64,000 nt of DNA, from assembly GCF_012163145.1 (NCBI RefSeq), contig NZ_JAAVTX010000001.1, positions 496,001 to 560,000 of the forward strand. Direction: 5' to 3'. The notes beneath the pieces are model-generated. The model saw only the letters and a list, made by a program, of their open reading frames with translations. It ran no database searches and had not been told where the DNA came from. The translations under genes and the position numbers were made by a program. Shown here one piece after another: positions 1-64,000 of the stretch. The number at the start of each line of letters is the position of its first letter. Position 1 is the first letter of the stretch. This DNA comes from Falsiroseomonas frigidaquae. GTDB lineage: Bacteria; Pseudomonadota; Alphaproteobacteria; Acetobacterales; Acetobacteraceae.

Positions 1-1075
1 CGCCCGGTTGCTGGCGGCCTGTCGCCTCGCCGCGCAATTGCCGCACGATCTCCGCCACCTGGCCGATGCCGGTGGGGCCGATCGGGTGGCCCATGCCGAT
101 CAACCCGCCGGAGGGATTGACCGCGCAGCGCCCGCCGATCTCCCACGCCCCATCGCGCAGCCGGGCCGCGCCTTCGCCGACCGGGCACAGGCCGAGCGCC
201 TCGGCATAGACGATCTCCTCGATGCTGAAGGCGTCGTGCAACTCGACGATGTCCAGCGCCTCGACGCCGATGCCGGCCTGGCGCAGGGTCTCTAGCCCGG
301 ACTGGCGCACGATCTCCAGCATGGGAAACGCGCCCGGTGGCACGGCGGGTTCGCTGGACGCGGTGGAGGACAGCACGCGGATGGCGCGGCGGCGGTCCAG
401 GCGGAGGCGCGCCATTGCAGCCTCGCTGGCGACGATGACGGCGGCGGCACCTTCCCCGCGTGGGCAGCATTGCAGCGCCGTCAGATCCCCGGCGACCGGG
501 GCGGAGGCCAGCACCTGTTCCAGCGTGCGCGGCTTGCGGAACTGCGCGAAGGGATTGCGCGCGGCATTGCCGTGGTTCTTCACCGCGACGCGCGCCATGT
601 CTTCCGGCCGCAACCCGTGGCGATCCCGCCACATGCGCGCGAGCAGCGCGAATTCGACCAGCGGGCTGTGGTCGCTCGGCGACAGCCGCGCCAGCCCGTC
701 CTTGTCCACCGCGCGCTGCGAGGTGCCGTGCTTGTCGACGCCCAGCGCCAGCACGATGTCGCGCTGCCCGCTTCCCACCAGCAGGCAGGCCATTCGGAAG
801 GCGGAGGAGCCGGAGGCGGAGGCGTTCTCCACCTGCATCACCTCGATACCCGTGTCCCCCATGTGCCGCAGCATCACGCGCCCGGCCGCCATGCCCAGCC
901 CGGCCGTGCCGATCATCGCGGCCTGGATGTCCGGCCAGCCCAGCCCGGCATCCTCCAGCGCCGCACGCAGCGCCGCCAGGCCGAGCGTGATGTAGGGCGT
1001 GTCGCTGGCGAATTGGTAGCGGTGCATGCCGATGCCGACGACGCGCACCGGACGCAGGTCCCGAAGCCCACTCAT
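1..1075 (-). CDS. Thiolase-fold protein (acetyl-CoA acetyltransferase / lipid-transfer type), 3' end cut off
   Basis: The gene reads leftward out of the window, so only the C-terminal tail is missing. The thiolase fold is shown by a VENASASGSS nucleophile-loop motif, a VKNHGNAARNP motif and a C-terminal NPSGGLIGMGHPIGPTG motif. The loop normally reads ENACA, with cysteine as the acyl nucleophile; here the codon is TCC (Ser), while the two histidine motifs are kept. The ATG at 1075 overlaps the stop of the DUF35 gene as ATGA. Thiolase-fold/DUF35 pairs act in CoA-ester chemistry, including the Ltp2-type retro-aldolases of steroid side-chain degradation that also lack the cysteine. Classical thiolysis is unlikely; an aldolase-like or binding role is inferred. 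Confidence 0.9.
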   Translation of the reverse strand, partial: MSGLRDLRPVRVVGIGMHRYQFASDTPYITLGLAALRAALEDAGLGWPDIQAAMIGTAGLGMAAGRVMLRHMGDTGIEVMQVENASASGSSAFRMACLLVGSGQRDIVLALGVDKHGTSQRAVDKDGLARLSPSDHSPLVEFALLARMWRDRHGLRPEDMARVAVKNHGNAARNPFAQFRKPRTLEQVLASAPVAGDLTALQCCPRGEGAAAVIVASEAAMARLRLDRRRAIRVLSSTASSEPAVPPGAFPMLEIVRQSGLETLRQAGIGVEALDIVELHDAFSIEEIVYAEALGLCPVGEGAARLRDGAWEIGGRCAVNPSGGLIGMGHPIGPTGIGQVAEIVRQLRGEATGRQQPG

Positions 1076-1437
1076 GCCACGGGCCTGAAGCGGCAGGCCA
1101 GCGCGCCATCCTCCGCCACCAGCACCGCGCGCATGGCGGTGCCGGGCGGCGGCTCGGCTGTGCCATCCAGCACGCCGTCCACCACCGGGCCCTCCGCGAG
1201 TTGCAGCCGCGCCACCACCAGCGGTGGCACCACGCCCGGCAGCACGGGCTGGTGCAGCGTGATGCAGGCCAGCAGCGTGGCCTGGCCGCTGAGTTCCACC
1301 TGCTCCAGCGCCGGGGACCCGTAAGGCGAGCGTGGGAAGGTCAGCGCGCCGCTGGCGGGATCGCGGAGCGCCAGCAGCACGGCGCCATCTCCCGCCGGTG
1401 CGGGCGCGTACAAGGAGGGGTCGCGCAGGTCCAACAT
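1072..1437 (-). CDS. DUF35 OB-fold domain protein, partner of the thiolase
   Basis: This 121-residue protein has the DUF35 layout: a short N-terminal segment ending in FPRSPYGSP, then an OB-fold-like beta-rich stretch. DUF35 proteins usually start with a rubredoxin-like zinc ribbon; the cysteine pairs expected around FPRSPYG are absent, so the ribbon looks degenerate. DUF35 proteins form complexes with thiolase-fold enzymes or acyl-CoA hydratases and may bind the acyl-CoA. The gene is translationally coupled (ATGA) to the thiolase and is divergent from the SDR gene at 1532. Confidence 0.85.
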   Translation of the reverse strand: MLDLRDPSLYAPAPAGDGAVLLALRDPASGALTFPRSPYGSPALEQVELSGQATLLACITLHQPVLPGVVPPLVVARLQLAEGPVVDGVLDGTAEPPPGTAMRAVLVAEDGALACRFRPVA

Positions 1438-1531
1438 GTTCACTCCCGTTGCGGCGCGAAGAATAGACGCCCCTTGACCGCGGGGGATACTGGCCGGATC
1501 GTGCCGGCACGCCGCAAGGAATGCGCTGTAC

Positions 1532-2296
1532 ATGCAGGACAAGCCGCTTCGCTTCACCGGCCGCGTTGGCCTTGTCACCGGTGCCGCCTCCGGCCTCGGC
1601 CGCGATGCGGCGCTGGCGCTGGCGGCGGAAGGCGCCAGGCTGGTGCTGTTCGACCGCGATGCGGCGAGGCTGGCCGAGACCGCCGCGCGCTGCGAGGGTT
1701 CGCAGGCGGTGGCGGGCGACGTCACGCGCGCGGCCGACATGGACCGCGCCGCCGCGGCGCTGGATGCGCTGGGCCCGGCCACGCTGCTGGTCACCGCCGC
1801 CGGCACGCTCGGCCCGACACGGCCGCTGCCGGAGGTGACGGAGGCCGAGTTCGACCAGGTCTTCGATGTGAATGTGAAGGGCACCTGGCTGGCGCTGAAG
1901 GCCCTGCTGCCGCGCATGGCGGCGGCCGGTGGCGGCGCGGTGGTGACCATCGCCTCCGGCTCCGGCATCGTCGGCAATGCGGTGTTCCCGACCTATTCGG
2001 CCAGCAAGGGCGCGGTGGTACTGATGACGCGCAGCGTCGCCGTGGGCCATGCCATGCAAGGCATCCGCGCCAACACCGTCTGCCCCGGCCAGATCGAGAC
2101 GCCGATGCTGCGCGGCGTCTTCGAGCAACTGGGCGACCGCGCCGCGGGGGTGGAGGCGATGTTCCGCGCGAAGAATCCCTCCGCCCGCTTCGGCGAGGTG
2201 CAGGAAGTCACCGCCGCCGTGCTGTTCCTGCTGAGCGACGCCGCCAGCTACATCAATGGCGTCGCGCTGCCGATCGATGGTGGCCGGCTTGCCTGA
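1532..2296 (+). CDS. SDR family oxidoreductase
   Basis: A 254-residue classical short-chain dehydrogenase. The Rossmann motif TGAASGLG is near residue 16, the active-site YSASKGA carries the Tyr and Lys, and the C-terminus ends in the usual IDGG. It should use NAD(P)H to oxidise or reduce a hydroxyl/keto group; the substrate cannot be read from sequence. It starts the plus-strand operon that continues with a second SDR, a deacetylase-type hydrolase and a periplasmic receptor, opposite a thiolase/DUF35 pair, so a role in catabolism of a CoA-linked or hydroxy acid is a reasonable inference. Confidence 0.93.
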   Translation: MQDKPLRFTGRVGLVTGAASGLGRDAALALAAEGARLVLFDRDAARLAETAARCEGSQAVAGDVTRAADMDRAAAALDALGPATLLVTAAGTLGPTRPLPEVTEAEFDQVFDVNVKGTWLALKALLPRMAAAGGGAVVTIASGSGIVGNAVFPTYSASKGAVVLMTRSVAVGHAMQGIRANTVCPGQIETPMLRGVFEQLGDRAAGVEAMFRAKNPSARFGEVQEVTAAVLFLLSDAASYINGVALPIDGGRLA

Positions 2297-3047
2297 ACGC
2301 GGGCGCTTCGCCGGCGAGGTCGCGATCGTCACCGGCGCCGCGCGCGGCATCGGCGCGGCCACTGCCGCCAGGCTGCGGGCGGATGGCGCGGATGTGCTGC
2401 TGGTGGACCAGGATGCGGCGGTGGCGGACACGGCGGCCGGACTCGGCGCGCAATCGCTGATGCTGGATGTGGCAGCGCCCGATGCCGGTTCGCGCATCGC
2501 GCAGGCGGCACTGGCGGCCTTCGGGCGCATCGACATGCTGGTGAACAATGCCGGCATCGGCGGGTCGCGCCGACTGGATCAATCGGATGATGCGCTGATC
2601 GCGCGTTTCCTCGATGTGAACCTCGGTGCGGTGCTGCGGGTGACGCGCGACGTGCTGGCGCATCTGCCGCGGCCGGGCGGGCGGGTGGTGAATGTCGCCT
2701 CCATCTTCGGCATCGCGGGCCAGCCCGGCACCATGGCCTATGCGGTGGCCAAGGCCGGCGTCGCGCAGGCCACGCGGACCCTGGCGGCGGAGGTGGGGCC
2801 GCAGGGCATCCGCGTGAATGCCGTCGCGCCCGGCGTGATCGAGACGGCGATGACCGCCGCCTTCCGGCAGGATGACTGGTACCTGCGGACCATGGTCGAG
2901 GCCGCGCCGCTGCGCCGCGCCGGCACGGCGGAGGAGGTGGCGAGCGTGATCGCCTTCCTCGCCTCGGCGGAGGCATCCTTCGTGACGGGACAGGTCCTGG
3001 CGGTGGATGGCGGCTGGCTCGATGCCCGCAATTCCCCCCGCGAATGA
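2277..3047 (+). CDS. SDR family oxidoreductase
   Basis: A second classical SDR of 256 residues, with TGAARGIG for cofactor binding, NNAGIGG, YAVAKAG as active site and a VDGG near the end. I chose the ATG at 2277 (MVAGLPERGRF), inside the last codons of the preceding SDR, which gives a 20-bp overlap and implies translational coupling; an upstream in-frame start at 2256 would only add residues that overlap the previous gene further. It is distinct from the preceding SDR and not a tandem duplicate. Substrate unknown. Confidence 0.9.
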   Translation: MVAGLPERGRFAGEVAIVTGAARGIGAATAARLRADGADVLLVDQDAAVADTAAGLGAQSLMLDVAAPDAGSRIAQAALAAFGRIDMLVNNAGIGGSRRLDQSDDALIARFLDVNLGAVLRVTRDVLAHLPRPGGRVVNVASIFGIAGQPGTMAYAVAKAGVAQATRTLAAEVGPQGIRVNAVAPGVIETAMTAAFRQDDWYLRTMVEAAPLRRAGTAEEVASVIAFLASAEASFVTGQVLAVDGGWLDARNSPRE

Positions 3048-3057
3048 GGAGTCGAAC

Positions 3058-3882
3058 ATGGATATGAGCGTGAAATGGCCGAATGGCGCGCGCTGCGCCG
3101 TGGCGCTGACCTTCGACTTCGATGCGGAGACGCTGTGGCTGTCCCGCGACCCCTCCAATGCCCGCCGCCCCGGCACGCTGAGCATGGGGCAGTACGGGGC
3201 CAAGGTGGGCGTGCCGAAGATCCTGGAGACGCTGGGCGATGCCGGCGTGAAGGGCACCTTCTTCGTCCCCGGCTGGACGGTGGAGAACCATACCGACCGC
3301 GCCGAGATGATCCTGAAGGGCGGCCATGAGATCGGCCACCACTCCTACTCCCACGCCTGGCCGGACCCGGACGCGCCGGAGAAGGACATCGAGGAGATGG
3401 AGAAGGGGCTGGAGAGCCTGAAGCGCGTGCTCGGCGTGGTGCCGAAGGGCTACCGGTCCCCGGCCGGGGAAACCACGGATGAGCTGGTGCGGCAGCTCGA
3501 CAAGCACGGCTTCCTCTACGACAGCTCGATGATGGGGGATGTGAATCCGTACCGCCTGCCGCATCCGGATGGCGGCCGGCAGCTGGTGGAGCTGCCCTAT
3601 CACTGGAGCCTGGATGACGCGCCCTTCGTGTTGTTCAGCGTGAAGACGCCGCGGCCGATCATGACCAACAGCCATATCCGCGAGGTCTGGCAGGAGGAAT
3701 TCAAGGAGATCCACCGCTGGGGTGGCTTCTACAACCTGGTCATGCACCCGCAATTGTCGGGCCGCCCCAGCCGCATCGCTCTGCTGCGCGAAATGATCGC
3801 CTTCATCCGCGGCTTCGAAGGCGTATGGTTCGCCACTTGCAGCGAGATCGCCGAAGCCTGGGCTGCCCAGGAACAACGTTGA
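3058..3882 (+). CDS. Polysaccharide deacetylase family protein (PuuE/allantoinase-like hydrolase)
   Basis: A 274-residue NodB-fold hydrolase. TFDFDAE near residue 17 supplies the metal-binding and catalytic Asp pair, and HHSYSH near residues 93-98 is the His-x3-His metal site. There is no signal peptide, and the sequence resembles the cytoplasmic branch that hydrolyses cyclic amides (PuuE allantoinase, peptidoglycan-deacetylase-like proteins) more than secreted chitin deacetylases. The ATG at 3058 has GAGGAG seven bases upstream. It lies between SDR genes and a substrate-binding protein, so it probably acts on a small imported compound rather than cell-wall glycan. Confidence 0.88.
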   Translation: MDMSVKWPNGARCAVALTFDFDAETLWLSRDPSNARRPGTLSMGQYGAKVGVPKILETLGDAGVKGTFFVPGWTVENHTDRAEMILKGGHEIGHHSYSHAWPDPDAPEKDIEEMEKGLESLKRVLGVVPKGYRSPAGETTDELVRQLDKHGFLYDSSMMGDVNPYRLPHPDGGRQLVELPYHWSLDDAPFVLFSVKTPRPIMTNSHIREVWQEEFKEIHRWGGFYNLVMHPQLSGRPSRIALLREMIAFIRGFEGVWFATCSEIAEAWAAQEQR

Positions 3883-3894
3883 GGAGAGACGACC

Positions 3895-5493
3895 ATGCAG
3901 ATCACCCGCCGACAGGCGCTCGCGGGCGCCGGCATCACCCTGATCTCCGCCGGCGCATCCTCGCGCGCCCGGGCGCAGGCGGCGCCGTTCCGGTTCATCG
4001 TCAATGTCGGGCTGCAGAACCTGGACCCGATCTCCAGCCCCAGCTTCGTCACCCGCAACTTCGCCTACCTGGTCTTCGACACGCTGGTCTCAATGGACAG
4101 CAAGGGCGCGTACAAGCCGCAGATGCTGCAGGGCTGGGAGATCAGCGGCGACAATCTGACCTGGAATTTCACCCTGCGCCCCGGGCTGAAGTTCCATGAC
4201 GGCAGCGACGTGACGGCGGAGGATTGCGTCGCGTCCCTGAAGCGCTGGGGCGGCCGCGATTCCATCGGCCGCCGCCTGCTGGCCTCGACGGAAAGCCTGA
4301 CGGCCACCGATGCGCGCCATTTCGTGCTGAAACTCGCAAAACCCTTCGGCGGCGTGCTGGAGGCGCTCGGCAAACCCTCCGTCCACGTGCCCTTCATCAT
4401 GCCGGCGCGCATCGCCAATGCCACGCCGCCCTCGCAGCAGGTGCAGGAGATCATGGGCTCCGGCCCATTCATCTTCCAGCGCGCCGGCTGGATCCCCGGT
4501 GAACGCGCCAGCTTCACCCGCAATGCGAACTACGTGCCGCGCGAAGAACCGGCGGATGGGCTGGCGGGCGGCAAGGTGGTGAAGCTCGACCGCGTCGAGA
4601 TGGCGACCATGGCCGACCCCGGCCTACGCGTCGCCGCTCTGCAGACCGGGGAGGTGGACTACCTGGAATACGCCCCGGTGGACTACCTGCCGCGGCTGCG
4701 CACCAACCGGCAGATGACCATCGCCCAGGCCGGCGGCCAGGCCAACCTGATGTATTGCGCCAGCCTCAACCACTTCCTGCCGCCCTTCGACAATGTGCTG
4801 ATGCGCCGCGCGGTGCAGCAGGCGCTGGACCGGACGGAGGTGCTGGCCGGCGCCGGCTTCGGCGAGGGCCTCGGCCAGCCGGATTGCGCCAGCCTGTTCA
4901 TGTGCGGCGCGCCCTATTCCAGCACGCTCGGCAGCGACATCATCCAGCAGCCGAGCCTGGATCGCGCCAAGGCGCTGCTGCAGCAGGCCGGCTACAAGAA
5001 TGAACGCGTGGTGCTGCTGCACCCGGCGGACAGCCCGCTGCTGAACCCCTACGGCCTGGTGATGATCGACCGGCTGAAGCGGGCCGGCTTCAACCTGGAT
5101 GTGCAGGCCAGCGACTGGGCCTCCATCGCGCAGCGCTGGGTACAGCGCCAGCCGCTGGACCAGGGCGGCTGGAACATCGTGCCGGTGGTCTATACCGGCT
5201 TCGACCTGGCCAACCCGCTGTCCAACATGGGCGTCGGCTTCAACTGCACGGACAACCAGCCCTGGGGCTATTGCGTGGATGAGATGTCGCCGGTGCTGGC
5301 GCAGTTCGAGGCGGAGAGCGACCCGGCGAAGCGCCGCGAATACGCCGCCCAGCTGCAGAAGATCTCCTTCGAGAACGCCACCTTCCCGATCGCCGGCCAG
5401 TTCCGCAGCCCGGCGGTGTGGCGGGCCGAATTGAAGGGCGTGATCGATTTCGGCTTCCCGGTGATCTGGAACATCGAGAAGCCGGCACGCTGA
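3895..5493 (+). CDS. ABC transporter substrate-binding protein, family 5 (peptide/opine type)
   Basis: A 532-residue periplasmic receptor. It starts with a Tat-type signal (TRRQALAGAGI followed by a hydrophobic stretch and RARA cleavage region) and has the family-5 hallmarks: NLDP near the N-terminus, WEISGDNLTWNFTLRPGLKFHDG, and GSGPF. It binds oligopeptides or other bulky solutes for an ABC importer, but no permease or ATPase gene is adjacent, so the partner must lie elsewhere. It closes the operon begun at 1532, twelve bases after the deacetylase-type gene, and a strong hairpin follows. Confidence 0.93.
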   Translation: MQITRRQALAGAGITLISAGASSRARAQAAPFRFIVNVGLQNLDPISSPSFVTRNFAYLVFDTLVSMDSKGAYKPQMLQGWEISGDNLTWNFTLRPGLKFHDGSDVTAEDCVASLKRWGGRDSIGRRLLASTESLTATDARHFVLKLAKPFGGVLEALGKPSVHVPFIMPARIANATPPSQQVQEIMGSGPFIFQRAGWIPGERASFTRNANYVPREEPADGLAGGKVVKLDRVEMATMADPGLRVAALQTGEVDYLEYAPVDYLPRLRTNRQMTIAQAGGQANLMYCASLNHFLPPFDNVLMRRAVQQALDRTEVLAGAGFGEGLGQPDCASLFMCGAPYSSTLGSDIIQQPSLDRAKALLQQAGYKNERVVLLHPADSPLLNPYGLVMIDRLKRAGFNLDVQASDWASIAQRWVQRQPLDQGGWNIVPVVYTGFDLANPLSNMGVGFNCTDNQPWGYCVDEMSPVLAQFEAESDPAKRREYAAQLQKISFENATFPIAGQFRSPAVWRAELKGVIDFGFPVIWNIEKPAR

Positions 5494-5501
5494 GCCTCAG
5501 G

Positions 5502-5524
5502 CCGGGGCGGCGCATCCGCCCCGG
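5502..5524 (+). terminator. Hairpin after the receptor gene
   Basis: CCGGGGCGG and CCGCCCCGG form a perfect 9-bp stem with a 5-base loop, 9 bases after the stop of the receptor gene. There is no T-run, as is common for terminators in high-GC genomes. It ends the SDR-deacetylase-receptor operon before the ATPase gene. Confidence 0.6.
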
Positions 5525-5545
5525 CAGATCGGAACCCGCCGGCCG

Positions 5546-7804
5546 ATGCAGCGCGTCCTTCTTCTCTCCTGGGTAGCCCTCGGCCTGGCAGCCGGGGCGG
5601 CGCTGCATCTGGCGGGGTGGGCGGCGCCTGCCTTCTGGGCCTTCACCGCCGCCGCGCTGCCTGTTGCGCTGCATGTGACGCTGGGAGTGTTGCGGGCGCT
5701 GGCGGGCGGGCGTCTGGGCGTGGATGTGGTCGCACTCGCGGCCATCTTCGGCGCCCTCGCCCTCGGCCAGCCGGCCACCGCCGCCGTGGTGGCGCTGATG
5801 GTGGCGGGTGGGGAGGCGCTGGAAGCCTGGGCGGAAGGCCGCGCCACCGCCGCGCTGACCAGCCTGATGGCCCGCGCGCCGCGCATCGCGCTGCGCCAAT
5901 CCGCCGCAGGGCTGGAGGAGATTCCGGTGGCGGAGATCCGCCCGGGCGACCTGCTGCTGGTCCGCCCCGGCGCCACCATCCCAGCCGATGGCGTGCTGGA
6001 GGATGCCGCCGCCACGCTGGATGACAGCGCGCTCACCGGCGAATCCCTGCCGGTAGAGCTCACGGCCCACGCGGCACTCCGTAGCGGCGCGGTGAATGCG
6101 GGCGACGCCTTCCGCATGCGCGCCAGCCGCGACGCCTCGGCCAGTACCTATGCCGCCATCCTGCGGCTGACCGCGGAGGCCGCGCAGGCCCGCGCGCCGC
6201 TGGTGCGGCTGGCGGATCGCTGGGCGCTGGGCTTCACCCTGGCAACCGCCATCATCGCCGGCGGCGCCTGGGCCTTCAGCGGCGATGCGCTGCGCGCCCT
6301 GGCGGTGCTGGTGGTGGCCACCCCCTGCCCGCTGATCCTGGCCGCCCCGGTGGCGCTGATGGCCGGCATCGGCCGCGCCGCGCGGCGCGGCATCGTAGTC
6401 AAGGGCGGCGGCGCGCTGGAGCGGCTGGCGCGCGTGCGGACCGTGATCTTCGACAAGACCGGCACGCTGACCCCCGGCCAGCCGCGGCTGGTGGCGCTGG
6501 ATGCGGAGCCCTCGCTGGGCCGGGATGCCGCGCTGCGGCTGGCGGCGGCGCTGGCGCAGGGATCGTCCCACCCCGTCTCCGCCGCGCTCGTTGCCGCCGC
6601 CGCCGCGCGTGGGGTGACGCTGCCGGTGCCGGATGGGGTGGCGGAGATCGCGGGCGGCGGGCTGCGCGGCCAGGTGGAAGGCCACGCGCTGCTGCTCGGC
6701 TCGGAGGGCTTCCTGCTGGCGGAGGGGCTGGAACCGCGCCCCGGCTTCGGCATCGCCGCCCAGGTGGCGGCTGCCGCCGGCTCCGTCGCCTGGCTGGCGC
6801 GGGACGGGCGCGTGGTGGCCGCCTTCGTCATGGCCGATGCGATGCGCCAGGAAGCGCCGCGCGCGATCCGCCGGCTGCGGGCGCTGGGCATCGACCGGAT
6901 CGTGCTGCTGAGTGGCGACCGCGCCGCCGCAGCCGCGCCGATCGGCCGCGCGCTGCGGCTGGATGAAATACTGGCGGACCAGTCGCCGGAGGCGAAGCTG
7001 CTGGCGGTGCGGCGGGAGGCCGAGGCCGCCCCTACCGCCATGGTGGGCGATGGCGTGAACGACGCCCCGGCCCTGGCGGCGGCCGATGTCGGCATCGCCA
7101 TGGGCGCCTCCGGCACCGCTGCGGCGGCGGAGGCCGGCGACGTGGTGCTGCTGGTGGATCGCGTCGACCGGGTGGCGGAGGCGATCGCCATCGCCCGCCG
7201 GTCCCGCGCCATCGCGCTGCGCGCCATCTGGCTCGGCATGGGGCTGTCCGGTGTGGCGATGGGCTTCGCCGCCATCGGGCTGCTGCCGCCGCTGGCCGGC
7301 GCTTTGGTGCAGGAGGGCATCGATGTCGCCGCCATCCTGCTGGCGCTGACCGCGCTGCGCCCGGGCCGGCAGGATTCGGCCCCCACCGCGATGCCCGATG
7401 CCGCCGGGCTGGTGGCGCGCCAGGGGGAACATGCCGGGCTGCGGCAATTGGCCGATGCCCTGGGCGCCGCCGCCACCGCGCCGAGGCTGGACGCCCTGCC
7501 CGCCCTGGAAGCCAGGCTGCGGGAGGAGATGCTGCCGCACCAGCACGCCGAGGAACGCAGCCTCTACCCCGAAGCGGCGCGCCGCCTCGGCGGGGCCGAC
7601 CCGATGGCACCGCTGATCCGCATGCATGCGGAGCTGGAGACGCTGGCGGAGCGGCTGGCCACCCTGCTGCGCCTGGCCACTGAATCCGGCGGCGCGGAGG
7701 TGACGGAAGGCGAGTTGCGTCGCACCCTGTTTGCCCTGGAGGCCCTGCTGCGGATGCACCTGACGGTGGAGGAGGAGATGCTGGCCAATCTGGACGGCGC
7801 GTGA
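5546..7804 (+). CDS. Heavy-metal P1B-type ATPase fused to a C-terminal hemerythrin domain
   Basis: A 752-residue protein. Residues 1-610 form a P-type ATPase: TGES near 164, the membrane metal-site motif TPCPL near 257, phosphorylation motif DKTGTLT near 301, an SSHPVS segment (the HP locus typical of P1B pumps) and GDGVND near 500. There is no N-terminal HMA domain. Residues about 625-750 form a hemerythrin-like four-helix bundle, with HxxxE in HQHAEE and HLTVEEE placing iron ligands. It should export a transition metal from the cytoplasm; the added domain could sense O2 or NO, or bind iron. The metal cannot be predicted with confidence. The stop overlaps the start of the TSUP gene. Confidence 0.92.
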   Translation: MQRVLLLSWVALGLAAGAALHLAGWAAPAFWAFTAAALPVALHVTLGVLRALAGGRLGVDVVALAAIFGALALGQPATAAVVALMVAGGEALEAWAEGRATAALTSLMARAPRIALRQSAAGLEEIPVAEIRPGDLLLVRPGATIPADGVLEDAAATLDDSALTGESLPVELTAHAALRSGAVNAGDAFRMRASRDASASTYAAILRLTAEAAQARAPLVRLADRWALGFTLATAIIAGGAWAFSGDALRALAVLVVATPCPLILAAPVALMAGIGRAARRGIVVKGGGALERLARVRTVIFDKTGTLTPGQPRLVALDAEPSLGRDAALRLAAALAQGSSHPVSAALVAAAAARGVTLPVPDGVAEIAGGGLRGQVEGHALLLGSEGFLLAEGLEPRPGFGIAAQVAAAAGSVAWLARDGRVVAAFVMADAMRQEAPRAIRRLRALGIDRIVLLSGDRAAAAAPIGRALRLDEILADQSPEAKLLAVRREAEAAPTAMVGDGVNDAPALAAADVGIAMGASGTAAAAEAGDVVLLVDRVDRVAEAIAIARRSRAIALRAIWLGMGLSGVAMGFAAIGLLPPLAGALVQEGIDVAAILLALTALRPGRQDSAPTAMPDAAGLVARQGEHAGLRQLADALGAAATAPRLDALPALEARLREEMLPHQHAEERSLYPEAARRLGGADPMAPLIRMHAELETLAERLATLLRLATESGGAEVTEGELRRTLFALEALLRMHLTVEEEMLANLDGA

Positions 7805-8619
7805 CCGGCCTGCTCGGCGCCTATGGCCCGGGCGGTGCGCTGATGCTGGCGGCCTCCGGCGTGGTGATCGGCGCCATCGGTGGGCTGCTCGGCATCGGTG
7901 GCGGCGTGGTGGCGGTACCGGTGCTGCTGGCGGTGCTCGGCGGCGGCGCGCTGGCGCCGGACCGGCTGCTGCCGGTCTGCATCGGCACGGCGCATCTGGT
8001 GGTCGCGCTGTCCGCACTGCCGGCGGCCTGGGGCCATGCGCGGGGCGGCACGCTGGACCGGCGGCTGCTGCGCGCCTGGACGCCGCCCGTGGTGGTGGGC
8101 GGGCTGGGCGGGCTGCTGCTGGCGCGCATCCTGCCGCCTGGGCTTTCCGTCGGCCTGTTCGGCGGGCTGGTGGCGTTGCTGGCGCTGCGGATGGGCCCGG
8201 CCTCCGGCTTCACCCTGGCCGATGCGCCGCCGGAACCCCCGCTCGGCCTGGTGCCGCCGCTGCTGGTCGGCCTGCTGGCCGCGGCGCTCGGCATCGGCGC
8301 GGGCACGCTGAGCGGGCCGGTGCTGGGCATGTTCCGGGTGCCGCTGCTGCGCGCCGCGGGCGCCGGGGCGGTGTTCAACCTGGCGGTGGCGGCGCCGGCG
8401 GCGCTGGTCTTCGCGCTGGCGCCCACGGCCGGCCTGCCGGATGCCGTGGGGCAGGTGGCGCTCGGCGCGGTGCTGCTGCTCGCCTTGCCGGCCATGGTCA
8501 CGGCGCCGGTCGCCGCCCGGTTCAGCAGCCGGCTGCGCGAATCCCTGCTGCGCCGGCTGTTCGCAGCCGGCCTCGCCCTGATCGCGTTGCAGGTGCTGCT
8601 GCAGGCAGTCAGGGGCTGA
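7801..8619 (+). CDS. TSUP (TauE/SafE) family membrane permease
   Basis: A 272-residue integral membrane protein with two halves of about four helices each; the N-terminal half holds GxLLGIGGGVVAVPVLL, a TauE/SafE signature, echoed near residue 150 by LLAAALGIGAGTLSGP. Family members carry sulfite, sulfonates or other organic anions across the inner membrane. It starts with GTG inside the stop of the metal ATPase gene (GTGA overlap), so the two are co-translated, which suggests handling of the same stress or substrate, for example a sulfur compound with a metal. That link is inferred. Confidence 0.88.
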   Translation: MTGLLGAYGPGGALMLAASGVVIGAIGGLLGIGGGVVAVPVLLAVLGGGALAPDRLLPVCIGTAHLVVALSALPAAWGHARGGTLDRRLLRAWTPPVVVGGLGGLLLARILPPGLSVGLFGGLVALLALRMGPASGFTLADAPPEPPLGLVPPLLVGLLAAALGIGAGTLSGPVLGMFRVPLLRAAGAGAVFNLAVAAPAALVFALAPTAGLPDAVGQVALGAVLLLALPAMVTAPVAARFSSRLRESLLRRLFAAGLALIALQVLLQAVRG

Positions 8620-8627
8620 ATCGAGGC

Positions 8628-10106
8628 ATGACGGATACGCCGAAGCGCGGCCTGCTGGCGCCGCTGGCCATGCTGAACCGTCGCACCGCGCCGCCGCTGC
8701 TGATCTACCTGGTGGCGGGTGCCAGCGGCTTCGCGGCGATCGCGGAGACCTTTTGGGTACGCGACAGCCTGGGCCTGTCTCCCGCCAGCCTGCTGGCGCT
8801 GGCCGCCTGGCTGACGGTGCCCTGGACGCTGAAGATGGTGATCGGCCATCTGGTGGATACGGTGCCGATCCTGGGGTCGCGCCGCCGCGCCTATGTGCTG
8901 CTCGGCGCCGGGTTGCAGGTGGCCGCCAACCTGATGCTGGCCGGCGCCGCGGCGGGGATGACGGCGCCGGTGCCGGCGGAGGCCGCCTATATCGCAGCCT
9001 CGCTCGCCGCCGTGCTCGGCCTGGTGGTGCAGGACAGCGTGGCGGATGCGATGACGACGGAGGTGGTGGACCGCAGCCACCCCGATGGCTCGCCCCGCCC
9101 GGCGGAGGTGGTGCAGGCGGAACTCGGCGATATCCAGGTGCTCGGCCGCGTCGCGCTGATGGGCGGTGCCTTCGCCACGGCCGGTGCCGGCGGCTGGCTG
9201 GCGCAGCTGCTGCCGGCTTCCACCATCTTCCTGATGGCCGCCGCCCTGCCGCTGCCCAGCCTGGTCGCGGCCTTCCTGCTGCGCGAGACGGAGGAAGCGC
9301 CGGGTGCGCGGGATGCGCGCATCCTGTGGGGAGGCCTCGGCTTCGGCGCGGCGATGCTCGCGCTCGGCATCGGCCAGCCGCCCTTCGCGGAGGAGATCGG
9401 CTTCCTGCTGACGCTGGGCGTGATCCTGGCGCTGCTGCGGGTGACGGTGGCGGGCGTGCCGGCGGCGACGCGGCGTGCCATGGCGGCGGCGGCCATCATC
9501 ATCTTCGCCTTCCGCGCCATGCCGTCCCCGGGTCCGGCGCTGCAATGGTGGCAGATCGACGTGCTGGGCTACAGCCAGGGCTTCTTCGGCACGCTGGGCC
9601 AGCTCGGCACCGGGCTGGCGATCGCCGGCGCGCTGCTGCTGGGCGGGCGAATCGTGCGCTGGCCGCTGGGGGCGGTGTTCTTCTGGCTGGCGGTGCTGAA
9701 CGCCGCCTTCATGCTGCCCAGCATCGGCATGCTCTACGGGCTACATGAATGGACCGCGCAGGCCTTCGGCTTCGGCGCGCGCACCATCGGGCTGGTCGAT
9801 ACCGCCTTCTCCGCCCCCATGGCGCAGCTCGCGATGATCCCGATGCTGACGCTGATCGCGCTGCATGCGCCGGAGGGGCGGCGCGCCACCTGGTTCGCGC
9901 TGATGGCGTCTCTCATGAACCTTGCCTTGCAGGCGGGTGCCATCGCCTCCCGCGGGCTCAACGCCGTGTTCGAGGTCGGGCGGGGCGATTATGCCCAGCT
10001 GCCTTTGCTGGTGATCGCGGCGACGCTGGTGGGGTTGGCGCTGCCGCTGCTGGCGATCCTGGTGTTCGGCCGCCGGCTGGCGCCCTCACCCGCCGCCACG
10101 GCCTGA
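8628..10106 (+). CDS. MFS transporter resembling the BT1/folate-biopterin branch
   Basis: A 492-residue protein with about twelve hydrophobic segments. The N-terminal region (IYLVAGASGFA, then VPWTLKMVIGHLVDTVPILGSRRRAY) matches the conserved first-to-second helix loop of BT1-like carriers, where a PWxxK followed by an acidic residue and a RR motif is typical. It begins eight bases after the TSUP gene and probably shares its transcript. The substrate is unknown; bacterial homologues are found in phototrophs and methylotrophs with no agreed role. Confidence 0.8.
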   Translation: MTDTPKRGLLAPLAMLNRRTAPPLLIYLVAGASGFAAIAETFWVRDSLGLSPASLLALAAWLTVPWTLKMVIGHLVDTVPILGSRRRAYVLLGAGLQVAANLMLAGAAAGMTAPVPAEAAYIAASLAAVLGLVVQDSVADAMTTEVVDRSHPDGSPRPAEVVQAELGDIQVLGRVALMGGAFATAGAGGWLAQLLPASTIFLMAAALPLPSLVAAFLLRETEEAPGARDARILWGGLGFGAAMLALGIGQPPFAEEIGFLLTLGVILALLRVTVAGVPAATRRAMAAAAIIIFAFRAMPSPGPALQWWQIDVLGYSQGFFGTLGQLGTGLAIAGALLLGGRIVRWPLGAVFFWLAVLNAAFMLPSIGMLYGLHEWTAQAFGFGARTIGLVDTAFSAPMAQLAMIPMLTLIALHAPEGRRATWFALMASLMNLALQAGAIASRGLNAVFEVGRGDYAQLPLLVIAATLVGLALPLLAILVFGRRLAPSPAATA

Positions 10107-10281
10107 TGCCGATGCAAGCGCGGTCGCGGTCAGGCTGCTCAACAACCTGTTGTTGCAGCGCACGCATGGGGATGCCAAACTTATTTACGCTGCACGTGAT
10201 CGTTTGACCGGTCCCGATCGGCGGGCGGGAGTACCTCGACGCCCCGCCCGCATCCCGCGACGAGTGAGATCCACCGACCCG

Positions 10282-11931
10282 ATGCCATATCCAGCCCAGG
10301 GCGGTTACGCCTCGAGCGCCACCGCATCTCAGTCCGTGGCGCCGCACCAGCCCAGGCACTCGAACCCGGCCGGCGAGCGGCGCTTCGAGCTGTCAGGTCC
10401 GGGCCGCCTGCTGCTGGGCAACCTCGCGGTGGCGCTGCTCTATGCCGGGCTCGGCGCCGCGGTCGGAACTTTCTTTTCTCGATACGGCCTGTTCCCGGCG
10501 CCGATCTGGCTGCCGGCGGGCATTGCCGCGGTGGCCTGCATGATGGGCGGCGCCAGGCTGGTGCCGGGGCTGTTCCTCGGCTCCTTCGCGGTCAACTGGC
10601 TGCTGCTGGAGGCGGGATTCCTCGGCGCCATGCTGATTTCCGTCTCCAACAGCCTCGGGCCGCTGGCCGGCGCGCTGCTGACGCGGGCGCTGCGGCCGCC
10701 CACCGGCCTGTTCACCCGGCTTCAGGGGGTGCTCGGCTTCGTCGCCGGATGCGTGGTGCTGCAGGCGGTGCTGACTGCGCTGGGCGGCACCGCGGCCCTG
10801 CTGCTGGTCGGCGGCCTGCCGATGGAGGCCGCCTATTCCGTCTTCTCGCGCTGGGCGCTGTGCGAGGCCGGGGGCGTGTTCTTCTTCGCGCCGACGCTGA
10901 TGCTGTGGATGGGGCTGGAGCGCACCCCGGCCTCGCCAGGCCGGCGCATCCTGGCGGATGGCACGCGGCCGGCCTCCGCGACCGGGGATCGCGCGGTGCT
11001 GGCCGCCGCGGCCGGCCTCGCCGCCCTGGTCTTCGCCCTGCCGCCGCAGGCCGCCGCCCTGGTGCAGCCGGAGGCGGTGGTGCTGCTGACCATCCCGGTC
11101 ACCTGGGTCACGCTGCGCATCTCGCTGCGTGCCGCCTACAGCCTGCTGACGCTGATTTCCGTGGTGGCGACCGTCGGCACGCTGGCAGGGCTCGGGCCGT
11201 TCCAGGCGGATGTGGTGCCGAACCCGCTGCGCGCGGTCGGCATGATGATCGTGCTGATGGCGACCAACGCCCTGGTCCTGATGGCCCTGCTGAGCGAGCG
11301 GCGGGAGGCGGAGACGCTGCTGGCGGAAAGCAATGTGCGCCTGACGGCGGACGTGGCGGCCCGCACGGCGGAACTGCGCCAGCGTGCGGAAACCGACGAC
11401 CTGACCGGCATCGGCAATCGCGGCCATTTCCTGCGCCGGCTGCAGGAATCCTTCGCGGAGGCGCGCCGCCAGGGCAGCCCGCTGGCGCTGGTGGTGATGG
11501 ACCTGGACCATTTCCGCCCGCTGAACGACATGCGCGGCCACGCCGCGGGCGATGCCGCGCTGCAGGCGGTGGCGAAGCTCGGCTGCGCTCAGGCCGAGGG
11601 GCTGAAGGCCAGCTTCGGCCGGCTGGGCGGCGAGATCTTCGCCATCGCGCTGCCCGGCGCCAGCACGGTGCAGGGTGCCTCCCTCGCCGAGGGTCTGCGC
11701 GCTTCCATCGCCCGGCACAGCTTCCTGTTCACGGGTGACGAGGTTCCGGCGCGGCTGACCGCCAGCCTCGGTGTCACCGGCCTGCTGCCGGGCGATGAAT
11801 CGCCCGAGGACCTGCTGAAGCGGGCCGATGCGGCGGTGTTCCTGGCCAAGGCCAAGGGGCGCAACCGGGTGGAAGTGCGGATGGTGACGGAAGCGCCGAA
11901 GGAGATGCGCGCCAGCAACCTGTCGCGCTGA
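10282..11931 (+). CDS. MASE1 membrane sensor with degenerate GGDEF domain
   Basis: A 549-residue protein. Residues about 40-350 contain many hydrophobic helices of MASE1 type (FPAPIWLPAGIAAVA, then an LGPLAGALL segment). The C-terminal 165 residues match a diguanylate cyclase domain (DLDHFRPLNDMRGHAAGD) but the active-site motif near residue 448 reads GGEIF instead of GG(D/E)EF, and the upstream RxxD inhibitory site is missing. The catalytic acid at position four is Ile, so cyclase activity is probably lost and a GTP- or c-di-GMP-binding or signalling role remains. I chose ATG 10282 rather than an in-frame start 132 bases upstream because the added residues look non-coding. Confidence 0.85.
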   Translation: MPYPAQGGYASSATASQSVAPHQPRHSNPAGERRFELSGPGRLLLGNLAVALLYAGLGAAVGTFFSRYGLFPAPIWLPAGIAAVACMMGGARLVPGLFLGSFAVNWLLLEAGFLGAMLISVSNSLGPLAGALLTRALRPPTGLFTRLQGVLGFVAGCVVLQAVLTALGGTAALLLVGGLPMEAAYSVFSRWALCEAGGVFFFAPTLMLWMGLERTPASPGRRILADGTRPASATGDRAVLAAAAGLAALVFALPPQAAALVQPEAVVLLTIPVTWVTLRISLRAAYSLLTLISVVATVGTLAGLGPFQADVVPNPLRAVGMMIVLMATNALVLMALLSERREAETLLAESNVRLTADVAARTAELRQRAETDDLTGIGNRGHFLRRLQESFAEARRQGSPLALVVMDLDHFRPLNDMRGHAAGDAALQAVAKLGCAQAEGLKASFGRLGGEIFAIALPGASTVQGASLAEGLRASIARHSFLFTGDEVPARLTASLGVTGLLPGDESPEDLLKRADAAVFLAKAKGRNRVEVRMVTEAPKEMRASNLSR

Positions 11932-11967
11932 GCCTTCTCGGCGCCGGCCCGGCGGCAGCCCCTTCGG

Positions 11968-12741
11968 CTATATGTTCCGGCGCGCGGCCCGCAGCGTCGG
12001 CAGGCCGATCCCGGTCGCCTCGAAGCCGCCATCCACGGCGATCACCTGGCCGGTCAGGTAGCTGGCGCGGTCGCTGCACAGGAACAGGATCGTCTCCGCC
12101 AGCTCGCTCTCCAGCCCGTAGCGGTTCAGCGGGATGGTGTCGTGGTAGTCGCGGCGGATTTCCGGCGTGTGCACCGCCTTCGCCATGGCGGTATCGACCG
12201 GCCCCGGTGCCACCGCATTCACCCGGATGCCGAGGCCGGCCAGTTCGACCGCCTGCTGCTTGGTCAGATGCGCCAGCGCGGCCTTGCTGGTGCCATAGGC
12301 GACCCGCAGCGTGGAGGCGCGCAGGCCGGAGATGGAGGTGATGTTCACCACCGCCCCGCCGCCACCTTCCGCCATCAGCGGCGCCGCCGCCTGCACCGCG
12401 AGGAACGGCGCGGTCAGGTTCACCGCCAGCACCCGCGCCCATTCCTCCGCCGTGGTCTCCAGCATCGGCTTGAACACTGCGGTGCCGGCATTGTTCACCA
12501 GCGCATCCAGCCGGCCGAAATGGGCGTGCGTGCGCCGGATGGCGGCAGCAAGCGCGGGCGCATCGGCCACGTCGCAGAGCAGCGCCAGCGTTGCCTCTGG
12601 CTGCGCAATCTCCGCCATCGCGGCATCGAGCAGGCCGGCCTCGATATCCAGCAGCGCAACGCGCCAGCCTTCGGCCAGGAAGCGCCGCGCGGTGGCCAGG
12701 CCGATGCCGCGGCCCGCGCCGGTGATCAGGACCACATGCAT
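11968..12741 (-). CDS. SDR family oxidoreductase
   Basis: A 257-residue classical SDR: TGAGRGIG at the N-terminus, NNAGTAVF, YGTSKAA active site and AVDGG near the C-terminus. The start MHVVLITG at 12741 begins right at the Rossmann strand and has a G-rich ribosome-binding stretch upstream; an in-frame start 42 bases earlier adds a non-homologous tail. It stands alone on the minus strand, divergent from the MgtC-like gene. Substrate unknown. Confidence 0.9.
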   Translation of the reverse strand: MHVVLITGAGRGIGLATARRFLAEGWRVALLDIEAGLLDAAMAEIAQPEATLALLCDVADAPALAAAIRRTHAHFGRLDALVNNAGTAVFKPMLETTAEEWARVLAVNLTAPFLAVQAAAPLMAEGGGGAVVNITSISGLRASTLRVAYGTSKAALAHLTKQQAVELAGLGIRVNAVAPGPVDTAMAKAVHTPEIRRDYHDTIPLNRYGLESELAETILFLCSDRASYLTGQVIAVDGGFEATGIGLPTLRAARRNI

Positions 12742-12859
12742 GCCGTCGCATCCCCCCTGCCCCGTACCGCGGTCTCCGGCCATGCAACCCGGTCGGTGTC
12801 GCCGGGTTCTGCTGCCTGCCCGCGGCTTCGCGCGGCAGCTTGAGAGGAGGATGACCTTG

Positions 12860-13333
12860 ATGCAAGGCTGGCTACCCGATGCGTTGCGCGACCTGGTGCC
12901 GGCCTATGGCCCGAACATCCGCGACCTGGGCTTCGCCTACATGCTGGCCTTCATCATCGGCTGGAACCGGGAGAGGGAGAGCAACAGCGCCGGGCTGCGC
13001 ACCTTCCCGCTTGTCGCCATCGCCAGCTGCGGCTTCGTGCAGGCCTCCGAGGAGATGATGGGCAACAACCCGGAGGCGACGGCACGGATCATCGAGGGTG
13101 TGATCACCGGCATCGGCTTCATCGGTGCCGGCGCCATCCTCAAGGGTGGCGCGGAAATCCGGGGGACGGCGACGGCGGCCAGCATCTGGGCCACCGGCGC
13201 GATCGGCGCGGCGGTGGCGCTCGGCAGCTACCACGTCGCCGTCACCATCTGCCTGTTCACGGCGGTGACGCTGTATGTGCTGACGCCGCTGAAGCCGAAG
13301 GACGATACCGAGCCGGGCGCCGGCGAGGGGTGA
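12860..13333 (+). CDS. MgtC/SapB family membrane protein
   Basis: A 157-residue membrane protein with four hydrophobic segments and the MgtC signature: GWNRERESNSAGLRTF early, then GVITGIGFIGAGAILK and IRGTATAASIWATGAIG. Single-domain MgtC-like proteins are inner-membrane factors linked to Mg2+ limitation and modulation of the F-ATPase. GAGGAGG at 12844-12850 is nine bases before the ATG at 12860 and directly abuts another ATG at 12851, so 12860 is the better start. Confidence 0.9.
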   Translation: MQGWLPDALRDLVPAYGPNIRDLGFAYMLAFIIGWNRERESNSAGLRTFPLVAIASCGFVQASEEMMGNNPEATARIIEGVITGIGFIGAGAILKGGAEIRGTATAASIWATGAIGAAVALGSYHVAVTICLFTAVTLYVLTPLKPKDDTEPGAGEG

Positions 13334-13344
13334 ACCCCCGCCAC

Positions 13345-13367
13345 CGCCGGGCGTCAGCGGCCCGGCG
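13345..13367. terminator. Hairpin between convergent genes
   Basis: CGCCGGGC and GCCCGGCG pair perfectly over 8 bp around a 7-base loop. It lies between the MgtC-like gene and the oppositely oriented sorbosone-dehydrogenase-like gene and spans the latter's stop codon, so it can serve both transcripts. Confidence 0.5.
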
Positions 13368-14736
13368 CCGCCGTGGTATCGCCAGCCGGGGTATCGCCAG
13401 CCGCGGGCGCCCCAGCCGGAGGTACGGCGGCTGCGGGCGTCGCAGCCGGTTGCGGCTGGCTCGCCGTCACCCGCCAGATCGTATTCGACAGGTCATCGGC
13501 AATCACCAGACCCCCGCGTGCGTCGATCGTCACGCCAACCGGGCGACCGCGGGCATTGCCCTCAGCGTTAAGGAAGCCGGTGGCGAAATCTACCGCGTCG
13601 CCGGCCGGGCGTCCGCCCTCGAACGGCACGAAGACCACGCGGTAGCCGGACGGCACGCTGCGGTTCCAGCTGCCATGCTCGCCGACGAAGACGCCATCGG
13701 CGAAGCTGGCGCCCATCGCGGGCGTGGAGAAGGCCAGTCCCAGCGCCGCGACATGCGAGCCGAGCGCGTAGTCCGGCGCGACGGCGGCGGCGACCAGTTG
13801 CGGATTCTGCGGCCGCACCCGCTCATCCACGTTCTGGCCCCAATAGCTGTAGGGCCAGCCATAGAAGGCGCCCTCCCGCACCGAGGTCAGGTAGTCCGGC
13901 ACCAGGTTCGGGCCGATCTCGTCGCGTTCGTTCACCACCGCCCAGAGCTGGCCGCTACCGGGCTGGATGGTCAGCGCGGTGGGGTTGCGCAGACCCGTGG
14001 CGTAGGGACGGTGCGCGCCGGTTTCGGCATTGATCTCCCACACCATCGCGCGGTCCACCTCGGCGGTCATGCCGCGTTCGGTGATGTTGCTGTTGGAGCC
14101 GATGCCGACATACAGGAACCGGCCGTCCGGGCTGGCGGCCAGCGCCTTGGTCCAGTGATGGTTGATGGCGGCCGGCAGACCGGTAACCTGCACCGGCGGC
14201 CCGCTGGCTTCCGTCTGGCCCTCGACATAGTCGAAGCGCACCAGCGCATCCTGGTTGGCGACGTAGATCGAGCCATTGGCCAGCGCCAGGCCATAGGGCG
14301 CGTTGAGGTCGCTGGCGAAGATGTTGCGCGTCTCATAGGTGCCGTCGCCATCGGCATCGCGCAGCAGCGTCAGGCGGTTGCCGCCCGAGACCGAGGACTT
14401 GCCCCAGCTCTTGATGATGCCCGCGATGAAGTCCTTCGGCCGCAGCGTGGGTGCGTTGCCGCCAGAGCCTTCGGCGACCAGGATATCGCCATTCGGCAAC
14501 GCCACCATCTGGCGCGGAATCCGCATATCCGTGGCGATCGCCTGGATAGTGTAGCCCTGCGGCACGGTCGGCCGCTCGGTGCCCCAGCCGGCCGGCCGCG
14601 GAATGGTCATGTTCGGCAGCAGGCCGCGCTGCGGCGCCGGCAGGGTCGGGTTGGCGCCGCGTTCGACGGGAGCCGGATCGCCGTCGCAGGCGACCAGCGC
14701 CATGGCGGCCACGCCGAGTAGAAGGGTCGCGCGCAT
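13354..14736 (-). CDS. PQQ-dependent sugar (sorbosone) dehydrogenase-like lipoprotein
   Basis: A 460-residue beta-propeller protein. The N-terminus has a lipobox (LLLGVAAMALVAC), so it is anchored in the cell envelope. Repeated propeller motifs include MVALPNGDILVAE, NAPYGLALA, ATGLRNPTAL, FYGWPYSYWG and GEHGSWNRS, matching the L-sorbosone/glucose dehydrogenase superfamily. Members oxidise aldoses or sorbosone with PQQ, although many close homologues are untested. The C-terminal 35 residues are a low-complexity Ala/Pro/Gly tail. Its start is ATGA-coupled to the DUF2231 gene upstream, a pairing seen in several alphaproteobacteria. Confidence 0.88.
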   Translation of the reverse strand: MRATLLLGVAAMALVACDGDPAPVERGANPTLPAPQRGLLPNMTIPRPAGWGTERPTVPQGYTIQAIATDMRIPRQMVALPNGDILVAEGSGGNAPTLRPKDFIAGIIKSWGKSSVSGGNRLTLLRDADGDGTYETRNIFASDLNAPYGLALANGSIYVANQDALVRFDYVEGQTEASGPPVQVTGLPAAINHHWTKALAASPDGRFLYVGIGSNSNITERGMTAEVDRAMVWEINAETGAHRPYATGLRNPTALTIQPGSGQLWAVVNERDEIGPNLVPDYLTSVREGAFYGWPYSYWGQNVDERVRPQNPQLVAAAVAPDYALGSHVAALGLAFSTPAMGASFADGVFVGEHGSWNRSVPSGYRVVFVPFEGGRPAGDAVDFATGFLNAEGNARGRPVGVTIDARGGLVIADDLSNTIWRVTASQPQPAATPAAAVPPAGAPAAGDTPAGDTTAAPGR

Positions 14737-15170
14737 CACCTTGTCTCCCGATGCTGGAAGCCGGAATACCCCATCCAGGAAGCGACCAGCGCGAGCAGCG
14801 TGGCGACGACCGACAGATAGAGCCCCTCCGGCATCGTCGCCCAGGCGTCCTTGGCGTGGACGAGGGCATTGAGGAAGCCGATCACCCACATGGCGAGCAG
14901 CACGACGAAGTAGATGCCGCGCGACTTGCGGCGCGCGGCGCCGCCGCGGATCAGGTCGACCAGCGCCCACAGCAGGGCGAAGCCGCCAAGCACCAGCCCG
15001 CCCGTGATCAGCCAGGATGCGAAATTCGCCCATTGCACATGGAAGGTGGCCGAATACGCGATGTCGCTGAGCAACGCGCCCAGGAACAGCGGCAAGGGGA
15101 AGGCGAGCAGGATGGCGTGCAGCGGGTGCAGCGGCCTCAGATAGCCGGGTGCGACCCCGGATGCTGTCAT
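14736..15170 (-). CDS. DUF2231 membrane protein
   Basis: About 144 residues with four hydrophobic helices. HPLHAILLAFPLPLFLGALLSD is the DUF2231 signature, in which the histidines may bind heme or a metal. It probably forms a membrane redox partner or anchor for the co-transcribed sorbosone-dehydrogenase-like lipoprotein; that role is inferred from coupling. The start is uncertain: ATG 15170 begins eight residues later than an alternative ATG at 15194, and neither has a well-placed ribosome-binding site. Confidence 0.75.
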   Translation of the reverse strand: MTASGVAPGYLRPLHPLHAILLAFPLPLFLGALLSDIAYSATFHVQWANFASWLITGGLVLGGFALLWALVDLIRGGAARRKSRGIYFVVLLAMWVIGFLNALVHAKDAWATMPEGLYLSVVATLLALVASWMGYSGFQHRETR

Positions 15171-15194
15171 GGCGACCACGGGGGATCCTCTCAT

Positions 15195-15531
15195 TCCTGG
15201 TTCCGCAGCGCGGGCAAGCCGGCGGCGGGGAGCCAGGTGAACGGATCGACCCGCCGGAAGGTTCCCACCTGGGGTGCCGCGAGCTGGCAGCGCGGGAGGA
15301 TGCGGCGGTATCCCGGCGAGATCCGCATCACGCGCCTGCGTTGCGCTGCCACTCGGGTCGGCCGGGTGCTTCTCGTGCTTCGGTCCCTTGAGCATCCTGT
15401 TCGCGCCATGCTTGCTGCCAAGCCTGATGGCGGGCGGCGCTTCGGCGATCGGCGCCGCAACGGCGCCAATTTCAAGCTGGGACAACTCCACCTATGACCA
15501 GGAACAGACGACGGCACGGAGCTTTCGAAGC
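15195..15531. other. Intergenic region between divergent genes
   Basis: About 340 bases between the DUF2231 start and the acyltransferase start. Open frames cross it on both strands, but none has recognisable domains or a ribosome-binding site. Promoters for both genes presumably lie here; I see no clear consensus boxes. Confidence 0.4.
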
Positions 15532-16314
15532 ATGAGCGCCCGTCATGAACTCGCGTCACTCCCCATAGAAAAATTCTGCGAAGGCGCCGTGCGGCTGGAA
15601 CGGCCGGCGCAGCTGGGGGCGGTCGGGGTCAACGTCAACGCACTTCAACGCTTCGCAAATTTGAAATGCGGCGTATTCGAGGGGCCCTGCTCGATTCATG
15701 CCTCGATGCTGGGCGAGGTGCATTTCGGCGCGTTCAGCTATGTCGGCAGCGGCGAGATATCCCACGCGCGCATCGGTCGCTTCTGCTCCATCGCCAACAG
15801 CGTCACCATCGGCCCGGCCGAGCATCCGACCGGATGGTTGAGTTCGCACCCCTTCCAGTACAACGGGACGCGCCGGCTGGGGCCGCCATACGAGGCATGG
15901 CGCGGCACGGGACGATTCCGGGCCTATGGCGCGCGGCCGGTCCAGATCGGGAATGATGTCTGGATCGGCGGAAATGCGCTGATCCGGCGCGCATGCCAGG
16001 TCGGGCACGGTGCGATCGTCGCTGCAGGCGCCGTGATCAGTCGCGATGTCGCGCCCTATGGCGTGGCAGCCGGCGTGCCAGGCAGGATCCTCAAATTCCG
16101 CCTTGATGAGGCGCTGCGGGAGCGTCTGCTGCGGCTGGAGTGGTGGAACTGGAATCTTGCGCCGATCAGCGCCGCGCTCCGATACGAAGATCCGGCAGAC
16201 AGCGCAGACCGCATCGAGGCCGCCATCGCCGAGGGGCGCCTGGAGCCTGCGGCCTTCCAGGGGGCGGTTGTCAGGCGAGCGCCGGACGGCCTGCTCTGGA
16301 TGGCGCCGTTCTGA
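15532..16314 (+). CDS. Left-handed beta-helix (hexapeptide) acyltransferase, xenobiotic/CatB type
   Basis: A 260-residue protein with hexapeptide-repeat turns. The late segment VQIGNDVWIGGNALI...VGHGAIVAAGAVISRDV...VAAGVPGRI is the conserved coil of CatB-like and serine/maltose O-acetyltransferases. It should transfer an acyl group from acetyl-CoA to a sugar, antibiotic or glycan hydroxyl; the N-terminal 60 residues and the C-terminal extension give no clearer hint. ATG 15532 has GGAG about ten bases upstream; an in-frame ORF upstream looks non-coding. It is monocistronic. Confidence 0.88.
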   Translation: MSARHELASLPIEKFCEGAVRLERPAQLGAVGVNVNALQRFANLKCGVFEGPCSIHASMLGEVHFGAFSYVGSGEISHARIGRFCSIANSVTIGPAEHPTGWLSSHPFQYNGTRRLGPPYEAWRGTGRFRAYGARPVQIGNDVWIGGNALIRRACQVGHGAIVAAGAVISRDVAPYGVAAGVPGRILKFRLDEALRERLLRLEWWNWNLAPISAALRYEDPADSADRIEAAIAEGRLEPAAFQGAVVRRAPDGLLWMAPF

Positions 16315-16434
16315 CGCAGGCGCCGGCCTGGAGACCGTTTGGGAATACCGGGCTGGGAGATTCCGGATTGGAAATACCGGCGGCCGAGGGTTTGCGAGGC
16401 TCAATCCTGAACTACTTGAGAACACCTTCAGATA

Positions 16435-16788
16435 TCATGCGGTGAACCTCAATGTATTCGCCACCTTGGGAAACTGCTTGACGATGGGCTGCGAGTCGCC
16501 ACGCAGCCAGATCTTCAGCTCGGCATCCATGTCGAATGATCCTGCCGTTTCAACCGCATAGCGCGCAATGTCGTGGTAGGGGATGCTGAGATACTCGGTC
16601 TTGCGGCCGGTAACGCCCTGCCGGTCCACCAGGATACAGCGCTTGTTGGTGAAGACGAACATGTCACGCACCACGCGATACGCCCCTTTGATCTGTTCTC
16701 CTTCGATCAGCAGAGGGCCGAATTCATCGGCGAGCTTCGCCAGGTCCACTTTTGTCGAATTGCCCATCAGGGCATTGAAAATGCTCAC
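16435..16788 (-). CDS. Bacterial PH-domain protein (bPH_1/YokE-like)
   Basis: A 117-residue cytoplasmic protein. The beta-strand pattern with EGEQIKGAYRVVRDMFVFTNKRCILVD and a later YHDIARY matches the bacterial pleckstrin-homology family, whose members are often stress-related and of unknown ligand. Translation starts with GTG at 16788, preceded by GGGGAG nine bases upstream. It is monocistronic. Confidence 0.85.
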   Translation of the reverse strand: MSIFNALMGNSTKVDLAKLADEFGPLLIEGEQIKGAYRVVRDMFVFTNKRCILVDRQGVTGRKTEYLSIPYHDIARYAVETAGSFDMDAELKIWLRGDSQPIVKQFPKVANTLRFTA

Positions 16789-16895
16789 GACCGTCTCCCC
16801 TCGCGGCCGGCGCCGTGCCGCGGCCGGCCGCTGATGCTAGGATGCGGGACCCGGCGATCCAAGAGCGGCCCTTTTCGAGGCCTGTCGTGTACGCG

Positions 16896-16928
16896 CATGC
16901 CGCTGCCGATGCCGATGCCGATGCCGGC
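16896..16928. repeat. Short GATGCC hexamer repeat
   Basis: A run of about four GATGCC-like hexamers in the intergenic region upstream of the regulator gene. It lies outside any gene I accept and may be a slippage-prone microsatellite. Confidence 0.6.
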
Positions 16929-16980
16929 AGGCGGCGCAGCACAAGGCGCGGGCGTGCCGTCTAGAATTATCACCAGGATT

Positions 16981-17009
16981 TTGACAGGTTCGGGATGATT
17001 TCCGTAAAC
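16981..17009 (+). promoter_or_regulatory. Sigma-70 type promoter for the XRE-cupin regulator
   Basis: A perfect -35 box TTGACA at 16981-16986, a 17-base spacer, then GTAAAC at 17004-17009 as a weak -10. The ribosome-binding site and ATG of the regulator follow 25-35 bases downstream. The spacing is ideal; the -10 is only a partial match. Confidence 0.5.
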
Positions 17010-17043
17010 CAGACGCGCGGCATCGCTGCGCGGGAGGTTGTCC

Positions 17044-17592
17044 ATGCCGATGCTGGGAATGAAGCTGCGCGATCTCCGACGGCGTCGGGGCGTCGGCATG
17101 CGCCAGCTGGCCATTCGCTCCGGCGTGTCACACTCGGCCATCTCCCTGATCGAGCGCGACCGGATGAGCCCGTCGATCGACACGCTGGGAGCCATCCTGG
17201 ACGCGCTCGGGCAGACGGTATCGGCCTTCTTCGCCGACCTGGAAAGCACCGTCCCGGCCCGCATCTTCTATCCCGCGGAAGCATTCACGGAAATCGGCCG
17301 CAGCGATGGCGTATCACATCGCGTCGTCGGCATGGACTACCCGAACCGCCGCATGCTGCTGCTCTCGGAAAGCTACGCGCCTGGCGCGGGCACCGACGGC
17401 ATGATCACCCACAATGCCGAGGAGGCCGGCATCGTCACCCGCGGCGCTGTCGAGGTCACCGTAGGCGAGCAGACGAGCATCCTGCGGGAGGGTGACGGCT
17501 ACTACTTCGACAGCCGGCAGCCGCATCGGTTCCGCAACGCATCGGATGGTGTGAGCACGATCATCAGCGCCATCACGCCGCCCACCTACTGA
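17044..17592 (+). CDS. XRE-type HTH regulator with C-terminal cupin (PuuR-like)
   Basis: A 182-residue transcription factor. Residues about 5-60 are an HTH_3 domain (LRDLRRRRGVGMRQLAIRSGVSHSAISLIERDRMSPSID type), and residues about 100-180 a cupin_2 barrel that would bind a small effector. This is the architecture of PuuR and related amino-acid and polyamine repressors. GGGAGG sits six bases before ATG 17044, which decides the start over an upstream TTG. It directly precedes the M81 metallopeptidase gene and probably regulates that gene and the receptor/aminotransferase pair opposite. Confidence 0.9.
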   Translation: MPMLGMKLRDLRRRRGVGMRQLAIRSGVSHSAISLIERDRMSPSIDTLGAILDALGQTVSAFFADLESTVPARIFYPAEAFTEIGRSDGVSHRVVGMDYPNRRMLLLSESYAPGAGTDGMITHNAEEAGIVTRGAVEVTVGEQTSILREGDGYYFDSRQPHRFRNASDGVSTIISAITPPTY

Positions 17593-17707
17593 TCCCGCGT
17601 CGGTCCCCTGGCGACAATCCTTCCCAACCCCCAGTAGTGGCGTTGCGCCTGGCGCGCCGACACCCTCTGATCACCGCGCGACAACCAGATCGACGGGGCG
17701 AGCAGGC

Positions 17708-19201
17708 ATGGCAGCGCGACGTATCCTGGCAGGCGGCATCGCCCAGGAATCCCACAGCTTCAACCCGGTCCTGACGGGGCGGGACAGCTTCACCATCACC
17801 GGGGGCGCCGATGCGGTGGCGCGTGCGCGGGGTACGAACTCCACGCTGGGCGGCATCATCGCCGCCGCGGATGCGGCGGGCGCCGAGGTGACGGTGCCCC
17901 TGCTGTTCCGCGCCCAATCCGGCGGCCCGGTCGAGGATGCGGTGTTCGAGGAGGTGAAGGACGCGATGCTGGACGCCGCGCGAAGCGGCGATTTCGACGC
18001 CATCGCCCTGCCGCTGCATGGCGGCATGCTGACGCCCACTCTGGCGGATCCGGAAGGCGTCCTGGTGCAGGAATTGCGCGCCATCGTCGGGCCGAAGGTG
18101 CCGATCACCGCGGCCTTCGACCTGCACGCCCATGTCACGGCGGAACTGCTGGAGGCCTGCGACCTGCTGGCGGGCTACCTGACCAACCCGCATGCCGACC
18201 AGGGCGAGACCGGCCGGCGTGCCGGGGCGGCCGCGCTGGCCATGCTCGACGGGACGCTGGACCCGGTGCTGGCCTGGTCGCACCTGCCGATGCTGACGCT
18301 GGGCAACGACCGCACGGATGAGGAACCGCTCCAGGGCCTGCATGCACGGGCGCGGGCGGCGGTGGAGGCCGGACAGGTCCACGACGCCTCGATCTTCAAC
18401 GCGCAGCAATTCCTGGATGTGGCGGGGCTGGGCCAGGTGGTGATGGCCTATGGCAACCGTCGCTCCGCGGCGGCCGAGGCGCTCGTCGCCGAGCTCACGG
18501 CCTCACTGTGGCAGGCCCGCGCCAGCCTGATCGGCGCCTATCCGAGCCTCGAATCCTGCCTGGACCGCGCCGTTGCCGGAACCGACCGGCCGCTGATCCT
18601 GGGCGACCAGGGCGACCGGGTGGCAGCCGGCGCGCCGGGAGACAGCACGGTCATCCTGCACGCGCTGCTGGCGCGCGGCCCGGGGCTTCCCGCCATCGTG
18701 CCGATCACGGATGCGGAGGCGGTGGTGGCCTGCCGCGCCGCCGGCCTCGGTGCCACCGTCACCGTCACCTTCGGTGGCCGCTTCTCCCGCATGGCGCCGC
18801 CCGTGACGATGACCGGCGAAGTGATCGCGGAAGGCGCCGGCGCATCCCTGGTCTATGCCGGCCCGGCGGAGGCCGGCCAGCGCGCCACGGTCGGGCCCTA
18901 TGCCGTGCTGCGGGCCGGCGATCTGAAGGTGGTGCTGACCGCCTTCCCCTATTCCTACATCGACCCGGAATACTACCGCGCCATGGGCGTGGAGCCGGCG
19001 GAACAGCGCGTCGTGGTGACCCGCTCGGGCTACCACTTCACGCTGAACTACGCGGCGATCGGCGAATGCATCACGGTGGACACGCCGGGCATGTCCTCCT
19101 ACCGCGTCGCGGAGCTGCCCTTCACCGTGGCGCGGCCCTTCTACCCGCTGGATGACCTCGACATCACGCCGCAGGTCAGGCTGCGGCGCCGTCCCGCATA
19201 G
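17708..19201 (+). CDS. M81 family metallopeptidase (microcystinase C/MlrC-like)
   Basis: A 497-residue MlrC-like hydrolase. IAQESHSFNP near residue 12, LPLHGGM near residue 102, AAFDLHAH near residue 138 and the C-terminal MlrC_C domain (GDQGDRVAAGAPGDST, LNYAAIG) are all present; the acidic and His residues in these motifs are the metal ligands in MlrC. MlrC cleaves linearised microcystin peptides, but close relatives in soil bacteria lack known substrates. With an oligopeptide-type receptor and an aminotransferase next door, turnover of an unusual small peptide or amino-acid conjugate is plausible. The 3' end overlaps the convergent aminotransferase gene by 26 bp. Confidence 0.92.
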   Translation: MAARRILAGGIAQESHSFNPVLTGRDSFTITGGADAVARARGTNSTLGGIIAAADAAGAEVTVPLLFRAQSGGPVEDAVFEEVKDAMLDAARSGDFDAIALPLHGGMLTPTLADPEGVLVQELRAIVGPKVPITAAFDLHAHVTAELLEACDLLAGYLTNPHADQGETGRRAGAAALAMLDGTLDPVLAWSHLPMLTLGNDRTDEEPLQGLHARARAAVEAGQVHDASIFNAQQFLDVAGLGQVVMAYGNRRSAAAEALVAELTASLWQARASLIGAYPSLESCLDRAVAGTDRPLILGDQGDRVAAGAPGDSTVILHALLARGPGLPAIVPITDAEAVVACRAAGLGATVTVTFGGRFSRMAPPVTMTGEVIAEGAGASLVYAGPAEAGQRATVGPYAVLRAGDLKVVLTAFPYSYIDPEYYRAMGVEPAEQRVVVTRSGYHFTLNYAAIGECITVDTPGMSSYRVAELPFTVARPFYPLDDLDITPQVRLRRRPA

Positions 19202-20420
19202 CCCGCGCCGCGGCGGCGAAGCCCTGTTCCAGCAGGGCCATCGCCTCCGCATCATGGGCGAAGGACAGATAGAGGCGGCCGAAGCCGGAGGGCATCAGTA
19301 GCACCCCCTCGCGCCGCAGATGCAGATGCAGCGCCTGCGACCAGCCCGGCTGAAGCAGGCGCAGCGCCTCCGCATAATCCTGCGGCGCCTGGGCGCCGGG
19401 CCAGATCGCGAAGACGCTGCCATAGCCGCAGGTGCTGACGGCGAGGCCCGCATCGGCGAAGCAGGTCTCGATGTGCCGGCGCAGCGCATCTCCGCGTGCC
19501 AGAAGGGCCGGATAATCCGCCTGGTCCAGCAGGCGCAGCGTCGCCAGCACGGCGGCGCAGGAGACCGGATTGCCGCTGTAGGTCCCGGCGCGCACCGCCC
19601 GGCCATCGGCGAAGGCGCGCATGATCGGCTCCCGCCCCACCACGGCGGCCACGGGCAGCCCGCTGCCGATCGCCTTGCCAAGCGTGACGAGGTCCGGATC
19701 CAGGCCGAGCGCATGCGAGGTCAGCCCCGCCTGCAGCCGGAAGCCCATCAGCACCTCATCCATGATCACCAGCGCGCCATGCCGGCGCGCAATCTCGGAA
19801 AGCCGTGCCAGGTAGCCGGGCGCGGGCATCAGGCAGCCGGTATTGGCGAGCATCGGCTCGACGATCACCGCGGCGATGTCGTCATGCTCGGCGAAAAGAC
19901 GCTCGGCATCCTCGGCATCGTTGAAGCGCAGCAGCGCGACACGGTCGGTCTCCGGCCTGGCATTGCCGGGAAACGCCGCCTCGGCGGAACCGGCCGCACC
20001 GAAGGCGATGTCGTCCAGCCAGCCATCGAAGCCGCCCGCCATCTTGGCGATGCGCCGGCGCCCGGTGGCAACCCGCGCGGCGCGACAGGCAAGGTGCACC
20101 GCCTCGCTGCCGGTGCTGACGAACAGCGCCCTGTCGAGCGGCCCCGTATGGGCACAGAGCGCGGCGGCGGCGGCCTCCTCGCCCGGATGGGCGAAGGCCG
20201 GAAGCGGGCCGTTGCGCAGGGCCGCCGCGGCAGCTTCGACGACCTCGGCCGGGGCATGGCCGAGGATGGTGCCGCCGAAGCCGAGTGCCGTGTCCACATG
20301 CCGCCTTCCCGCCAGGTCCCAGAGCCAGGGGCCCTGGGATCGTGCGACGCATAAGGCACCCCCGGACGTCTCGGGCAGCACACGCGCGGCGCTGGAGACG
20401 CCGCCCACGAGATGAGTCAC
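19176..20420 (-). CDS. Class-III PLP aminotransferase (glutamate-1-semialdehyde mutase-like)
   Basis: A 414-residue fold-type I PLP enzyme. Seen: GTILGHAP, STGSEAVHLACRAAR (phosphate-binding loop), IVEPML, IMDEVLMGFR (Asp contacting the pyridine nitrogen), DLVTLGKAIG (Schiff-base Lys) and GTYSGNPVSCAA. It resembles HemL-like and beta-amino-acid aminotransferases, but the metabolic neighbourhood argues against heme synthesis. It starts with GTG at 20420, two bases after the stop of the oligopeptide receptor gene, so the two are one transcript. Confidence 0.88.
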   Translation of the reverse strand: MTHLVGGVSSAARVLPETSGGALCVARSQGPWLWDLAGRRHVDTALGFGGTILGHAPAEVVEAAAAALRNGPLPAFAHPGEEAAAAALCAHTGPLDRALFVSTGSEAVHLACRAARVATGRRRIAKMAGGFDGWLDDIAFGAAGSAEAAFPGNARPETDRVALLRFNDAEDAERLFAEHDDIAAVIVEPMLANTGCLMPAPGYLARLSEIARRHGALVIMDEVLMGFRLQAGLTSHALGLDPDLVTLGKAIGSGLPVAAVVGREPIMRAFADGRAVRAGTYSGNPVSCAAVLATLRLLDQADYPALLARGDALRRHIETCFADAGLAVSTCGYGSVFAIWPGAQAPQDYAEALRLLQPGWSQALHLHLRREGVLLMPSGFGRLYLSFAHDAEAMALLEQGFAAAARAMRDGAAA

Positions 20421-20422
20421 GA

Positions 20423-22012
20423 TCAGCCGCGCCTGACGTTCCAGGGATAGCGGACGGATCCGTCGAGCACCCCGGTCAGGTCGCGGCGATAGGCCGTCTT
20501 CGGGAAGTAGATGCCGAGCGGCAAGGTGGGAACCTCGCGCAATGCCAGGGCATGGATCTCCGATTGCAGCCGCGCCTGCGCCGCCGTATCGGTCGCGGCG
20601 AGCCACCGTGCCGTCAGGCTTTCCATCTCCGCGCTCTCGTACCAGCCCGGCCAGCCGCGCGAGCCTTCGCCGCGCATCGTCGTGTTCTGGACCGGGTCGG
20701 CGATGGCGATGCTGGGCCAGGTGCTGTGGAAGATGCTCCAGCCATTCTCCTCCACCGGCGCCTTCGAGCCGCGTCGCTGCAGCAGCGTGCCCCAATCCAT
20801 GTCCTGCAGATCGACATTCAGCCCAGCGCGCTTCAGCAGGTCTGCCGTGATCGGGCCGAGCGGCGCCAGCGCCGCACTGTCCGCCGGGTTGAGGATGACG
20901 ATCTTCTCGTTGTTGTAGCCGGTGGCGCGCAGCGCCTCGCGCATCGCCGCCTCGTTGCCCACCAGGCGGCCGAAGCGTTCCTTGCCGATCTCCTCGACGC
21001 CGGCGATCGTGCAGGGATACATCGCGGCGCATTCACGCCAGGCATCCGGGCTGCCGCCGGTGACGGTCGCCAGGTAGTCCGACTGCTTCGCAACCTCCAG
21101 CACGAAGCGGCGCAGCGCCGGGTTGTTGAACGGCGCCGTCAGATGGTTGAAGCGCATCACCAGCACGGTACCAAGCGTATCGGCATTCTGGATCCGCACA
21201 TCGCGGCTGCGCGCGGCCAACGGCTCGAGATCCGCAGGAAGGTTCTCGATCCAGTCGACCTCGCCCTGCAGCAGCGCCGAGACCGCGGTGGATTTGTCGG
21301 AGATCACGCGCCATTCGACGCGGTCGAAATGCGCCACCTTGCCGCCCGAGGTCCAGTTCGGCGCCTCGTCGCGCGGCCGGTAGCCGTCGAACTTCGCATA
21401 GGCGAACAGGTTGCCGGAATCCATCTCGCTGGCGAGGAAGCGATAGGGGCCGGAGCCGACCATCTCGGAGATCGGCGTGTCCGGCGACGCCTTGACGATG
21501 CGCTCCGGCATCATGAAGGCTGGCGAGGAATGCGGCTTGCCGATCGCCTGCAGCAGGCGTGGGAAGGGGGTCTTCAGGCGGATGCGCAGCGTGCGGTCGT
21601 CCGGCGTCTCGTAGGCTTCGACGGCGGCACCATAGACGCGGCCATAGACGTCCCGGCGGCTCCACCGCTCCAGGCTCGCAGCGCAGTCGCGGGAGCGGAC
21701 AGGCTCGCCGTCATGGAAACGCAGGCCATCCCGCAGCCGGATCGTCCAGGTCAGGTTGTCGTCGCTGACCTGATGGCCCTCCGCCATCTGCGGATGCGGG
21801 CGCATCTGCCCATCGACGCCATAGAGCGTATCGAAGACATGGTACCCATGCTGCACCGCGACCAGGGCGGTGGAGATGACCGGATCGAGCGAGACCAGAT
21901 CGGTCGAAGGAACCAGACGGAGCGTCCGGGACCGCATGTTCTGGCCCAGGGCCGGCATCGGCAGCAGGGCGGCCGGAGCGGCCTTCAGGAGATCGCGGCG
22001 TCGCATTGTCAT
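20423..22012 (-). CDS. ABC transporter substrate-binding protein, family 5
   Basis: A 529-residue periplasmic receptor with a Tat-like signal (TMRRRDLLKAAPAALLPMPALG). Family-5 motifs: LVSLDPV, VSDDNLTWTIRLRDGLRFHDG, GSGPYRF and LLKRAGLNVDLQ. It is clearly related to the receptor at 3895 (same layout, similar motifs). No permease or ATPase genes are adjacent. Start ATG 22012 has GGGAG six bases upstream. It leads a two-gene transcript with the aminotransferase, convergent with the M81 peptidase. Confidence 0.93.
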   Translation of the reverse strand: MTMRRRDLLKAAPAALLPMPALGQNMRSRTLRLVPSTDLVSLDPVISTALVAVQHGYHVFDTLYGVDGQMRPHPQMAEGHQVSDDNLTWTIRLRDGLRFHDGEPVRSRDCAASLERWSRRDVYGRVYGAAVEAYETPDDRTLRIRLKTPFPRLLQAIGKPHSSPAFMMPERIVKASPDTPISEMVGSGPYRFLASEMDSGNLFAYAKFDGYRPRDEAPNWTSGGKVAHFDRVEWRVISDKSTAVSALLQGEVDWIENLPADLEPLAARSRDVRIQNADTLGTVLVMRFNHLTAPFNNPALRRFVLEVAKQSDYLATVTGGSPDAWRECAAMYPCTIAGVEEIGKERFGRLVGNEAAMREALRATGYNNEKIVILNPADSAALAPLGPITADLLKRAGLNVDLQDMDWGTLLQRRGSKAPVEENGWSIFHSTWPSIAIADPVQNTTMRGEGSRGWPGWYESAEMESLTARWLAATDTAAQARLQSEIHALALREVPTLPLGIYFPKTAYRRDLTGVLDGSVRYPWNVRRG

Positions 22013-22417
22013 GGGTTGCTCCCTTGCACGGCGGATGTCGTGGTGTGGCAGCATATCCGGTATGATGCGCTTGCAGCCCTGCATCGTGGCGCTGGTTAGG
22101 ATACTACGCATGCCCTGGCCCGAAAGGGCCTGCAGAGGAAGACGCCCCCCATGCCGAAGGGCTCCGCGCAGGTTGCGTGCGGGATCTCGGCCAGGCGGGC
22201 GATGATCCGGCGGGCGAGGATTCGCTTCCCCCAGGATAGGGTGCCGCCGGCTCGACCGGGCTGGCAGCGGACTCGACTCTATGTTCGCTCTTTGTTCTAT
22301 TGCCTCAGCCTCCGCGCGGAGGCGGCGGGGCGGATTATCCGTGCGTGGTTCACCCCACGCGGTTCGGGCAGGTGCAACTGCCTGACCCCCGCACCCCGAA
22401 CGGGTCGGAAGACGGAG
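22013..22417. other. Intergenic region upstream of the receptor gene
   Basis: About 400 bases with no convincing gene. It holds the promoter region of the receptor (leftward) and, at 22283-22297, a GTTC-N7-GTTC box pointing at the small ORF at 22421. Confidence 0.5.
22283..22297 (+). promoter_or_regulatory. Possible alphaproteobacterial LexA (SOS) box
   Basis: GTTCGCTCTTTGTTC fits the GTTC-N7-GTTC direct repeat that LexA binds in alphaproteobacteria. It lies about 120 bases upstream of a small ORF in a locally AT-richer stretch. About one chance match is expected in a window of this size and composition, so this is tentative. Confidence 0.3.
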
Positions 22418-22420
22418 ATG

Positions 22421-22648
22421 ATGGTGGAAGAACCCGAATTGCCCTTGCCAGCTCCAATCTGGCTGATCCAGGCTTGGCCGCGACTGATCGCTGGCAAGCG
22501 CGAGGCACTGGCCGCTGGATTGCCGCTGGAGATGGCACTACGGGAGACCGCAGCGGCCATCCTCTCCCCGGCGCTGCCGGCGGTCTGCCTCAGCGAGGCT
22601 GTGGCCGCACTCGCTCAGGTGCCAGATTGTATTGGAAAGCAGGGGTAG
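22421..22648 (+). CDS. Small hypothetical protein
   Basis: About 75 residues, starting at one of two adjacent ATGs (22418 or 22421) with GGAAG upstream. The sequence is amphipathic, with PAPIWLIQAWPRLIAGK and a helical ALRETAAAIL segment, and no signal peptide. I recognise no family. It could be a real small gene under the nearby SOS-like box or just an open frame. Confidence 0.4.
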   Translation: MVEEPELPLPAPIWLIQAWPRLIAGKREALAAGLPLEMALRETAAAILSPALPAVCLSEAVAALAQVPDCIGKQG

Positions 22649-22760
22649 GGCGCGACTCTGCAACGGCTCCTGAAGGAAAGGCGATTCCGCATCCGATCCG
22701 AAGCGTGATGGAGCGGGCGGCGTTGGCTGCGCGAGCCGTCGATCCTGGCCAGGGGGATAC

Positions 22761-23624
22761 ATGACTCAATCGGAAGCACCCACCACGCAACCTGTCCGTA
22801 CCCTGATCTGGCGCGACAGCCGCTGGCGACGGCTGTCGCGGTGGTTGGGCTACCCTGTGGTTCGCCTTCTCAATCGCCCGGCTGCCGCCGGGCTGGCGCG
22901 GGCGCTGTACGACCTCGCATTGCGCTGCAACGGCATCGCGATCGGCTTCCCCGGACGCCATGGCTTGACCGCCGCGGAGGAAGCCTTCCTGAAGCGCCAC
23001 GCGGCCGGGCTGCAGGATGGCGTGCTGCTGGATGTCGGCGCCAATGCCGGCCACTACGCGCGGCATCTGCGCCGCCTGGCGCCGCGAGCGCGCATCCTGG
23101 CCTTCGAACCGCACCCGCGCAGCTACGCCGCGCTGACCGCCGCGCTGGGGGACTCGGTGGAGACGCTGCAGATGGCGCTGGCGGAAACAGGCGGCAGCGT
23201 CACCCTGCATGACTTCGCCGCAGAGGACGGTTCCACCCAGGCAAGCCTCAGCGCCGAGGCCGTGGCGTTCTACTCCGAGCGGATGGTCTCGCACACGGTG
23301 GAGAGCGCACGACTGGACGATGTGTTGGACCGCCATGGCATCGACCGCGTCGCGCTGCTGAAGGTGGATACGGAGGGCTATGACCTGGCCGTGCTGCGAG
23401 GGGCCGCGCGGGCGATCGCCGAACGGCGCATCGACATGATCCAGTTCGAATTCATCCCGGCCAATATCGCAACCCGGGTGACGATGCGCGACTTCTACGC
23501 AGCCTTGCCAGGCTACGCGATCCACCGGATGTGCCTCAACGGCGCGTTGCTTCCGCTCGGCCCCTATGACGTCAAGCGTTGCGAGATCTACGTCACGCAG
23601 AACCTGGTGGCGCTGCCGGCCTGA
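22761..23624 (+). CDS. FkbM family SAM-dependent methyltransferase
   Basis: A 287-residue protein. The Rossmann motif LLDVGANAGHYARHLR, followed by ILAFEPHPRSYAALTA and LLKVDTEGYDLAVLRGA, is diagnostic of Methyltransf_21 (FkbM). These enzymes O-methylate sugars, polyketides or glycans in the cytoplasm. There is no operon partner; the nearest glycan-related gene is the large glycosyltransferase at 25154, so decoration of a surface glycan is possible but unproven. Confidence 0.9.
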   Translation: MTQSEAPTTQPVRTLIWRDSRWRRLSRWLGYPVVRLLNRPAAAGLARALYDLALRCNGIAIGFPGRHGLTAAEEAFLKRHAAGLQDGVLLDVGANAGHYARHLRRLAPRARILAFEPHPRSYAALTAALGDSVETLQMALAETGGSVTLHDFAAEDGSTQASLSAEAVAFYSERMVSHTVESARLDDVLDRHGIDRVALLKVDTEGYDLAVLRGAARAIAERRIDMIQFEFIPANIATRVTMRDFYAALPGYAIHRMCLNGALLPLGPYDVKRCEIYVTQNLVALPA

Positions 23625-23944
23625 GCGCGATCTCGCGCCTCGGCAAGCCGTGGCACCTTCTCGCTATGCTCCGTGGCCGCATCCTCTCGCCCCGCCACCG
23701 AGGCTGCCTCCCCGGCCGAGACCGGGCAGACCCGGGAAGTCTGGAGGATATCTGCGCGAAAGGTTGGCGAAGGCCCGAGGTTGTCCCGCCAACGTCACAA
23801 ATCGTCAGACTGCGTGCAGGCATGTCCCGCTGTGTGAGGAGTAGTCCGTCTGCCGGATTTGTGCTGGCGCGGCAACGGACCAGCCCCGCATAGAGGAGCG
23901 GGCGGGAGGACCGACAGCTCCCGCCAAGCGCCAGGAGGAACCGC
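23625..23944. other. Intergenic region
   Basis: About 320 bases between the methyltransferase and the GAF-GGDEF gene. No supported gene; presumably the promoter of the cyclase lies in the somewhat AT-richer 23790-23870 part. No clear repeats. Confidence 0.35.
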
Positions 23945-24961
23945 ATGCCCGCCGCCGCCCTCCCCGCGAACGAGGCCGAGCGCCTCGCCGCCCTTGATTC
24001 CTACGAGATCCTCGACACCGCCTGCGAAAGCGCCTTCGACGACCTGGCGCGACTGGCTGCGCGGCTGACGGGCACGCCAATCGGCCTTGTCACGTTGCTG
24101 GACCGTGACCGGCAGTGGTTCAAAGCCCATTACGGGCTCGATGTACGACAGACGCCGCGCGAACTCTCCTTCTGCAGCCATGCGATTTTGAATCCGGACC
24201 AGGCGCTGGTGGTGCGGGATGCGACGGAGGATCCGCGCTTCGCCGACAACCCCGTGGTGCAGGGCGAAACGGGGTTGCGCTTCTACGCAGGCGTGCCGCT
24301 CGTGAACCCGGCGGGTCATCCGCTCGGCACGCTGTGCGTCCTGGACCACCGGCCGCGGCAGTTGCTGCCGGAACAGGTGGAGACGCTGAAAAGCCTGGCG
24401 CGCACGGTTGCCACCGCCCTGGAACTACGCCGCGCGATGCGGGAGGTGCGGCGGATGGCCCTGACCGACCCGCTGACAGGCCTGGGCAATCGCCCCGCCT
24501 TCCTGGCCGCACTGCGCGCCGCGATCGCGCGGCAGCGGACAACGGGGGGCGGGTTCTCGCTGTTCTATGCCGACCTGGACGGCATGAAGCGCGTGAACGA
24601 CGTTCATGGCCACGCGGCAGGCGATTCGGTGATCCAATCCGCCGCGGGCGCGCTGCGGGACCTGCTGGGGGCGGAGGAGCATGCCGCCCGGTTGGGCGGC
24701 GATGAATTCGCTGCCGTGCTGATGGGCACCGTCGGCCTGACCGTGCGGGCCGAGGCGCTGCGCGCAAAGGTGAAGGCGGTGATGGATTCGCGCGCCTGGC
24801 CCGTGACCGTCTCGGTAGGCGCTGTCGCCTTCGAACGGCCACCGGCGGATGAGGATGAGGCGCTGATGCTGGCGGACCAGTTGATGTACAGCGCCAAGCA
24901 CGAGGGCCGGAACCGGGTAGCCTGCGTGGTGTACCGGCTCGATCGCTCGCTCGCGGCCTGA
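23945..24961 (+). CDS. GAF-GGDEF diguanylate cyclase
   Basis: A 338-residue soluble protein. Residues about 15-165 are a GAF domain (FDDLARLAARLTGTPIGLVTLLD, then LGTLCVLD), residues about 170-338 a GGDEF domain with DPLTGLGNRPAF and an intact GGDEF motif near residue 250. It should make c-di-GMP from two GTP, controlled by whatever the GAF domain binds. The inhibitory RxxD site five residues before the motif is absent (GAEE), so product inhibition is unlikely. AGGAGG sits seven bases before the ATG. Free-standing gene. Confidence 0.93.
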   Translation: MPAAALPANEAERLAALDSYEILDTACESAFDDLARLAARLTGTPIGLVTLLDRDRQWFKAHYGLDVRQTPRELSFCSHAILNPDQALVVRDATEDPRFADNPVVQGETGLRFYAGVPLVNPAGHPLGTLCVLDHRPRQLLPEQVETLKSLARTVATALELRRAMREVRRMALTDPLTGLGNRPAFLAALRAAIARQRTTGGGFSLFYADLDGMKRVNDVHGHAAGDSVIQSAAGALRDLLGAEEHAARLGGDEFAAVLMGTVGLTVRAEALRAKVKAVMDSRAWPVTVSVGAVAFERPPADEDEALMLADQLMYSAKHEGRNRVACVVYRLDRSLAA

Positions 24962-25153
24962 GCCGACCCGCAAGCGGTGTGCCGCAGGCGGGAACGCGAT
25001 GTGCGCCGTAGTCCGGCTCGATGTCGTGCAGGGGCGTTCGCCTTTTGCAGCCCGGTCGAACGGAAGGCCGCAGCGCGTCCTTGCACACTGGCCGGTTCCA
25101 CCTTGCGATGGAAGCGGCGCGCCGCCGTCTACGGCACGCCCGGGGCTGGCCCG

Positions 25154-28100
25154 CTACGGATTCGCTCGCCAGGCGCGGATGGAACGAAGATAGCTCGCAG
25201 CCCTGCCGAACAGGTCCTGCCGCGGCCTGGCGCCGCGCGACTGATCGATCACCTGCTTCGCTTCCCGGCCAGCCGGGCCGCCCAGGCTGGCCGCCAGTTC
25301 CAGGTCATCGATACCGCCAGCATCGCCCATGGCGAGCCGCAGCCGTCCCCGGTGGAACCGGGTCCAGGCCGGGTCGAAGCCACGGGACAGGGCGATGTCG
25401 TATTGCGGCAACGCCTCCGCCTGCCTGCCATCGGTCGCGTGCAGGCTCAGCCCGAGAACGTAGTTCACCGTCGGGTCGGTTGCGCCCTGCTGCACCAGCC
25501 GCTCGGCAAGCAGAATGGCCGCGGCATGATCACCGGCGTGAAAGTGGCGCCAGAGAGCATCGACCTCGTTCGGCCGGGCAACCGTCGCGACCTGCGCCGT
25601 CGAGATCTCAGCCAGCAGGCCCCTTGCAGCCGCAGCCGCTTCGCCGTCGAGCAGCAGGACCCGTTCCAGGTCGCCACGGCCGGCCACGTCGCCGGACGCC
25701 ACCCGCAGCCGGCCGCGGTGGAACAGCGTCCAGGCCGCATCGAAGCCATTGGCCAGAGCGATGTCGTATTGCGCCAGCGCATCGTCCGGACGGTCACCCT
25801 GCTCATGCAGGCTCATGCCGAAGATGTAGTGGATAGCGGGGTCGCTCTTCCCGGCAGCAATGAGCGATTCGGCGAGGCGAACCACCTCGGCATGCTCGCG
25901 GGCATCGAAATGCCGCCAGAGCGCATCCACGCTTGCCTGCGCCAGCAATGCCTTGGCCTCGGTCGCGGCCTCCCCGCCGAGCAGCACGGCGCGCTCCAGG
26001 TCATCGCGCCCGCCGGCATCGCCAAGCGATTCCCGCAGTCGTCCGCGGTGGCACCGGGTCCAGGACGGGTCGAAGCCGCCCTCCAGGGCCGCCGTCAGCA
26101 GTTCAATGACCGAGGCTGCCGGATCGCCCCGTCGCTCCTTCACCAGGGCAAAGATATAGGCGAGCTCCGGATCGCTTATGCCGCCCGCATGCGCGGCGAT
26201 GCCCTCGCACAGCCAGGCAATCAGCCCGTCGTCGCCGCCCCCGTCGGACCCGGCGTTGAAGAATGTCCAGGCCTGTCGCCGCAGCGCCGCCAAGGTGCTG
26301 GTCTCGGCACCGTCGAGCAGCGGTCGCAATTCAGCAAGAAACTGCTCCCGCGAGGCCAGCTCGCCATCCCGCCGGCGCAGGAAGGCCCATTTCGTCATCA
26401 GCTCATCGACTGAGTCCGGGACCTGGCGCCAGGCGCTGTCGATCAGCTGCCGGCTGCGCGGATCGTCCGGCGCCAGCCTCAGGCAGGCCTGCGCCAGCGC
26501 AGCCAGGTCCTCGAAGCCGAGTGCGTCGACGTCGATGTGCTGCATCACCCAGCGCAGACCTTCGGCAGTCCCGCCACCGGCGGCAAAGCGCCGGATGAAC
26601 TCGGTCAGGCCGGCCGCAGTGGGCGGCATGACACGGCGCGCATCGGGCTCCGGCGGCAGGCGGTACGCCTCGAACAGCACCCGATAGTCATAACCTTCTC
26701 CGAGCGTCCGCGCGCCGAGGCGCAGCCGGTCGAGCTGGTCTGGCTGCGCCAGCAGCGTTGCTATGCGGTCGGGGTAGCGGGCAAGGTCATTCTCGATCGC
26801 GCAGTGTTCCCCGTCGATCACGGGATAGCCGCGCATGCCGACACCGGTCGAAAGGATGGCCGCCCCGCGGGCGAGCGCCTCGACGGTCTTCACCGACATG
26901 CCGGTGCCGTCGCGCAGCGGGATCAGTACCAGCGCAGCGGCCTGGTTCAGCACGTCTAGCGCCATGTCCTCGACCCGACCCAGCGCGAAGAAATTCTCCG
27001 TCCGCATCGGTTCATGCGCCTGGCCCGCCACCACGTAGATGACATTGCTGAGCCGGGGATCAGACAGGCTGCGCACCGCCATCTCGCGTACCGCCTCGGC
27101 AGCGACGCAGTTCGGGCCGAACCGGCTGCCGACAAACAGGCACATCGAGCGCCCCTCCAGCGGCAGTTCAAAGATTCCCTCCAGGATGGCGCGTACTGTC
27201 TCGGGCGAATGCGCTCGCAGTGTCTCGTGATCGATGGGATGCGGGATGACGGTCACTGCAACGCCGTCCTCGGCGCAGATACGGCCCTCGTCACTATTGG
27301 CTACGATGACACGGTCGACGCTCGTCAGCGCCAGTCGTTCCACGGCGCGGGTCAAGCCGTAGAGCGGCTCGGAGCCTCGGCAGACCTCGGAAAGCAGGTC
27401 GTGGACCGAGAGCGCGACGGTCTTGTCTTCCCGCCTCGCCATCGGCGCGACGACGGTGGCGAAGTAGGTGTATTCGACGAAGATGTCGTCGGCCCAGCGG
27501 ACCATGCGCTGGCAGCGGCGCACGAAGCCGTCGTCCAGCGCCGGCCAGAGATGGTAGTAGAGGTGGACGCTGCTGTCGGACGCCTGGTCGGCCGGGGAGT
27601 CGACGAGCCTGGCGACCCTGGTCCTCATTGGGTTGGGCGCACTGAACGGCGTCCGGTAACCCTCGGCGACGATGCCCGGCGCCAGCTCCAGCTGTTCGTC
27701 ACCAAGATAGAGGATGCGGACGTCGCGGCCGCTTTCCGCCAGGTATTTGGCCAGCAGCGTGGTGCGCGCCGCGGCGCCACTGCGACCTGCGATGTCGCCC
27801 CAGGGGTAGAAGATGGCGGCGTGCCGGCGCTGCGGCAGGGCGGCAGATATGGCGGGGTTGCCGAGTACGTGGTCGAGCAGGTTTGCGGGGTTGTGGACAG
27901 CTCGCAGAGGCCCGGCGGCGGCCTGCGCTTTTGCCGACAGCGCGGGAAAGTCGTCCGCCAGCCGCTGCAGGCAACGTTCCAGGTCACGCGCGGAACGGTC
28001 CTTCACCAGCAGCCCGTGGTCCTGCGCTTCCGCAAGGTCGGCCATCCAGGTGCTGGCTGTTGCGATCACGACCTTGCCGGCGGCCGCAGCCTCCAGGAAC

Positions 28101-29056
28101 ACGCCCGAGGTACGCGCTTCGTAGACGTTGTGGTGATAGGGTACCAGCACAGCATCGGCGGAGTGCAGGAGCGCCTGGTAGGCCTCGGGCTCCAGCGGCT
28201 CGGAGATCAGGGTCACCCTCGGGTCAGGATTGGCGTGCAGCGCGGCGACGCAGGCGACGACGTCGTCCGACGGGTCGTTGACCTGCAGCGTGAACCGCAG
28301 CCTGGCGCCCCAACCCTGGCCGGCGCTGCGGCGGATCGCCTCGGCGATCTCCGCCAGGCCCTTCTCGCCCCGGGCGTTGCCGAGGCTGACGAGATGCAAT
28401 GGCTGGCCGTCCTCGTCGCGGCGGGACGCGTACGGCGCGGGGTCACTCGTGTGCGGAATTGGGTAGACGAAAACGGGAAGGGAGGTCAGTGCCTCCAGCG
28501 AGTAGGCGAGCCGGTGGCTGTCGGAACTGAGGCGGATGGGCTGCCGCACCGCGGCTGCTTCCAGCCGGCGCAGGGCCGCGGCAGCAACGGCGCCTTCATA
28601 AAACGCGGGCTGGTAGCGCAGCAGAATTTCGTGCCGGGCGCCACCAGGCGCGACTTGCTCTACGACACCGGCAATTCCAGACAGCTGGCCGCCGGTCAAG
28701 GTCGGGTAGAAGATCGTATCGGCGGCATTGAGCTCGAAGCCTGCCAATGCAGCGATGGTGTCCTCAAGAAACTCGCGGTTGATGATCCCGAAGTTGGAAT
28801 CGCTGAGGTATCCCTCGTCGGTGGCATTGCGCCAGATATCGGCCCGATAGGCCGGCGTGATGCCATGCTGCGCCGCGAGTACGGGTTCGACATCCTGGTG
28901 ACCGAATATATGACAGGCGACGCCCCGAGCCTCGGCCGCTTTCGTCAGAACGTGAACATAGGTGAAATAGTGACCCGATAACGACCGAAGATTCGGATCC
29001 ACAATAAATAGTCGCCCAGAAGCGTTGCATCGAGGGCGCTTGGAAGTCGGAGGCAT
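25154..29056 (-). CDS. Two-domain glycosyltransferase with C-terminal TPR-like repeats
   Basis: About 1300 residues. Residues 15-410 and 412-800 are two separate GT-B glycosyltransferase units; the first shows GNARGEKGLAEIAEAI and GVFLEAAAAGKVVIATAS, the second CLFVGSRFGPN and SVKTVEALARGAAILSTGVGM. Residues about 950-1290 contain three related segments of roughly 105 residues, each with GFD(P/A)(S/A)WTxxHRGRLR, GDxxGxxDLE and VDALWRHF, resembling TPR/Sel1 units. There is no signal peptide, so it is a cytoplasmic enzyme, likely adding two sugars to a glycan or protein. The start MPPTSK at 29056 is a choice; an in-frame start at 29134 exists and neither has a strong ribosome-binding site. Confidence 0.88.
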   Translation of the reverse strand: MPPTSKRPRCNASGRLFIVDPNLRSLSGHYFTYVHVLTKAAEARGVACHIFGHQDVEPVLAAQHGITPAYRADIWRNATDEGYLSDSNFGIINREFLEDTIAALAGFELNAADTIFYPTLTGGQLSGIAGVVEQVAPGGARHEILLRYQPAFYEGAVAAAALRRLEAAAVRQPIRLSSDSHRLAYSLEALTSLPVFVYPIPHTSDPAPYASRRDEDGQPLHLVSLGNARGEKGLAEIAEAIRRSAGQGWGARLRFTLQVNDPSDDVVACVAALHANPDPRVTLISEPLEPEAYQALLHSADAVLVPYHHNVYEARTSGVFLEAAAAGKVVIATASTWMADLAEAQDHGLLVKDRSARDLERCLQRLADDFPALSAKAQAAAGPLRAVHNPANLLDHVLGNPAISAALPQRRHAAIFYPWGDIAGRSGAAARTTLLAKYLAESGRDVRILYLGDEQLELAPGIVAEGYRTPFSAPNPMRTRVARLVDSPADQASDSSVHLYYHLWPALDDGFVRRCQRMVRWADDIFVEYTYFATVVAPMARREDKTVALSVHDLLSEVCRGSEPLYGLTRAVERLALTSVDRVIVANSDEGRICAEDGVAVTVIPHPIDHETLRAHSPETVRAILEGIFELPLEGRSMCLFVGSRFGPNCVAAEAVREMAVRSLSDPRLSNVIYVVAGQAHEPMRTENFFALGRVEDMALDVLNQAAALVLIPLRDGTGMSVKTVEALARGAAILSTGVGMRGYPVIDGEHCAIENDLARYPDRIATLLAQPDQLDRLRLGARTLGEGYDYRVLFEAYRLPPEPDARRVMPPTAAGLTEFIRRFAAGGGTAEGLRWVMQHIDVDALGFEDLAALAQACLRLAPDDPRSRQLIDSAWRQVPDSVDELMTKWAFLRRRDGELASREQFLAELRPLLDGAETSTLAALRRQAWTFFNAGSDGGGDDGLIAWLCEGIAAHAGGISDPELAYIFALVKERRGDPAASVIELLTAALEGGFDPSWTRCHRGRLRESLGDAGGRDDLERAVLLGGEAATEAKALLAQASVDALWRHFDAREHAEVVRLAESLIAAGKSDPAIHYIFGMSLHEQGDRPDDALAQYDIALANGFDAAWTLFHRGRLRVASGDVAGRGDLERVLLLDGEAAAAARGLLAEISTAQVATVARPNEVDALWRHFHAGDHAAAILLAERLVQQGATDPTVNYVLGLSLHATDGRQAEALPQYDIALSRGFDPAWTRFHRGRLRLAMGDAGGIDDLELAASLGGPAGREAKQVIDQSRGARPRQDLFGRAASYLRSIRAWRANP

Positions 29057-29233
29057 TATCTGAAAGGTTCCCGCGAAGCCGTGCTTTCGTATCGAGCAGA
29101 AAAGATCCGGTCGCCTCGCCCCGGTCGCGAGCATTCACCAAGGCGACCGCAATCAGACTTCGATTTGAAAACAAAATTATCAGTGTTTGTTACCATGCCC
29201 CCTGCCGCCATGTGGTGCAAGCTAGTGGAATGA

Positions 29234-29395
29234 TTACAGTTGACGTTTCCCGTGCTGGTGCTTGCCGATGATAGTGTCGGCAGGCGCGGTCCAGCGGAAG
29301 GGTTTCGGGTCGGCATTATGGGCGTCCAGGTAGGGGCGGATGGCCTGGTTCAGCTCGATGACGGAGCGGAAGACGCCGCGCTTTAGCCGGCGCCT
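29234..29395 (-). pseudogene. IS630-family transposase, C-terminal remnant
   Basis: The minus strand encodes KRGVFRSVIELNQAIR, then HNADPKPFRWT, and ends at a stop at 29234-29236. These are the characteristic last 50 residues of IS630-family DDE transposases. Upstream of the Lys near 29383 the similarity stops and the frame runs into unrelated sequence, so most of the gene is gone. It directly abuts an oppositely oriented recombinase remnant. Confidence 0.75.
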
Positions 29396-29404
29396 CGTAG
29401 GCGT

Positions 29405-29619
29405 GGCGAAGACCTGCGGCGACCGGGGTGGTGCAGATGGCGCTGGCCGGCGCGACGGTGCCGCAGATCGCCGCGATCGCCGGCTGGAAAATCGGGTATG
29501 CCCAGTCGATTATCGACACCTATATGCCCCGGCGGCGGGACTCTGCGGCCCAGGCGATGAACGCCTGGGAGGCTGCGCTGGGCCCCAGCGTCATCCCGCT
29601 GGCACCCCGGCGGAGGTAG
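29405..29619 (+). pseudogene. Tyrosine recombinase (integrase), C-terminal remnant with frameshift
   Basis: From GTG 29428 the frame reads TGVVQMALAGATVPQIAAIAGW followed by IIDTYMPRR, matching the C-terminal box of phage-type integrases, including the active-site Tyr in DTYMP. The preceding DLRR motif (29411-29421) is one frame off, consistent with a single-base deletion within the GGCGGACC that is expected there. The rest of the catalytic domain is missing. It is probably the trace of an older element that used the same tRNA site. Confidence 0.7.
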
Positions 29620-29718
29620 CTGTTGCAGATAGTCAAGTCGCGTCTCGATCAAGCCGCTCGGGCGACTCAGACGAGAGGGCGCCCTGATCCTTCACGCCCT
29701 GCGCCTTCCGCTTTTTCC

Positions 29719-30045
29719 TCAGCCGCGCGTCACGTCGGACCTTTGCCTTCCAGATGCGGCTCTTCTTCGGCGCCCAGACTGGAAGCAGCCAGGCCAGCTG
29801 ACACCTCTCCCCTCCAGGCCGCCTGCGACGTTCAATTCCATCAAATCGGCAAAGGTGAGAGCGTCGTCGCTGCCCGCGTTTGCGACATCGATAAAGGCTA
29901 TTGGCGTATCCCGTGGAGGGTTCCTCTCGGGCGGCACCGGGCCAGCCAACCTGTCGACCGTGGCAACTGACAACCGGAGGAGGCGAGCAGCCTGAGGGAG
30001 GCTACAAGCCAATGAACGAGATGGCGATCCGTTCTTCCTCCACAT
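29719..30045 (-). pseudogene. Small HTH protein resembling DUF433-type antitoxins, probably truncated
   Basis: About 108 residues on the minus strand from ATG 30045. SLPQAARLLRLSVATVDRL looks like a helix-turn-helix and TFADLMELNV resembles the SFxDLVELHV segment of DUF433-like antitoxins. The C-terminal 30 residues (Arg-rich) look random, suggesting truncation. It sits between the recombinase remnant and attL. Family assignment is weak. Confidence 0.3.
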
Positions 30046-30140
30046 TATGCCGAATCGGTTATTGCAGAACGCCCTCAGAAGTTCCGCAACCATCCTGCAA
30101 CAGCCCCTGTCGGGCGATGCGGCTAGGCCGCTGAAATGGC

Positions 30141-30186
30141 TGGTGTCCCCGGCGGGATTCGAACCCACGGCCCCCAGATTAGGAAT
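30141..30186 (-). other. attL: 46-bp duplicated 3' part of tRNA-Arg
   Basis: Identical to the 3' part of the tRNA gene at 43598-43674 from the anticodon arm through the encoded CCA. Upstream bases diverge immediately, so this is not a functional tRNA gene but the host-side copy made by integration. Confidence 0.93.
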
Positions 30187-30315
30187 AGGGTGCGCCGGCT
30201 CGCCGCGACGCGCCAGCCGCCGCCAGATGCGGACACGGCAGGGCCGATATCAGCACCTTAGCCGGAAGGGCCTCGACTCACGCTGCCGCGAGCCGCCAGG
30301 ATATACCCGCGCCAA

Positions 30316-30335
30316 TGAGTCCGCAAAGAGTCCGC
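30316..30335 (+). other. Candidate integrase/excisionase arm site (left)
   Basis: TGAGTCCGCAAAGAGTCCGC, containing two GAGTCCGC units separated by AAA. The same 20 bases occur in the same orientation at 43522-43541 near the other end. Located 130 bases inside attL. Confidence 0.5.
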
Positions 30336-30403
30336 AGTCGGCCCTCTTACGCCGCGGGCGGGCCGAGCTGCTGGCCATGGCGGCGGGGACAGAGAAAATG
30401 CCA

Positions 30404-30512
30404 TGTCACTTGTGTCACTATGTCACCACACCTTTAACCCTATGGTTTTCATGTCATTTTCCCCACCGGGAAGGTGACATGGCGCGCCGCCGGCCATGTC
30501 ACCCATGTCACC
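30404..30512 (-). repeat. Iteron cluster, left (TGTCAC / GGTGACA motifs)
   Basis: TGTCAC occurs at 30404, 30413, 30421, 30497 and 30506 with 8-9 base spacing inside groups, a TGTCAT at 30452 and an opposite-strand GGTGACAT at 30473. The run spans the promoter region and an early possible start of the integrase, so bound protein could affect both replication and integrase expression. Confidence 0.75.
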
Positions 30513-30528
30513 GGCCGCGGGTGCTGGC

Positions 30529-31908
30529 ATGACCGGCATCGCCCCGCCGGCCGCGCGCCTGCGGCTGACGAAGCGCACGGTGGACGCCGCCACCTGCCCG
30601 CCCGGCCGGAAGGATGTGCTGGTGTTCGATGCCGAGCTGAAGGGCTTCGCGCTGCGCGTCACCAGCGCCGGCAGCAAGGTGTTCATCTTCCAGTATCGGG
30701 CGGGCGGTGCCGTGCGCCGGGTGGTGCTGGGCGACTACGGCACCCTCACGCCGGACCAAGCCCGCGACAAAGCGGAGGTTCTGCGCGGCCAGGTGCGGGG
30801 CGGCGCCGATCCGAAGGCGGAGCGCGCGGCAGCTCGGGCCGCCGCCGCCGCCAGCGTGGCCGAGGCCAGCCGCCAGGCGCAGGCGGCCGAGGCCGCGGCG
30901 CAGCGCCAGGCCACCGCCGATGCCCTGACCTTCAAGACGCTGGTGGAGCGGTGGCGCGATCTGCACCTGGCCAGCCGCCGCAGCCGCTACCAGCATGAGG
31001 CGTCGCGCGCCTTGCTCGCCTCCTTCGCCGGCTGGGCGGAGCGGCCCGCGCATGGCCTGACTGCGGCCGAGGCGGTGGCCGAGCTGGACCGCATCGCGCT
31101 GGATAGCGGGCCGGCGGCGGCGCGCTCCGCCTTCGCCTATGGCCGCGCGATGTTCGGCTGGGCAATGCGGCGCCAGCTTCTGCCGGCCAGCCCCTTCGCC
31201 GGGATTCAGCCCCCGGCGGTTGTGGCGGATCGGGACCGGGTGCTGACCGATGCCGAGCTGGGCGCGGTATGGAACGCGGCCGGCGGGCGCGGCTGGCCGA
31301 TGGGCAGCTTCGTGCGGCTGGTGATCCTGACCCTACAGCGGCGCGAGGAAGTGGCCGCCATGCGCTGGGCCGAGCTGGCGCCGGACCTGGCCACATGGAC
31401 CGTCCCGGCCGAGCGCGCGAAGAACGGCAAGGCGCATGTGGTCCACCTGGCGCCGGCCGCGCGCGCCATCCTCAAGGCCGCGCCGCGCCTGGCCGATTCG
31501 CCGCTGGTCTTCACCACCACCGGGAAGACGGCCATCTCCGGCTTCTCCACCGCAAAGGCGCGGCTGGATCGGGACATTGCCGCGGCGCGCAAGGCCGCGG
31601 GGTTGGAGCCGCACGAGCTGCCGGGCTGGCGGCTGCACGATCTGCGCCGGACCGGGGTGACGCGCCTCGCCGGCCTCGGCTTCGCGCCGCATGTCTGCGA
31701 CCGGCTGCTGAACCATGTGCAGGGGAGCATCCAGGGGGTAGCCGCGGTCTATCAGCGCCACGCCTTCCTGCCGGAGCGCCAGGCCGCGCTGGAAGCATGG
31801 GCGAAGCATGTCCTGGCCGTGGCCAGCGGCAAGCGTGCGCCGCGCGCGGCGGGTGGTGGGGGCGCGAAGGTGGTGCAGCTCGATCCCACGCGCCGCCGCC
31901 GGGCTTGA
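30529..31908 (+). CDS. int: Tyrosine site-specific integrase of the tRNA element
   Basis: A 459-residue integrase of the P4/DUF4102 type. N-terminal residues (LTKRTVDAA, VFDAELKGFALRV, QYRAGGAVRRVVLGDYG) form the arm-binding domain, then an Ala-rich linker and SAM-like core-binding domain. The catalytic domain has Arg in LQRREEVAAMRW (near 269), HDLRRTG (near 368), LLNH and the nucleophile in AAVYQRH (near 406). It should integrate and excise the element at tRNA-Arg. I prefer ATG 30529, because earlier in-frame ATGs (30496, 30505) fall within the iteron motifs. It reads inward from attL. Confidence 0.93.
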   Translation: MTGIAPPAARLRLTKRTVDAATCPPGRKDVLVFDAELKGFALRVTSAGSKVFIFQYRAGGAVRRVVLGDYGTLTPDQARDKAEVLRGQVRGGADPKAERAAARAAAAASVAEASRQAQAAEAAAQRQATADALTFKTLVERWRDLHLASRRSRYQHEASRALLASFAGWAERPAHGLTAAEAVAELDRIALDSGPAAARSAFAYGRAMFGWAMRRQLLPASPFAGIQPPAVVADRDRVLTDAELGAVWNAAGGRGWPMGSFVRLVILTLQRREEVAAMRWAELAPDLATWTVPAERAKNGKAHVVHLAPAARAILKAAPRLADSPLVFTTTGKTAISGFSTAKARLDRDIAAARKAAGLEPHELPGWRLHDLRRTGVTRLAGLGFAPHVCDRLLNHVQGSIQGVAAVYQRHAFLPERQAALEAWAKHVLAVASGKRAPRAAGGGGAKVVQLDPTRRRRA

Positions 31909-31913
31909 TGCGG

Positions 31914-32010
31914 TTGGGTCCCTCCGGCGGCGGAGCAAATACGGTGGTGAAGCCCGCGCCGCCGCAGAAGTTGGGCCGTCAGGAATTGGGGTTACCGGTC
32001 ATGACGCCCT
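31914..32010. repeat. Related segment A (pair with 43034-43130)
   Basis: Starting at GGGTCCCTCCGG, about 95 bases align without major gaps to 43034-43130 in the same orientation. On the minus strand both can be read in the same phase as a peptide with GGAGxxTV and PEGP; this copy has an in-frame stop. It may be the remnant of a small duplicated gene or an RNA element. Confidence 0.55.
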
Positions 32011-32156
32011 GCGCGGCGCGGGTGCAACGCATGCGGCAGCTATCGGCGCCCGATGGCGGCATGCGGCGGCGCGCGAAGAACACCTTGCCCGCCCCTCCAC
32101 CACCCGCGGCGCGGGTTGAGGCCGCTATCCTGATCTGTGTTGGAACGGGCCGCGCG

Positions 32157-32378
32157 TCAGTCGGTGCCCTTGGCATCCTTGCGCTGCGGCCAAAGGGCCG
32201 CATACCGGACGCGGTGTTCGTGCCGTAGGCGAGAGGTCTCCCGGCACCGTTCCCGCAATTCTTCGCAGAGTATCCTAGCTTCCTGCGTCAAGCCGCGGCC
32301 CGTGAGCTGCAATTGAAGCGACGTCGCGACCAGCTCCTGCGCGCGGGCAATCTGCTGCCGCAACTTCAACCGATCCAT
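32157..32378 (-). CDS. Small hypothetical protein, probably helical
   Basis: A 73-residue Arg-, Gln- and Leu-rich protein (LRQQIARAQELVATSLQL, then RILCEELRERCRETSRLRHEHR) predicted by eye to be a long helix or coiled coil. It begins with ATG 32378 near the first unit of the 58-bp repeat array and reads toward the integrase. No ribosome-binding site is evident and I recognise no family. Confidence 0.45.
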   Translation of the reverse strand: MDRLKLRQQIARAQELVATSLQLQLTGRGLTQEARILCEELRERCRETSRLRHEHRVRYAALWPQRKDAKGTD

Positions 32379-32444
32379 CGGGTGCCGCCACGCTGCATGA
32401 GAGCGACATCGCTGACGTGAGGCTCAAGTTCCGCGACCGGCCGG

Positions 32445-33068
32445 CGCCGCTGCGACAGATGGTGCGGGTGGTGGCCCTGCGGCCGGGCCTCGGCCAGCCG
32501 GCGGGAGCTGCGCCAGGTGGTGCGGGTGGTGGCCCTGCGGCCGGGCCTCGGCCAGCCGGCGGGAGCTGCGCCAGGTGGTGCGGGTGGTGGCCCTGCGGCC
32601 GGGCCTCGGCCAGCCGGCGGGAGCTGCGCCAGGTGGTGCGGGGAACTGCGGCCGGGCCTCGGCCAGCCGGCGGGAGCTGCGCCAGGTGGTGCGGGTGGTG
32701 GCCCTGCGGCCGGGCCTCGGCCAGCCGGCGGGAGCTGCGCCAGGTGGTGCAGGTGGTGGCCTTGCATCCCAGCCTCGGCCAGCCGGCGGGAGCTGCGCCA
32801 GGTGGTGCAGGTGGTGGCCCTGCTGCCCGGCCGCGGCCTGCCGGCGGGAGCTGCGCCAGGTGGTGCAGGTGGTGGCCCTGCTGCCCGGCCGCGGCCTGCC
32901 GGCGGGAGCTGCGCCAGGTGGTGCAGGTGGTGGCCCTGCGGCCGGGCCTCGGCCAGCCGGCGGGAGCTGCGCCAGGTGGTGCAGGTGGTGGCCCTGCGGC
33001 CGGGCCTCGGCCAGCCGGCGGGAGCTGCGCCAGGTGGTGCAGGTGGTGGCCCTGCTGCCCGGCCTCAG
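32445..33068 (+). repeat. Tandem array of a 58-bp repeat, about eleven units
   Basis: Unit boundaries (GGGAGCTGCGCC) recur at 32503, 32561, 32619, 32672, 32730, 32788, 32846, 32904, 32962 and 33020: exactly 58 bases apart except one 53-base unit; a degenerate first unit begins near 32445. Units share GAGCTGCGCCAGGTGGTGC and differ in an inner segment of about 17 bases. Because 58 is not a multiple of three, the reading frame rotates each unit, so it is not a protein repeat. It begins directly after the stop of the ImmA gene. A related array lies inverted at 42560-42715. Confidence 0.95.
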
Positions 33069-33069
33069 C

Positions 33070-33591
33070 CTATGCGCGCCCGACCCGGAGATCCTTCATG
33101 CGGACCTGCGCCGCCTCTGCCGACACATCGAACGCATTGGCCATGGCGGCGAAAGACTTCACGTTTTGCCGATAGAGGCGCCGCACCGCGGCGGCCGGCA
33201 TGAGGATATCGGCCGCATAGCGGTTTGCCTGCCGCTCTATTTCGTCGGACAAGCCCGCAGACCGGTACATGGCATTGTCCACAATGCCGTCCCCGATCAG
33301 GTCGCGGTGCATGATGAAGTGGGCAATTTCATGCGCCAGAGTGAAGCGTTGCCGGCGACGCGGATGACTGGCGTTCACCGTGACGCGGTAGCCGCCTCGG
33401 GTGCGCTCGATCTTGCCGGACACGTCATCGGACAGGTTGTCCACATATCGAACCTCAAGGCCGAGATCATCGGCCATGGCGTCAAGGTCCACCGGGATAT
33501 CTTCAAGATAGCGCCCCACGATCTGAATGGGCGTCGCCGGGTCGCGCTGATCCAAGGCCGGCTTCGTGTCAAACCTACGAGCGATCGTCAT
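33070..33591 (-). CDS. ImmA/IrrE family metallo-endopeptidase
   Basis: A 173-residue zinc protease. HEIAH at residues 87-91 within LAHEIAHFIMH is the catalytic HExxH, and ERQANRYAADILMP carries the third ligand region, both typical of ImmA. In ICEBs1 and related elements ImmA cleaves the XRE repressor ImmR to derepress excision. Here it is the last gene of a four-gene minus-strand operon headed by an XRE protein, which makes the same role likely. It overlaps the preceding membrane-protein gene by 17 bp. Its stop is two bases from the 58-bp repeat array. Confidence 0.92.
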   Translation of the reverse strand: MTIARRFDTKPALDQRDPATPIQIVGRYLEDIPVDLDAMADDLGLEVRYVDNLSDDVSGKIERTRGGYRVTVNASHPRRRQRFTLAHEIAHFIMHRDLIGDGIVDNAMYRSAGLSDEIERQANRYAADILMPAAAVRRLYRQNVKSFAAMANAFDVSAEAAQVRMKDLRVGRA

Positions 33592-34060
33592 CGGAGCCTC
33601 CCTCAGTTGCAGCCTTCATGAAATCATCGCCGTCGCCGGGTTCGGCGCCGGTCTGCCGCGCCGTTTCCTCCACCATGCGGGGAAGACGGTCCCGCAGGTA
33701 TTCCTTCGTGACCCGCTCCGCCGTTACCTCGGCGCTGTTCTTCATTTGGACATATCCGAACACGCCTGCAAGCGCCAACACGATCGCGAGGCCGGCAAGG
33801 ACTACGGTAGCCGCCGTGAGGATGATCGTAACAAACTCGACGGTGGTGAAGCCGCTGCCGGCCGAGAGTGCGGTAGCCGCAGCGGGTGCCGCCGCCGTCA
33901 CCACCGGCATGCGCGGCTGTGGCAGATAATAGATTGCCATACATGCTGCAACTAGAACGGCACCGCCCGTGAGAAGCCAGAGAATTCGGATACTATAGAA
34001 CCAGAAGGCGGGTCCTAGTTCCGCCAGCTTTCGAATATATCGCTTCACGGCATCTTGCAC
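33575..34060 (-). CDS. Hypothetical two-helix membrane protein
   Basis: A 161-residue protein with two hydrophobic segments near residues 22-46 and 72-102, separated by a short Ala/Pro-rich loop, and an acidic, charged C-terminal tail. Both ends are predicted to be cytoplasmic. No family recognised. Between the XRE/small-protein genes and ImmA, it could carry a membrane signal to the protease; this is inference from gene order only. Confidence 0.75.
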   Translation of the reverse strand: MQDAVKRYIRKLAELGPAFWFYSIRILWLLTGGAVLVAACMAIYYLPQPRMPVVTAAAPAAATALSAGSGFTTVEFVTIILTAATVVLAGLAIVLALAGVFGYVQMKNSAEVTAERVTKEYLRDRLPRMVEETARQTGAEPGDGDDFMKAATEGGSDDDRS

Positions 34061-34078
34061 TCAGATAAGTTTATGGAT

Positions 34079-34270
34079 TCAATGCGAGTGGCTGCTGAGG
34101 GTCGCGGTCTTATTGATTAAATCGGCAGTGCCGTCGCCTAAAACCCGCAGTATTCGCTGAGCCTCCGCCGTTTCGCTTTGGTCGATGGCAGTCCGGAGCA
34201 TCTTTAGACCCTCAAGCAAATCCAAAAGATCAGCAATAACCGCTGCACTGGCCCGATATTTGCCGCTCAT
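34079..34270 (-). CDS. Small hypothetical protein
   Basis: A 63-residue mostly helical protein (VIADLLDLLEGLKMLRTAID...EAQRILRVLGDGTADLINK). Its ATG at 34270 overlaps the stop of the XRE gene (ATGA), which supports it being real and co-translated with the regulator. No family recognised; a partner or inhibitor of the regulator is conceivable. Confidence 0.7.
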   Translation of the reverse strand: MSGKYRASAAVIADLLDLLEGLKMLRTAIDQSETAEAQRILRVLGDGTADLINKTATLSSHSH

Positions 34271-34503
34271 TTTTCCAGTCCTTTCCGCAGCCGCACGCCT
34301 GGCCCGCCGCCATTCTCCGCGATGAAATCAACGCCGGCCGCTTCGAGGGCGGCGCGGATCGCGGCAATGGTGCTGTCTCGCGGCGCGGTGTCCGCACCTT
34401 CAATGCGGGCCAGCGTGCGTTCCGTGGTGCCCGCCGCGCTTGCAAGCTGCGGCCGACTCCACCCTACCAGCGCGCGAGCGGCCCGAAGCTGGGCAGGGTG
34501 CAT
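34267..34503 (-). CDS. XRE-family HTH repressor of the element
   Basis: A 78-residue single-domain HTH_3 protein: LRAARALVGWSRPQLASAAGTTERTLARIEG is the helix-turn-helix, followed by a short C-terminal helix (TIAAIRAALEAAGVDFI) seen in many small prophage regulators. ATG 34503 lies within a 17-bp operator-like site, and AGGA of that site is the ribosome-binding site. It heads the operon that ends with ImmA and is divergent from the gene at 34644, the classic layout of an element's lysogeny switch. Confidence 0.88.
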   Translation of the reverse strand: MHPAQLRAARALVGWSRPQLASAAGTTERTLARIEGADTAPRDSTIAAIRAALEAAGVDFIAENGGGPGVRLRKGLEK

Positions 34504-34519
34504 GTCCGGTTTCCTGACA
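34503..34519 (-). promoter_or_regulatory. Operator-like site 1 (TGTC-N9-GACA)
   Basis: Read on the minus strand, TGTCAGGAAACCGGACA. It shares TGTCnGGAAACnnGACA with the site at 34532. It overlaps the ribosome-binding site and start codon of the XRE gene, so repressor binding here would shut off its own gene. Confidence 0.6.
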
Positions 34520-34531
34520 TTCGGCTTGAAG

Positions 34532-34548
34532 TGTCTGGAAACATGACA
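34532..34548 (+). promoter_or_regulatory. Operator-like site 2 (TGTC-N9-GACA)
   Basis: TGTCTGGAAACATGACA, matching site 1 at 12 of 17 positions including both TGTC/GACA ends and the central GGAAAC. Centre-to-centre distance is 29 bp, close to three helical turns, suiting cooperative binding of two dimers between divergent genes. Confidence 0.6.
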
Positions 34549-34643
34549 TAGCGTCGGCAGCGCCCGCAAGGGCGGCCGAGTGTCGGGGGTAGGAGCCCGG
34601 CACCCGGCCTGACCGCAACCCGAGCCCCTTGGAGGCCCGAACC

Positions 34644-35090
34644 GTGGCTGTTGACCATGATACACGCGCGCCCTCGCGGCGCGCAGTGCTGGTGGCTGGC
34701 GTCATCCCCCGCCTGACGCCAGCCGTCGCATGCGCCGCCGCCGATCCAGATGCCGACCTGCTGGCCATGGCGCGGCGGTGGAACGCCGAATTCGCGGCGC
34801 TGGAAGCGGTGGCAGACCAGTGTGCGGCGGCCGAGGCCACCGGCGACGCGGCTGCCGAGGCGGAGGCCAATGCTCGCTGTGTGGCCTTGGTCCACGATAT
34901 CAGCGCGACTGAGGACCGCATTGCCGAGCTTCCTGCCTGGGGTGCTGCCGGGCTGGCGGTGAAGGCGGGACTGCTGGCGCGCGTCCATCTCGGCCAGAAC
35001 GGGTCGGAACATCGGCACGACCGGCTGGCGCGCACCCTGGCCGCCGATGCGCGCCGCCTGGTGCCTTACGCCGCGGGGGTGAAGGCATGA
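34644..35090 (+). CDS. Hypothetical protein with Tat-like N-terminus
   Basis: A 148-residue protein. GTG 34644 has GGAGG eight bases upstream, favoured over an upstream TTG. The N-terminus (APSRRAVLVAG followed by a hydrophobic stretch and ACAAA) resembles a twin-arginine signal; the rest is Ala-rich helices (NAEFAALEAVADQCAAAEATG). No family recognised. It is the first rightward gene from the operator region and overlaps the next gene as ATGA, so the two are co-expressed. Confidence 0.7.
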   Translation: MAVDHDTRAPSRRAVLVAGVIPRLTPAVACAAADPDADLLAMARRWNAEFAALEAVADQCAAAEATGDAAAEAEANARCVALVHDISATEDRIAELPAWGAAGLAVKAGLLARVHLGQNGSEHRHDRLARTLAADARRLVPYAAGVKA

Positions 35091-35896
35091 AGCCCGCACC
35101 CTCCCGCCGCGGCATCCTGGCCGCTGCCCCAGCCGCGCTGCTGCTGCCTGCCGCGCCCGCTTCGGTAGCCCTGCCGGTGCCGCCGGCCCCCGCGCCCATG
35201 GCGTTGCCGGAGGCGGATGGGCGACTGTTCGCGCTCCGCACCACCGCCTTCATCGCGATGGATGCCCATGAGGCCGCGCACGCCGCATGGACCGAAGCCG
35301 AGGAAGCCAGGGACCGCACCCGCCAGCCCGAGGCGCGCGCTGCCGAGGATGCCGCCTGGGGCGAGTATGAGGCGGCCCTACTCGACATGGCGGACATACC
35401 GGCGGCGGGCCTGGTGGGCCTCGCTGCCAAGATGAGCGCGACCCTCGCCTATGCGGACCCCGAGGGCGGGCAGAACTATGTGGAATTCGAGCTACTTGCC
35501 AGCGCCGCGGAGGATGCCGCGCGGCTGCTGGATGACCTGGCGCTGCCGGACCCGCCGGAGCGTCCTGCGGCCTCGCCGGATGCCGAGCTGCTGATCCTGT
35601 GGGATCGGTGGTGCGAGGTTGGGGAGCGCATGCAGGCGGCGGAGGCGCGCTTGCGCGAGCTGGCGGAGGGGGCGGGCGGGCTACCGTTCTTCGCGCCGCC
35701 TGTGCAGGCGCTGGTGGTGCAGCAAGCCGCACTGGCCGAGGAACGGCGCCAGGTGCTGGCCACCATTGCGGAACGGCCAGCCGTGACGCGCAGCGGGCGC
35801 GAGGCGAAGGCGGAAATCCTCGGCAGCTACGTCACCGGCCGAGATGATGCCGTGAGCTGCCTTGCCGCCTCGCTGGTGCGGGACGTGCTGGGTTGA
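35087..35896 (+). CDS. Hypothetical protein with Tat-like N-terminus
   Basis: A 269-residue protein whose start PAPSRRGILAAAPAALLLPAAPA mirrors the previous gene's signal-like sequence. The body is helical, with repeated Ala/Glu-rich segments and no recognised domain. The second and third hundred residues show loose similarity to the mature part of the gene at 34644 (both have a helical WxxxCxxxE segment), suggesting paralogy, but this is weak. Probably exported or periplasmic if the signal works. Confidence 0.72.
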   Translation: MKPAPSRRGILAAAPAALLLPAAPASVALPVPPAPAPMALPEADGRLFALRTTAFIAMDAHEAAHAAWTEAEEARDRTRQPEARAAEDAAWGEYEAALLDMADIPAAGLVGLAAKMSATLAYADPEGGQNYVEFELLASAAEDAARLLDDLALPDPPERPAASPDAELLILWDRWCEVGERMQAAEARLRELAEGAGGLPFFAPPVQALVVQQAALAEERRQVLATIAERPAVTRSGREAKAEILGSYVTGRDDAVSCLAASLVRDVLG

Positions 35897-36117
35897 GCGC
35901 CGGCGCCGCCGGGGCGCCGTGCGGGCCGGGTGGCGGGGTGCCGCGCCTGGCGGTGGTGGCGCGCGGCCTGGCGCCACCACCGCCAACGCGCTTGCAGCCG
36001 ACTCGGCGCGTCGGGATGATGGCGTTGGGCGCGGCTAGCTTTGGCCAGCGAAGACCCGGAACTCCGAACCGGGCCGCCGCGCCGCTTTTCATTCGGGGAC
36101 GCGCATCGGAGGCGCGA

Positions 36118-37794
36118 GTGTCAAGCGAACTGCTGGGACCTGCCCCGCCGGATGCGGGCTGGTCGCTCATGGAGGCGGCGGAGGCGCTGTTTCCAGCCGA
36201 CGCGGCTGAGGGCTGGTCACAGGACAACCCGAGGGGTTGGTTCTCCCGCCTGAGTGTGGATCTTCTGCGCGCGCTATTTGCTCGCCGCGACCTCTACCTC
36301 ACGGGTCGCAACCTGGCCCTGCCCATTGATGCTCCGCGCGTGCCAGTCGGGCGCGACCTCTACGCCGCCGGCAACCTGTTCGTGCTGAGCATCATGGATG
36401 AAACGCTGCGGATTGACCGGCCCGGCGGCGGCCGGACGAGCCTTCAGGCGGTTCGGGTTCAGGCGGTGCGCGCTGTTCGACCTCCGCCGGACTTCCCGAC
36501 TGAAGCGGCGCACGCCTTGCCCTTGGATCGGGCGCTTGTGGAACTCACGGACCCGCTGTTGGCCAAAAAGTGGCAGGACGTAAAGAAGCGGCTCGCCCGC
36601 GAAGGGCGCTGGGAATATGACCCTGATTATCCGAGGGATCGGACCCGCGACCGGCTGTCGGAATTCGACGGTCACGGTCACAGGCTGCGGGAAGAGACTT
36701 CCCTCCTCTGGAGCCAGATCAAGGACGAATTCACCGGTAGGATGGCACAAGGCTTCCTCACCACCTGGGGGCGTGACGGGTCGCCGTTCGCAGTGCCGCT
36801 TGAGATTCCGGCTTCGGCCTGGCGTGTTCTAGCCATCGCTGACGCCAAGGCGGGCACCGTCCGCGGGGCGCACGGAACGCTGTTCGACGTTCACATTGGC
36901 CCTCGGTTCGTCATGCCGCGGGTGGTGGAGCCGATGGCCGCCGCGGTGCAGAAAGAGCGTGCCGGTGCGCCCGATCTGCCGAGATCTGAGATCAACACGG
37001 CGGCAGCACCGAAGGTGCCGAACGGCGCGCCTTCGCCTGCGCCAGTATCGCCTATCCAGCCTGACGCAATCCCACCGGCTGCCGGCTGGACCTTGAGAGA
37101 GGCCGTCGCGCTTCTGTGCCCTCGGGAGTTAGCCGTTGTGGAGCGAGGCGGTGAGGAACTGAGGGTCTGGCTTCACGACCGCATGGACGGGTGGGACGGC
37201 CTTTTGCCGACGGTGCATGGCGCTGAGGAGGCGACTTGGTATGCCTGGTCTCATCTGTTCGAGGTCTTTCTTTCGGCGGTTCGGCAGAGGCCCGCGCTCA
37301 CCTTCACCGGCTATGACAGGGCGGCCCCCATAGAAGCCCCACCTACCAAGGTTCCGCGCGAGCGCCTGGATGACCCGACGCTCAGCGTCCGGTTGACCGG
37401 TTCGGAGGATGATATCGGGCAGTCCATCGTCTTCGGACGGGTCACCATCGAATTCGGCCAATCCAAAACTACGTTGACTGGCGTCCGCATCGTAGACGCC
37501 GGATCGGTGCGGCATGACGGGCTGGAGCCGCCTCCTCAGCCGGCACCGAAGCCGCGAGGCGCGGTGCCTGGCGAGCATCCTGCAAACGATAGGCGAAGAA
37601 GGCTGTCGATGGTTCGTGCCGCGATGACGCTGGTGGAGGCAGGCAATCATAGCGTGCGAGCTGCGCTGCTGGCGGTGGTGAAGGTACCGCCCACCCGGAA
37701 GCCTGATGATGTGATCCGGCCGTACCGCGAGGATATGAGGCGCAATCACAAAGCTTGGTACGACAGGTACGGCCAGGGGAAAGGCGATATGTGA
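36118..37794 (+). CDS. Hypothetical protein with internal duplication
   Basis: A 558-residue protein from GTG 36118 (GGAGG five bases upstream). An N-terminal module starting APPDAGWSLMEAAEALFP and a module starting near residue 320 with PPAAGWTLREAVALLCP both run through LPIDAPR / PIEAPPTKVPRERL and end in a strand-rich stretch with TSLQAVRV / TTLTGVRIVDAG, so the protein looks like two copies of a roughly 110-160 residue unit separated by a charged and a proline-rich region. No signal peptide. The C-terminal 60 residues are basic. I recognise no family; it is the largest unexplained gene of the element. Confidence 0.8.
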   Translation: MSSELLGPAPPDAGWSLMEAAEALFPADAAEGWSQDNPRGWFSRLSVDLLRALFARRDLYLTGRNLALPIDAPRVPVGRDLYAAGNLFVLSIMDETLRIDRPGGGRTSLQAVRVQAVRAVRPPPDFPTEAAHALPLDRALVELTDPLLAKKWQDVKKRLAREGRWEYDPDYPRDRTRDRLSEFDGHGHRLREETSLLWSQIKDEFTGRMAQGFLTTWGRDGSPFAVPLEIPASAWRVLAIADAKAGTVRGAHGTLFDVHIGPRFVMPRVVEPMAAAVQKERAGAPDLPRSEINTAAAPKVPNGAPSPAPVSPIQPDAIPPAAGWTLREAVALLCPRELAVVERGGEELRVWLHDRMDGWDGLLPTVHGAEEATWYAWSHLFEVFLSAVRQRPALTFTGYDRAAPIEAPPTKVPRERLDDPTLSVRLTGSEDDIGQSIVFGRVTIEFGQSKTTLTGVRIVDAGSVRHDGLEPPPQPAPKPRGAVPGEHPANDRRRRLSMVRAAMTLVEAGNHSVRAALLAVVKVPPTRKPDDVIRPYREDMRRNHKAWYDRYGQGKGDM

Positions 37795-37826
37795 TCGGAT
37801 CGGATTTCCGCGTGGTCCGATCACAT
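37789..37826. terminator. Hairpin with 11-bp perfect arms
   Basis: ATGTGATCGGA at 37789-37799 and TCCGATCACAT at 37816-37826 are perfect inverted copies around a 16-base loop. The left arm spans the stop of the preceding gene. It could end that transcript or act as an operator for the excisionase-replication operon that follows; no T-run is present. Confidence 0.55.
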
Positions 37827-37910
37827 CACAGATTGGCGGCGCCGGTTAGGCGATCCCTGGCGTCACCGGCCGCGATTGGGCGCCCGGCGATCCGTAGGGA
37901 ATGCCTGACA

Positions 37911-38210
37911 ATGCGACGCCTTCACCTTCTCACCACCGCCGCCTTCGCGCCGCCTGATGGCCGCGGCAGCCCGCGCAGCGGCCCCGACCCCGACAGCCTG
38001 CTGAGCGAGGCCCAGACGTGCGAGCTGACCGGCCTCGCGCCGCGCACCCTACAGCGCAAGCGGCTTGATGGCACCGGCCCCCGCTTCGCGAAACTCGGCC
38101 GGATCGTGCGGTATCGTCGCGCCGATGTGGCCGCCTGGATTGCGGCGAACACCCACGCCTCCACCAGCGCCGTCACCGTGGCTGCACAGGCTGCCGGGAG
38201 TGCCGCGTGA
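37911..38210 (+). CDS. AlpA/excisionase-type MerR-like HTH protein
   Basis: A 99-residue protein. LLSEAQTCELTGLAPRTLQRKRLDGTGPRFAKLGRIVRYRRADVAAWI is the winged HTH_17 domain of phage excisionases and AlpA-like regulators. It should bind att DNA to direct excision or activate transcription of the integrase. It leads a tightly packed operon with overlaps at every junction down to the helicase gene. ATG 37911 chosen from the domain boundary. Confidence 0.88.
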   Translation: MRRLHLLTTAAFAPPDGRGSPRSGPDPDSLLSEAQTCELTGLAPRTLQRKRLDGTGPRFAKLGRIVRYRRADVAAWIAANTHASTSAVTVAAQAAGSAA

Positions 38211-38707
38211 TGGATGCCCCGATCTTCCGCGAGGATACAGGCAACGGTGTTCCCTCGCTCCCTGTCCGCAGCTTGGCGGCCGTGCTGGCGACCTTGGCGG
38301 GGCTGGTGCGGCGCGACCTTGCCACCGGCCCCAATGGCCACTGTGACGAAATTCTGATCCAGAATCCGCCTGCCGCGATACCCGGCGCACTGGCATCGCT
38401 GGCGCTGCTGTCGGACGCGCTCAACACGCAGCTCGACATTGCGGATGATTGCCTGATCAGCGGCAAACGGCCGGCGGCGACGCGGTACCATGATCCGCTG
38501 CCGGAAAGCCGGGTGATCGTGCAGCACATCGCGCGCGCCTTCCGGCACCTGTTGGACGAGGCGTGCCAATGGTGCGAGGCGGCCTATGGGGACGCCGATG
38601 CACTGGACACGGCAGCGCGGATGGTCGCGCTTGGCACTGCCCTGGCCACGCATTGCGATGGCGTCACCACCGTCCGTGCGGTGGAGCAAGGGGCGACTGC
38701 CGCATGA
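38207..38707 (+). CDS. Hypothetical protein in the replication operon
   Basis: A 166-residue helical protein (LAAVLATLAGLVRRDLATGP, ALASLALLSDALNTQLDIADD, VQHIARAFRHLLDEACQWCEAA). It starts with GTG 38207 or ATG 38210, overlapping the excisionase stop, and itself overlaps the next gene. No family recognised. Position suggests a replication or copy-control accessory. Confidence 0.75.
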   Translation: MMDAPIFREDTGNGVPSLPVRSLAAVLATLAGLVRRDLATGPNGHCDEILIQNPPAAIPGALASLALLSDALNTQLDIADDCLISGKRPAATRYHDPLPESRVIVQHIARAFRHLLDEACQWCEAAYGDADALDTAARMVALGTALATHCDGVTTVRAVEQGATAA

Positions 38708-38946
38708 CCAGATCACCGGGGCCGGACCACCGCCTAAGCGACGCCGAGGCGGTCGCGGTCTATGCGGGTGCGCCGCGCCCGGTCATCGTCGAAACCGTCG
38801 CGGCGGCCCTGGCGCTGGCCCGGGAGGAGGGCGGCGCCGAGGCCGAGGGGCCGGCGGCGCGGCACGCGCTGATCCTCGCCGCCGCCGGGCTGTATTTGCT
38901 GCTGTGGGCGCCGCGGCCGGTGCCGCCAGGGGACCAGGCCACATGA
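38704..38946 (+). CDS. Small hypothetical protein in the replication operon
   Basis: An 80-residue protein, ATGA-coupled to genes on both sides. An Ala-rich helical middle (VETVAAALALAREEGG) precedes a hydrophobic stretch (ALILAAAGLYLLLWAP) that could be a membrane helix near the C-terminus. No family recognised. Confidence 0.65.
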   Translation: MTRSPGPDHRLSDAEAVAVYAGAPRPVIVETVAAALALAREEGGAEAEGPAARHALILAAAGLYLLLWAPRPVPPGDQAT

Positions 38947-39995
38947 CGCGGGGCCTGGATGCCCGCACGCTGGCCGGGCTTCTGGCGCAGCGCGTGCCGG
39001 AGCTGGTGGCGGAGCTGCTGCCGCATGGGCGGCGGGACGGCCCGGAATGGCGCTGCGGCAGCATCAGCGGCGAACAGGGAGAATCCCTGGGCGTGCGGCT
39101 GTCCGGCGGCCGGGCCGGGGTGTGGAGTGACTTCGCCAGCGGCGAGGCCGGTGATGCGCTGGATTTGGTCGCGGCGGTCAACTTCGGTGGGGATCGGCGC
39201 GCGGCGATGGGCTGGGCGCGCCGCTGGCTCGGCCTGGGTGATGACGCCACCACCGCGGAGCCGGTGCGGCGCGCGCATGCGCCTGCGGCCTCGGCCGATG
39301 GCATGGATGCGGAGGCCGTGGCGAAGCGCCGCAAGGCGCTGGCGCTGTTCGCCGCGGCGCGGGAGCCGATCACCGGCACGCCGGCCGCGCACTACCTTGC
39401 GGCGCGCGGCATCCACCTGGCCGAGCTGGGGCGCGTGCCGCGTGCCCTGCGGTTCCATGCCGCGTGCTGGTGCGGCGAGGCGGGCGGCCCGCTGCCGGCG
39501 ATGCTCGCCGCCATCACCGGCCCGGATGGCGCGCACCTGGCCACCCACCGGACATGGATCGCACAGGATGCAGATGGTGTCTGGCGGAAGGCGAAGTTGA
39601 AGGATGCGAAGCGCACGCTCGGCAGCTATGCGGGCGGGACCATCCGCCTGTGGCGCGGCGCCACTGCCACGCCGCTGGCGCAGGCGGCGCCGGGTGCATC
39701 GGTGGCGCTGGCCGAGGGGATCGAAACCGCGCTGTCCGTGGCGCTGGCCTGCCCGGAGCTGCGCGTCCTATGCGCCGTGAGCCTCGGCAACCTGGCGCGC
39801 GTGGCGCTGCCTGCCAACGTCGCCATCGTGATCCTCGCGGCTGACAATGACGGGGACAATCCCAGCGCGGCGAAGGCGCTGGCGCGCGCCGTCGAACGCT
39901 TCACGGCGGAGGGGCGCGAGGTTCGCATTGCCCGGCCACCGGAGGGCATGAAGGACTTCAATGACGTGTTGACCGCACCGGAGCCGGGCGCATGA
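38943..39995 (+). CDS. Toprim-domain primase-like protein
   Basis: A 350-residue protein. Its N-terminal third resembles a primase-type zinc-binding region without the usual Cys set (WRCGSISGEQGESLGVRLSGGRAGVWSDFASGEAGDALDLV is the conserved DUF7146-like lead), and the C-terminal part is a Toprim domain: LAEGIETALS supplies the Glu near residue 256 and ILAADNDGD the Asp pair near 299, which bind Mg2+. It should make primers for element replication. It directly precedes and overlaps the DUF927 helicase gene, the usual pairing in alphaproteobacterial elements. Confidence 0.9.
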   Translation: MTRGLDARTLAGLLAQRVPELVAELLPHGRRDGPEWRCGSISGEQGESLGVRLSGGRAGVWSDFASGEAGDALDLVAAVNFGGDRRAAMGWARRWLGLGDDATTAEPVRRAHAPAASADGMDAEAVAKRRKALALFAAAREPITGTPAAHYLAARGIHLAELGRVPRALRFHAACWCGEAGGPLPAMLAAITGPDGAHLATHRTWIAQDADGVWRKAKLKDAKRTLGSYAGGTIRLWRGATATPLAQAAPGASVALAEGIETALSVALACPELRVLCAVSLGNLARVALPANVAIVILAADNDGDNPSAAKALARAVERFTAEGREVRIARPPEGMKDFNDVLTAPEPGA

Positions 39996-41896
39996 GCGAC
40001 GATCCGCGCAAGAACACGGCGCGTCGTGCGATCTTGGGTGCGACGCCGCCACCACCGCCAGGTGGTCCCTGGGAAGGGACGGAGGTTGTCGGCTTCGACA
40101 TGAAGACCGATGGCCTGTGGCGCCTGCCGCCGGACAAGACGAAGGCCGCCATGTGGGTGTGTGGGCGCTTCGATATCCTGGCCCGCACGCGGGATGCCGA
40201 TGGCGAGGCGCATGGGCTGCTGCTGCGCTGGTGGGATGATGACCGCGTGCAGCACGAATGGATCATGCCGGCGGCGCTGCTGGTCGGTGAAGCGGCGGAG
40301 CTGCGCGCGCGCCTGGCCTCGGGTGGCTTGAAGCTGTCGCCATCGCAGGGCGCGCGCCAGGCGCTGCTGGAATTCCTCACCCACCAGCGCCCGAAAGATC
40401 GTGTTCGCACCGTGCCGCGCGTCGGCTGGTTTCACGGCCGCGACGGTGGCGCCGCCTTCGTGCTGCCGGGCCAGGTGTTCGGCGCCGTCAACGGGGAGCG
40501 GGTGTTGCTCGACCTGCCGGAGCGGCCTCCCGCGGTCTATCGCCAGGCTGGCACCTTGAAGGACTGGCGGGCGCTGGTGGCGGCGCGCTGCGCTGGCAAT
40601 TCGCGCGTGGTGCTGGCTGCCTCGCTGGCCTTCGCGGGGGCGCTGCTGACGCCGCTGAATGAGGAAGGCGGTGGGTTGCAGCTTCGCGGCGGATCGCGCC
40701 TCGGCAAATCCACCGCGCTCAAGGTCGCGGCCAGCGTGTGGGGGCCGCCGGAGGGGGCGGAGTCCTTCAAGCGGAGCTGGCGCGCGACGGGGAACGGAAT
40801 CGAGGGGCTGGCGGCGCAGCACAATGACGGGCTGCTGCCGCTGGATGAGCTGGGCGAGATGGACCCGCGCGAGGCCGGTGCCACCGCCTACATGCTGGGC
40901 AACGGCACGGGCAAGGCGCGCGCGCATCGCACCGGCACCACCCGGCCGGTCGCAAGCTGGCGGCTGCTGTTCCTGTCCACCGGAGAGGAATCACTGGCGG
41001 ATATCCTGGCGCGGGCCGGGCACACCATCCGGGCCGGGCAGGAAGTGCGATTCATCGACCTGCCGGCGGATGCCGGGCGGGGCCTGGGGATCTTCGAGAC
41101 CATCCATGAGGCGGCCGAGCATGGCGCGGCGAGTGCGGGGGAATTCGCGGAGCGGCTGACCGGCGCGGCGATGGCGCAGCACGGCACGGCGGGACCGGCC
41201 TTCCTGACCTGGTTGACGAGCCGGCTTGCGAAGGACCCGGCATGGCCTGGCCGCGACCTGGCGGCGCGGGTGCGGGACTTCCTTGAGGATGCGATGCCGG
41301 ACGGCGCCAGCGGGCAGGTTCGCACCGTCTGCCGTCGCTTCGCGCTGGTGGCGCTGGCTGGCGAACTGGCGACGGAAGCCGACATCACCGGATGGCCCTC
41401 CGGCACCGCGACCGAGGCGGCGCGATCCTGTTTCGAGGCATGGTGCGCCTCGCGCGGATCGGTGGAGGCGCGGGAAGATTTGGCCGCGGTGGAACAGGTG
41501 CGGGCCTGCCTGGCGCAGCACGGGCAAGCGCGCTTCGAAATGTGGAAGGACCGGGCGCAGCCGGACATGCCGGAGGCCGAGGCGGCGGCGGCGGATGCGC
41601 CACCGGAGGCGCGGGCGGTGCCGAATCGCATGGGCTTCCGCCGATGGGAACGCGACGCGGCGGCGGAGGGGGGCGGGCGCTGGGTGTTCTTCTTCCTGCC
41701 GGCGGGCTGGCGCGAGGCGACCAAGGGTCTGGACCCGGTGGAGGCGGCGAAGGTGCTGGCGGCGCGCGGCTTCCTGCGGGCAGGCAAGGGCCATCCGAGC
41801 CGCACGGTGAAGATTCCCGGCTACCCGGCGGGGGCCAAGGTCTATCAGGTGTGCGGGAGCATCCTCGGCGGGGATGCCGGCGAGGCGCCGGAGTAG
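39992..41896 (+). CDS. DUF927 helicase-like replication protein
   Basis: A 634-residue protein. Residues about 30-300 match DUF927: LLLRWWDDDRVQHEWIMPAALL, PRVGWFHGR, then Walker A GGSRLGKST near residue 232 and Walker B PLDELGEMD near residue 283, with YMLGNGTGKARA, LLFLSTGE and RFIDLPADAG following. This ATPase is thought to act as the replicative helicase or initiator of integrative elements, with the Toprim protein as primase; together they replace the single alpha protein of phage P4. Residues 470-634 are a less conserved basic region that could bind origin DNA. Confidence 0.9.
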   Translation: MSDDPRKNTARRAILGATPPPPPGGPWEGTEVVGFDMKTDGLWRLPPDKTKAAMWVCGRFDILARTRDADGEAHGLLLRWWDDDRVQHEWIMPAALLVGEAAELRARLASGGLKLSPSQGARQALLEFLTHQRPKDRVRTVPRVGWFHGRDGGAAFVLPGQVFGAVNGERVLLDLPERPPAVYRQAGTLKDWRALVAARCAGNSRVVLAASLAFAGALLTPLNEEGGGLQLRGGSRLGKSTALKVAASVWGPPEGAESFKRSWRATGNGIEGLAAQHNDGLLPLDELGEMDPREAGATAYMLGNGTGKARAHRTGTTRPVASWRLLFLSTGEESLADILARAGHTIRAGQEVRFIDLPADAGRGLGIFETIHEAAEHGAASAGEFAERLTGAAMAQHGTAGPAFLTWLTSRLAKDPAWPGRDLAARVRDFLEDAMPDGASGQVRTVCRRFALVALAGELATEADITGWPSGTATEAARSCFEAWCASRGSVEAREDLAAVEQVRACLAQHGQARFEMWKDRAQPDMPEAEAAAADAPPEARAVPNRMGFRRWERDAAAEGGGRWVFFFLPAGWREATKGLDPVEAAKVLAARGFLRAGKGHPSRTVKIPGYPAGAKVYQVCGSILGGDAGEAPE

Positions 41897-42720
41897 GCTG
41901 CGGGCGCGCCCTCCCCCGGCTTCGGCCGGTGCGGGGGATGCGGCGCCGCATGGTCCATGCTTTGACCGGTGACCGGCGCGGCGCGGGTCTTCCGCACATA
42001 GGGCTTGCCTATCGGGGGCGGGCTGGCCTAGCGTTTTTGGGCGCGCGACGGGCTGAAAAGCTCACGGAAAAACAGGAAAGCGGTCCTAGATTGTCTCACG
42101 GATCGGGATTGGGTCTCAAAACCGAAAATCGGCACATTCGGACGTGATATCAAGGGCTTAGACGTTTTCTTTCCATAATGCCTATTATGCGGCAATGGCT
42201 CGGTCTCTTTCGCGAGTCTTGTCCAAATAGGCGAGACGCCGCGAAACGAGGGTAAGGGGCCGCCGCGCGGGGCCGAGGCCCAGCCGCTGAACCGTCACCC
42301 GCACCGCCTGGCGCAGGGCCGAGGCACGGCCGTAGGCGACCACCATCCGCACAGGCCGAGGCGCGCTATCGGCCAACGCTATCCGCTTCGCCGCAGCCGG
42401 GCCAGAGGCTATAGGCGCAGCGCAGCGTGCCGCGACACGGTGATATTCTCCCTGCCGTAGGACCGCCCTCGGGCGGGCTCGCCATGCGGGGTTCGCGGGA
42501 GGCCCCGCCGGCACGCTGCACCAGAAGGCCCGGTGACCCTGCCGGCGTGCGAGCATCATCAGCACCACCTGGCGCAGCACCGCCGGCAGGCCGAGGGCCG
42601 GGCCGCAGGGCCACCACCAGCACCACCTGGCGCAGCACCGCCGGCAGGCCGAGGGCCGGGCCGCAGGGCCACCACCAGCACCACCTGGCGCAGCGCCGAC
42701 GGCAGGGTGAGGTCGGCAAA
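41897..42720. other. Non-coding right arm of the element, part 1
   Basis: No supported gene. It holds a stable CCGGC-TTCG-GCCGG hairpin flanked by C5/G5 runs at about 41911-41937 (likely terminator of the replication operon), an AT-richer patch at 42050-42190, degenerate copies of the 58-bp repeat near 42296-42350, and the right repeat array. Confidence 0.55.
42560..42715 (-). repeat. 58-bp repeat array, right (inverted relative to the left array)
   Basis: CAGCACCACCTGGCGCAGC recurs at 42560, 42618 and 42676, exactly 58 bases apart; the third unit decays after about 40 bases. Its reverse complement matches the unit at 32445-33068 in length and most positions. A more diverged copy with a roughly 10-base deletion begins near 42299. 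Confidence 0.9.
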
Positions 42721-42721
42721 A

Positions 42722-42819
42722 GGTGACATGGTGACAGCGGCCCAAAGCCCAGGTGACATGGACTTTGGCGAATTTATCCGTTCTGTATCAATGAGATATG
42801 ACGAAGGTGACACAGTGAC
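42722..42819 (+). repeat. Iteron cluster, right (GGTGACA)
   Basis: (G/A)GTGACA(T/G/C) begins at 42722, 42730, 42752, 42796, 42804 and 42812; within each group units are exactly 8 bases apart. Between the groups is an AT-rich stretch (42770-42792). Direct iterons beside an AT-rich segment look like a replication origin. The same motif occurs in inverse orientation at 30404-30512. Confidence 0.8.
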
Positions 42820-43033
42820 ACGGTGACACGGCTTTTTGCAGGGGAGCCGGGCGCGCGGTGCTTTGGAGACGGCACGCGGCGGCCCCATTCCGCGCAGGGC
42901 GCCCTACGGCCGGGCTTGGCGTGCTGCATGCCGGGGGAGGAAGGGTGCGGACAGGTGCGGTGCCGGAAGCGGGCGGGTGGTGCCGGCGAGGGTGTGGCAG
43001 GTGATGCGGCGCGGCATGTTCAGATGCTCGGTG

Positions 43034-43130
43034 CCGGCGCGGGTGGGTCCCTCCGGAGAGCCCGCTAATACGGTGAGGACGCCCGCGCCTCCCCGGTTGT
43101 TGGCCGTGACGCGATTGGCGCAACCGGTGA
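43034..43130. repeat. Related segment B (pair with 31914-32010)
   Basis: Begins GGGTCCCTCCGG and aligns with segment A over about 95 bases in the same orientation. Here the minus-strand phase is open and reads TGCANRVTANNRGGAGVLTV followed by LAGSPEGP. Substitutions relative to segment A partly preserve the peptide, hinting at former coding. Confidence 0.55.
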
Positions 43131-43521
43131 CGGTGTGCAACCGCGCAATCGTGGAAGGTTGTTCTACGTCGCGGGCCAGCCCCGATGGGGAGGGGGGAGT
43201 CAAATCCCTGACGCCGAAGGACGTCCAACCACACTGGGTCTCACCCGGAGGTTTTTTTCCGAAGGCCGGAAGATGCAGCGGGGACCTCGGCCGAGCATTT
43301 CCGCCGGAAAGATTCCGGCGGGAATGGCAGGGCCGGGCCAGGAATCCGCGGGTCCTCCCCAGCCTTTCCGCCTGCCACGGGTAATTCGGACCCCGGCGGC
43401 GGGCTCGGGTTATAAGCAAAAACAAAGGCTTCTGTTGTTGTAGCTGTTGCGGTCGGCGGCGGCTGGCTGGCTTGGGTTGCTGTCTGGCGTAGCTTCGGCC
43501 TGGCCGCGATCATCCGCGCCA

Positions 43522-43541
43522 TGAGTCCGCAAAGAGTCCGC
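43522..43541 (+). other. Candidate integrase/excisionase arm site (right)
   Basis: Identical 20 bases to 30316-30335, same orientation, 57 bases from the att core. In the circular element the two copies flank attP. Confidence 0.5.
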
Positions 43542-43597
43542 GCAGGGTCTGAGCGGGGGTTGGCGGGTCTGGCTTGGCGGCTAAGTCTTTGAAAATA

Positions 43598-43643
43598 TGG
43601 TGTCCCCGGCGGGATTCGAACCCACGGCCCCCAGATTAGGAAT
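43598..43643 (-). other. attR: 46-bp core within tRNA-Arg
   Basis: Perfect copy of 30141-30186, covering the anticodon loop through the 3' CCA. Integration here keeps the tRNA functional. Confidence 0.93.
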
Positions 43644-43674
43644 CTGGTGCTCTATCCGGCTGAGCTACGGAGAC
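43598..43674 (-). tRNA. tRNA-Arg (anticodon CCT)
   Basis: A 77-nt cloverleaf on the minus strand: acceptor GTCTCCG pairs with CGGGGAC, anticodon stem CCAGA/TCTGG encloses loop TTCCTAA (anticodon CCT, codon AGG), T-arm GTGGGTTCGAATCCCGC, and CCA is encoded. The 3' 46 bases are the attachment core of the integrated element; the intact gene is restored at the element's right end. Confidence 0.95.
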
Positions 43675-43778
43675 ACTGGCGCCAGATTACCACAGCCCCC
43701 GCCGCCGCCGCGAGGGGGTGGGATGACAGGCGCCGCATAATCCGCATGATCAGCCCGCCGCAGGAAGGAACCGCCCCC

Positions 43779-43958
43779 ATGCCGGAACCGATGCCAGAGA
43801 AGCTGTTCGACGCGCTCATCGCCCATGCCGGGCTGGTGCTGACACCGGCGCAGCGGGCCAGCATTCTCAACGCCTCCCGCCACCTCACCGCCGCCACCGA
43901 ACGCCTGCGCCCGCAGGACCAGGTGGCGCTGGAGCCGGCCACGGTGTTCCGGCCATGA
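43779..43958 (+). CDS. AtzG-like small subunit of an amidase complex
   Basis: A 59-residue protein matching the AtzG-like/DUF4089 family in size and pattern (FDALIAHAGLVLTPAQRASILNASRHLTAATERL). AtzG forms a stable heterotetramer with the amidase AtzE in cyanuric-acid breakdown, and similar pairs occur with other amidases. AGGAAGGA precedes ATG 43779 by about nine bases. It overlaps the amidase gene as ATGA. Confidence 0.8.
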   Translation: MPEPMPEKLFDALIAHAGLVLTPAQRASILNASRHLTAATERLRPQDQVALEPATVFRP

Positions 43959-45340
43959 CCGAACTCCCGCTGGGCCTGGCCGCCACGGCCCGACTGATCG
44001 CGGCCCGGCAGATCTCACCGGTCGAGTTGGCGGAATCCGCCCTGACCCGGGCGGCGGCGCTGAACCCTGTGCTGCACGCCTTCATCCGGCTGACCCCCGA
44101 ACTCGCGCGGGAACAGGCTCGCGCGGCGGAGGCGCGGCAGATGCAAGGCGCGCTGAAGGGTCCGCTGGACGGCATCCCGATCGGCCACAAGGACATCTAC
44201 GAGACCGCCGGCATCCCCACGACCGGCCATTCACGCATCCTGGAAAACCACGTCCCGGACCGCGACGCCACGGTGGTGCGCGCCTGGGCGGAGGCCGGGA
44301 CCGTGACCATCGGCAAGACGGCGACGCATGAATTCGCCTGGGGCGGCCCCAGCTTCGACCTGCCCTGGCCGCCCGCCCGCAACCCCTGGGACCCCAGCCG
44401 CTTCACCGGCGGGTCCTCCACCGGCGCGGGCGCGTCGGTCGCCGCCGGCATCGTACTGGGCGCCACCGGCAGCGATACCGGCGGGTCCATCCGCGGCCCG
44501 GCGGGGCTATGCGGCCTGGCCGGCATCAAGCCGACCTACGGTCTGTGTTCCCGCACCGGCGTGCTGCCGCTGGCGCATAGCCTGGACACCACCGGGCCGA
44601 TCGCCTGGACGGTGGAGGATTGCGCCCTGCTGCTGCGGGCCATGGCGGGCCATGATCCCGCCGACCCCTCCTCCGCCGATCGCCCCGCGCCGGACCTGCT
44701 GGGTGGGCTGGAAGGCGGGGTGAAGGGCCTGCGGATCGGCATCATCCGCCATTTCCATGAGCAGGACATCACCACCAGCCCGGCCGTCCGTGCCGGCGTG
44801 GACCACCTGGCGGATGTGCTGCGCCAGGAAGGCGCCGTGGTCTCGGAGGTGACGCTGCCGCCACTGGCGGATTTCCATGCCGCCGGCTGGCTGATCCTGA
44901 TGTCGGAGGCGCATGCGGTGCATGAGCCCTGGCTGCGCGCCCGTTTCAACGAATACGGCGAGATCCTGCGCGAAAGGCTGGCGCTGGCCGCGCTGGTGAC
45001 GGCGGCGGACTATCTGCAGGCGCAGCGGCGGCGGCGGTGGCTGTGCCAGCAGGTGAAGGCGGCGATGGCGGATCTGGACCTGCTGGTGACGGCAGCCCAG
45101 GCTACGGAGGCGCCGCCGATCGACCAGGTGCCGAAATTCGCCAGCCTGGAACAGCCCGGCCTGACCATCCCCTTCAACCTGACCGGCCAGCCCGCGCTGA
45201 CCGTCTGCACCGGCTTCGGCGCGGGCGGCATGCCGGTCGGCGCCCAGATCATCGGCAAGCCGTTCGAGGACGCCATGGTGCTGCGCGCCGGCCACGCCTT
45301 CGAACGCGCCACCAACTGGCGCGCCCGGCGCGCCATGTAG
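43955..45340 (+). CDS. Amidase-signature hydrolase, AtzE-like
   Basis: A 461-residue amidase-signature enzyme. The Ser-cisSer-Lys triad is visible: Lys79 in GHKD, the GGSSTGAG loop at residues 152-159, and Ser178 in DTGGSIRGP. The translational coupling to an AtzG-like protein points to the AtzE (1-carboxybiuret hydrolase) group rather than to GatA, since no gatB or gatC is nearby. It should hydrolyse a small amide in the cytoplasm; substrate not determinable. Located right outside the element. Confidence 0.9.
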   Translation: MTELPLGLAATARLIAARQISPVELAESALTRAAALNPVLHAFIRLTPELAREQARAAEARQMQGALKGPLDGIPIGHKDIYETAGIPTTGHSRILENHVPDRDATVVRAWAEAGTVTIGKTATHEFAWGGPSFDLPWPPARNPWDPSRFTGGSSTGAGASVAAGIVLGATGSDTGGSIRGPAGLCGLAGIKPTYGLCSRTGVLPLAHSLDTTGPIAWTVEDCALLLRAMAGHDPADPSSADRPAPDLLGGLEGGVKGLRIGIIRHFHEQDITTSPAVRAGVDHLADVLRQEGAVVSEVTLPPLADFHAAGWLILMSEAHAVHEPWLRARFNEYGEILRERLALAALVTAADYLQAQRRRRWLCQQVKAAMADLDLLVTAAQATEAPPIDQVPKFASLEQPGLTIPFNLTGQPALTVCTGFGAGGMPVGAQIIGKPFEDAMVLRAGHAFERATNWRARRAM

Positions 45341-45342
45341 CG

Positions 45343-47568
45343 TCAGGGCAGGACCACATCCCCGGCCACCAGGCCGCTGCGGATCTCGATGCCATCCGGG
45401 GTGCTGATGCCGAGCACCACCGGCACCCAGGCCTCCACCCCATCGCGGCGCACCCGCACCGCGCGGCTGCCGCCCTGGTCCTGCACGGCGTAGGGCGGCA
45501 GCACCAACGCGGCAGGATTGTCGTAGGTCACGATGGACAGGCTGGCGGACATGCCGACGGCCAGTTGCCGGCGCTGGTCCGGCGACAGCCCCTCCACCGC
45601 CACCGAGACGGGGAAGCTCGGCATGCCCTGGCGCGCCGCCGATTCGCCGCCGGCCTGCGCGGCCACGGCGGTGACGCGGCCTTCCAGCACCAGATCCCCG
45701 AAGGCGTCGCCCGTCACCGTCACCCGCTGGCCGACGCGCACCTTGTTCACGTCGATCTCATCCACCGTGGCGCGTACCTGGAAGGTTTCGAGCGCGCCGA
45801 TGGTGAACATGGTCTGGCCGCGCTGTACGCGGGACCCGGCCTCCACCGTCTCCGGCCGTCTGCCGCCCTGGCCCTCCGGCGGCATCAGCACCACGCCGGA
45901 GACCGGGGCGAGAACCGTGGCATTGGCGAGGTCCGTCTCCAGCTCCCGCACCTTCGCCTCGGCATTGGCGAGCTCCAGCTCGGCAATCCGCAGCGTCTCG
46001 GCATCGCCGCGCGCCAGCGTCGCCTCCAGGTCGTTCTCCGCCGCCTGCACCTGCAATTGCTGGTTCCGCTGCTGCTGTACCAGGGCGCGGTGTTCATCGG
46101 CCGCGATGATGCCGCGCGACAGCAGCATGCGGGTCTGCGCCACGCGGGCATTGAGGTCGGTGGCCTCCAGCCTGGCCTGCGCCAGGGCGCGGCGGGCGCG
46201 CGCCACCTCGAAGCCCGTGGTCCAGCCGCGCAGTTCCGCGACGCGCTGGCGGGCACGGATCTGCGCGCTGCGGGCGTCGCGCAGCCGCACCTCCACCTCG
46301 GACAGGTTCAGCCGCAGCAGCGGCTGGCCGCGTTCCACCTGGCCGCCATACTGGAACAGCCTTTCCTGCACGAGGCCGTCGAAGGGCCCAACCACGCTGA
46401 CCAGCGACCCGGCATCCAGCATGCCGACCACCGAAATACGCGCCGAGACCGGCTGCGGCACCAGCGTGATGCCGGGCGCGCCGGAGGGGGACGGGGCAGC
46501 TTCATGCCAGCTTGGCGCCGGCAGCCAGGCATAGGCGCCGGTCGCCAACAGCAGCAGCGCCACGCCGGCCGCGGCGCCCATGCGTGCCAGCCGCACGCGC
46601 CGCGCCACCTGCTGCATGCGGATGGCGCCGTTTTCCAGTTGCAGATAGGCGGTCTGCAGCTTGCGATGCTGGTCCGCCAGGTCGCGTGACAGCGCCGCCT
46701 CGGCTTCCGCCAGGCGCTCCGTCTCCGTCACATCGGTCAGCGTCGCGGTCAGGCCGAGCCGGCCGCGCGCGGCGCCGACCCGCAGGCGGTAGGCGCGGCT
46801 GACCACGGAAAGCCGCCGCGCGCCGAAGGTCACGGTGCGGCGCGGCGGCGCCTCGGCGCCGTCAACCGGGCCACCCACCGGCGCCAGGATCACATCCAGC
46901 AATTCATCCGCCGTACCATCGCCCGGCAGCAGCGCCAGCAGCGTCGCACCCGGCGCCGCCGCCGCATCCAGGCCGAGCATGGTGGCGGCCGCCTGGTTCA
47001 TCGCCAGCACGGCGCCGTCGCTGGCCAGCGTCACCACGCCATCGGCCAACCCATCCAGCGCCGCGTTGAAATCCAGGTCCAGCCGGTCATGCCGGGCGCG
47101 GATCTCCGCCTCGGCCGCATCCAGCGCGGCCAGCCGGCGGTGCAGCGCCAGATCCGCCACCAGCCGCGCGGCCAGCAGGGCCAGGCCCTCGCGCTGCGCC
47201 GGGGTCAGCGCGCGCGGCACGGTATCCGCTACGCAGAGCGCGCCGAGCGCATCGCCCGCCGCCGAGACCAGCGGCACGCCGGCGTGAAAGCGCGCGCCGG
47301 CCACGTCCGGCAGGGCCAGCAGGCCGCCCGCCCGGACCGCTGCCCCGGCTATGGCCTCTCCGGTGATCGCGTGCTCGGAGAAGGCGTGGTCGAGCGCCCC
47401 CGCCAGCAGCGCCGGGTCGATGCCATGTGCGGCCTTCAGCACAGGCAGCCCGGCCTCCAGCAGCACGACATGGCCGATCGGGCATCCGGCGAGGCTCGCG
47501 GCCAGCCGCGCCGCATCGTGGAGCGCGGCCGGACGCGCGGCGTCCGGCGAAGGCCCGGCACCATCCAT
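45343..47568 (-). CDS. GAF-PAS sensor fused to HlyD-type membrane fusion protein
   Basis: A 741-residue fusion. Residues about 10-150 are a GAF domain (HDAARLAASLAGCPIGHVVLLE, then LGALCVADTVPRALTPAQ). Residues about 160-290 are a PAS fold (ALDGLADGVVTLASDGAVLAMNQAAATMLG, ending LTDVTETE), then a coiled linker. One transmembrane helix near residues 328-347 precedes an HlyD/AcrA-like adaptor: PFDGLVQERLFQYGGQVERGQPLLRL (lipoyl half-motif), long alpha-hairpin, ATVLAPVSGVV, and a beta-barrel (VRVGQRVTVTGDAF). The sensors face the cytoplasm, the adaptor the periplasm. It is ATGA-coupled to the TolC gene. Confidence 0.92.
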   Translation of the reverse strand: MDGAGPSPDAARPAALHDAARLAASLAGCPIGHVVLLEAGLPVLKAAHGIDPALLAGALDHAFSEHAITGEAIAGAAVRAGGLLALPDVAGARFHAGVPLVSAAGDALGALCVADTVPRALTPAQREGLALLAARLVADLALHRRLAALDAAEAEIRARHDRLDLDFNAALDGLADGVVTLASDGAVLAMNQAAATMLGLDAAAAPGATLLALLPGDGTADELLDVILAPVGGPVDGAEAPPRRTVTFGARRLSVVSRAYRLRVGAARGRLGLTATLTDVTETERLAEAEAALSRDLADQHRKLQTAYLQLENGAIRMQQVARRVRLARMGAAAGVALLLLATGAYAWLPAPSWHEAAPSPSGAPGITLVPQPVSARISVVGMLDAGSLVSVVGPFDGLVQERLFQYGGQVERGQPLLRLNLSEVEVRLRDARSAQIRARQRVAELRGWTTGFEVARARRALAQARLEATDLNARVAQTRMLLSRGIIAADEHRALVQQQRNQQLQVQAAENDLEATLARGDAETLRIAELELANAEAKVRELETDLANATVLAPVSGVVLMPPEGQGGRRPETVEAGSRVQRGQTMFTIGALETFQVRATVDEIDVNKVRVGQRVTVTGDAFGDLVLEGRVTAVAAQAGGESAARQGMPSFPVSVAVEGLSPDQRRQLAVGMSASLSIVTYDNPAALVLPPYAVQDQGGSRAVRVRRDGVEAWVPVVLGISTPDGIEIRSGLVAGDVVLP

Positions 47569-49037
47569 CAGCGGTCGTTCAGGCTGATGCGCCAGGTGTC
47601 CAGCGTGGTGCCCAGCACCTGGTCCATCGCCGTCAGCGCATTGAGATAGGCGATCACCGCGGCAAGCTCGGCGCTTTCCGCCTGTTGCAGGGCGGATTGG
47701 AAGGACACCACCTGGAAGTTGCTGGACCGCCCGGCCTGCAGCTTCACCAGCTCCGCCGCCAATTGCTGCGCCGTCAGTTCCCGCGCGCGCGCCGCGAGCT
47801 GCGCCTGGCGGCGCTGCGCCTCGATGTTCCGCACCGCATCCTCGGCCTGCTTGCGCAGCTGGGCGCGGGCTTCCTCGACCAGCACCTCGTTCTGCCGCAG
47901 GGCGACGGTGGCATTGACCTCCTGCTGCTCGCGCGACAGGCCGCCGATCGGGATGTTCACGCGCAGGCCGATGTTGAAGTCGGACCGCACGGTGGACAGC
48001 GCGCCGATCGTCTCCAGCACCTGCGACCGCAGCGCCTGCTGCCCGGCACCGGCCACCAGCGACACGTCCCACAGCCGCTGGTTGCGCGCGATGTCCAGGT
48101 TGATGCGGCTGATCTCGATGCTCAGCAGGCGGGACAGGTAGGCGGGCTGCGTCGCGAAGGCGGTGGCCAGCGCGCGGTCCATATCCACCCGCACCGCCGG
48201 CGCGGCTGGCCGTTCCGCCGCCCAGATCGGGGAGGACGGATCGATGCCCATCAGCACCAGCAACGAAAGCCGTGTCGATTCCCGCGCGTTGCGGGCGCCG
48301 ATGAGTTGCAGTTCCTGCTGCGCGATGGCGGCCTCGGACTGGATCAACTCCACCTGCGCCAGCCGCCCGGCGGCGATCAGCGCGCGGTTCACGCCCACCA
48401 GGTCGCGCGCGCGGCGCAGGCTGTCCTCCGCGATGCGGGTCTGTTCCTGCGCCTGCAGCAGGGCGCGATAGGCGACGATGATCTGCGTGATCTGGTCGAT
48501 CACCTGCGCCTTCAGCCGCAGCTGCGCGCCCTGTTCGGAAATGCGCGCAATGCGGCGCGGCGCCATGGCGTAGTCGATGCCGCCACCGGCCAGCAGCGGC
48601 TGTTCCACCTGGAAGCCGATCTGCGACGGCCCCTGCGGCGACTGGCCGCGCGTGTTGGTCTGGTTGTTGAGCCAGGACATGGTGAAGACGGCACCCGTGG
48701 GGGTATCCACCGTGACCACCGGCCCCACCGCGTAGCGGGAGACGTTGACACCGGCGGTGCGCGACCGCCCGACCTCCGCCGCCAGGCTGAGGCGGGGAGA
48801 GAAGCTGTCCTCCGCCACGCGCAGCGCGAAACGGTCGGCGATGCGTTGCAGGTAGTCACCGCGGATGCCGCGGTTGTTCCGCAGGCCCAGCGCCACCGCC
48901 TCCGGCAAGGTCAGCGGCACGGCGCCGGCCGGCGGGCGTGGTTGCGCCCCTGCCGGCCCGATCAGCAGGACCAGCATTGCGCCGATCCGCGCCAAGACAT
49001 GCCATGCCACCCGGCCGCCCCCTTCCTCTCCGTGCAA
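47568..49037 (-). CDS. TolC family outer-membrane efflux protein
   Basis: A 489-residue protein with N-terminal signal sequence (IGAMLVLLIGPAGAQ) and two OEP repeats: ALGLRNNRGIRGDYLQRIADRF opens the first helix pair and LVGVNRALIAAGRLAQVELIQSEAAIA and QAGRSSNFQVVSFQSALQQAE are TolC helical hairpin motifs. It forms the outer-membrane channel of the exporter with the downstream adaptor. The gap of 400 bases to the permease holds a lipoprotein ORF on the other strand. Confidence 0.9.
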   Translation of the reverse strand: MHGEEGGGRVAWHVLARIGAMLVLLIGPAGAQPRPPAGAVPLTLPEAVALGLRNNRGIRGDYLQRIADRFALRVAEDSFSPRLSLAAEVGRSRTAGVNVSRYAVGPVVTVDTPTGAVFTMSWLNNQTNTRGQSPQGPSQIGFQVEQPLLAGGGIDYAMAPRRIARISEQGAQLRLKAQVIDQITQIIVAYRALLQAQEQTRIAEDSLRRARDLVGVNRALIAAGRLAQVELIQSEAAIAQQELQLIGARNARESTRLSLLVLMGIDPSSPIWAAERPAAPAVRVDMDRALATAFATQPAYLSRLLSIEISRINLDIARNQRLWDVSLVAGAGQQALRSQVLETIGALSTVRSDFNIGLRVNIPIGGLSREQQEVNATVALRQNEVLVEEARAQLRKQAEDAVRNIEAQRRQAQLAARARELTAQQLAAELVKLQAGRSSNFQVVSFQSALQQAESAELAAVIAYLNALTAMDQVLGTTLDTWRISLNDR

Positions 49038-49190
49038 CGCCGCTTCCCTCCAAGTATCTCATCCTGCAGGGCGGGGAAGCAATGCGGCGCGGCAAGGGCC
49101 TGCCTATCCCGGGCATTGCCGCAAAGGATTGGCAGGCGCATCCATGTCGGGCGGACCCTGCGGCGGGACCGCGCCGGGGGGCGAGGAAGG

Positions 49191-49490
49191 ATGGCATTCG
49201 GATTGCGGCCTCGGGCGATGCTCGGCCTGCTGCTGGCCCTGGCCGGCTGCGGTACCCCGGCGGTGCTGCGCGCCCCGCCGGATGCCGCCAGCATGGCAAC
49301 CCCTGCCACCCTGCCGGTCCCCGCCATCGCCGAGCCGACCGGCGAACCGCCGATCAGGCTGCCCCAGGCTACTCCACCCGAGGCTACTCCACCCGAGCCT
49401 ACTCCGCCCGAGCCTACTCCGCCCGAGCCTACTCCGCCCGAGCCTACTCCGCCCGCAGGGCCTCGATCGGATCCAGGCGCGATGCCATGA
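49191..49490 (+). CDS. Small lipoprotein with TPPEP repeats
   Basis: A 99-residue protein: a lipobox (LLLALAGCG) after an N-terminal hydrophobic stretch, then a Pro/Ala-rich region and about six TPPEP units encoded by a 15-bp tandem repeat. It is probably a proline-rich outer-membrane lipoprotein. ATG 49191 is close behind GAGGAAGG; ATG 49218 is an alternative. It lies opposite the exporter operon, and its 3' end overlaps the permease gene by 47 bp. It may be fortuitous. Confidence 0.5.
   Translation: MAFGLRPRAMLGLLLALAGCGTPAVLRAPPDAASMATPATLPVPAIAEPTGEPPIRLPQATPPEATPPEPTPPEPTPPEPTPPEPTPPAGPRSDPGAMP
49366..49455 (+). repeat. 15-bp tandem repeat encoding TPPEP
   Basis: About six copies of CCCGAGCCTACTCCG-like units. 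The reverse complement of one unit includes the last codons and the TAG stop of the permease (stop at 49444-49446), so the array looks like an expansion of the permease 3' end. Confidence 0.85.
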
Positions 49491-50616
49491 CGGCGGGGTA
49501 GAAGCCGAAGAAGATCCCGACCGCCACCGAAACCCCGGCCCCCAGCGGCGCCGCGGTGGCGGACAGCACGAATTCCCACCCCGACAACCAGGCGAAGCCC
49601 CAGGCCCCGGCAATGCCGAGAAAGATGCCGAGCACCCCGCCGGTGACCGACAGCAGCACCGCCTCGGCCAGGAACAGCGTGCGGATGTCACCCGGCTCCG
49701 CGCCGATCGCCAGCCGCACGCCGATCTCCCGCCGCCGCTCGGCGATGGACACCAGCATGATGTTCATCACGCCGACGCCGCCCAGCACCAGCGCGATGGC
49801 GCCCACCGCGCCGAGCAGCAGGGTGAACAACTGCATCTGGCTCTGCATGCCGGCGATGAGCTGCCGCGCCGATTGCACCGAAAGCCGCTGGTCGCGCAGC
49901 TTCGGGCCGAGATGGCGCTGCAACTGCGCCGTCACCGCCTCCGCATCCGCATCCGGACGCATCCGCAGGATGGCCATGGACAGGGACGGATTGGCCATGA
50001 TGCGGCGGACATTGGGGATCGAGACGAACAGCGTGTTGTCGATATCCACCGGCATCATCGGGCTCGGCAGCATCGGCTCCACCACCCCGATCACGGTGAA
50101 GACGTAGCGCCCAATCCGCAGGCCGGATCCGACGCGGACCGGCGCGTAGGGCGTGGAGAGTTGCTGCGCCAGCCCGGCGCCGACCACCGCATACAGCTCG
50201 TAGCGGTCATAGTCGGAGATGAAGCGCCCGCCCTGCATCCGCATCCGCGTCACCTGCGCGAAGGCGGCCGTGACGCCGAGCTGGGAGGAAACCGCCACCT
50301 GCCCCTCATGCTGCGCGCTGCCGCCGCCGATGACGAAGGGCGCCACCTCCGCCACCGCCGGCAGTTCCATCGGCAGTGCCTCCAGATCCGCGAGCTGGAA
50401 GTTGCCGAGGCCGGTATTGCCATCGGCCCGCAGCGTCAGGATGTCCGTGCCGAGCTGGCGGAACTGGCGGATGGTCTCATTGCGCGCGATGGCGCCGACG
50501 TTGAGCATGGCGATCACCGCCGCCGCGCCGATGACGATGCCGAGCAAGGCCAGCGCCGATCGCTGGCGGGATGCCAGCAGGTTCGCCGCCGCCTCCGCCA
50601 CCACCCGCTTCAGCAT
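49444..50616 (-). CDS. MacB-like ABC transporter permease
   Basis: A 390-residue protein: one N-terminal helix (SALALLGIVIGAAAVIAML), a large periplasmic domain (about residues 45-255), then three helices with LLGAVGAIALVLGGVGVMNIMLVSIAERRREIGVR (FtsX core) and ending DPIEALRAE. This is the MacB/LolE-type topology of type VII (mechanotransmission) exporters. It overlaps the ATPase gene by 7 bp. With TolC and the fused adaptor it forms a MacAB-TolC-like exporter. Confidence 0.92.
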   Translation of the reverse strand: MLKRVVAEAAANLLASRQRSALALLGIVIGAAAVIAMLNVGAIARNETIRQFRQLGTDILTLRADGNTGLGNFQLADLEALPMELPAVAEVAPFVIGGGSAQHEGQVAVSSQLGVTAAFAQVTRMRMQGGRFISDYDRYELYAVVGAGLAQQLSTPYAPVRVGSGLRIGRYVFTVIGVVEPMLPSPMMPVDIDNTLFVSIPNVRRIMANPSLSMAILRMRPDADAEAVTAQLQRHLGPKLRDQRLSVQSARQLIAGMQSQMQLFTLLLGAVGAIALVLGGVGVMNIMLVSIAERRREIGVRLAIGAEPGDIRTLFLAEAVLLSVTGGVLGIFLGIAGAWGFAWLSGWEFVLSATAAPLGAGVSVAVGIFFGFYPAVMASRLDPIEALRAE

Positions 50617-51290
50617 CCGCGTGGCGCTTCGGTCAGCACGCCGTCCGCCAGCACCACCTGGCGCTCGCATTGCGCGGCGACGCCGGGGTCGTGGGTGATG
50701 ATCAGGATCAGCACGCCGTATTCGCGCTTCAGCGCCAGGAACAGCTCCATGATCTCCTGGCTCACCTTGGGGTCCAGCGCGCCGGTCGGCTCATCGGCCA
50801 GGATCACGCGGGGCTCGCCTACCAGGGCACGGGCGATGGCGACGCGCTGCTTCTGGCCGCCGGACAGCATCGCCGGCATATGCTCCGTGCGTTCGGCCAG
50901 TCCGACGCGTTCGAGCATGGCGATGGCCCGCCGCCGCGCCTCGGCTTCCGGCGTGCCCCGATACATCAGCGGCAGCGCCACGTTGCGCCACGCATTCAGC
51001 CGCGGCAGCAGGAAGAAGGATTGGAAGACGAAGCCGATCAGCCGGTTGCGCAGCCGCGACAGCTCCCGCGCCTCCGCCTTCAGCACGTCCTGGCCATCGA
51101 TCCGGTATTGCCCGCTGGTCGGCTTGTCGAGCAGGCCGATGATGTTCATCAGCGTGGTCTTGCCCGACCCCGAGCCGCCCATGATGGAGACCAGCTGCCC
51201 GGCCGCGACGGTCAGCGACAGATGCCGCAGGATATGCACCTCGCCCGGGCCGACGCGGAAGGATCGGCCGATATCGACCAGCTCAAGCAT
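50610..51290 (-). CDS. MacB-like ABC transporter ATP-binding protein
   Basis: A 226-residue ATPase: Walker A GGSGSGKTT near residue 38, signature LSGGQKQR, Walker B VILADEPTG, and the H-loop ITHDPG. It resembles LolD/MacB cytoplasmic ATPases. Its stop overlaps the permease start. It is the first gene of the minus-strand exporter operon. Confidence 0.94.
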   Translation of the reverse strand: MLELVDIGRSFRVGPGEVHILRHLSLTVAAGQLVSIMGGSGSGKTTLMNIIGLLDKPTSGQYRIDGQDVLKAEARELSRLRNRLIGFVFQSFFLLPRLNAWRNVALPLMYRGTPEAEARRRAIAMLERVGLAERTEHMPAMLSGGQKQRVAIARALVGEPRVILADEPTGALDPKVSQEIMELFLALKREYGVLILIITHDPGVAAQCERQVVLADGVLTEAPRGC

Positions 51291-51324
51291 GGGGCCGCTT
51301 TAGACTTTCCGGGCGCGCACGGAT

Positions 51325-51353
51325 ACGCCGCCGGCGCACTCGGCCGGCGGCGT
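51325..51353 (-). terminator. Hairpin after the secreted-protein gene
   Basis: ACGCCGCCGG and CCGGCGGCGT form a perfect 10-bp stem with a 9-base loop, 12 bases downstream of the stop at 51366 and just upstream of the ATPase gene on the same strand. Confidence 0.6.
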
Positions 51354-51365
51354 GCCCCGCATCCA

Positions 51366-51770
51366 TCAGCGGCAGTTGGTGGCGGCGACGGAGGCGCGGG
51401 CGGCGGTGGCCGGGCCGTCATACACCACGGTCACATTGCCCATGTTGATATTGCCGTTGGTGCCATTGCCGAAGCGGATGGTCTGGTTGCCATGCGCCGG
51501 CAGGGTGATGCCGGTGAGCTGCGGGCTGAACAGCGTCACGGTGCTGCCGAAGCCGGCGAAGTTCAGCTGCAGGGTCACCGGCGCGCTGGTGCCGTTGCGG
51601 ACCTGCACCATGTACTCGTAGCGGTTGCCGCCCAGGCCGTTCTGGTACACCGAATCGACGAAGACGCGGTTGCGGCAGACGTTACCCTGCGCCTCCGCCT
51701 GCGGGATGGCGGCGGGCATCAGGGGCAGGGCCAGGCCCAGCGCCAGGGCGGTCAGCGTCATGCGGGACAT
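51366..51770 (-). CDS. Hypothetical secreted protein
   Basis: A 134-residue protein with a Sec signal peptide (LTALALGLALPLMPAAIPQAEA). The mature part is beta-rich, with one Cys near the N-terminus (NVCRNR) and one at the end (TNCR) that could form a disulfide. VQVRNGTSAPVTLQLNFAGFG and TIRFGNGTNGNINMGNV look like immunoglobulin-like strands. No family recognised; single gene. Confidence 0.8.
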   Translation of the reverse strand: MSRMTLTALALGLALPLMPAAIPQAEAQGNVCRNRVFVDSVYQNGLGGNRYEYMVQVRNGTSAPVTLQLNFAGFGSTVTLFSPQLTGITLPAHGNQTIRFGNGTNGNINMGNVTVVYDGPATAARASVAATNCR

Positions 51771-51898
51771 CTTGGGCTTCCTTCGGGTGGGAGGAGCGCT
51801 GTCCGCCCCTCAACGAAGGTGAAGCTAGGCGTAATTCGGTTACGCCTCCAGATCGTCTCCTCTATGCCCGCGATAGGCGATGCCGTGGCTCCGCCGCT

Positions 51899-53029
51899 TC
51901 AGCGCGGCACTGCGGCGGCGGCCGGCCAATCCCAGGTCGGGAACCGCAGCACCGGGATGCGGGCGATCGCCAAGGTGCGGTCCTCCACCGTGACCGGCAC
52001 CTCGATCTCGGTGCCGCCGCCGGGGGCGGGGCGGGACATCAGCGGCAGCATGATGCGCGCGGTGCCGGCGGCGCGGCGGCCGACCACGCCGGCATCGGTC
52101 AGCGCCTGCAGGGCTTCCGCGGCGCCGGTCACCCGCAAGGTGCCGGCGCCCATCGGCTGCAGCGCCTCGTCCAGCGCCAGGGTCGCGGCCGCGGCGACCT
52201 CCGCCGGGCCCCAGCGCAGCGCCACCTGGCGTAGTTCCAGCGACCCGCCGGCATCGCGCCAGGCTTCCGCCCGCACCGCCGGCGCCGAGCGGCCCAAAGG
52301 CATGGGCCCGCTCAGCGACAGCTCGGCCAGCACTGCCTCGATCCGGCGGCCGAAGCCGCGGGCGGCGTCCGCCGCGACGGGCAGGTCGATCTCCTCGGCC
52401 GAAAGGTCCAGCGTGATCGCCGGCTCGGCCTCCGTCGCCGTGGAGGAACTGGCGGCGGCGAGCCGGGCGCTGCCCACTTCCATCGGCCCGGCTGGCGTGG
52501 ACAGGCGCAGCCGTTCCGCCAGGAACACAGCCTCCCGCGGCGGGGTGTCGGCCTCCAGCGGCAGCAGGGCCACCAGCTCATCCGCCGCGAAGCGCCATTC
52601 GCCGCCGGCCAGGCGCAGGCGCTGGGCGCCGGGCATCTCCACGCGCAGCCGGTTCAGCCGCGGCAGGGTCACGCGCAGCACCACCCGCTCCGCCTCCAGC
52701 ACCAGGCCGCCGGGCACGGTGGCGCCGCCGCCTTCCAACCGCACCGCGCCCAGGGTGAGGGTGGCGGAGAACGGCCAGCCGCCGCGCACCGGCGGCGCAT
52801 GGTCCACGCGCCAGCCCTGCGCCTGCCGGATCTGCACCCAGGTGGCCAGGCCGGCCTCGAGCTGGTTGGCCATCATCCGCCACAGCACCGCATGGCCGGC
52901 GCCGAGGGCGAGCAGCAGCAGCAGGGCACCGAGCGCCAGGCGCGGGCCGAGGGGGCGCCGCCGGGGCGCGCCTGGGTGGCGCCGAGGCGCGACGGGAGGG
53001 CGCGGGGGCGCGGGGGCCGGGGTCTTCAT
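51899..53029 (-). CDS. DUF2125 membrane-anchored protein
   Basis: A 376-residue protein. A Pro/Arg-rich start is followed by a single hydrophobic anchor (LALGALLLLLALGAGHAVLW), then a long beta-rich periplasmic domain with WVQIRQAQGWRVDHAPPVRGGWPFSATLTL, the DUF2125 signature. AsmA-like folding and a role in envelope lipid transport have been suggested for such proteins; function is unknown. ATG 53029 has AGGA at good spacing; ATG 53035 is an alternative. Divergent from the ChaC-like gene, as in other alphaproteobacteria. Confidence 0.88.
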   Translation of the reverse strand: MKTPAPAPPRPPVAPRRHPGAPRRRPLGPRLALGALLLLLALGAGHAVLWRMMANQLEAGLATWVQIRQAQGWRVDHAPPVRGGWPFSATLTLGAVRLEGGGATVPGGLVLEAERVVLRVTLPRLNRLRVEMPGAQRLRLAGGEWRFAADELVALLPLEADTPPREAVFLAERLRLSTPAGPMEVGSARLAAASSSTATEAEPAITLDLSAEEIDLPVAADAARGFGRRIEAVLAELSLSGPMPLGRSAPAVRAEAWRDAGGSLELRQVALRWGPAEVAAAATLALDEALQPMGAGTLRVTGAAEALQALTDAGVVGRRAAGTARIMLPLMSRPAPGGGTEIEVPVTVEDRTLAIARIPVLRFPTWDWPAAAAVPR

Positions 53030-53069
53030 TTCCATCCTGGGCGACTGTATAGCCGATGCTGGTCCATCC

Positions 53070-53687
53070 GTGCAGGCATCCTCCCCCATTCCCCCCCTCC
53101 CCGAGCCGTCGCCGCCACCGCTGCACGACGGCGCATTGTGGGTGTTCGGCTATGGCTCGCTGATCTGGCGGCCCGGCTTCGAGCATGCCGGCTGCCATCC
53201 CGCGCTGCTGAGCGGCTATCACCGCCGCTTCTGCCTGTGGTCGCACCACTATCGTGGCACGCCGGAGGCGCCGGGCCTGGTGCTGGGGCTGGACCGCGGC
53301 GGCGCCTGCCGGGGCGTGGTGTTCCGCGTGCCCGCGGCGGCGGCGGCGGAGGTGCTGCGCTACCTGGACGACCGGGAACTGCCGGATGGTGCGGAGGTGG
53401 TCTATCACCGCCGCGTGCTGCGGGTGCGCCGGCTGGATGCGCCGGGCAGCCCGGCGGTGCCGGCCGTCACCTACGTCGCCAATCGCGGCTGCCGCCTGTA
53501 CGTGCGCGGCCTGGCCGATGCGGCGGTGGCGCAGGCGATCGCGCAGGGCGTCGGCCAGATGGGCCCGAACCGCGACTACCTGCTGAACACGCTGCACCAT
53601 CTGGCCGCGTTGGGGATGCGGGACCGGGGCCTGGCGCGCGTGGCGGCGCTGCTCCCGAGCGCCCCCGAACTTGTTCCGGTCCTATAA
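53070..53687 (+). CDS. Gamma-glutamylcyclotransferase, ChaC-like
   Basis: A 205-residue protein. VFGYGSLIWRPGFEHAG is the substrate-binding loop, FCLWSHHYRGTPEAPGLVLGL the ChaC signature, and the conserved catalytic Glu lies in the DRELP segment. ChaC enzymes cleave glutathione to 5-oxoproline and Cys-Gly in the cytoplasm. It starts with GTG 53070, close to the divergent DUF2125 gene; the ribosome-binding site is weak. Confidence 0.9.
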   Translation: MQASSPIPPLPEPSPPPLHDGALWVFGYGSLIWRPGFEHAGCHPALLSGYHRRFCLWSHHYRGTPEAPGLVLGLDRGGACRGVVFRVPAAAAAEVLRYLDDRELPDGAEVVYHRRVLRVRRLDAPGSPAVPAVTYVANRGCRLYVRGLADAAVAQAIAQGVGQMGPNRDYLLNTLHHLAALGMRDRGLARVAALLPSAPELVPVL

Positions 53688-53953
53688 TATACCCGGTGCG
53701 ACAGATCACTTCGCGGCGGCTACGCCAGAATTAATCCACCGCCCCCGGTGCCCCCTAACCCCTTGCCGCGCTTCGCAAAGCTACATCTTCCACCCGGCGG
53801 AACCAGCGGCTGGAGACGATGGCATAGATCAGCATTATCAATGGGTTGGGGAAATGCTCCCGCGACCGGATTGACGTCTGATCAAGGGTTTGGACTGTTT
53901 TGGAAACAATTCGCCTCAACGCCGGCCACAGCCGGAAGCCCAGCGCCGGCCTG

Positions 53954-54706
53954 TCAACCCACAGATTTATCCACAGGCTCCGGTGGATGACCGAATTGCG
54001 GCTCGGACATCAATCGGTCGGTTGTGCTTTCGATCTGTTCTTGTAATGAGGACAGCAGCCGGGCCCGGTTCAGGCCGGCCGGCAGGGCCGGCAGGATGAC
54101 GATGCGGATCAGGCCGGGCCGCTTCAGGAAATGCCGCCGGCCCCAGACCCGCCCGCTATCCGTCGCCACCGGGACAACCGGCGCCCCGGTACCGGAGGCG
54201 ATCGCCACCACCCCGGGCTGATACGCGACGCGCTGGCCGACCGGCGTGCGCGTGCCCTCGGGGAAGATCACCACCTGCCGCCCCTCGGCCACCGCCGCGG
54301 TGGCGGCGCGCAGCATGCTGCGCAGAGCGGGTCCGCCGCCTTCCCGGTCCACCGGAATCATGCCGGCCTTGCGGGCGTGCCAGCCATAGATCGGGATCGA
54401 GAGCAGTTCCTTCTTCATCACATAGGCCGGCCGGTCCAGCAGGCTCAGCCAGATGATGGTGTCGAAGGCCGATTGGTGCTTGGCGGCGATCACCACGCCG
54501 CCCGGCGGCAGGTTCTCCCACCCCCGCACCTCCACCCGCACCCCCACGGTGTAGCGCAGCGCCAGGATCACGAGCCGCGCCCAGAGCCGCGTCACCTGCA
54601 CGGCGGCGCCCCGCGTCATCAGCAGGGTCGGGATCGCGATGAAGCCGACCACGGCGGTGATGCCGAAGAACAGAATGTTGAATACCAGGGACCGCAGCCA
54701 GATCAT
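53954..54706 (-). CDS. plsC: 1-acyl-sn-glycerol-3-phosphate acyltransferase
   Basis: A 250-residue membrane-bound acyltransferase: an N-terminal hydrophobic region, then HQSAFD (the HX4D catalytic motif, here preceded by Lys rather than Asn), PVDREGGGPALRSM, FPEGTRT and VPVATDSG. It makes phosphatidic acid from lysophosphatidic acid in phospholipid synthesis. It is the last gene of ftsE-ftsX-ydcF-plsC and overlaps the ydcF-like stop as ATGA. Confidence 0.92.
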   Translation of the reverse strand: MIWLRSLVFNILFFGITAVVGFIAIPTLLMTRGAAVQVTRLWARLVILALRYTVGVRVEVRGWENLPPGGVVIAAKHQSAFDTIIWLSLLDRPAYVMKKELLSIPIYGWHARKAGMIPVDREGGGPALRSMLRAATAAVAEGRQVVIFPEGTRTPVGQRVAYQPGVVAIASGTGAPVVPVATDSGRVWGRRHFLKRPGLIRIVILPALPAGLNRARLLSSLQEQIESTTDRLMSEPQFGHPPEPVDKSVG

Positions 54707-55356
54707 CGTTTCGCCTGCTCCTTCGCCGGCAGGAAACGGGTGAGCCCGGCGGCTGCGGCCACATACTTCAGATACTCGCCGGACAGCAGGGTCCATCGGC
54801 GCAACCCCGGCAGACCGCGGCCACGGCCAGCGGGGCGACTGGCAGGCTGGGCGGCAGGGTCGGCATCCTCGCGCAGCACCGCGGGCACCACCGGATGCGG
54901 CACCACGGTCAGCCCCGGCGCCGCCCGCCGCAGTTCCAGCAGGGCGCGCGGCATGTGGTAGCCCGCCGTCACCAGGCGGATGGAGCTGATGCCGCGGCCC
55001 CGCACATAGGCCGCCACCTCCACCGCATTGCCCAGCGTCGTCGCCGCCGCCCGGCCGAGGGTGACCCGCCCTGCCAGCGCCGCCGGGTCGCGCCCATGCG
55101 CGCGCGCCAGCTCCGCCAGCGTCAGCCCGGCATTGGCGCCGGAGACCAGCAGCCGCGGCGCAACGCCCTGTTCCAGCAGCAGAAGCGCCGTCTCCACCCG
55201 ATCGCCGCCGCCGGTGAGCACGACGACCGCCTCGGTCGGCCGCACCGGGTCCTCCACCGGGGATGTCGTGCCCCCCAGGAACACCACGAAGCCCCAGCCG
55301 AGCAGCAACGCGCCGGCCAGGGCGATCCCGCCGCTCAGAATCAGCAGGCGCTTCAC
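54703..55356 (-). CDS. YdcF/SanA-family (DUF218) envelope protein
   Basis: A 217-residue protein with an N-terminal membrane helix (LLILSGGIALAGALLLGWGFVVFL) and the DUF218 core VVVLTGGGDRVETALLLLEQG, then STRLVTAGYHMPRALLELRR-like segment. SanA/ElyC members affect envelope polysaccharide and peptidoglycan integrity. It starts with GTG 55356, overlapping ftsX, and is coupled to the plsC gene. Confidence 0.9.
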   Translation of the reverse strand: MKRLLILSGGIALAGALLLGWGFVVFLGGTTSPVEDPVRPTEAVVVLTGGGDRVETALLLLEQGVAPRLLVSGANAGLTLAELARAHGRDPAALAGRVTLGRAAATTLGNAVEVAAYVRGRGISSIRLVTAGYHMPRALLELRRAAPGLTVVPHPVVPAVLREDADPAAQPASRPAGRGRGLPGLRRWTLLSGEYLKYVAAAAGLTRFLPAKEQAKR

Positions 55357-56219
55357 GGCAATTGGTGCAGCCAGCGCCGCACGGTGGCCTGCGCGGTGGC
55401 CCAGCCGACCAGGTAGGCCACCGGCGGCAGCGCCAGCAGCCCGGCCCAGGGCAAGCCTGCCAGGCCATCCAGCCTTCCCTCCGCGCCCACCCAGGGGCCG
55501 GCGAGGTCCACCAGCAGCGCCAGCGCGGGCACCGCGACGCAGGCGCCGACCAGTGCCCCGGTGGCTGCCAGCAGGCCGAGCCGCCGGGCGAAGCGGCCGG
55601 CGATGTCGCCATCCCGCGCACCCAGCCCGTGCAGCACCTCGATCGCGTTGCGCCGTGCCGCGAGGCCGGCGCGCGTCGCCACCGCCACCACCGCGGCCGC
55701 CACCACCGCCACCAGCACCAGCACGCCGAGCGCAATGGCCTGCAGGCTGCGCGCCAGCGCCGCCAGCCGCTGCACCCACAGCCCATGCGCCTCCACCATC
55801 GCGCCCGGCACCACATTTGCCAGCCGGTCGCCGATCAGCACCGGGTCGGTGCGCGAATCGCGCAGCCGCAGCTCGATCACGCCGGGAACGCTGATCGCCG
55901 GGCTGTCGCCGAGCCAGGGGCGCAGCAGCCCGGCCAGCCGCTCCGGCTCCATCGCCTGGGCGAAGGCCACTTCCGGCATCCCGCGCAGCGCCGCCACCGC
56001 ACGCTCCAGCCGCACCGCATCGGCATCCGGGATCTGCACCGTCACCGCCGCGGCGGCACCGCGCTGCCAGCGCTCGGCCAGCGTCGCCGCCCCCTGCGCC
56101 CCGGCCAGGGCGAGCGCCGCCAGCAGTGCCATGGCGGCAACCAGGCCGGGCAGCAGCAGGCCCGACATCGCGCGGCGCAGCCCCAGCGGGTCCCGCGAAT
56201 AGCGACGCCGCCTAGCCAC
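55353..56219 (-). CDS. ftsX: Cell-division permease FtsX
   Basis: A 288-residue protein with FtsX topology: one N-terminal helix, a periplasmic domain (about residues 40-165) and three C-terminal helices. RNAIEVLHGLGARDGDIAGRFARR is the FtsX core before the second helix. FtsEX couples ATP hydrolysis at the septum to activation of peptidoglycan hydrolases. It starts with GTG 56219, inside the end of ftsE, so the pair is co-translated. Confidence 0.9.
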   Translation of the reverse strand: MARRRRYSRDPLGLRRAMSGLLLPGLVAAMALLAALALAGAQGAATLAERWQRGAAAAVTVQIPDADAVRLERAVAALRGMPEVAFAQAMEPERLAGLLRPWLGDSPAISVPGVIELRLRDSRTDPVLIGDRLANVVPGAMVEAHGLWVQRLAALARSLQAIALGVLVLVAVVAAAVVAVATRAGLAARRNAIEVLHGLGARDGDIAGRFARRLGLLAATGALVGACVAVPALALLVDLAGPWVGAEGRLDGLAGLPWAGLLALPPVAYLVGWATAQATVRRWLHQLP

Positions 56220-57225
56220 GTGGCAACGGCCCCCGATGCGGTCCGCGGCGCGGGTCCGGCGGGCGGACGATGTAGGGCGGCGGGCGGTTCGCGTGGCGCG
56301 GCGGTTCCGGGAAATCTCCCGGGTCGGCAACCGGATCCGGCGGCGGCAATGCCCGCTCCGGCCCAATGCGCTCCGGCCCGGTGCGCTCCGGCCCGATGTG
56401 CCGCGATTCGGTGCGCTCCGGCTGGGCTTCCCCGGGGTAGGCCTGCTCCGGCGGCGGATAATGATCTGGCGGTGGGGCTTCTGGCCAGGCGCCGGGATGG
56501 CCGTTCGGATCGTCGCCATCGGCCGCATGCACGCCACGCGCGCCATCCACGTCATGCAGCCGGCCATCGTGCAGCAGCAGCGAAGGCGCGGGGAAGCGGG
56601 AGACCAGGTCCTCGTCATGGGTCGCCACCACCACCGTGGTGCCCAGGCGATTCATCTCCCGCAGCAGGGCCAGCAGGCGGCGCGCCTGGTGGTTGTCCAG
56701 GTTGCCGGTCGGCTCATCCGCCACCAGCAGGGCCGGGCGGTGCACCACGGCTCGGGCGATGGCGATGCGTTGCTGCTCGCCGCCCGAAAGCTCCGGCGGC
56801 AGCGCATCCGCCCGCGCCGCCAGGCCCACCCAGCGCAGCATCTCCGCCACATCGGCGCGCAGCGAGGCTTCCGGCCGCCCGGCCAGGCGCAGCGGCAGCG
56901 CCACATTGTCGAAGGCGGAGAGGTAGGGCAGCAGGCGGAAATCCTGGAACACCACGCCGATTCGCCGGCGCACCGGCGCCAGGGCGGCGCGGCGGGCGCC
57001 GGCGGTGCGCAGGCCCAGCACCTCCACCTCCCCGCGCGTCGGGCGCAGCGCCAGGTGCATCAGGCGCAGCACCGAGGATTTGCCCGCCCCGGAGGGGCCA
57101 AGCAGCCAGGTGAAAGACCCTTGGGGCAGGGCGAAGGTCACGTCGACCAGCGCCTCCGGTCCCCATGATCCGGTATGCGGGCCGCCGCCTGGGTAGCGGA
57201 GGCCGACCGCCTCGAAGCGAACCAT
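56212..57225 (-). CDS. ftsE: Cell-division ATPase FtsE with proline-rich C-terminal extension
   Basis: A 337-residue ABC ATPase. Walker A GPSGAGKS near residue 43, Q-loop VVFQDFRLL, signature LSGGEQQR, Walker [13 protein letters not shown] and a THDEDLV switch are all present within the first 225 residues, the normal FtsE size. About 110 further residues are Pro-, Glu- and Arg-rich with (R)xGPERxGPER repeats; they are unlike the domain and probably disordered. Overlaps ftsX by 8 bp. ATG 57225 begins directly at [11 protein letters not shown]. Confidence 0.92.
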
Positions 57226-57341
57226 CGGCCCTGTCTGCCACGCAGCGGGCGCGGCGCCAAATGATCCCGTCATGGCAATGCGTCATGCACGCGCCTTGGT
57301 GGCTGGACGCCGGGCTCGCGGCGCCGCAAAACTGTGCCTGC

Positions 57342-57782
57342 ATGCGAATTTCCTGCCCGAGTTGCAGCGCCGAATACGATGTCCCGGACCAGGCTCTGGC
57401 CGCCGGGCCGCGTACGCTGCGCTGCGCCCGCTGCGGCCACAGCTTCCGGGCCGCGCTGCCGGAGCCGCCGGCAACCGAGTCGGAGCCGCCGCCGCGAAGC
57501 ATTCCGCCCGCCGCGCCCCCGGCGCCCGGGAAGGTGATGGGCGCGCCGACCGCCTCCCCCACCGAATCGGCGCGCACTCCGCCGCCGCCGCCGGGCGCCG
57601 CGGCGCAGGACCGCCTGGCCGATGCCCCGTCCAGCCCGCCGGACCGCTTCGCCCTGGCCGGCTGGCTGGTGACGCTGCTGGTGCTCGCACTGGCCGCCTA
57701 TGCCGGCTACGCCTTCCGGGCGGAAATCATGACCGCCTGGCCGCCCTCGCAGCGGCTCTACGCGCTGCTCGGGCTGGCCTGA
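57342..57782 (+). CDS. MJ0042-type zinc-ribbon membrane protein
   Basis: A 146-residue protein. ISCPSCSAEYDVPD...LRCARCGHSF is the MJ0042 zinc ribbon (two CxxC pairs), followed by a proline-rich linker and one transmembrane helix (LAGWLVTLLVLALAAYAGYAF) near the C-terminus. Such proteins are conserved beside ftsE in alphaproteobacteria; function unknown. Divergent from ftsE. Confidence 0.88.
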   Translation: MRISCPSCSAEYDVPDQALAAGPRTLRCARCGHSFRAALPEPPATESEPPPRSIPPAAPPAPGKVMGAPTASPTESARTPPPPPGAAAQDRLADAPSSPPDRFALAGWLVTLLVLALAAYAGYAFRAEIMTAWPPSQRLYALLGLA

Positions 57783-57795
57783 ACTCCGGCAGCTT

Positions 57796-59019
57796 TCAGT
57801 CCACCACCGCCTGGTAGGACAGCACCCGCAGTTCCCGCCGCAGCGGCCAGGTGGAGGAAGGCATGAGCTGCGTCAGCAGGATCACCGCCATATCCTCCGC
57901 CGGGTCCACCCAGAAGGCGGTGCTGGCGGCGCCACCCCAGGCGCATTCGCCCGGCGTGCCGAGGATCTGCGCCCGCGCCGGATCCAGCGTGACGGAGAAG
58001 CCGAGGCCGAAGCCGATGCCCTCCGCCGTGCTTTCCGACCATCGCGGCTGGCCCATCGCCGCCATGTCGCCGCGCAGGTGGTTGCTCATCATCAGCTCCA
58101 CCGTCTTGCGGCCGAGGTAGCGCGTGCCGTCCAGCTCGCCCTTGTTCAGCAGCATGCGGCAGAAGCGGAGGTAATCCGCCGCGGTGGAGACCAGCCCGCC
58201 GCCGCCCGAATGCACTTTTCGGGGTGAAAGGTAGCGGCTCGTCGCCGGGTCATCGATCAGCTTGAGCGCGCGGTCGGCGCCAAGTGCGTAATTCGCCGCG
58301 AACCGCGCGCCCTGCCCCTCCGGCACATGGAAATCGGTATCCACCATGCCGAGCGGATCGATCAGCCGCTCCTTCAGAAACTTTCCGAACTGCTGGCCGG
58401 AAATCACCTCGACCAGGTAGCCCAGCACGTCAGTTGAGACAGAGTAGTTCCATGCGGTGCCCGGCTCCGCGATCAGCGGCAGCTTTGCCAGCGCCTCCAC
58501 CACCTCGGCCAGCGAGGTCTCGGCGCTGCCGAAATCGATGCCCTGGTCGCGATACATGGCGTCGACCGCCGTGGCCTGCATGAAGCCATAGGTCAGGCCC
58601 GAGGTATGCGTCAGCAGATCCCGGAAGGTGATGCCGCGCATCGCCGGCACCGTCTCCACCTTGCCGCGCGCGCCGCCGGTGCAGACCCGCTGATCGGCGA
58701 AATAGGGCAGGAAGCGGCTGATCGGGTCGTCGAGCTGGAAGCGCCCCTCCTCATACAGCATCATGATGGCGGTGCTGGTGAGCGGCTTGGTCATCGAATA
58801 GATGCGGTGGATCGTCTCCGGCGTCATCGCCACGCCGCGCGCCAGATCCGCCAGGCCGCTGCTGGCGCAATGCGCCACCTGGCCGCGGCGCATCACCAGC
58901 GTGGTCGCACCCGCAACCTTGCCATCCGCCACCAGCCCATCCCGCCACGCATCGATGCGCGCGAGCCTCGCCGCGGACAGGCCGACATCCTCCGGCCGTG
59001 CGATGCTGATGCTGTCCAT
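57796..59019 (-). CDS. Serine hydrolase, beta-lactamase/esterase family
   Basis: A 407-residue class-C beta-lactamase-fold protein: nucleophile motif SMTK at residues 75-78, YSVS as the second-motif Tyr, and HTSGL. No signal peptide, so it is likely cytoplasmic and an EstB-type esterase or transesterase rather than a resistance enzyme. Its 3' end converges with the zinc-ribbon gene with 13 bases between them. Confidence 0.9.
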   Translation of the reverse strand: MDSISIARPEDVGLSAARLARIDAWRDGLVADGKVAGATTLVMRRGQVAHCASSGLADLARGVAMTPETIHRIYSMTKPLTSTAIMMLYEEGRFQLDDPISRFLPYFADQRVCTGGARGKVETVPAMRGITFRDLLTHTSGLTYGFMQATAVDAMYRDQGIDFGSAETSLAEVVEALAKLPLIAEPGTAWNYSVSTDVLGYLVEVISGQQFGKFLKERLIDPLGMVDTDFHVPEGQGARFAANYALGADRALKLIDDPATSRYLSPRKVHSGGGGLVSTAADYLRFCRMLLNKGELDGTRYLGRKTVELMMSNHLRGDMAAMGQPRWSESTAEGIGFGLGFSVTLDPARAQILGTPGECAWGGAASTAFWVDPAEDMAVILLTQLMPSSTWPLRRELRVLSYQAVVD

Positions 59020-59149
59020 GCTGCCCTGCTCCGATGCCTCGGCCGCCAGGATAACCCGATCTTTCCCGCCCTGCCGAGCCGGCTTGCGGCGCCGCGCGCG
59101 CGCCACCTATGCTCGATGTTGAGGAAACCCCGGGAAGCAGGGATCATTC

Positions 59150-60739
59150 ATGCCCACGGTGCGCCAGGCGACGCTGGACCTGCTGCGGTCGCTCGGCATC
59201 ACCACCATCTTCGGCAATCCGGGCTCCACCGAGATGCCCTTCCTCGACCGCTTCCCGGGTGATTTCCGCTACATCCTCGGCCTGCAGGAAGCCTGCGTCG
59301 TGGGCATCGCGGATGGCTATGCCCGCGCCAGCGGCCAAGTGGCCTTCGTCAACCTGCATTCGGCGGCGGGTGTCGGCCATGCGTTGGGCAACATCTTCAC
59401 CGCGCAGCGCAACCAGGCGCCGCTGGTCATCACCGCCGGCCAGCAGGTGCGCTCGCTGCTGCCGAACCAGCCCTTCCTGGGCGCGACGGAAGCCGCGAAC
59501 TTCCCGAAGCCCTACGTCAAATTCAGCATCGAGCCGGCGCGGGCGGAGGATGTGCCCGCCGCCATCGGCCAGGCCTTCCGGATCGCGCAGCGCCGCCCCT
59601 GCGGGCCGTGCTTCGTCTCGATCCCCGCCGATGACTGGGGCCGGCCCTGCGAGGCGCCGGTCCCGCGCATCCTCTCCGCCGATGTGGCGCCCGACCCGGC
59701 GCTGATCGGACAGGCCGCGCAGGCCCTGGCCGCGTCCCGCAGGCCGGTGCTGGTGGCGGGGCCGGAGGTGGACCAGGAAGGCATGGGCCCCGCCTTCGTG
59801 GCCCTGGCCGAGGCGATCGGCGCGCCGGTGCTGACCAGCCCCTTCGCCAGCCGCATCGCCTTCCCCGAGGATCACCCGCTGTTCGCCGGCTTCCTCGCTG
59901 CCGCGCCGCAGGCCGTCTCCGACGCGCTGGCGCCCTTCGACTGCGTGCTGGTGGTGGGCGCGCCGGTCTTCACCTTCCATGTGGCGGGAGAGGCCGCGAT
60001 CTTCCGCCGCGGCGTGCCGATTTTTCATCTCACGGCCGATGGCGACACGGCGGCCAGCGCGCCGGCCGGCACCAGCATTTTGGGGAGCCTGCGCTTCGCC
60101 ATCCCGGCGCTGCACGCCGCGCTGCCGGAGATGCGGCGCACGCCGCCTCCGCCGCGCATCGCCGCACCGCCACCGCTGCCCGCCGATCCCATTCCCGCCG
60201 CGTGGCTGCTGCACCGCCTGCACCTGGCAATTCCCGAAAATGCGATCCTGGTGGAGGAGGCTCCCTCCCACCGCCCAGCCATGCAGGCGCAGATGCCGCG
60301 CACGCGCTGGGGCAGCTTCTTCACCATGGCGAGCGGGGGCCTCGGCTACAGCCTGCCCGCAGCCATCGGAGTGGCGCTGGCGAAGCCGGACCAGCGCGTG
60401 GTCTGCCTGATCGGCGACGGGTCGATGATGTACTCGCCCCAGGCGCTGTGGACCGCCGTGCAGCACGGGCTGCGGGTGACCACGGTGGTCATCAACAATG
60501 GCGGCTACGGCGCCATGCGCTCCATCGGCCAGGCGATGCAGGTGCGCGATATCCCCGGCATCGACCTGCCCGGCCTCGATTTCGTACGGATCGCGGAGGG
60601 CATGGGCTGCCCCGCCATCCGCGTGACCCACCCCGACGCGCTGGACGCCGCGCTGCGCGAGGCCTGCCGGGCGGAGGGACCAATGCTGGTGGAGGTCGTC
60701 GTCGATGCGGCGATCCCCACCCTCTACCACAAGGCCTGA
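59150..60739 (+). CDS. Benzoylformate decarboxylase-like ThDP enzyme
   Basis: A 529-residue ThDP-dependent enzyme. Ser26 (GNPGS), Glu47 (GLQE) and His70 (NLHS) fall at exactly the residue numbers of the Pseudomonas benzoylformate decarboxylase active site, and His277 in FTFH corresponds to its His281. The ThDP motif GDGSMMYSPQALWTA with NNGGYGAMR follows near residue 425. It should decarboxylate an aryl- or alkyl-glyoxylate to an aldehyde. The next gene is a Bug-type receptor. The exact 2-oxo acid cannot be read. Confidence 0.9.
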   Translation: MPTVRQATLDLLRSLGITTIFGNPGSTEMPFLDRFPGDFRYILGLQEACVVGIADGYARASGQVAFVNLHSAAGVGHALGNIFTAQRNQAPLVITAGQQVRSLLPNQPFLGATEAANFPKPYVKFSIEPARAEDVPAAIGQAFRIAQRRPCGPCFVSIPADDWGRPCEAPVPRILSADVAPDPALIGQAAQALAASRRPVLVAGPEVDQEGMGPAFVALAEAIGAPVLTSPFASRIAFPEDHPLFAGFLAAAPQAVSDALAPFDCVLVVGAPVFTFHVAGEAAIFRRGVPIFHLTADGDTAASAPAGTSILGSLRFAIPALHAALPEMRRTPPPPRIAAPPPLPADPIPAAWLLHRLHLAIPENAILVEEAPSHRPAMQAQMPRTRWGSFFTMASGGLGYSLPAAIGVALAKPDQRVVCLIGDGSMMYSPQALWTAVQHGLRVTTVVINNGGYGAMRSIGQAMQVRDIPGIDLPGLDFVRIAEGMGCPAIRVTHPDALDAALREACRAEGPMLVEVVVDAAIPTLYHKA

Positions 60740-60775
60740 ACAACAGGTCGATGATCACGGGGAGAGATCACGCCC

Positions 60776-61741
60776 ATGCCCATCACCCGCCGCGACACCC
60801 TCGCCAGCGCCGCCGCGCTGCTTGCCGCGCCCGCCTTCGGGCAAGGCTGGCCCAACCGACCCGTCCGCATCGTGGTGCCCTTCCCGCCCGGCGGGCTGGT
60901 GGACACGCTGGCCCGCGCCCTGTCGCCGCGCCTGACGGAACGCTTCGGCCAGCCCTTCGTGGTGGAGAACCGCGCCGGCGCCGGCGGCAATATCGGCGCA
61001 GATGTGGTGGCGAAATCGGCGCCGGATGGCCACACGCTGCTGGCCAGCTCGCTCGGGCCCGTCGCGGTGAACCAGTACATCTACCGGACCATGCCCTTCG
61101 ACACGCAGACCGCCTTCGCCCCCATCGTGCTGCTGATCAGCACGCCCAAGGTGCTCTGCGTCGGGCCGGAGCGGCCGTGGCGGGATGTGCAGGCGCTGGT
61201 CGCCGCGGCCAAGGCGGCACCCGGGCGGCTCACCGCCGGTTCCGCCGGGCCGGGCACCAGCCTGCATCTGGCGCTGGAGCTGTTCAAGCAAACCACGGGA
61301 ACCGACATCCAGCACGTGCCCTATCGCGGCGCGGCGGCGGCGATCACGGATCTCGTCGGCGGGCAGATCGACTTCGTGATCGACAACCTACCCAATATCC
61401 TGGGCCAGATCACCGGCGGAAGGGTGCGCCCGCTGGCCGCCGCTACCGCGACGCGGCTGGCGCAACTGCCGGATGTGCCGACCATGGCGGAGCAGGGTAT
61501 CGACTTCACCTTCGGCACCGCCTTCGGCCTGGTCGCCCCGGCCGGGACGGACGATGCCATCGTGCAACGCCTGGCCGCGACGGTCAGCGAGGCGCTGCGC
61601 GACCCCGCCATCGGCGGTCGGCTGGCGCAGCAGGGCGCCATCCTGGGCGGCGGCAGCCCCGCCGACTTCGCCGCGCTGATCGCGCGGGAGAAGGCGGTGC
61701 TGGCCCCGGTCATCCGCGCGGCGAATATCCGCGCGGAGTAA
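60776..61741 (+). CDS. Bug/TctC family periplasmic receptor
   Basis: A 321-residue substrate-binding protein with a Tat-like signal (TRRDTLASAAALLAAPAFG) and the family core: RIVVPFPPGGLVDTLAR, VVENRAGAGGNIGADVVAKS and VPYRGAAAAITDLVGGQIDF. TctC receptors bind carboxylates for a TctAB carrier; none is nearby. It follows the decarboxylase, so the ligand may be its substrate or precursor. Confidence 0.92.
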   Translation: MPITRRDTLASAAALLAAPAFGQGWPNRPVRIVVPFPPGGLVDTLARALSPRLTERFGQPFVVENRAGAGGNIGADVVAKSAPDGHTLLASSLGPVAVNQYIYRTMPFDTQTAFAPIVLLISTPKVLCVGPERPWRDVQALVAAAKAAPGRLTAGSAGPGTSLHLALELFKQTTGTDIQHVPYRGAAAAITDLVGGQIDFVIDNLPNILGQITGGRVRPLAAATATRLAQLPDVPTMAEQGIDFTFGTAFGLVAPAGTDDAIVQRLAATVSEALRDPAIGGRLAQQGAILGGGSPADFAALIAREKAVLAPVIRAANIRAE

Positions 61742-61747
61742 GGCGCA

Positions 61748-62731
61748 TCACTCGGCGGTGATGTTGTTGGCGCGGATCACGGCGCCCCACTTCTCCAGCT
61801 CGCTGCGCATGAAGGCGCCGAACTCGGCGCGGCTATTGCCGCCCGGGATGGCGCCCTGGCCATCGAGCTGGCGGCGGATATCCGGGTCGTTCAGCGCGCC
61901 GGCCACGGCGCTGTGCAGCGCGGCCAGGATCGGCTCCGGCGTGCGGGCCGGCGCGACGAAGCCGTGCCAGTTGCTGGCATCGACCGAGGGCAGGCCCACT
62001 TCGCGCATCGTCGGCACATCCGGGATCCAGGACAGGCGCTCCGCCGTGCCCACCGCCAGCGCCCGCATCGTGCCGCCACGGATATGGCCGAGCAGCACTG
62101 GCAGGTCGGCAAAGCCGAGCTGCACCTCATTGGTCAGGATGGCGGTGGAGAGCGCACCGCCGGAGCGGTAGGAGATGTGGACGATATCCAGCCCCGCCGC
62201 GGCGCGCAGCTGCTCCGCCGCCAGATGCGGCATGCTGCCCGATCCGGTGGAGCCGAAATTCAGCGCGCCCGGCCGCGCCTTGGCGGCGGCGATCAGTTCC
62301 TGGATGGTCTGGAAGCCGGCGGCGACCGGCACCACCAGCGGCTCCGGCACCAGCACGCCCAGCGTCAGCGGCGCCAGGTCGGTCAGCGGGTTGTAGGGCG
62401 TGCCGCGATCGAGGCCCGGCGAGATCGCCAAACCGCCGGCGCTGCCCATGCCGAAGACATAGCCATCCGGATCGGCGCGCGCGATCACGTTCACGCCGGT
62501 CACGCCGCCGGCGCCGGCGCGGTTGTCCACCACCACCGGCTGGCCGAGCGTGGCCGAGATCTTCGGCACCAGGATGCGCGCCACGATGTCGCTCGGGCCG
62601 CCGGCGCCGAAGGGCACCACCAGGCGGATCGGCCGGTCCGGCCAGGCCGGCTGTGCCCCGGCGGACTGCGTCAGGGCGGGCAGCACGGTGAGCGCGCCGA
62701 GCAGCGCGCCGAGGGCGAGACGTCGGATCAT
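61748..62731 (-). CDS. Bug/TctC family periplasmic receptor
   Basis: A 327-residue receptor with a Sec signal (ALGALLGALTVLPALTQSAGA) and RLVVPFGAGGPSDIVAR, VVDNRAGAGGVTGVNVIA, ISYRSGGALSTAILTNEVQLGF. Convergent with the other Bug gene, stop to stop 6 bases apart. It is translationally coupled (ATGA) to an amidohydrolase gene upstream, so both may serve the same imported acid. Confidence 0.92.
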   Translation of the reverse strand: MIRRLALGALLGALTVLPALTQSAGAQPAWPDRPIRLVVPFGAGGPSDIVARILVPKISATLGQPVVVDNRAGAGGVTGVNVIARADPDGYVFGMGSAGGLAISPGLDRGTPYNPLTDLAPLTLGVLVPEPLVVPVAAGFQTIQELIAAAKARPGALNFGSTGSGSMPHLAAEQLRAAAGLDIVHISYRSGGALSTAILTNEVQLGFADLPVLLGHIRGGTMRALAVGTAERLSWIPDVPTMREVGLPSVDASNWHGFVAPARTPEPILAALHSAVAGALNDPDIRRQLDGQGAIPGGNSRAEFGAFMRSELEKWGAVIRANNITAE

Positions 62732-63768
62732 GAATTTCCTCCTTCGTTGATGGGCAGGCGGTAGAAGCGGGTGGCGCTGCGCCAGAACAGGTCGGCCTTC
62801 TCCGTCGCGCTCGCGCCCTGCGCCAGGCGCTTAAAGGCGTTCCAGCAGGCGACGTAGCCGTAGCCACCCTTGTCCACGGGGAAGTTGCTCTCGAACATGC
62901 AGCGGCTGGTGCCGAAGATCTCGATGCAGGCTTCCATCCAGGGCCGCCAGGTCTCAGCCAGCAGGGCGGAGGACGGAGCGGTGGCGCCCTTCTCCAGCCC
63001 GAAGCCCGGCAGCCGCATGCCGAGGCCGCCGAGCTTGACCATCACATTCGGGCAGCTGGCCAATTCGCGCATGTGGCGCTGCCACTCGGCGAAGACCTCG
63101 TCCCGCTTCCCGGCGAAGCGGCCGATCCCCAGGATGCCGCCGCAATGGTCGAGCACGATCGGCGTGCCCGGAAAGGCGCGCGCCAGCGAAATCAGGCGCG
63201 GGAGTTGATGAAAATACAGCCAGGCATCGTAGCTGAGGCCGAGCGGGGCCAGATGCGCGAAGCCGGCGCGGAAGCCGGGGCTGTCCAGCATGTCTTCCGC
63301 CGGCTGGTAGGCCGGGTTCAGCAGCTCCGGCTCGAAATCCCAGGTCGCGATGTGGCGGATGCCGCGGAAACGGTCGCCGCCGGCGCGGCAATGCGCCTCC
63401 AGCACCGGGCGCACCTCATCGCCCAGCCGCAGATCGGCGAAGCCGACGATGCCGGCGCAGACGCGCACATCGCCATAGCCGCCGCTGGCGCACATGGCGG
63501 CGACGCCATTGGCGAATTCCGTCTCCCCCACCGGCTGCATCGCCGCCGGGCCGCCCGCGCGGTGCATGGCGCGGGCCTGCACGAAGACGGTGGCGCGCAC
63601 ATCATGGCCGCCGCGGATATCGGCCAGCATCTCATCCAGCAGGTAGCGCCAGCCCGGCCGGTCCCAGAGATGGTGGTGCGGATCGACGATCATCTGGCCG
63701 GGGTCGAGGATTTCCTCGGACGTCGTGGCGAGCCAATCCTCGCGCACCGGCAAATAATGCGTGCTCAT
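62728..63768 (-). CDS. Amidohydrolase-2 family (metal-dependent TIM-barrel hydrolase/decarboxylase)
   Basis: A 346-residue protein. VDPHHHLWD near residue 29 supplies the HxH metal site, VLDHCGG the later His, and FESNFPVD the conserved Asp. It belongs to the Amidohydro_2 branch that includes lactonases and ACMSD-like decarboxylases. It lies between a Bug receptor and a carboxymuconolactone-decarboxylase-like gene, which supports a role in ring-acid or lactone catabolism. Confidence 0.9.
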   Translation of the reverse strand: MSTHYLPVREDWLATTSEEILDPGQMIVDPHHHLWDRPGWRYLLDEMLADIRGGHDVRATVFVQARAMHRAGGPAAMQPVGETEFANGVAAMCASGGYGDVRVCAGIVGFADLRLGDEVRPVLEAHCRAGGDRFRGIRHIATWDFEPELLNPAYQPAEDMLDSPGFRAGFAHLAPLGLSYDAWLYFHQLPRLISLARAFPGTPIVLDHCGGILGIGRFAGKRDEVFAEWQRHMRELASCPNVMVKLGGLGMRLPGFGLEKGATAPSSALLAETWRPWMEACIEIFGTSRCMFESNFPVDKGGYGYVACWNAFKRLAQGASATEKADLFWRSATRFYRLPINEGGNS

Positions 63769-64000
63769 GATGCCGGCTCCAATTCCTCGGCATGTGCTTC
63801 GGGCAGGCCGATCTCGAAGGCGTTGAGCGTCAGCGCGACCATCGAATAGTAGCCGAGCAGCGCCACCAGCTCGACCATGCCGCGCTGGCCGAGCACCGCG
63901 GTGCCTTGGTCATGCAGCGACTGCGGCAGCCGCGCGGTGCCGATCAGCGTGCGTGCCACCTCATACACCGCGCGTTCCCGGTCATCGGCCAGCGCGGGCT
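63765..64000 (-). CDS. Carboxymuconolactone decarboxylase-like protein, 5' end beyond the window
   Basis: The open frame runs off the right edge. The visible 78 residues (DDRERAVYEVARTLIGT, then GQRGMVELVALLGYYSMVALTLNAFEIGLP) match the C-terminal half of the AhpD/CMD family helix bundle. The peroxidatic CxxC of AhpD-type members, if present, would be in the missing part. It is coupled (ATGA) to the amidohydrolase. Confidence 0.85.
   Translation of the reverse strand, partial: PALADDRERAVYEVARTLIGTARLPQSLHDQGTAVLGQRGMVELVALLGYYSMVALTLNAFEIGLPEAHAEELEPAS

Follow-up and report, generated by a model that had tools for sequence, protein, structure and literature searches.

The window, a 64,000-nucleotide stretch of the Falsiroseomonas frigidaquae genome, contains a 13.5-kb element that is integrated in a tRNA-Arg gene and bounded by 46-bp direct repeats at 30141 and 43598. 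Its recognised genes and repeat features are the following:

30141..30186: att repeat at the integrase end, 46 bp, a copy of the tRNA-Arg 3′ end
30395-30519, plus strand: left iteron module, made of three sites, an inverted one and two more (GGTGACA / TGTCAC); extends over the start of int
30496..31908, plus strand: tyrosine integrase (int), with Arm-DNA-bind_3 and Phage_integrase domains
32449-33070, plus strand: left tandem array (TRF: 58 bp x 10.8 copies, score 1041)
33070..33591, minus strand: ImmA/IrrE-type peptidase (immA), Peptidase_M78
38586..39995, plus strand: Toprim_3/DUF7146 primase-like protein; ORF as listed, the true start possibly lying further in
39992..41896, plus strand: DUF927 primase/helicase-like protein
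42271-42352, minus strand: one isolated, degenerate unit with 73% identity to the left array
42560-42706, minus strand: right tandem array (TRF: 58 bp x 2.5, score 280)
42714-42838, minus strand: right iteron module, the left module's counterpart in inverted orientation; directly adjoins the right array
43598..43643: att repeat within tRNA-Arg(CCT), 46 bp
43598-43674, minus strand: tRNA-Arg(CCT)

The PHROGs label of the Toprim/DUF7146 and DUF927 proteins is primase or primase/helicase. By its gene plan, which combines a tyrosine integrase, the duplication of a tRNA 3′ end and a Toprim plus DUF927 pair, the element corresponds to an integrative plasmid of the pHS87b type and is probably self-replicating. 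The left array lies in the gap between the 3′ ends of the converging int and immA genes, with the immA stop codon at the end of the array; the right array lies in the gap between the DUF927 3′ end and the converging tRNA-Arg. Both gaps also contain small ORFs, which are candidate genes. The GC content of the arrays is 80%, that of the whole element 70%.

The initial annotation had described two inverted 58-bp arrays that face each other inside the element, and TRF together with an inverted match of 88% identity over about 150 bp between the right and the left array confirms this arrangement. The left array consists of 11 units of 58 bp, of which one is 53 bp long and the last is partial; they start on the plus strand at 32449, 32507, 32565, 32623 (the 53-bp unit), 32676, 32734, 32792, 32850, 32908, 32966 and 33024. 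The units of the right array start on the minus strand at 42694, 42636 and 42578. The constant core that had been proposed holds in the form GCTGCGCCAGGTGGTGC, which is common to both arrays, but the leading 'GA' given for it is missing from the right array. Along the left array the variants follow one another in the order A, A, A, 53-bp unit, A, mutated, B, B, A, A, B-like; in a comparison made without the 53-bp unit L4, units L2, L3 and L5 are identical, the B-type units L7 and L8 are identical, and A-type units (L9, L10) then follow. This patchy order fits exchange between units. On the excised circle the two arrays are 3.2 kb apart over attP and 9.5 kb apart the other way. With head-to-tail units of high identity and a length within the range of about 10–100 bp, the arrays, which are known from one genome of the species, have the form of minisatellites.

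The array DNA appears to be private to its host. It matches its own genome only, both among 348 genomes of the family (E 1e-10, two candidates scored per genome) and among 16 genus members (E 1e-8, with 36 candidates scored for each), and no match at E 1e-5 was found among 72,556 plasmid or 50,697 phage records. Eight of the 11 matches of an array search lie outside the element, all of them weak (48 bits or less), and 13 of the 14 copies of the exact 16-bp core CTGCGCCAGGTGGTGC in the genome sit in these arrays; a dispersed chromosomal repeat is thereby rejected, and the scattering of repeats across the chromosome that the initial annotation had allowed for is not the case. Paired exact cores 36–52 bp apart occur in two of the 348 family genomes, namely the host of the window (11 places) and G048 (once), where the pair also adjoins a DUF927 gene. 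The exact 19-base core occurs a single time in each of four viral contigs.

Relatives of the DUF927 protein (E 1e-60) are encoded at 93 places, the window being one, in 77 of the 348 family genomes including its own; among viral contigs the protein has no relative. Eighty of the 92 other places, taken with their flanks, served as sister loci. Arrays were called at a TRF score of at least 90 and a period of 50–70 in the first 4 kb downstream of DUF927, which adds up to 288 kb, and were considered comparable when the period cannot be divided by three or (L152, L153) no open frame of more than 140 codons spans the array. A search of related elements for arrays of the same period had been proposed at the outset: arrays near 57 bp do occur in them, but a comparable array is present in only six of the 80 sister loci, listed here by locus and genome.

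L066/G004: 56 bp x 14.6
L070/G048: 56 bp x 2.4
L153/G105: 57 bp x 5.9, ends at contig end
L154/G091: 59 bp x 2.3 and more
L152/G269: 66 bp x 4.4, ends at contig end
L086/G211: 65 bp x 1.9, weak

The other 74 show no comparable array; some of the 80 end at contig ends and 69 of the 80 have at least 2 kb of downstream sequence, so that some absences may be truncation. The arrays of L070, L086 and L154 are spanned by open frames of 238–296 codons. L188 was left out of the six, its periods of 57 and 45 bp being multiples of three within a 940-codon frame, and arrays with periods outside 50–70 bp were dropped (39 bp at L156, at a contig end; 227 at L079; 269 at L089; 106 and 139 at L086; a 74-bp row at L154; and others), as was an array on L154 that lies 8.5 kb ahead of the DUF927 end, at the opposite end of the contig. 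Fourteen integrase-related loci have no array of 53–60 bp (TRF score 60). In 1.2 Mb of control DNA, made up of 800 kb of the window's own genome (G000) and 400 kb of G004 and G048, with G105, G091, G269 and G211 outside the control, the TRF rows with a period of 50–70 are confined to multiples of three in open frames of 656–1018 codons and one 61-bp CRISPR. The periods at five array-bearing loci, window included, are 58, 56, 56, 57 and 59 bp, and this bias towards 56–59 bp is a narrower range than would be expected from free slippage. Among the titles and abstract openings listed in a literature search, none concerns arrays in DUF927 elements.

Common ancestry of the arrays across elements was considered but is not claimed here. 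Pairwise scores against shuffles give apparent kinship for several unit pairs, and the units of G004 and G105 are clearly alike; the G004-type triple pattern occurs in one of the 348 genomes (G105, at four places within its array). Sequence profiles, however, failed to separate sister arrays from GC-rich control DNA. With the window profile the best sister array is that of L152 (E 0.21), behind three matches in the 800 kb of control, and the L070 array follows at E 3.4; the G004/G105 profile finds the 39-bp array of L156 at E 0.1 and the G091 array at E 1.3, both behind control matches; with the G091 profile the G004 array reaches E 1.0 and a control match ranks first; and the G048 profile has three matches, the window array not among them. 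As the profile matches are no better than control, independent origin or divergence past recognition is a fair reading. The resemblance of G048 to the window unit is borderline at the sequence level: the two have a 15-bp core in common, in tandem, with an estimated chance of roughly 0.013 for seven array-bearing loci and both strands, which is a low estimate because arrays exceed one unit in length.

A second pair of inverted repeats, the iteron modules, is more widely distributed. Both clusters in the window are GC-poorer (50–53%) and are built from the short site GGTGACA. A survey of 25 loci with a usable integrase position, window included, found 17 in which one 7-mer occurs three or more times upstream of int and likewise three or more times downstream of DUF927. 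At 13 of these the word is of the GTG type, which amounts to 12 sister loci in addition to the window, at both ends and inverted, with element-specific letters (GGTGTAA, GGTGTTA, GGTGTTC, GGTGTGC, GTGTAAG, GTGCCCC); the remaining four (L066, L089, L093, L172) have other GC-rich words. For ten of the 13 GTG-type loci none of 50 random pieces of the same locus matches the 7-mer level, and L073 (9/50), L079 (27/50) and the window (7/50) are not exceptional by this measure. In nine loci mapped site by site, the left module comprises three sites 8–10 bp apart, one inverted site and then two. The right module mirrors it in inverted orientation, and there the inverted sites number one or two, as do the end sites; in the right module of the window the single middle site is not inverted. 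The modules, about 120 bp long, are thus alike in spacing in the aligned loci and differ in their letters by element. They may be integrase arm sites or origin iterons. The idea that array orientation follows the iterons was dropped in view of the near-palindromic core and the few cases.

Several functional readings of the arrays have to be weighed against this distribution. They could be cis sites through which the excised circle is replicated or maintained, analogous to ori/crr of P4, with the DUF927 and Toprim proteins or a host factor binding to them; on the circle they would flank attP and face away from it. Consistent with such a role, the right array adjoins the iteron module, the arrays are separated by 3.2 kb over attP against 9.5 kb the other way, and sister-locus arrays concentrate near DUF927. 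This reading is nevertheless unlikely, and the centromere, partition or replication role put forward in the initial annotation is likewise unsupported: by the refuting condition set in that annotation it fares badly, because a comparable array is absent from 74 of the 80 sister loci and also from L057 and L058, the further DUF927 loci in the window's own genome. Relatives of DUF927 are found on small plasmids, but the six DUF927 plasmid records (three covered in part) show no array near 57 bp outside a gene; the unit sequence is not conserved above background, and the iterons already provide a shared candidate. Arrays near 57 bp could instead evolve repeatedly at the ends of DUF927-type elements, with length rather than sequence under selection, and support a spacing-dependent nucleoprotein structure near the iterons that flank attP in the excised circle; we regard this as quite unlikely. 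Very unlikely, too, is an adaptive switch in which the inverted arrays act as recombination substrates that flip the 9.5-kb interior or change copy number. The 88% inverted identity over about 150 bp and the 9.5 kb between the arrays would suit it, but no inverted pair of one unit was seen at the other array-bearing sister loci, the two arrays of G091, at its contig ends, have the same orientation, and integrase and DUF927 are never on opposite strands in 25 loci, so no flipped form is seen.

A structured repeat transcript, a terminator or a barrier between converging genes would agree with the position of both arrays between converging recognised genes and with their GC content of 80%, but we consider it highly improbable, as is the regulatory RNA suggested initially: folding is no better than in shuffles (three two-unit pieces, each folded on both strands, give z-scores of +1.06, 0.08, -0.35, -0.61, 0.62 and 1.84), Rfam has no match within the arrays, and 31900-33700 contains no sigma-70-type promoter-like site. 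The proposed G-quadruplexes fare no better, with zero G3+ motifs (four runs of three or more G separated by short loops) on either strand of either array and two-G motifs that are frequent in the background (112 and 84 per strand in 30 kb of the window). It is extremely unlikely that the arrays code for a repetitive protein in which three units make up a super-period of 58 aa. Eleven of 12 frames are stop-free across the arrays and a 252-aa ORF spans the left array, yet the frames are open alike on both strands, which GC-rich repeats would be expected to show. The period, moreover, cannot be divided by three, the 53-bp unit shifts the frame, and for three peptides from the array edges no relative rises above background in the loci examined. 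The initial annotation was right to discount protein repeats, and CRISPR, which it had also discounted, is rejected as well: the whole 58 bp is repeated, with no unrelated spacers, unlike the CRISPR met in the control.

The reading we favour, with moderate confidence, is that the arrays are young, fast-changing minisatellites that the element does not need. A segment rich in GC, lying near the element ends where the DNA is under weak constraint, would have been duplicated and would then have grown through replication slippage or unequal recombination; one array may have seeded the other in inverted orientation. If, as the resemblance to pHS87b suggests, the excised form replicates, slippage could duplicate GC-rich DNA in the circle and recombination could exchange it. 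Most probably the arrays have no necessary function. The patchy mixing of variants, a unit found in its own genome only among those searched, sporadic sister arrays with other units and the lack of an RNA-fold or G3+ quadruplex signal fit such minisatellites. On the other side, the 56–59 bp shared by five loci is a narrow range for free slippage, the arrays flank attP, the right array abuts an iteron module, G048 has the 15-bp core, and shuffle-based scores favour kinship among units. Should the arrays be minisatellites, they warn against inferring function from symmetry, and the end-located inverted cis pair common to sister loci would be the iteron module of about 120 bp, not the arrays. This module is a good starting point for understanding how DUF927/Toprim elements replicate or excise.

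Among known systems, the tandem repeats of Borgs are perfect, A-enriched and located in huge archaeal elements (PMC9879509). Like them, the arrays described here are sporadic in a mobile element, seemingly independent in origin and not seen in host control DNA, and their intergenic units are mostly not divisible by three; unlike them, they are imperfect, 80% GC and part of a 13.5-kb integrated element. In its gene content the element resembles pHS87b of Pseudomonas aeruginosa, which has a P4-type tyrosine integrase and adjacent Toprim and DUF927 genes, an att of 45 bp at a tRNA 3′ end (here 46) and a size of 11.2 kb (here 13.5 kb), and whose circular form was measured at about twice the abundance of its integrated form (PMC4739549). 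Unlike the element here, pHS87b has ogr-like and P2-type capsid genes in its record. No tandem array with a period of at least 8 bp is present in pHS87b at a TRF score of 70. The ori and crr of satellite phage P4, an element with a primase/helicase, are two cis repeat regions, whose counterpart here is more likely to be the short iterons than the 58-bp arrays. In bacterial minisatellites, or VNTR loci, units some tens of bp long follow one another head to tail, and their variants are mixed. The arrays share the head-to-tail order and the mixing of variants and lie outside recognised genes; they differ from such loci in that two inverted arrays of one unit are found in one mobile element.

The two ends of the element each carry one module of short iterons, about 120 bp long, and the two modules form an inverted pair. 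Paired iteron clusters are also present in 12 sister loci, each with its own site sequence; such modules could be integrase arm sites or replication iterons. A second pair of terminal sequences, a 91-bp repeat with 74% identity between its copies, lies in the same orientation at both ends (31910-31999 and 43039-43128), and a 56-bp relative of it (84%) is found elsewhere on the contig (L123). Features of the element, in window coordinates:

30395-30519, iteron module at one end
36028-36098, int-alpA RNA (RF02996, 51.9 bits), inside the element
37755-38210, ORF matching an excisionase/regulator family
42714-42838, iteron module at the other end, inverted relative to the first

Among the array-bearing sister loci, L066 and L070 encode a small serine recombinase close to the arrays, for which the window yielded no match at E 1e-10. 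With L066 and L070 counted, 17 of the first 40 sister loci contain relatives, most of them on the downstream side of DUF927. Also downstream of DUF927, L066, L070 and L153 carry iterons of a second type, about ten sites reading ACCGGGACA or CCGGGGCC. In locus coordinates:

L066 14228-14476, second-type iterons
L066 15719-16288, serine recombinase
L070 3045-3866, serine recombinase
L070 about 4316-4561, second-type iterons
L153 about 505-746, second-type iterons

In another locus, L079, a 227-bp repeat present in two copies downstream of DUF927 (3079-3521) contains iterons of the sequence GGTGTGCC. The genome harbouring L066 (G004) also has a CRISPR array in which the repeat core occurs 47 times (L202 7075-10022).

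The DUF927 gene of L154 resides on a contig of 10,458 bp (G091:C97, 1-10458), the ends of which overlap each other by 33 bp, each within a 59-bp array. This contig represents either a circular form or a sequence broken in the repeats.
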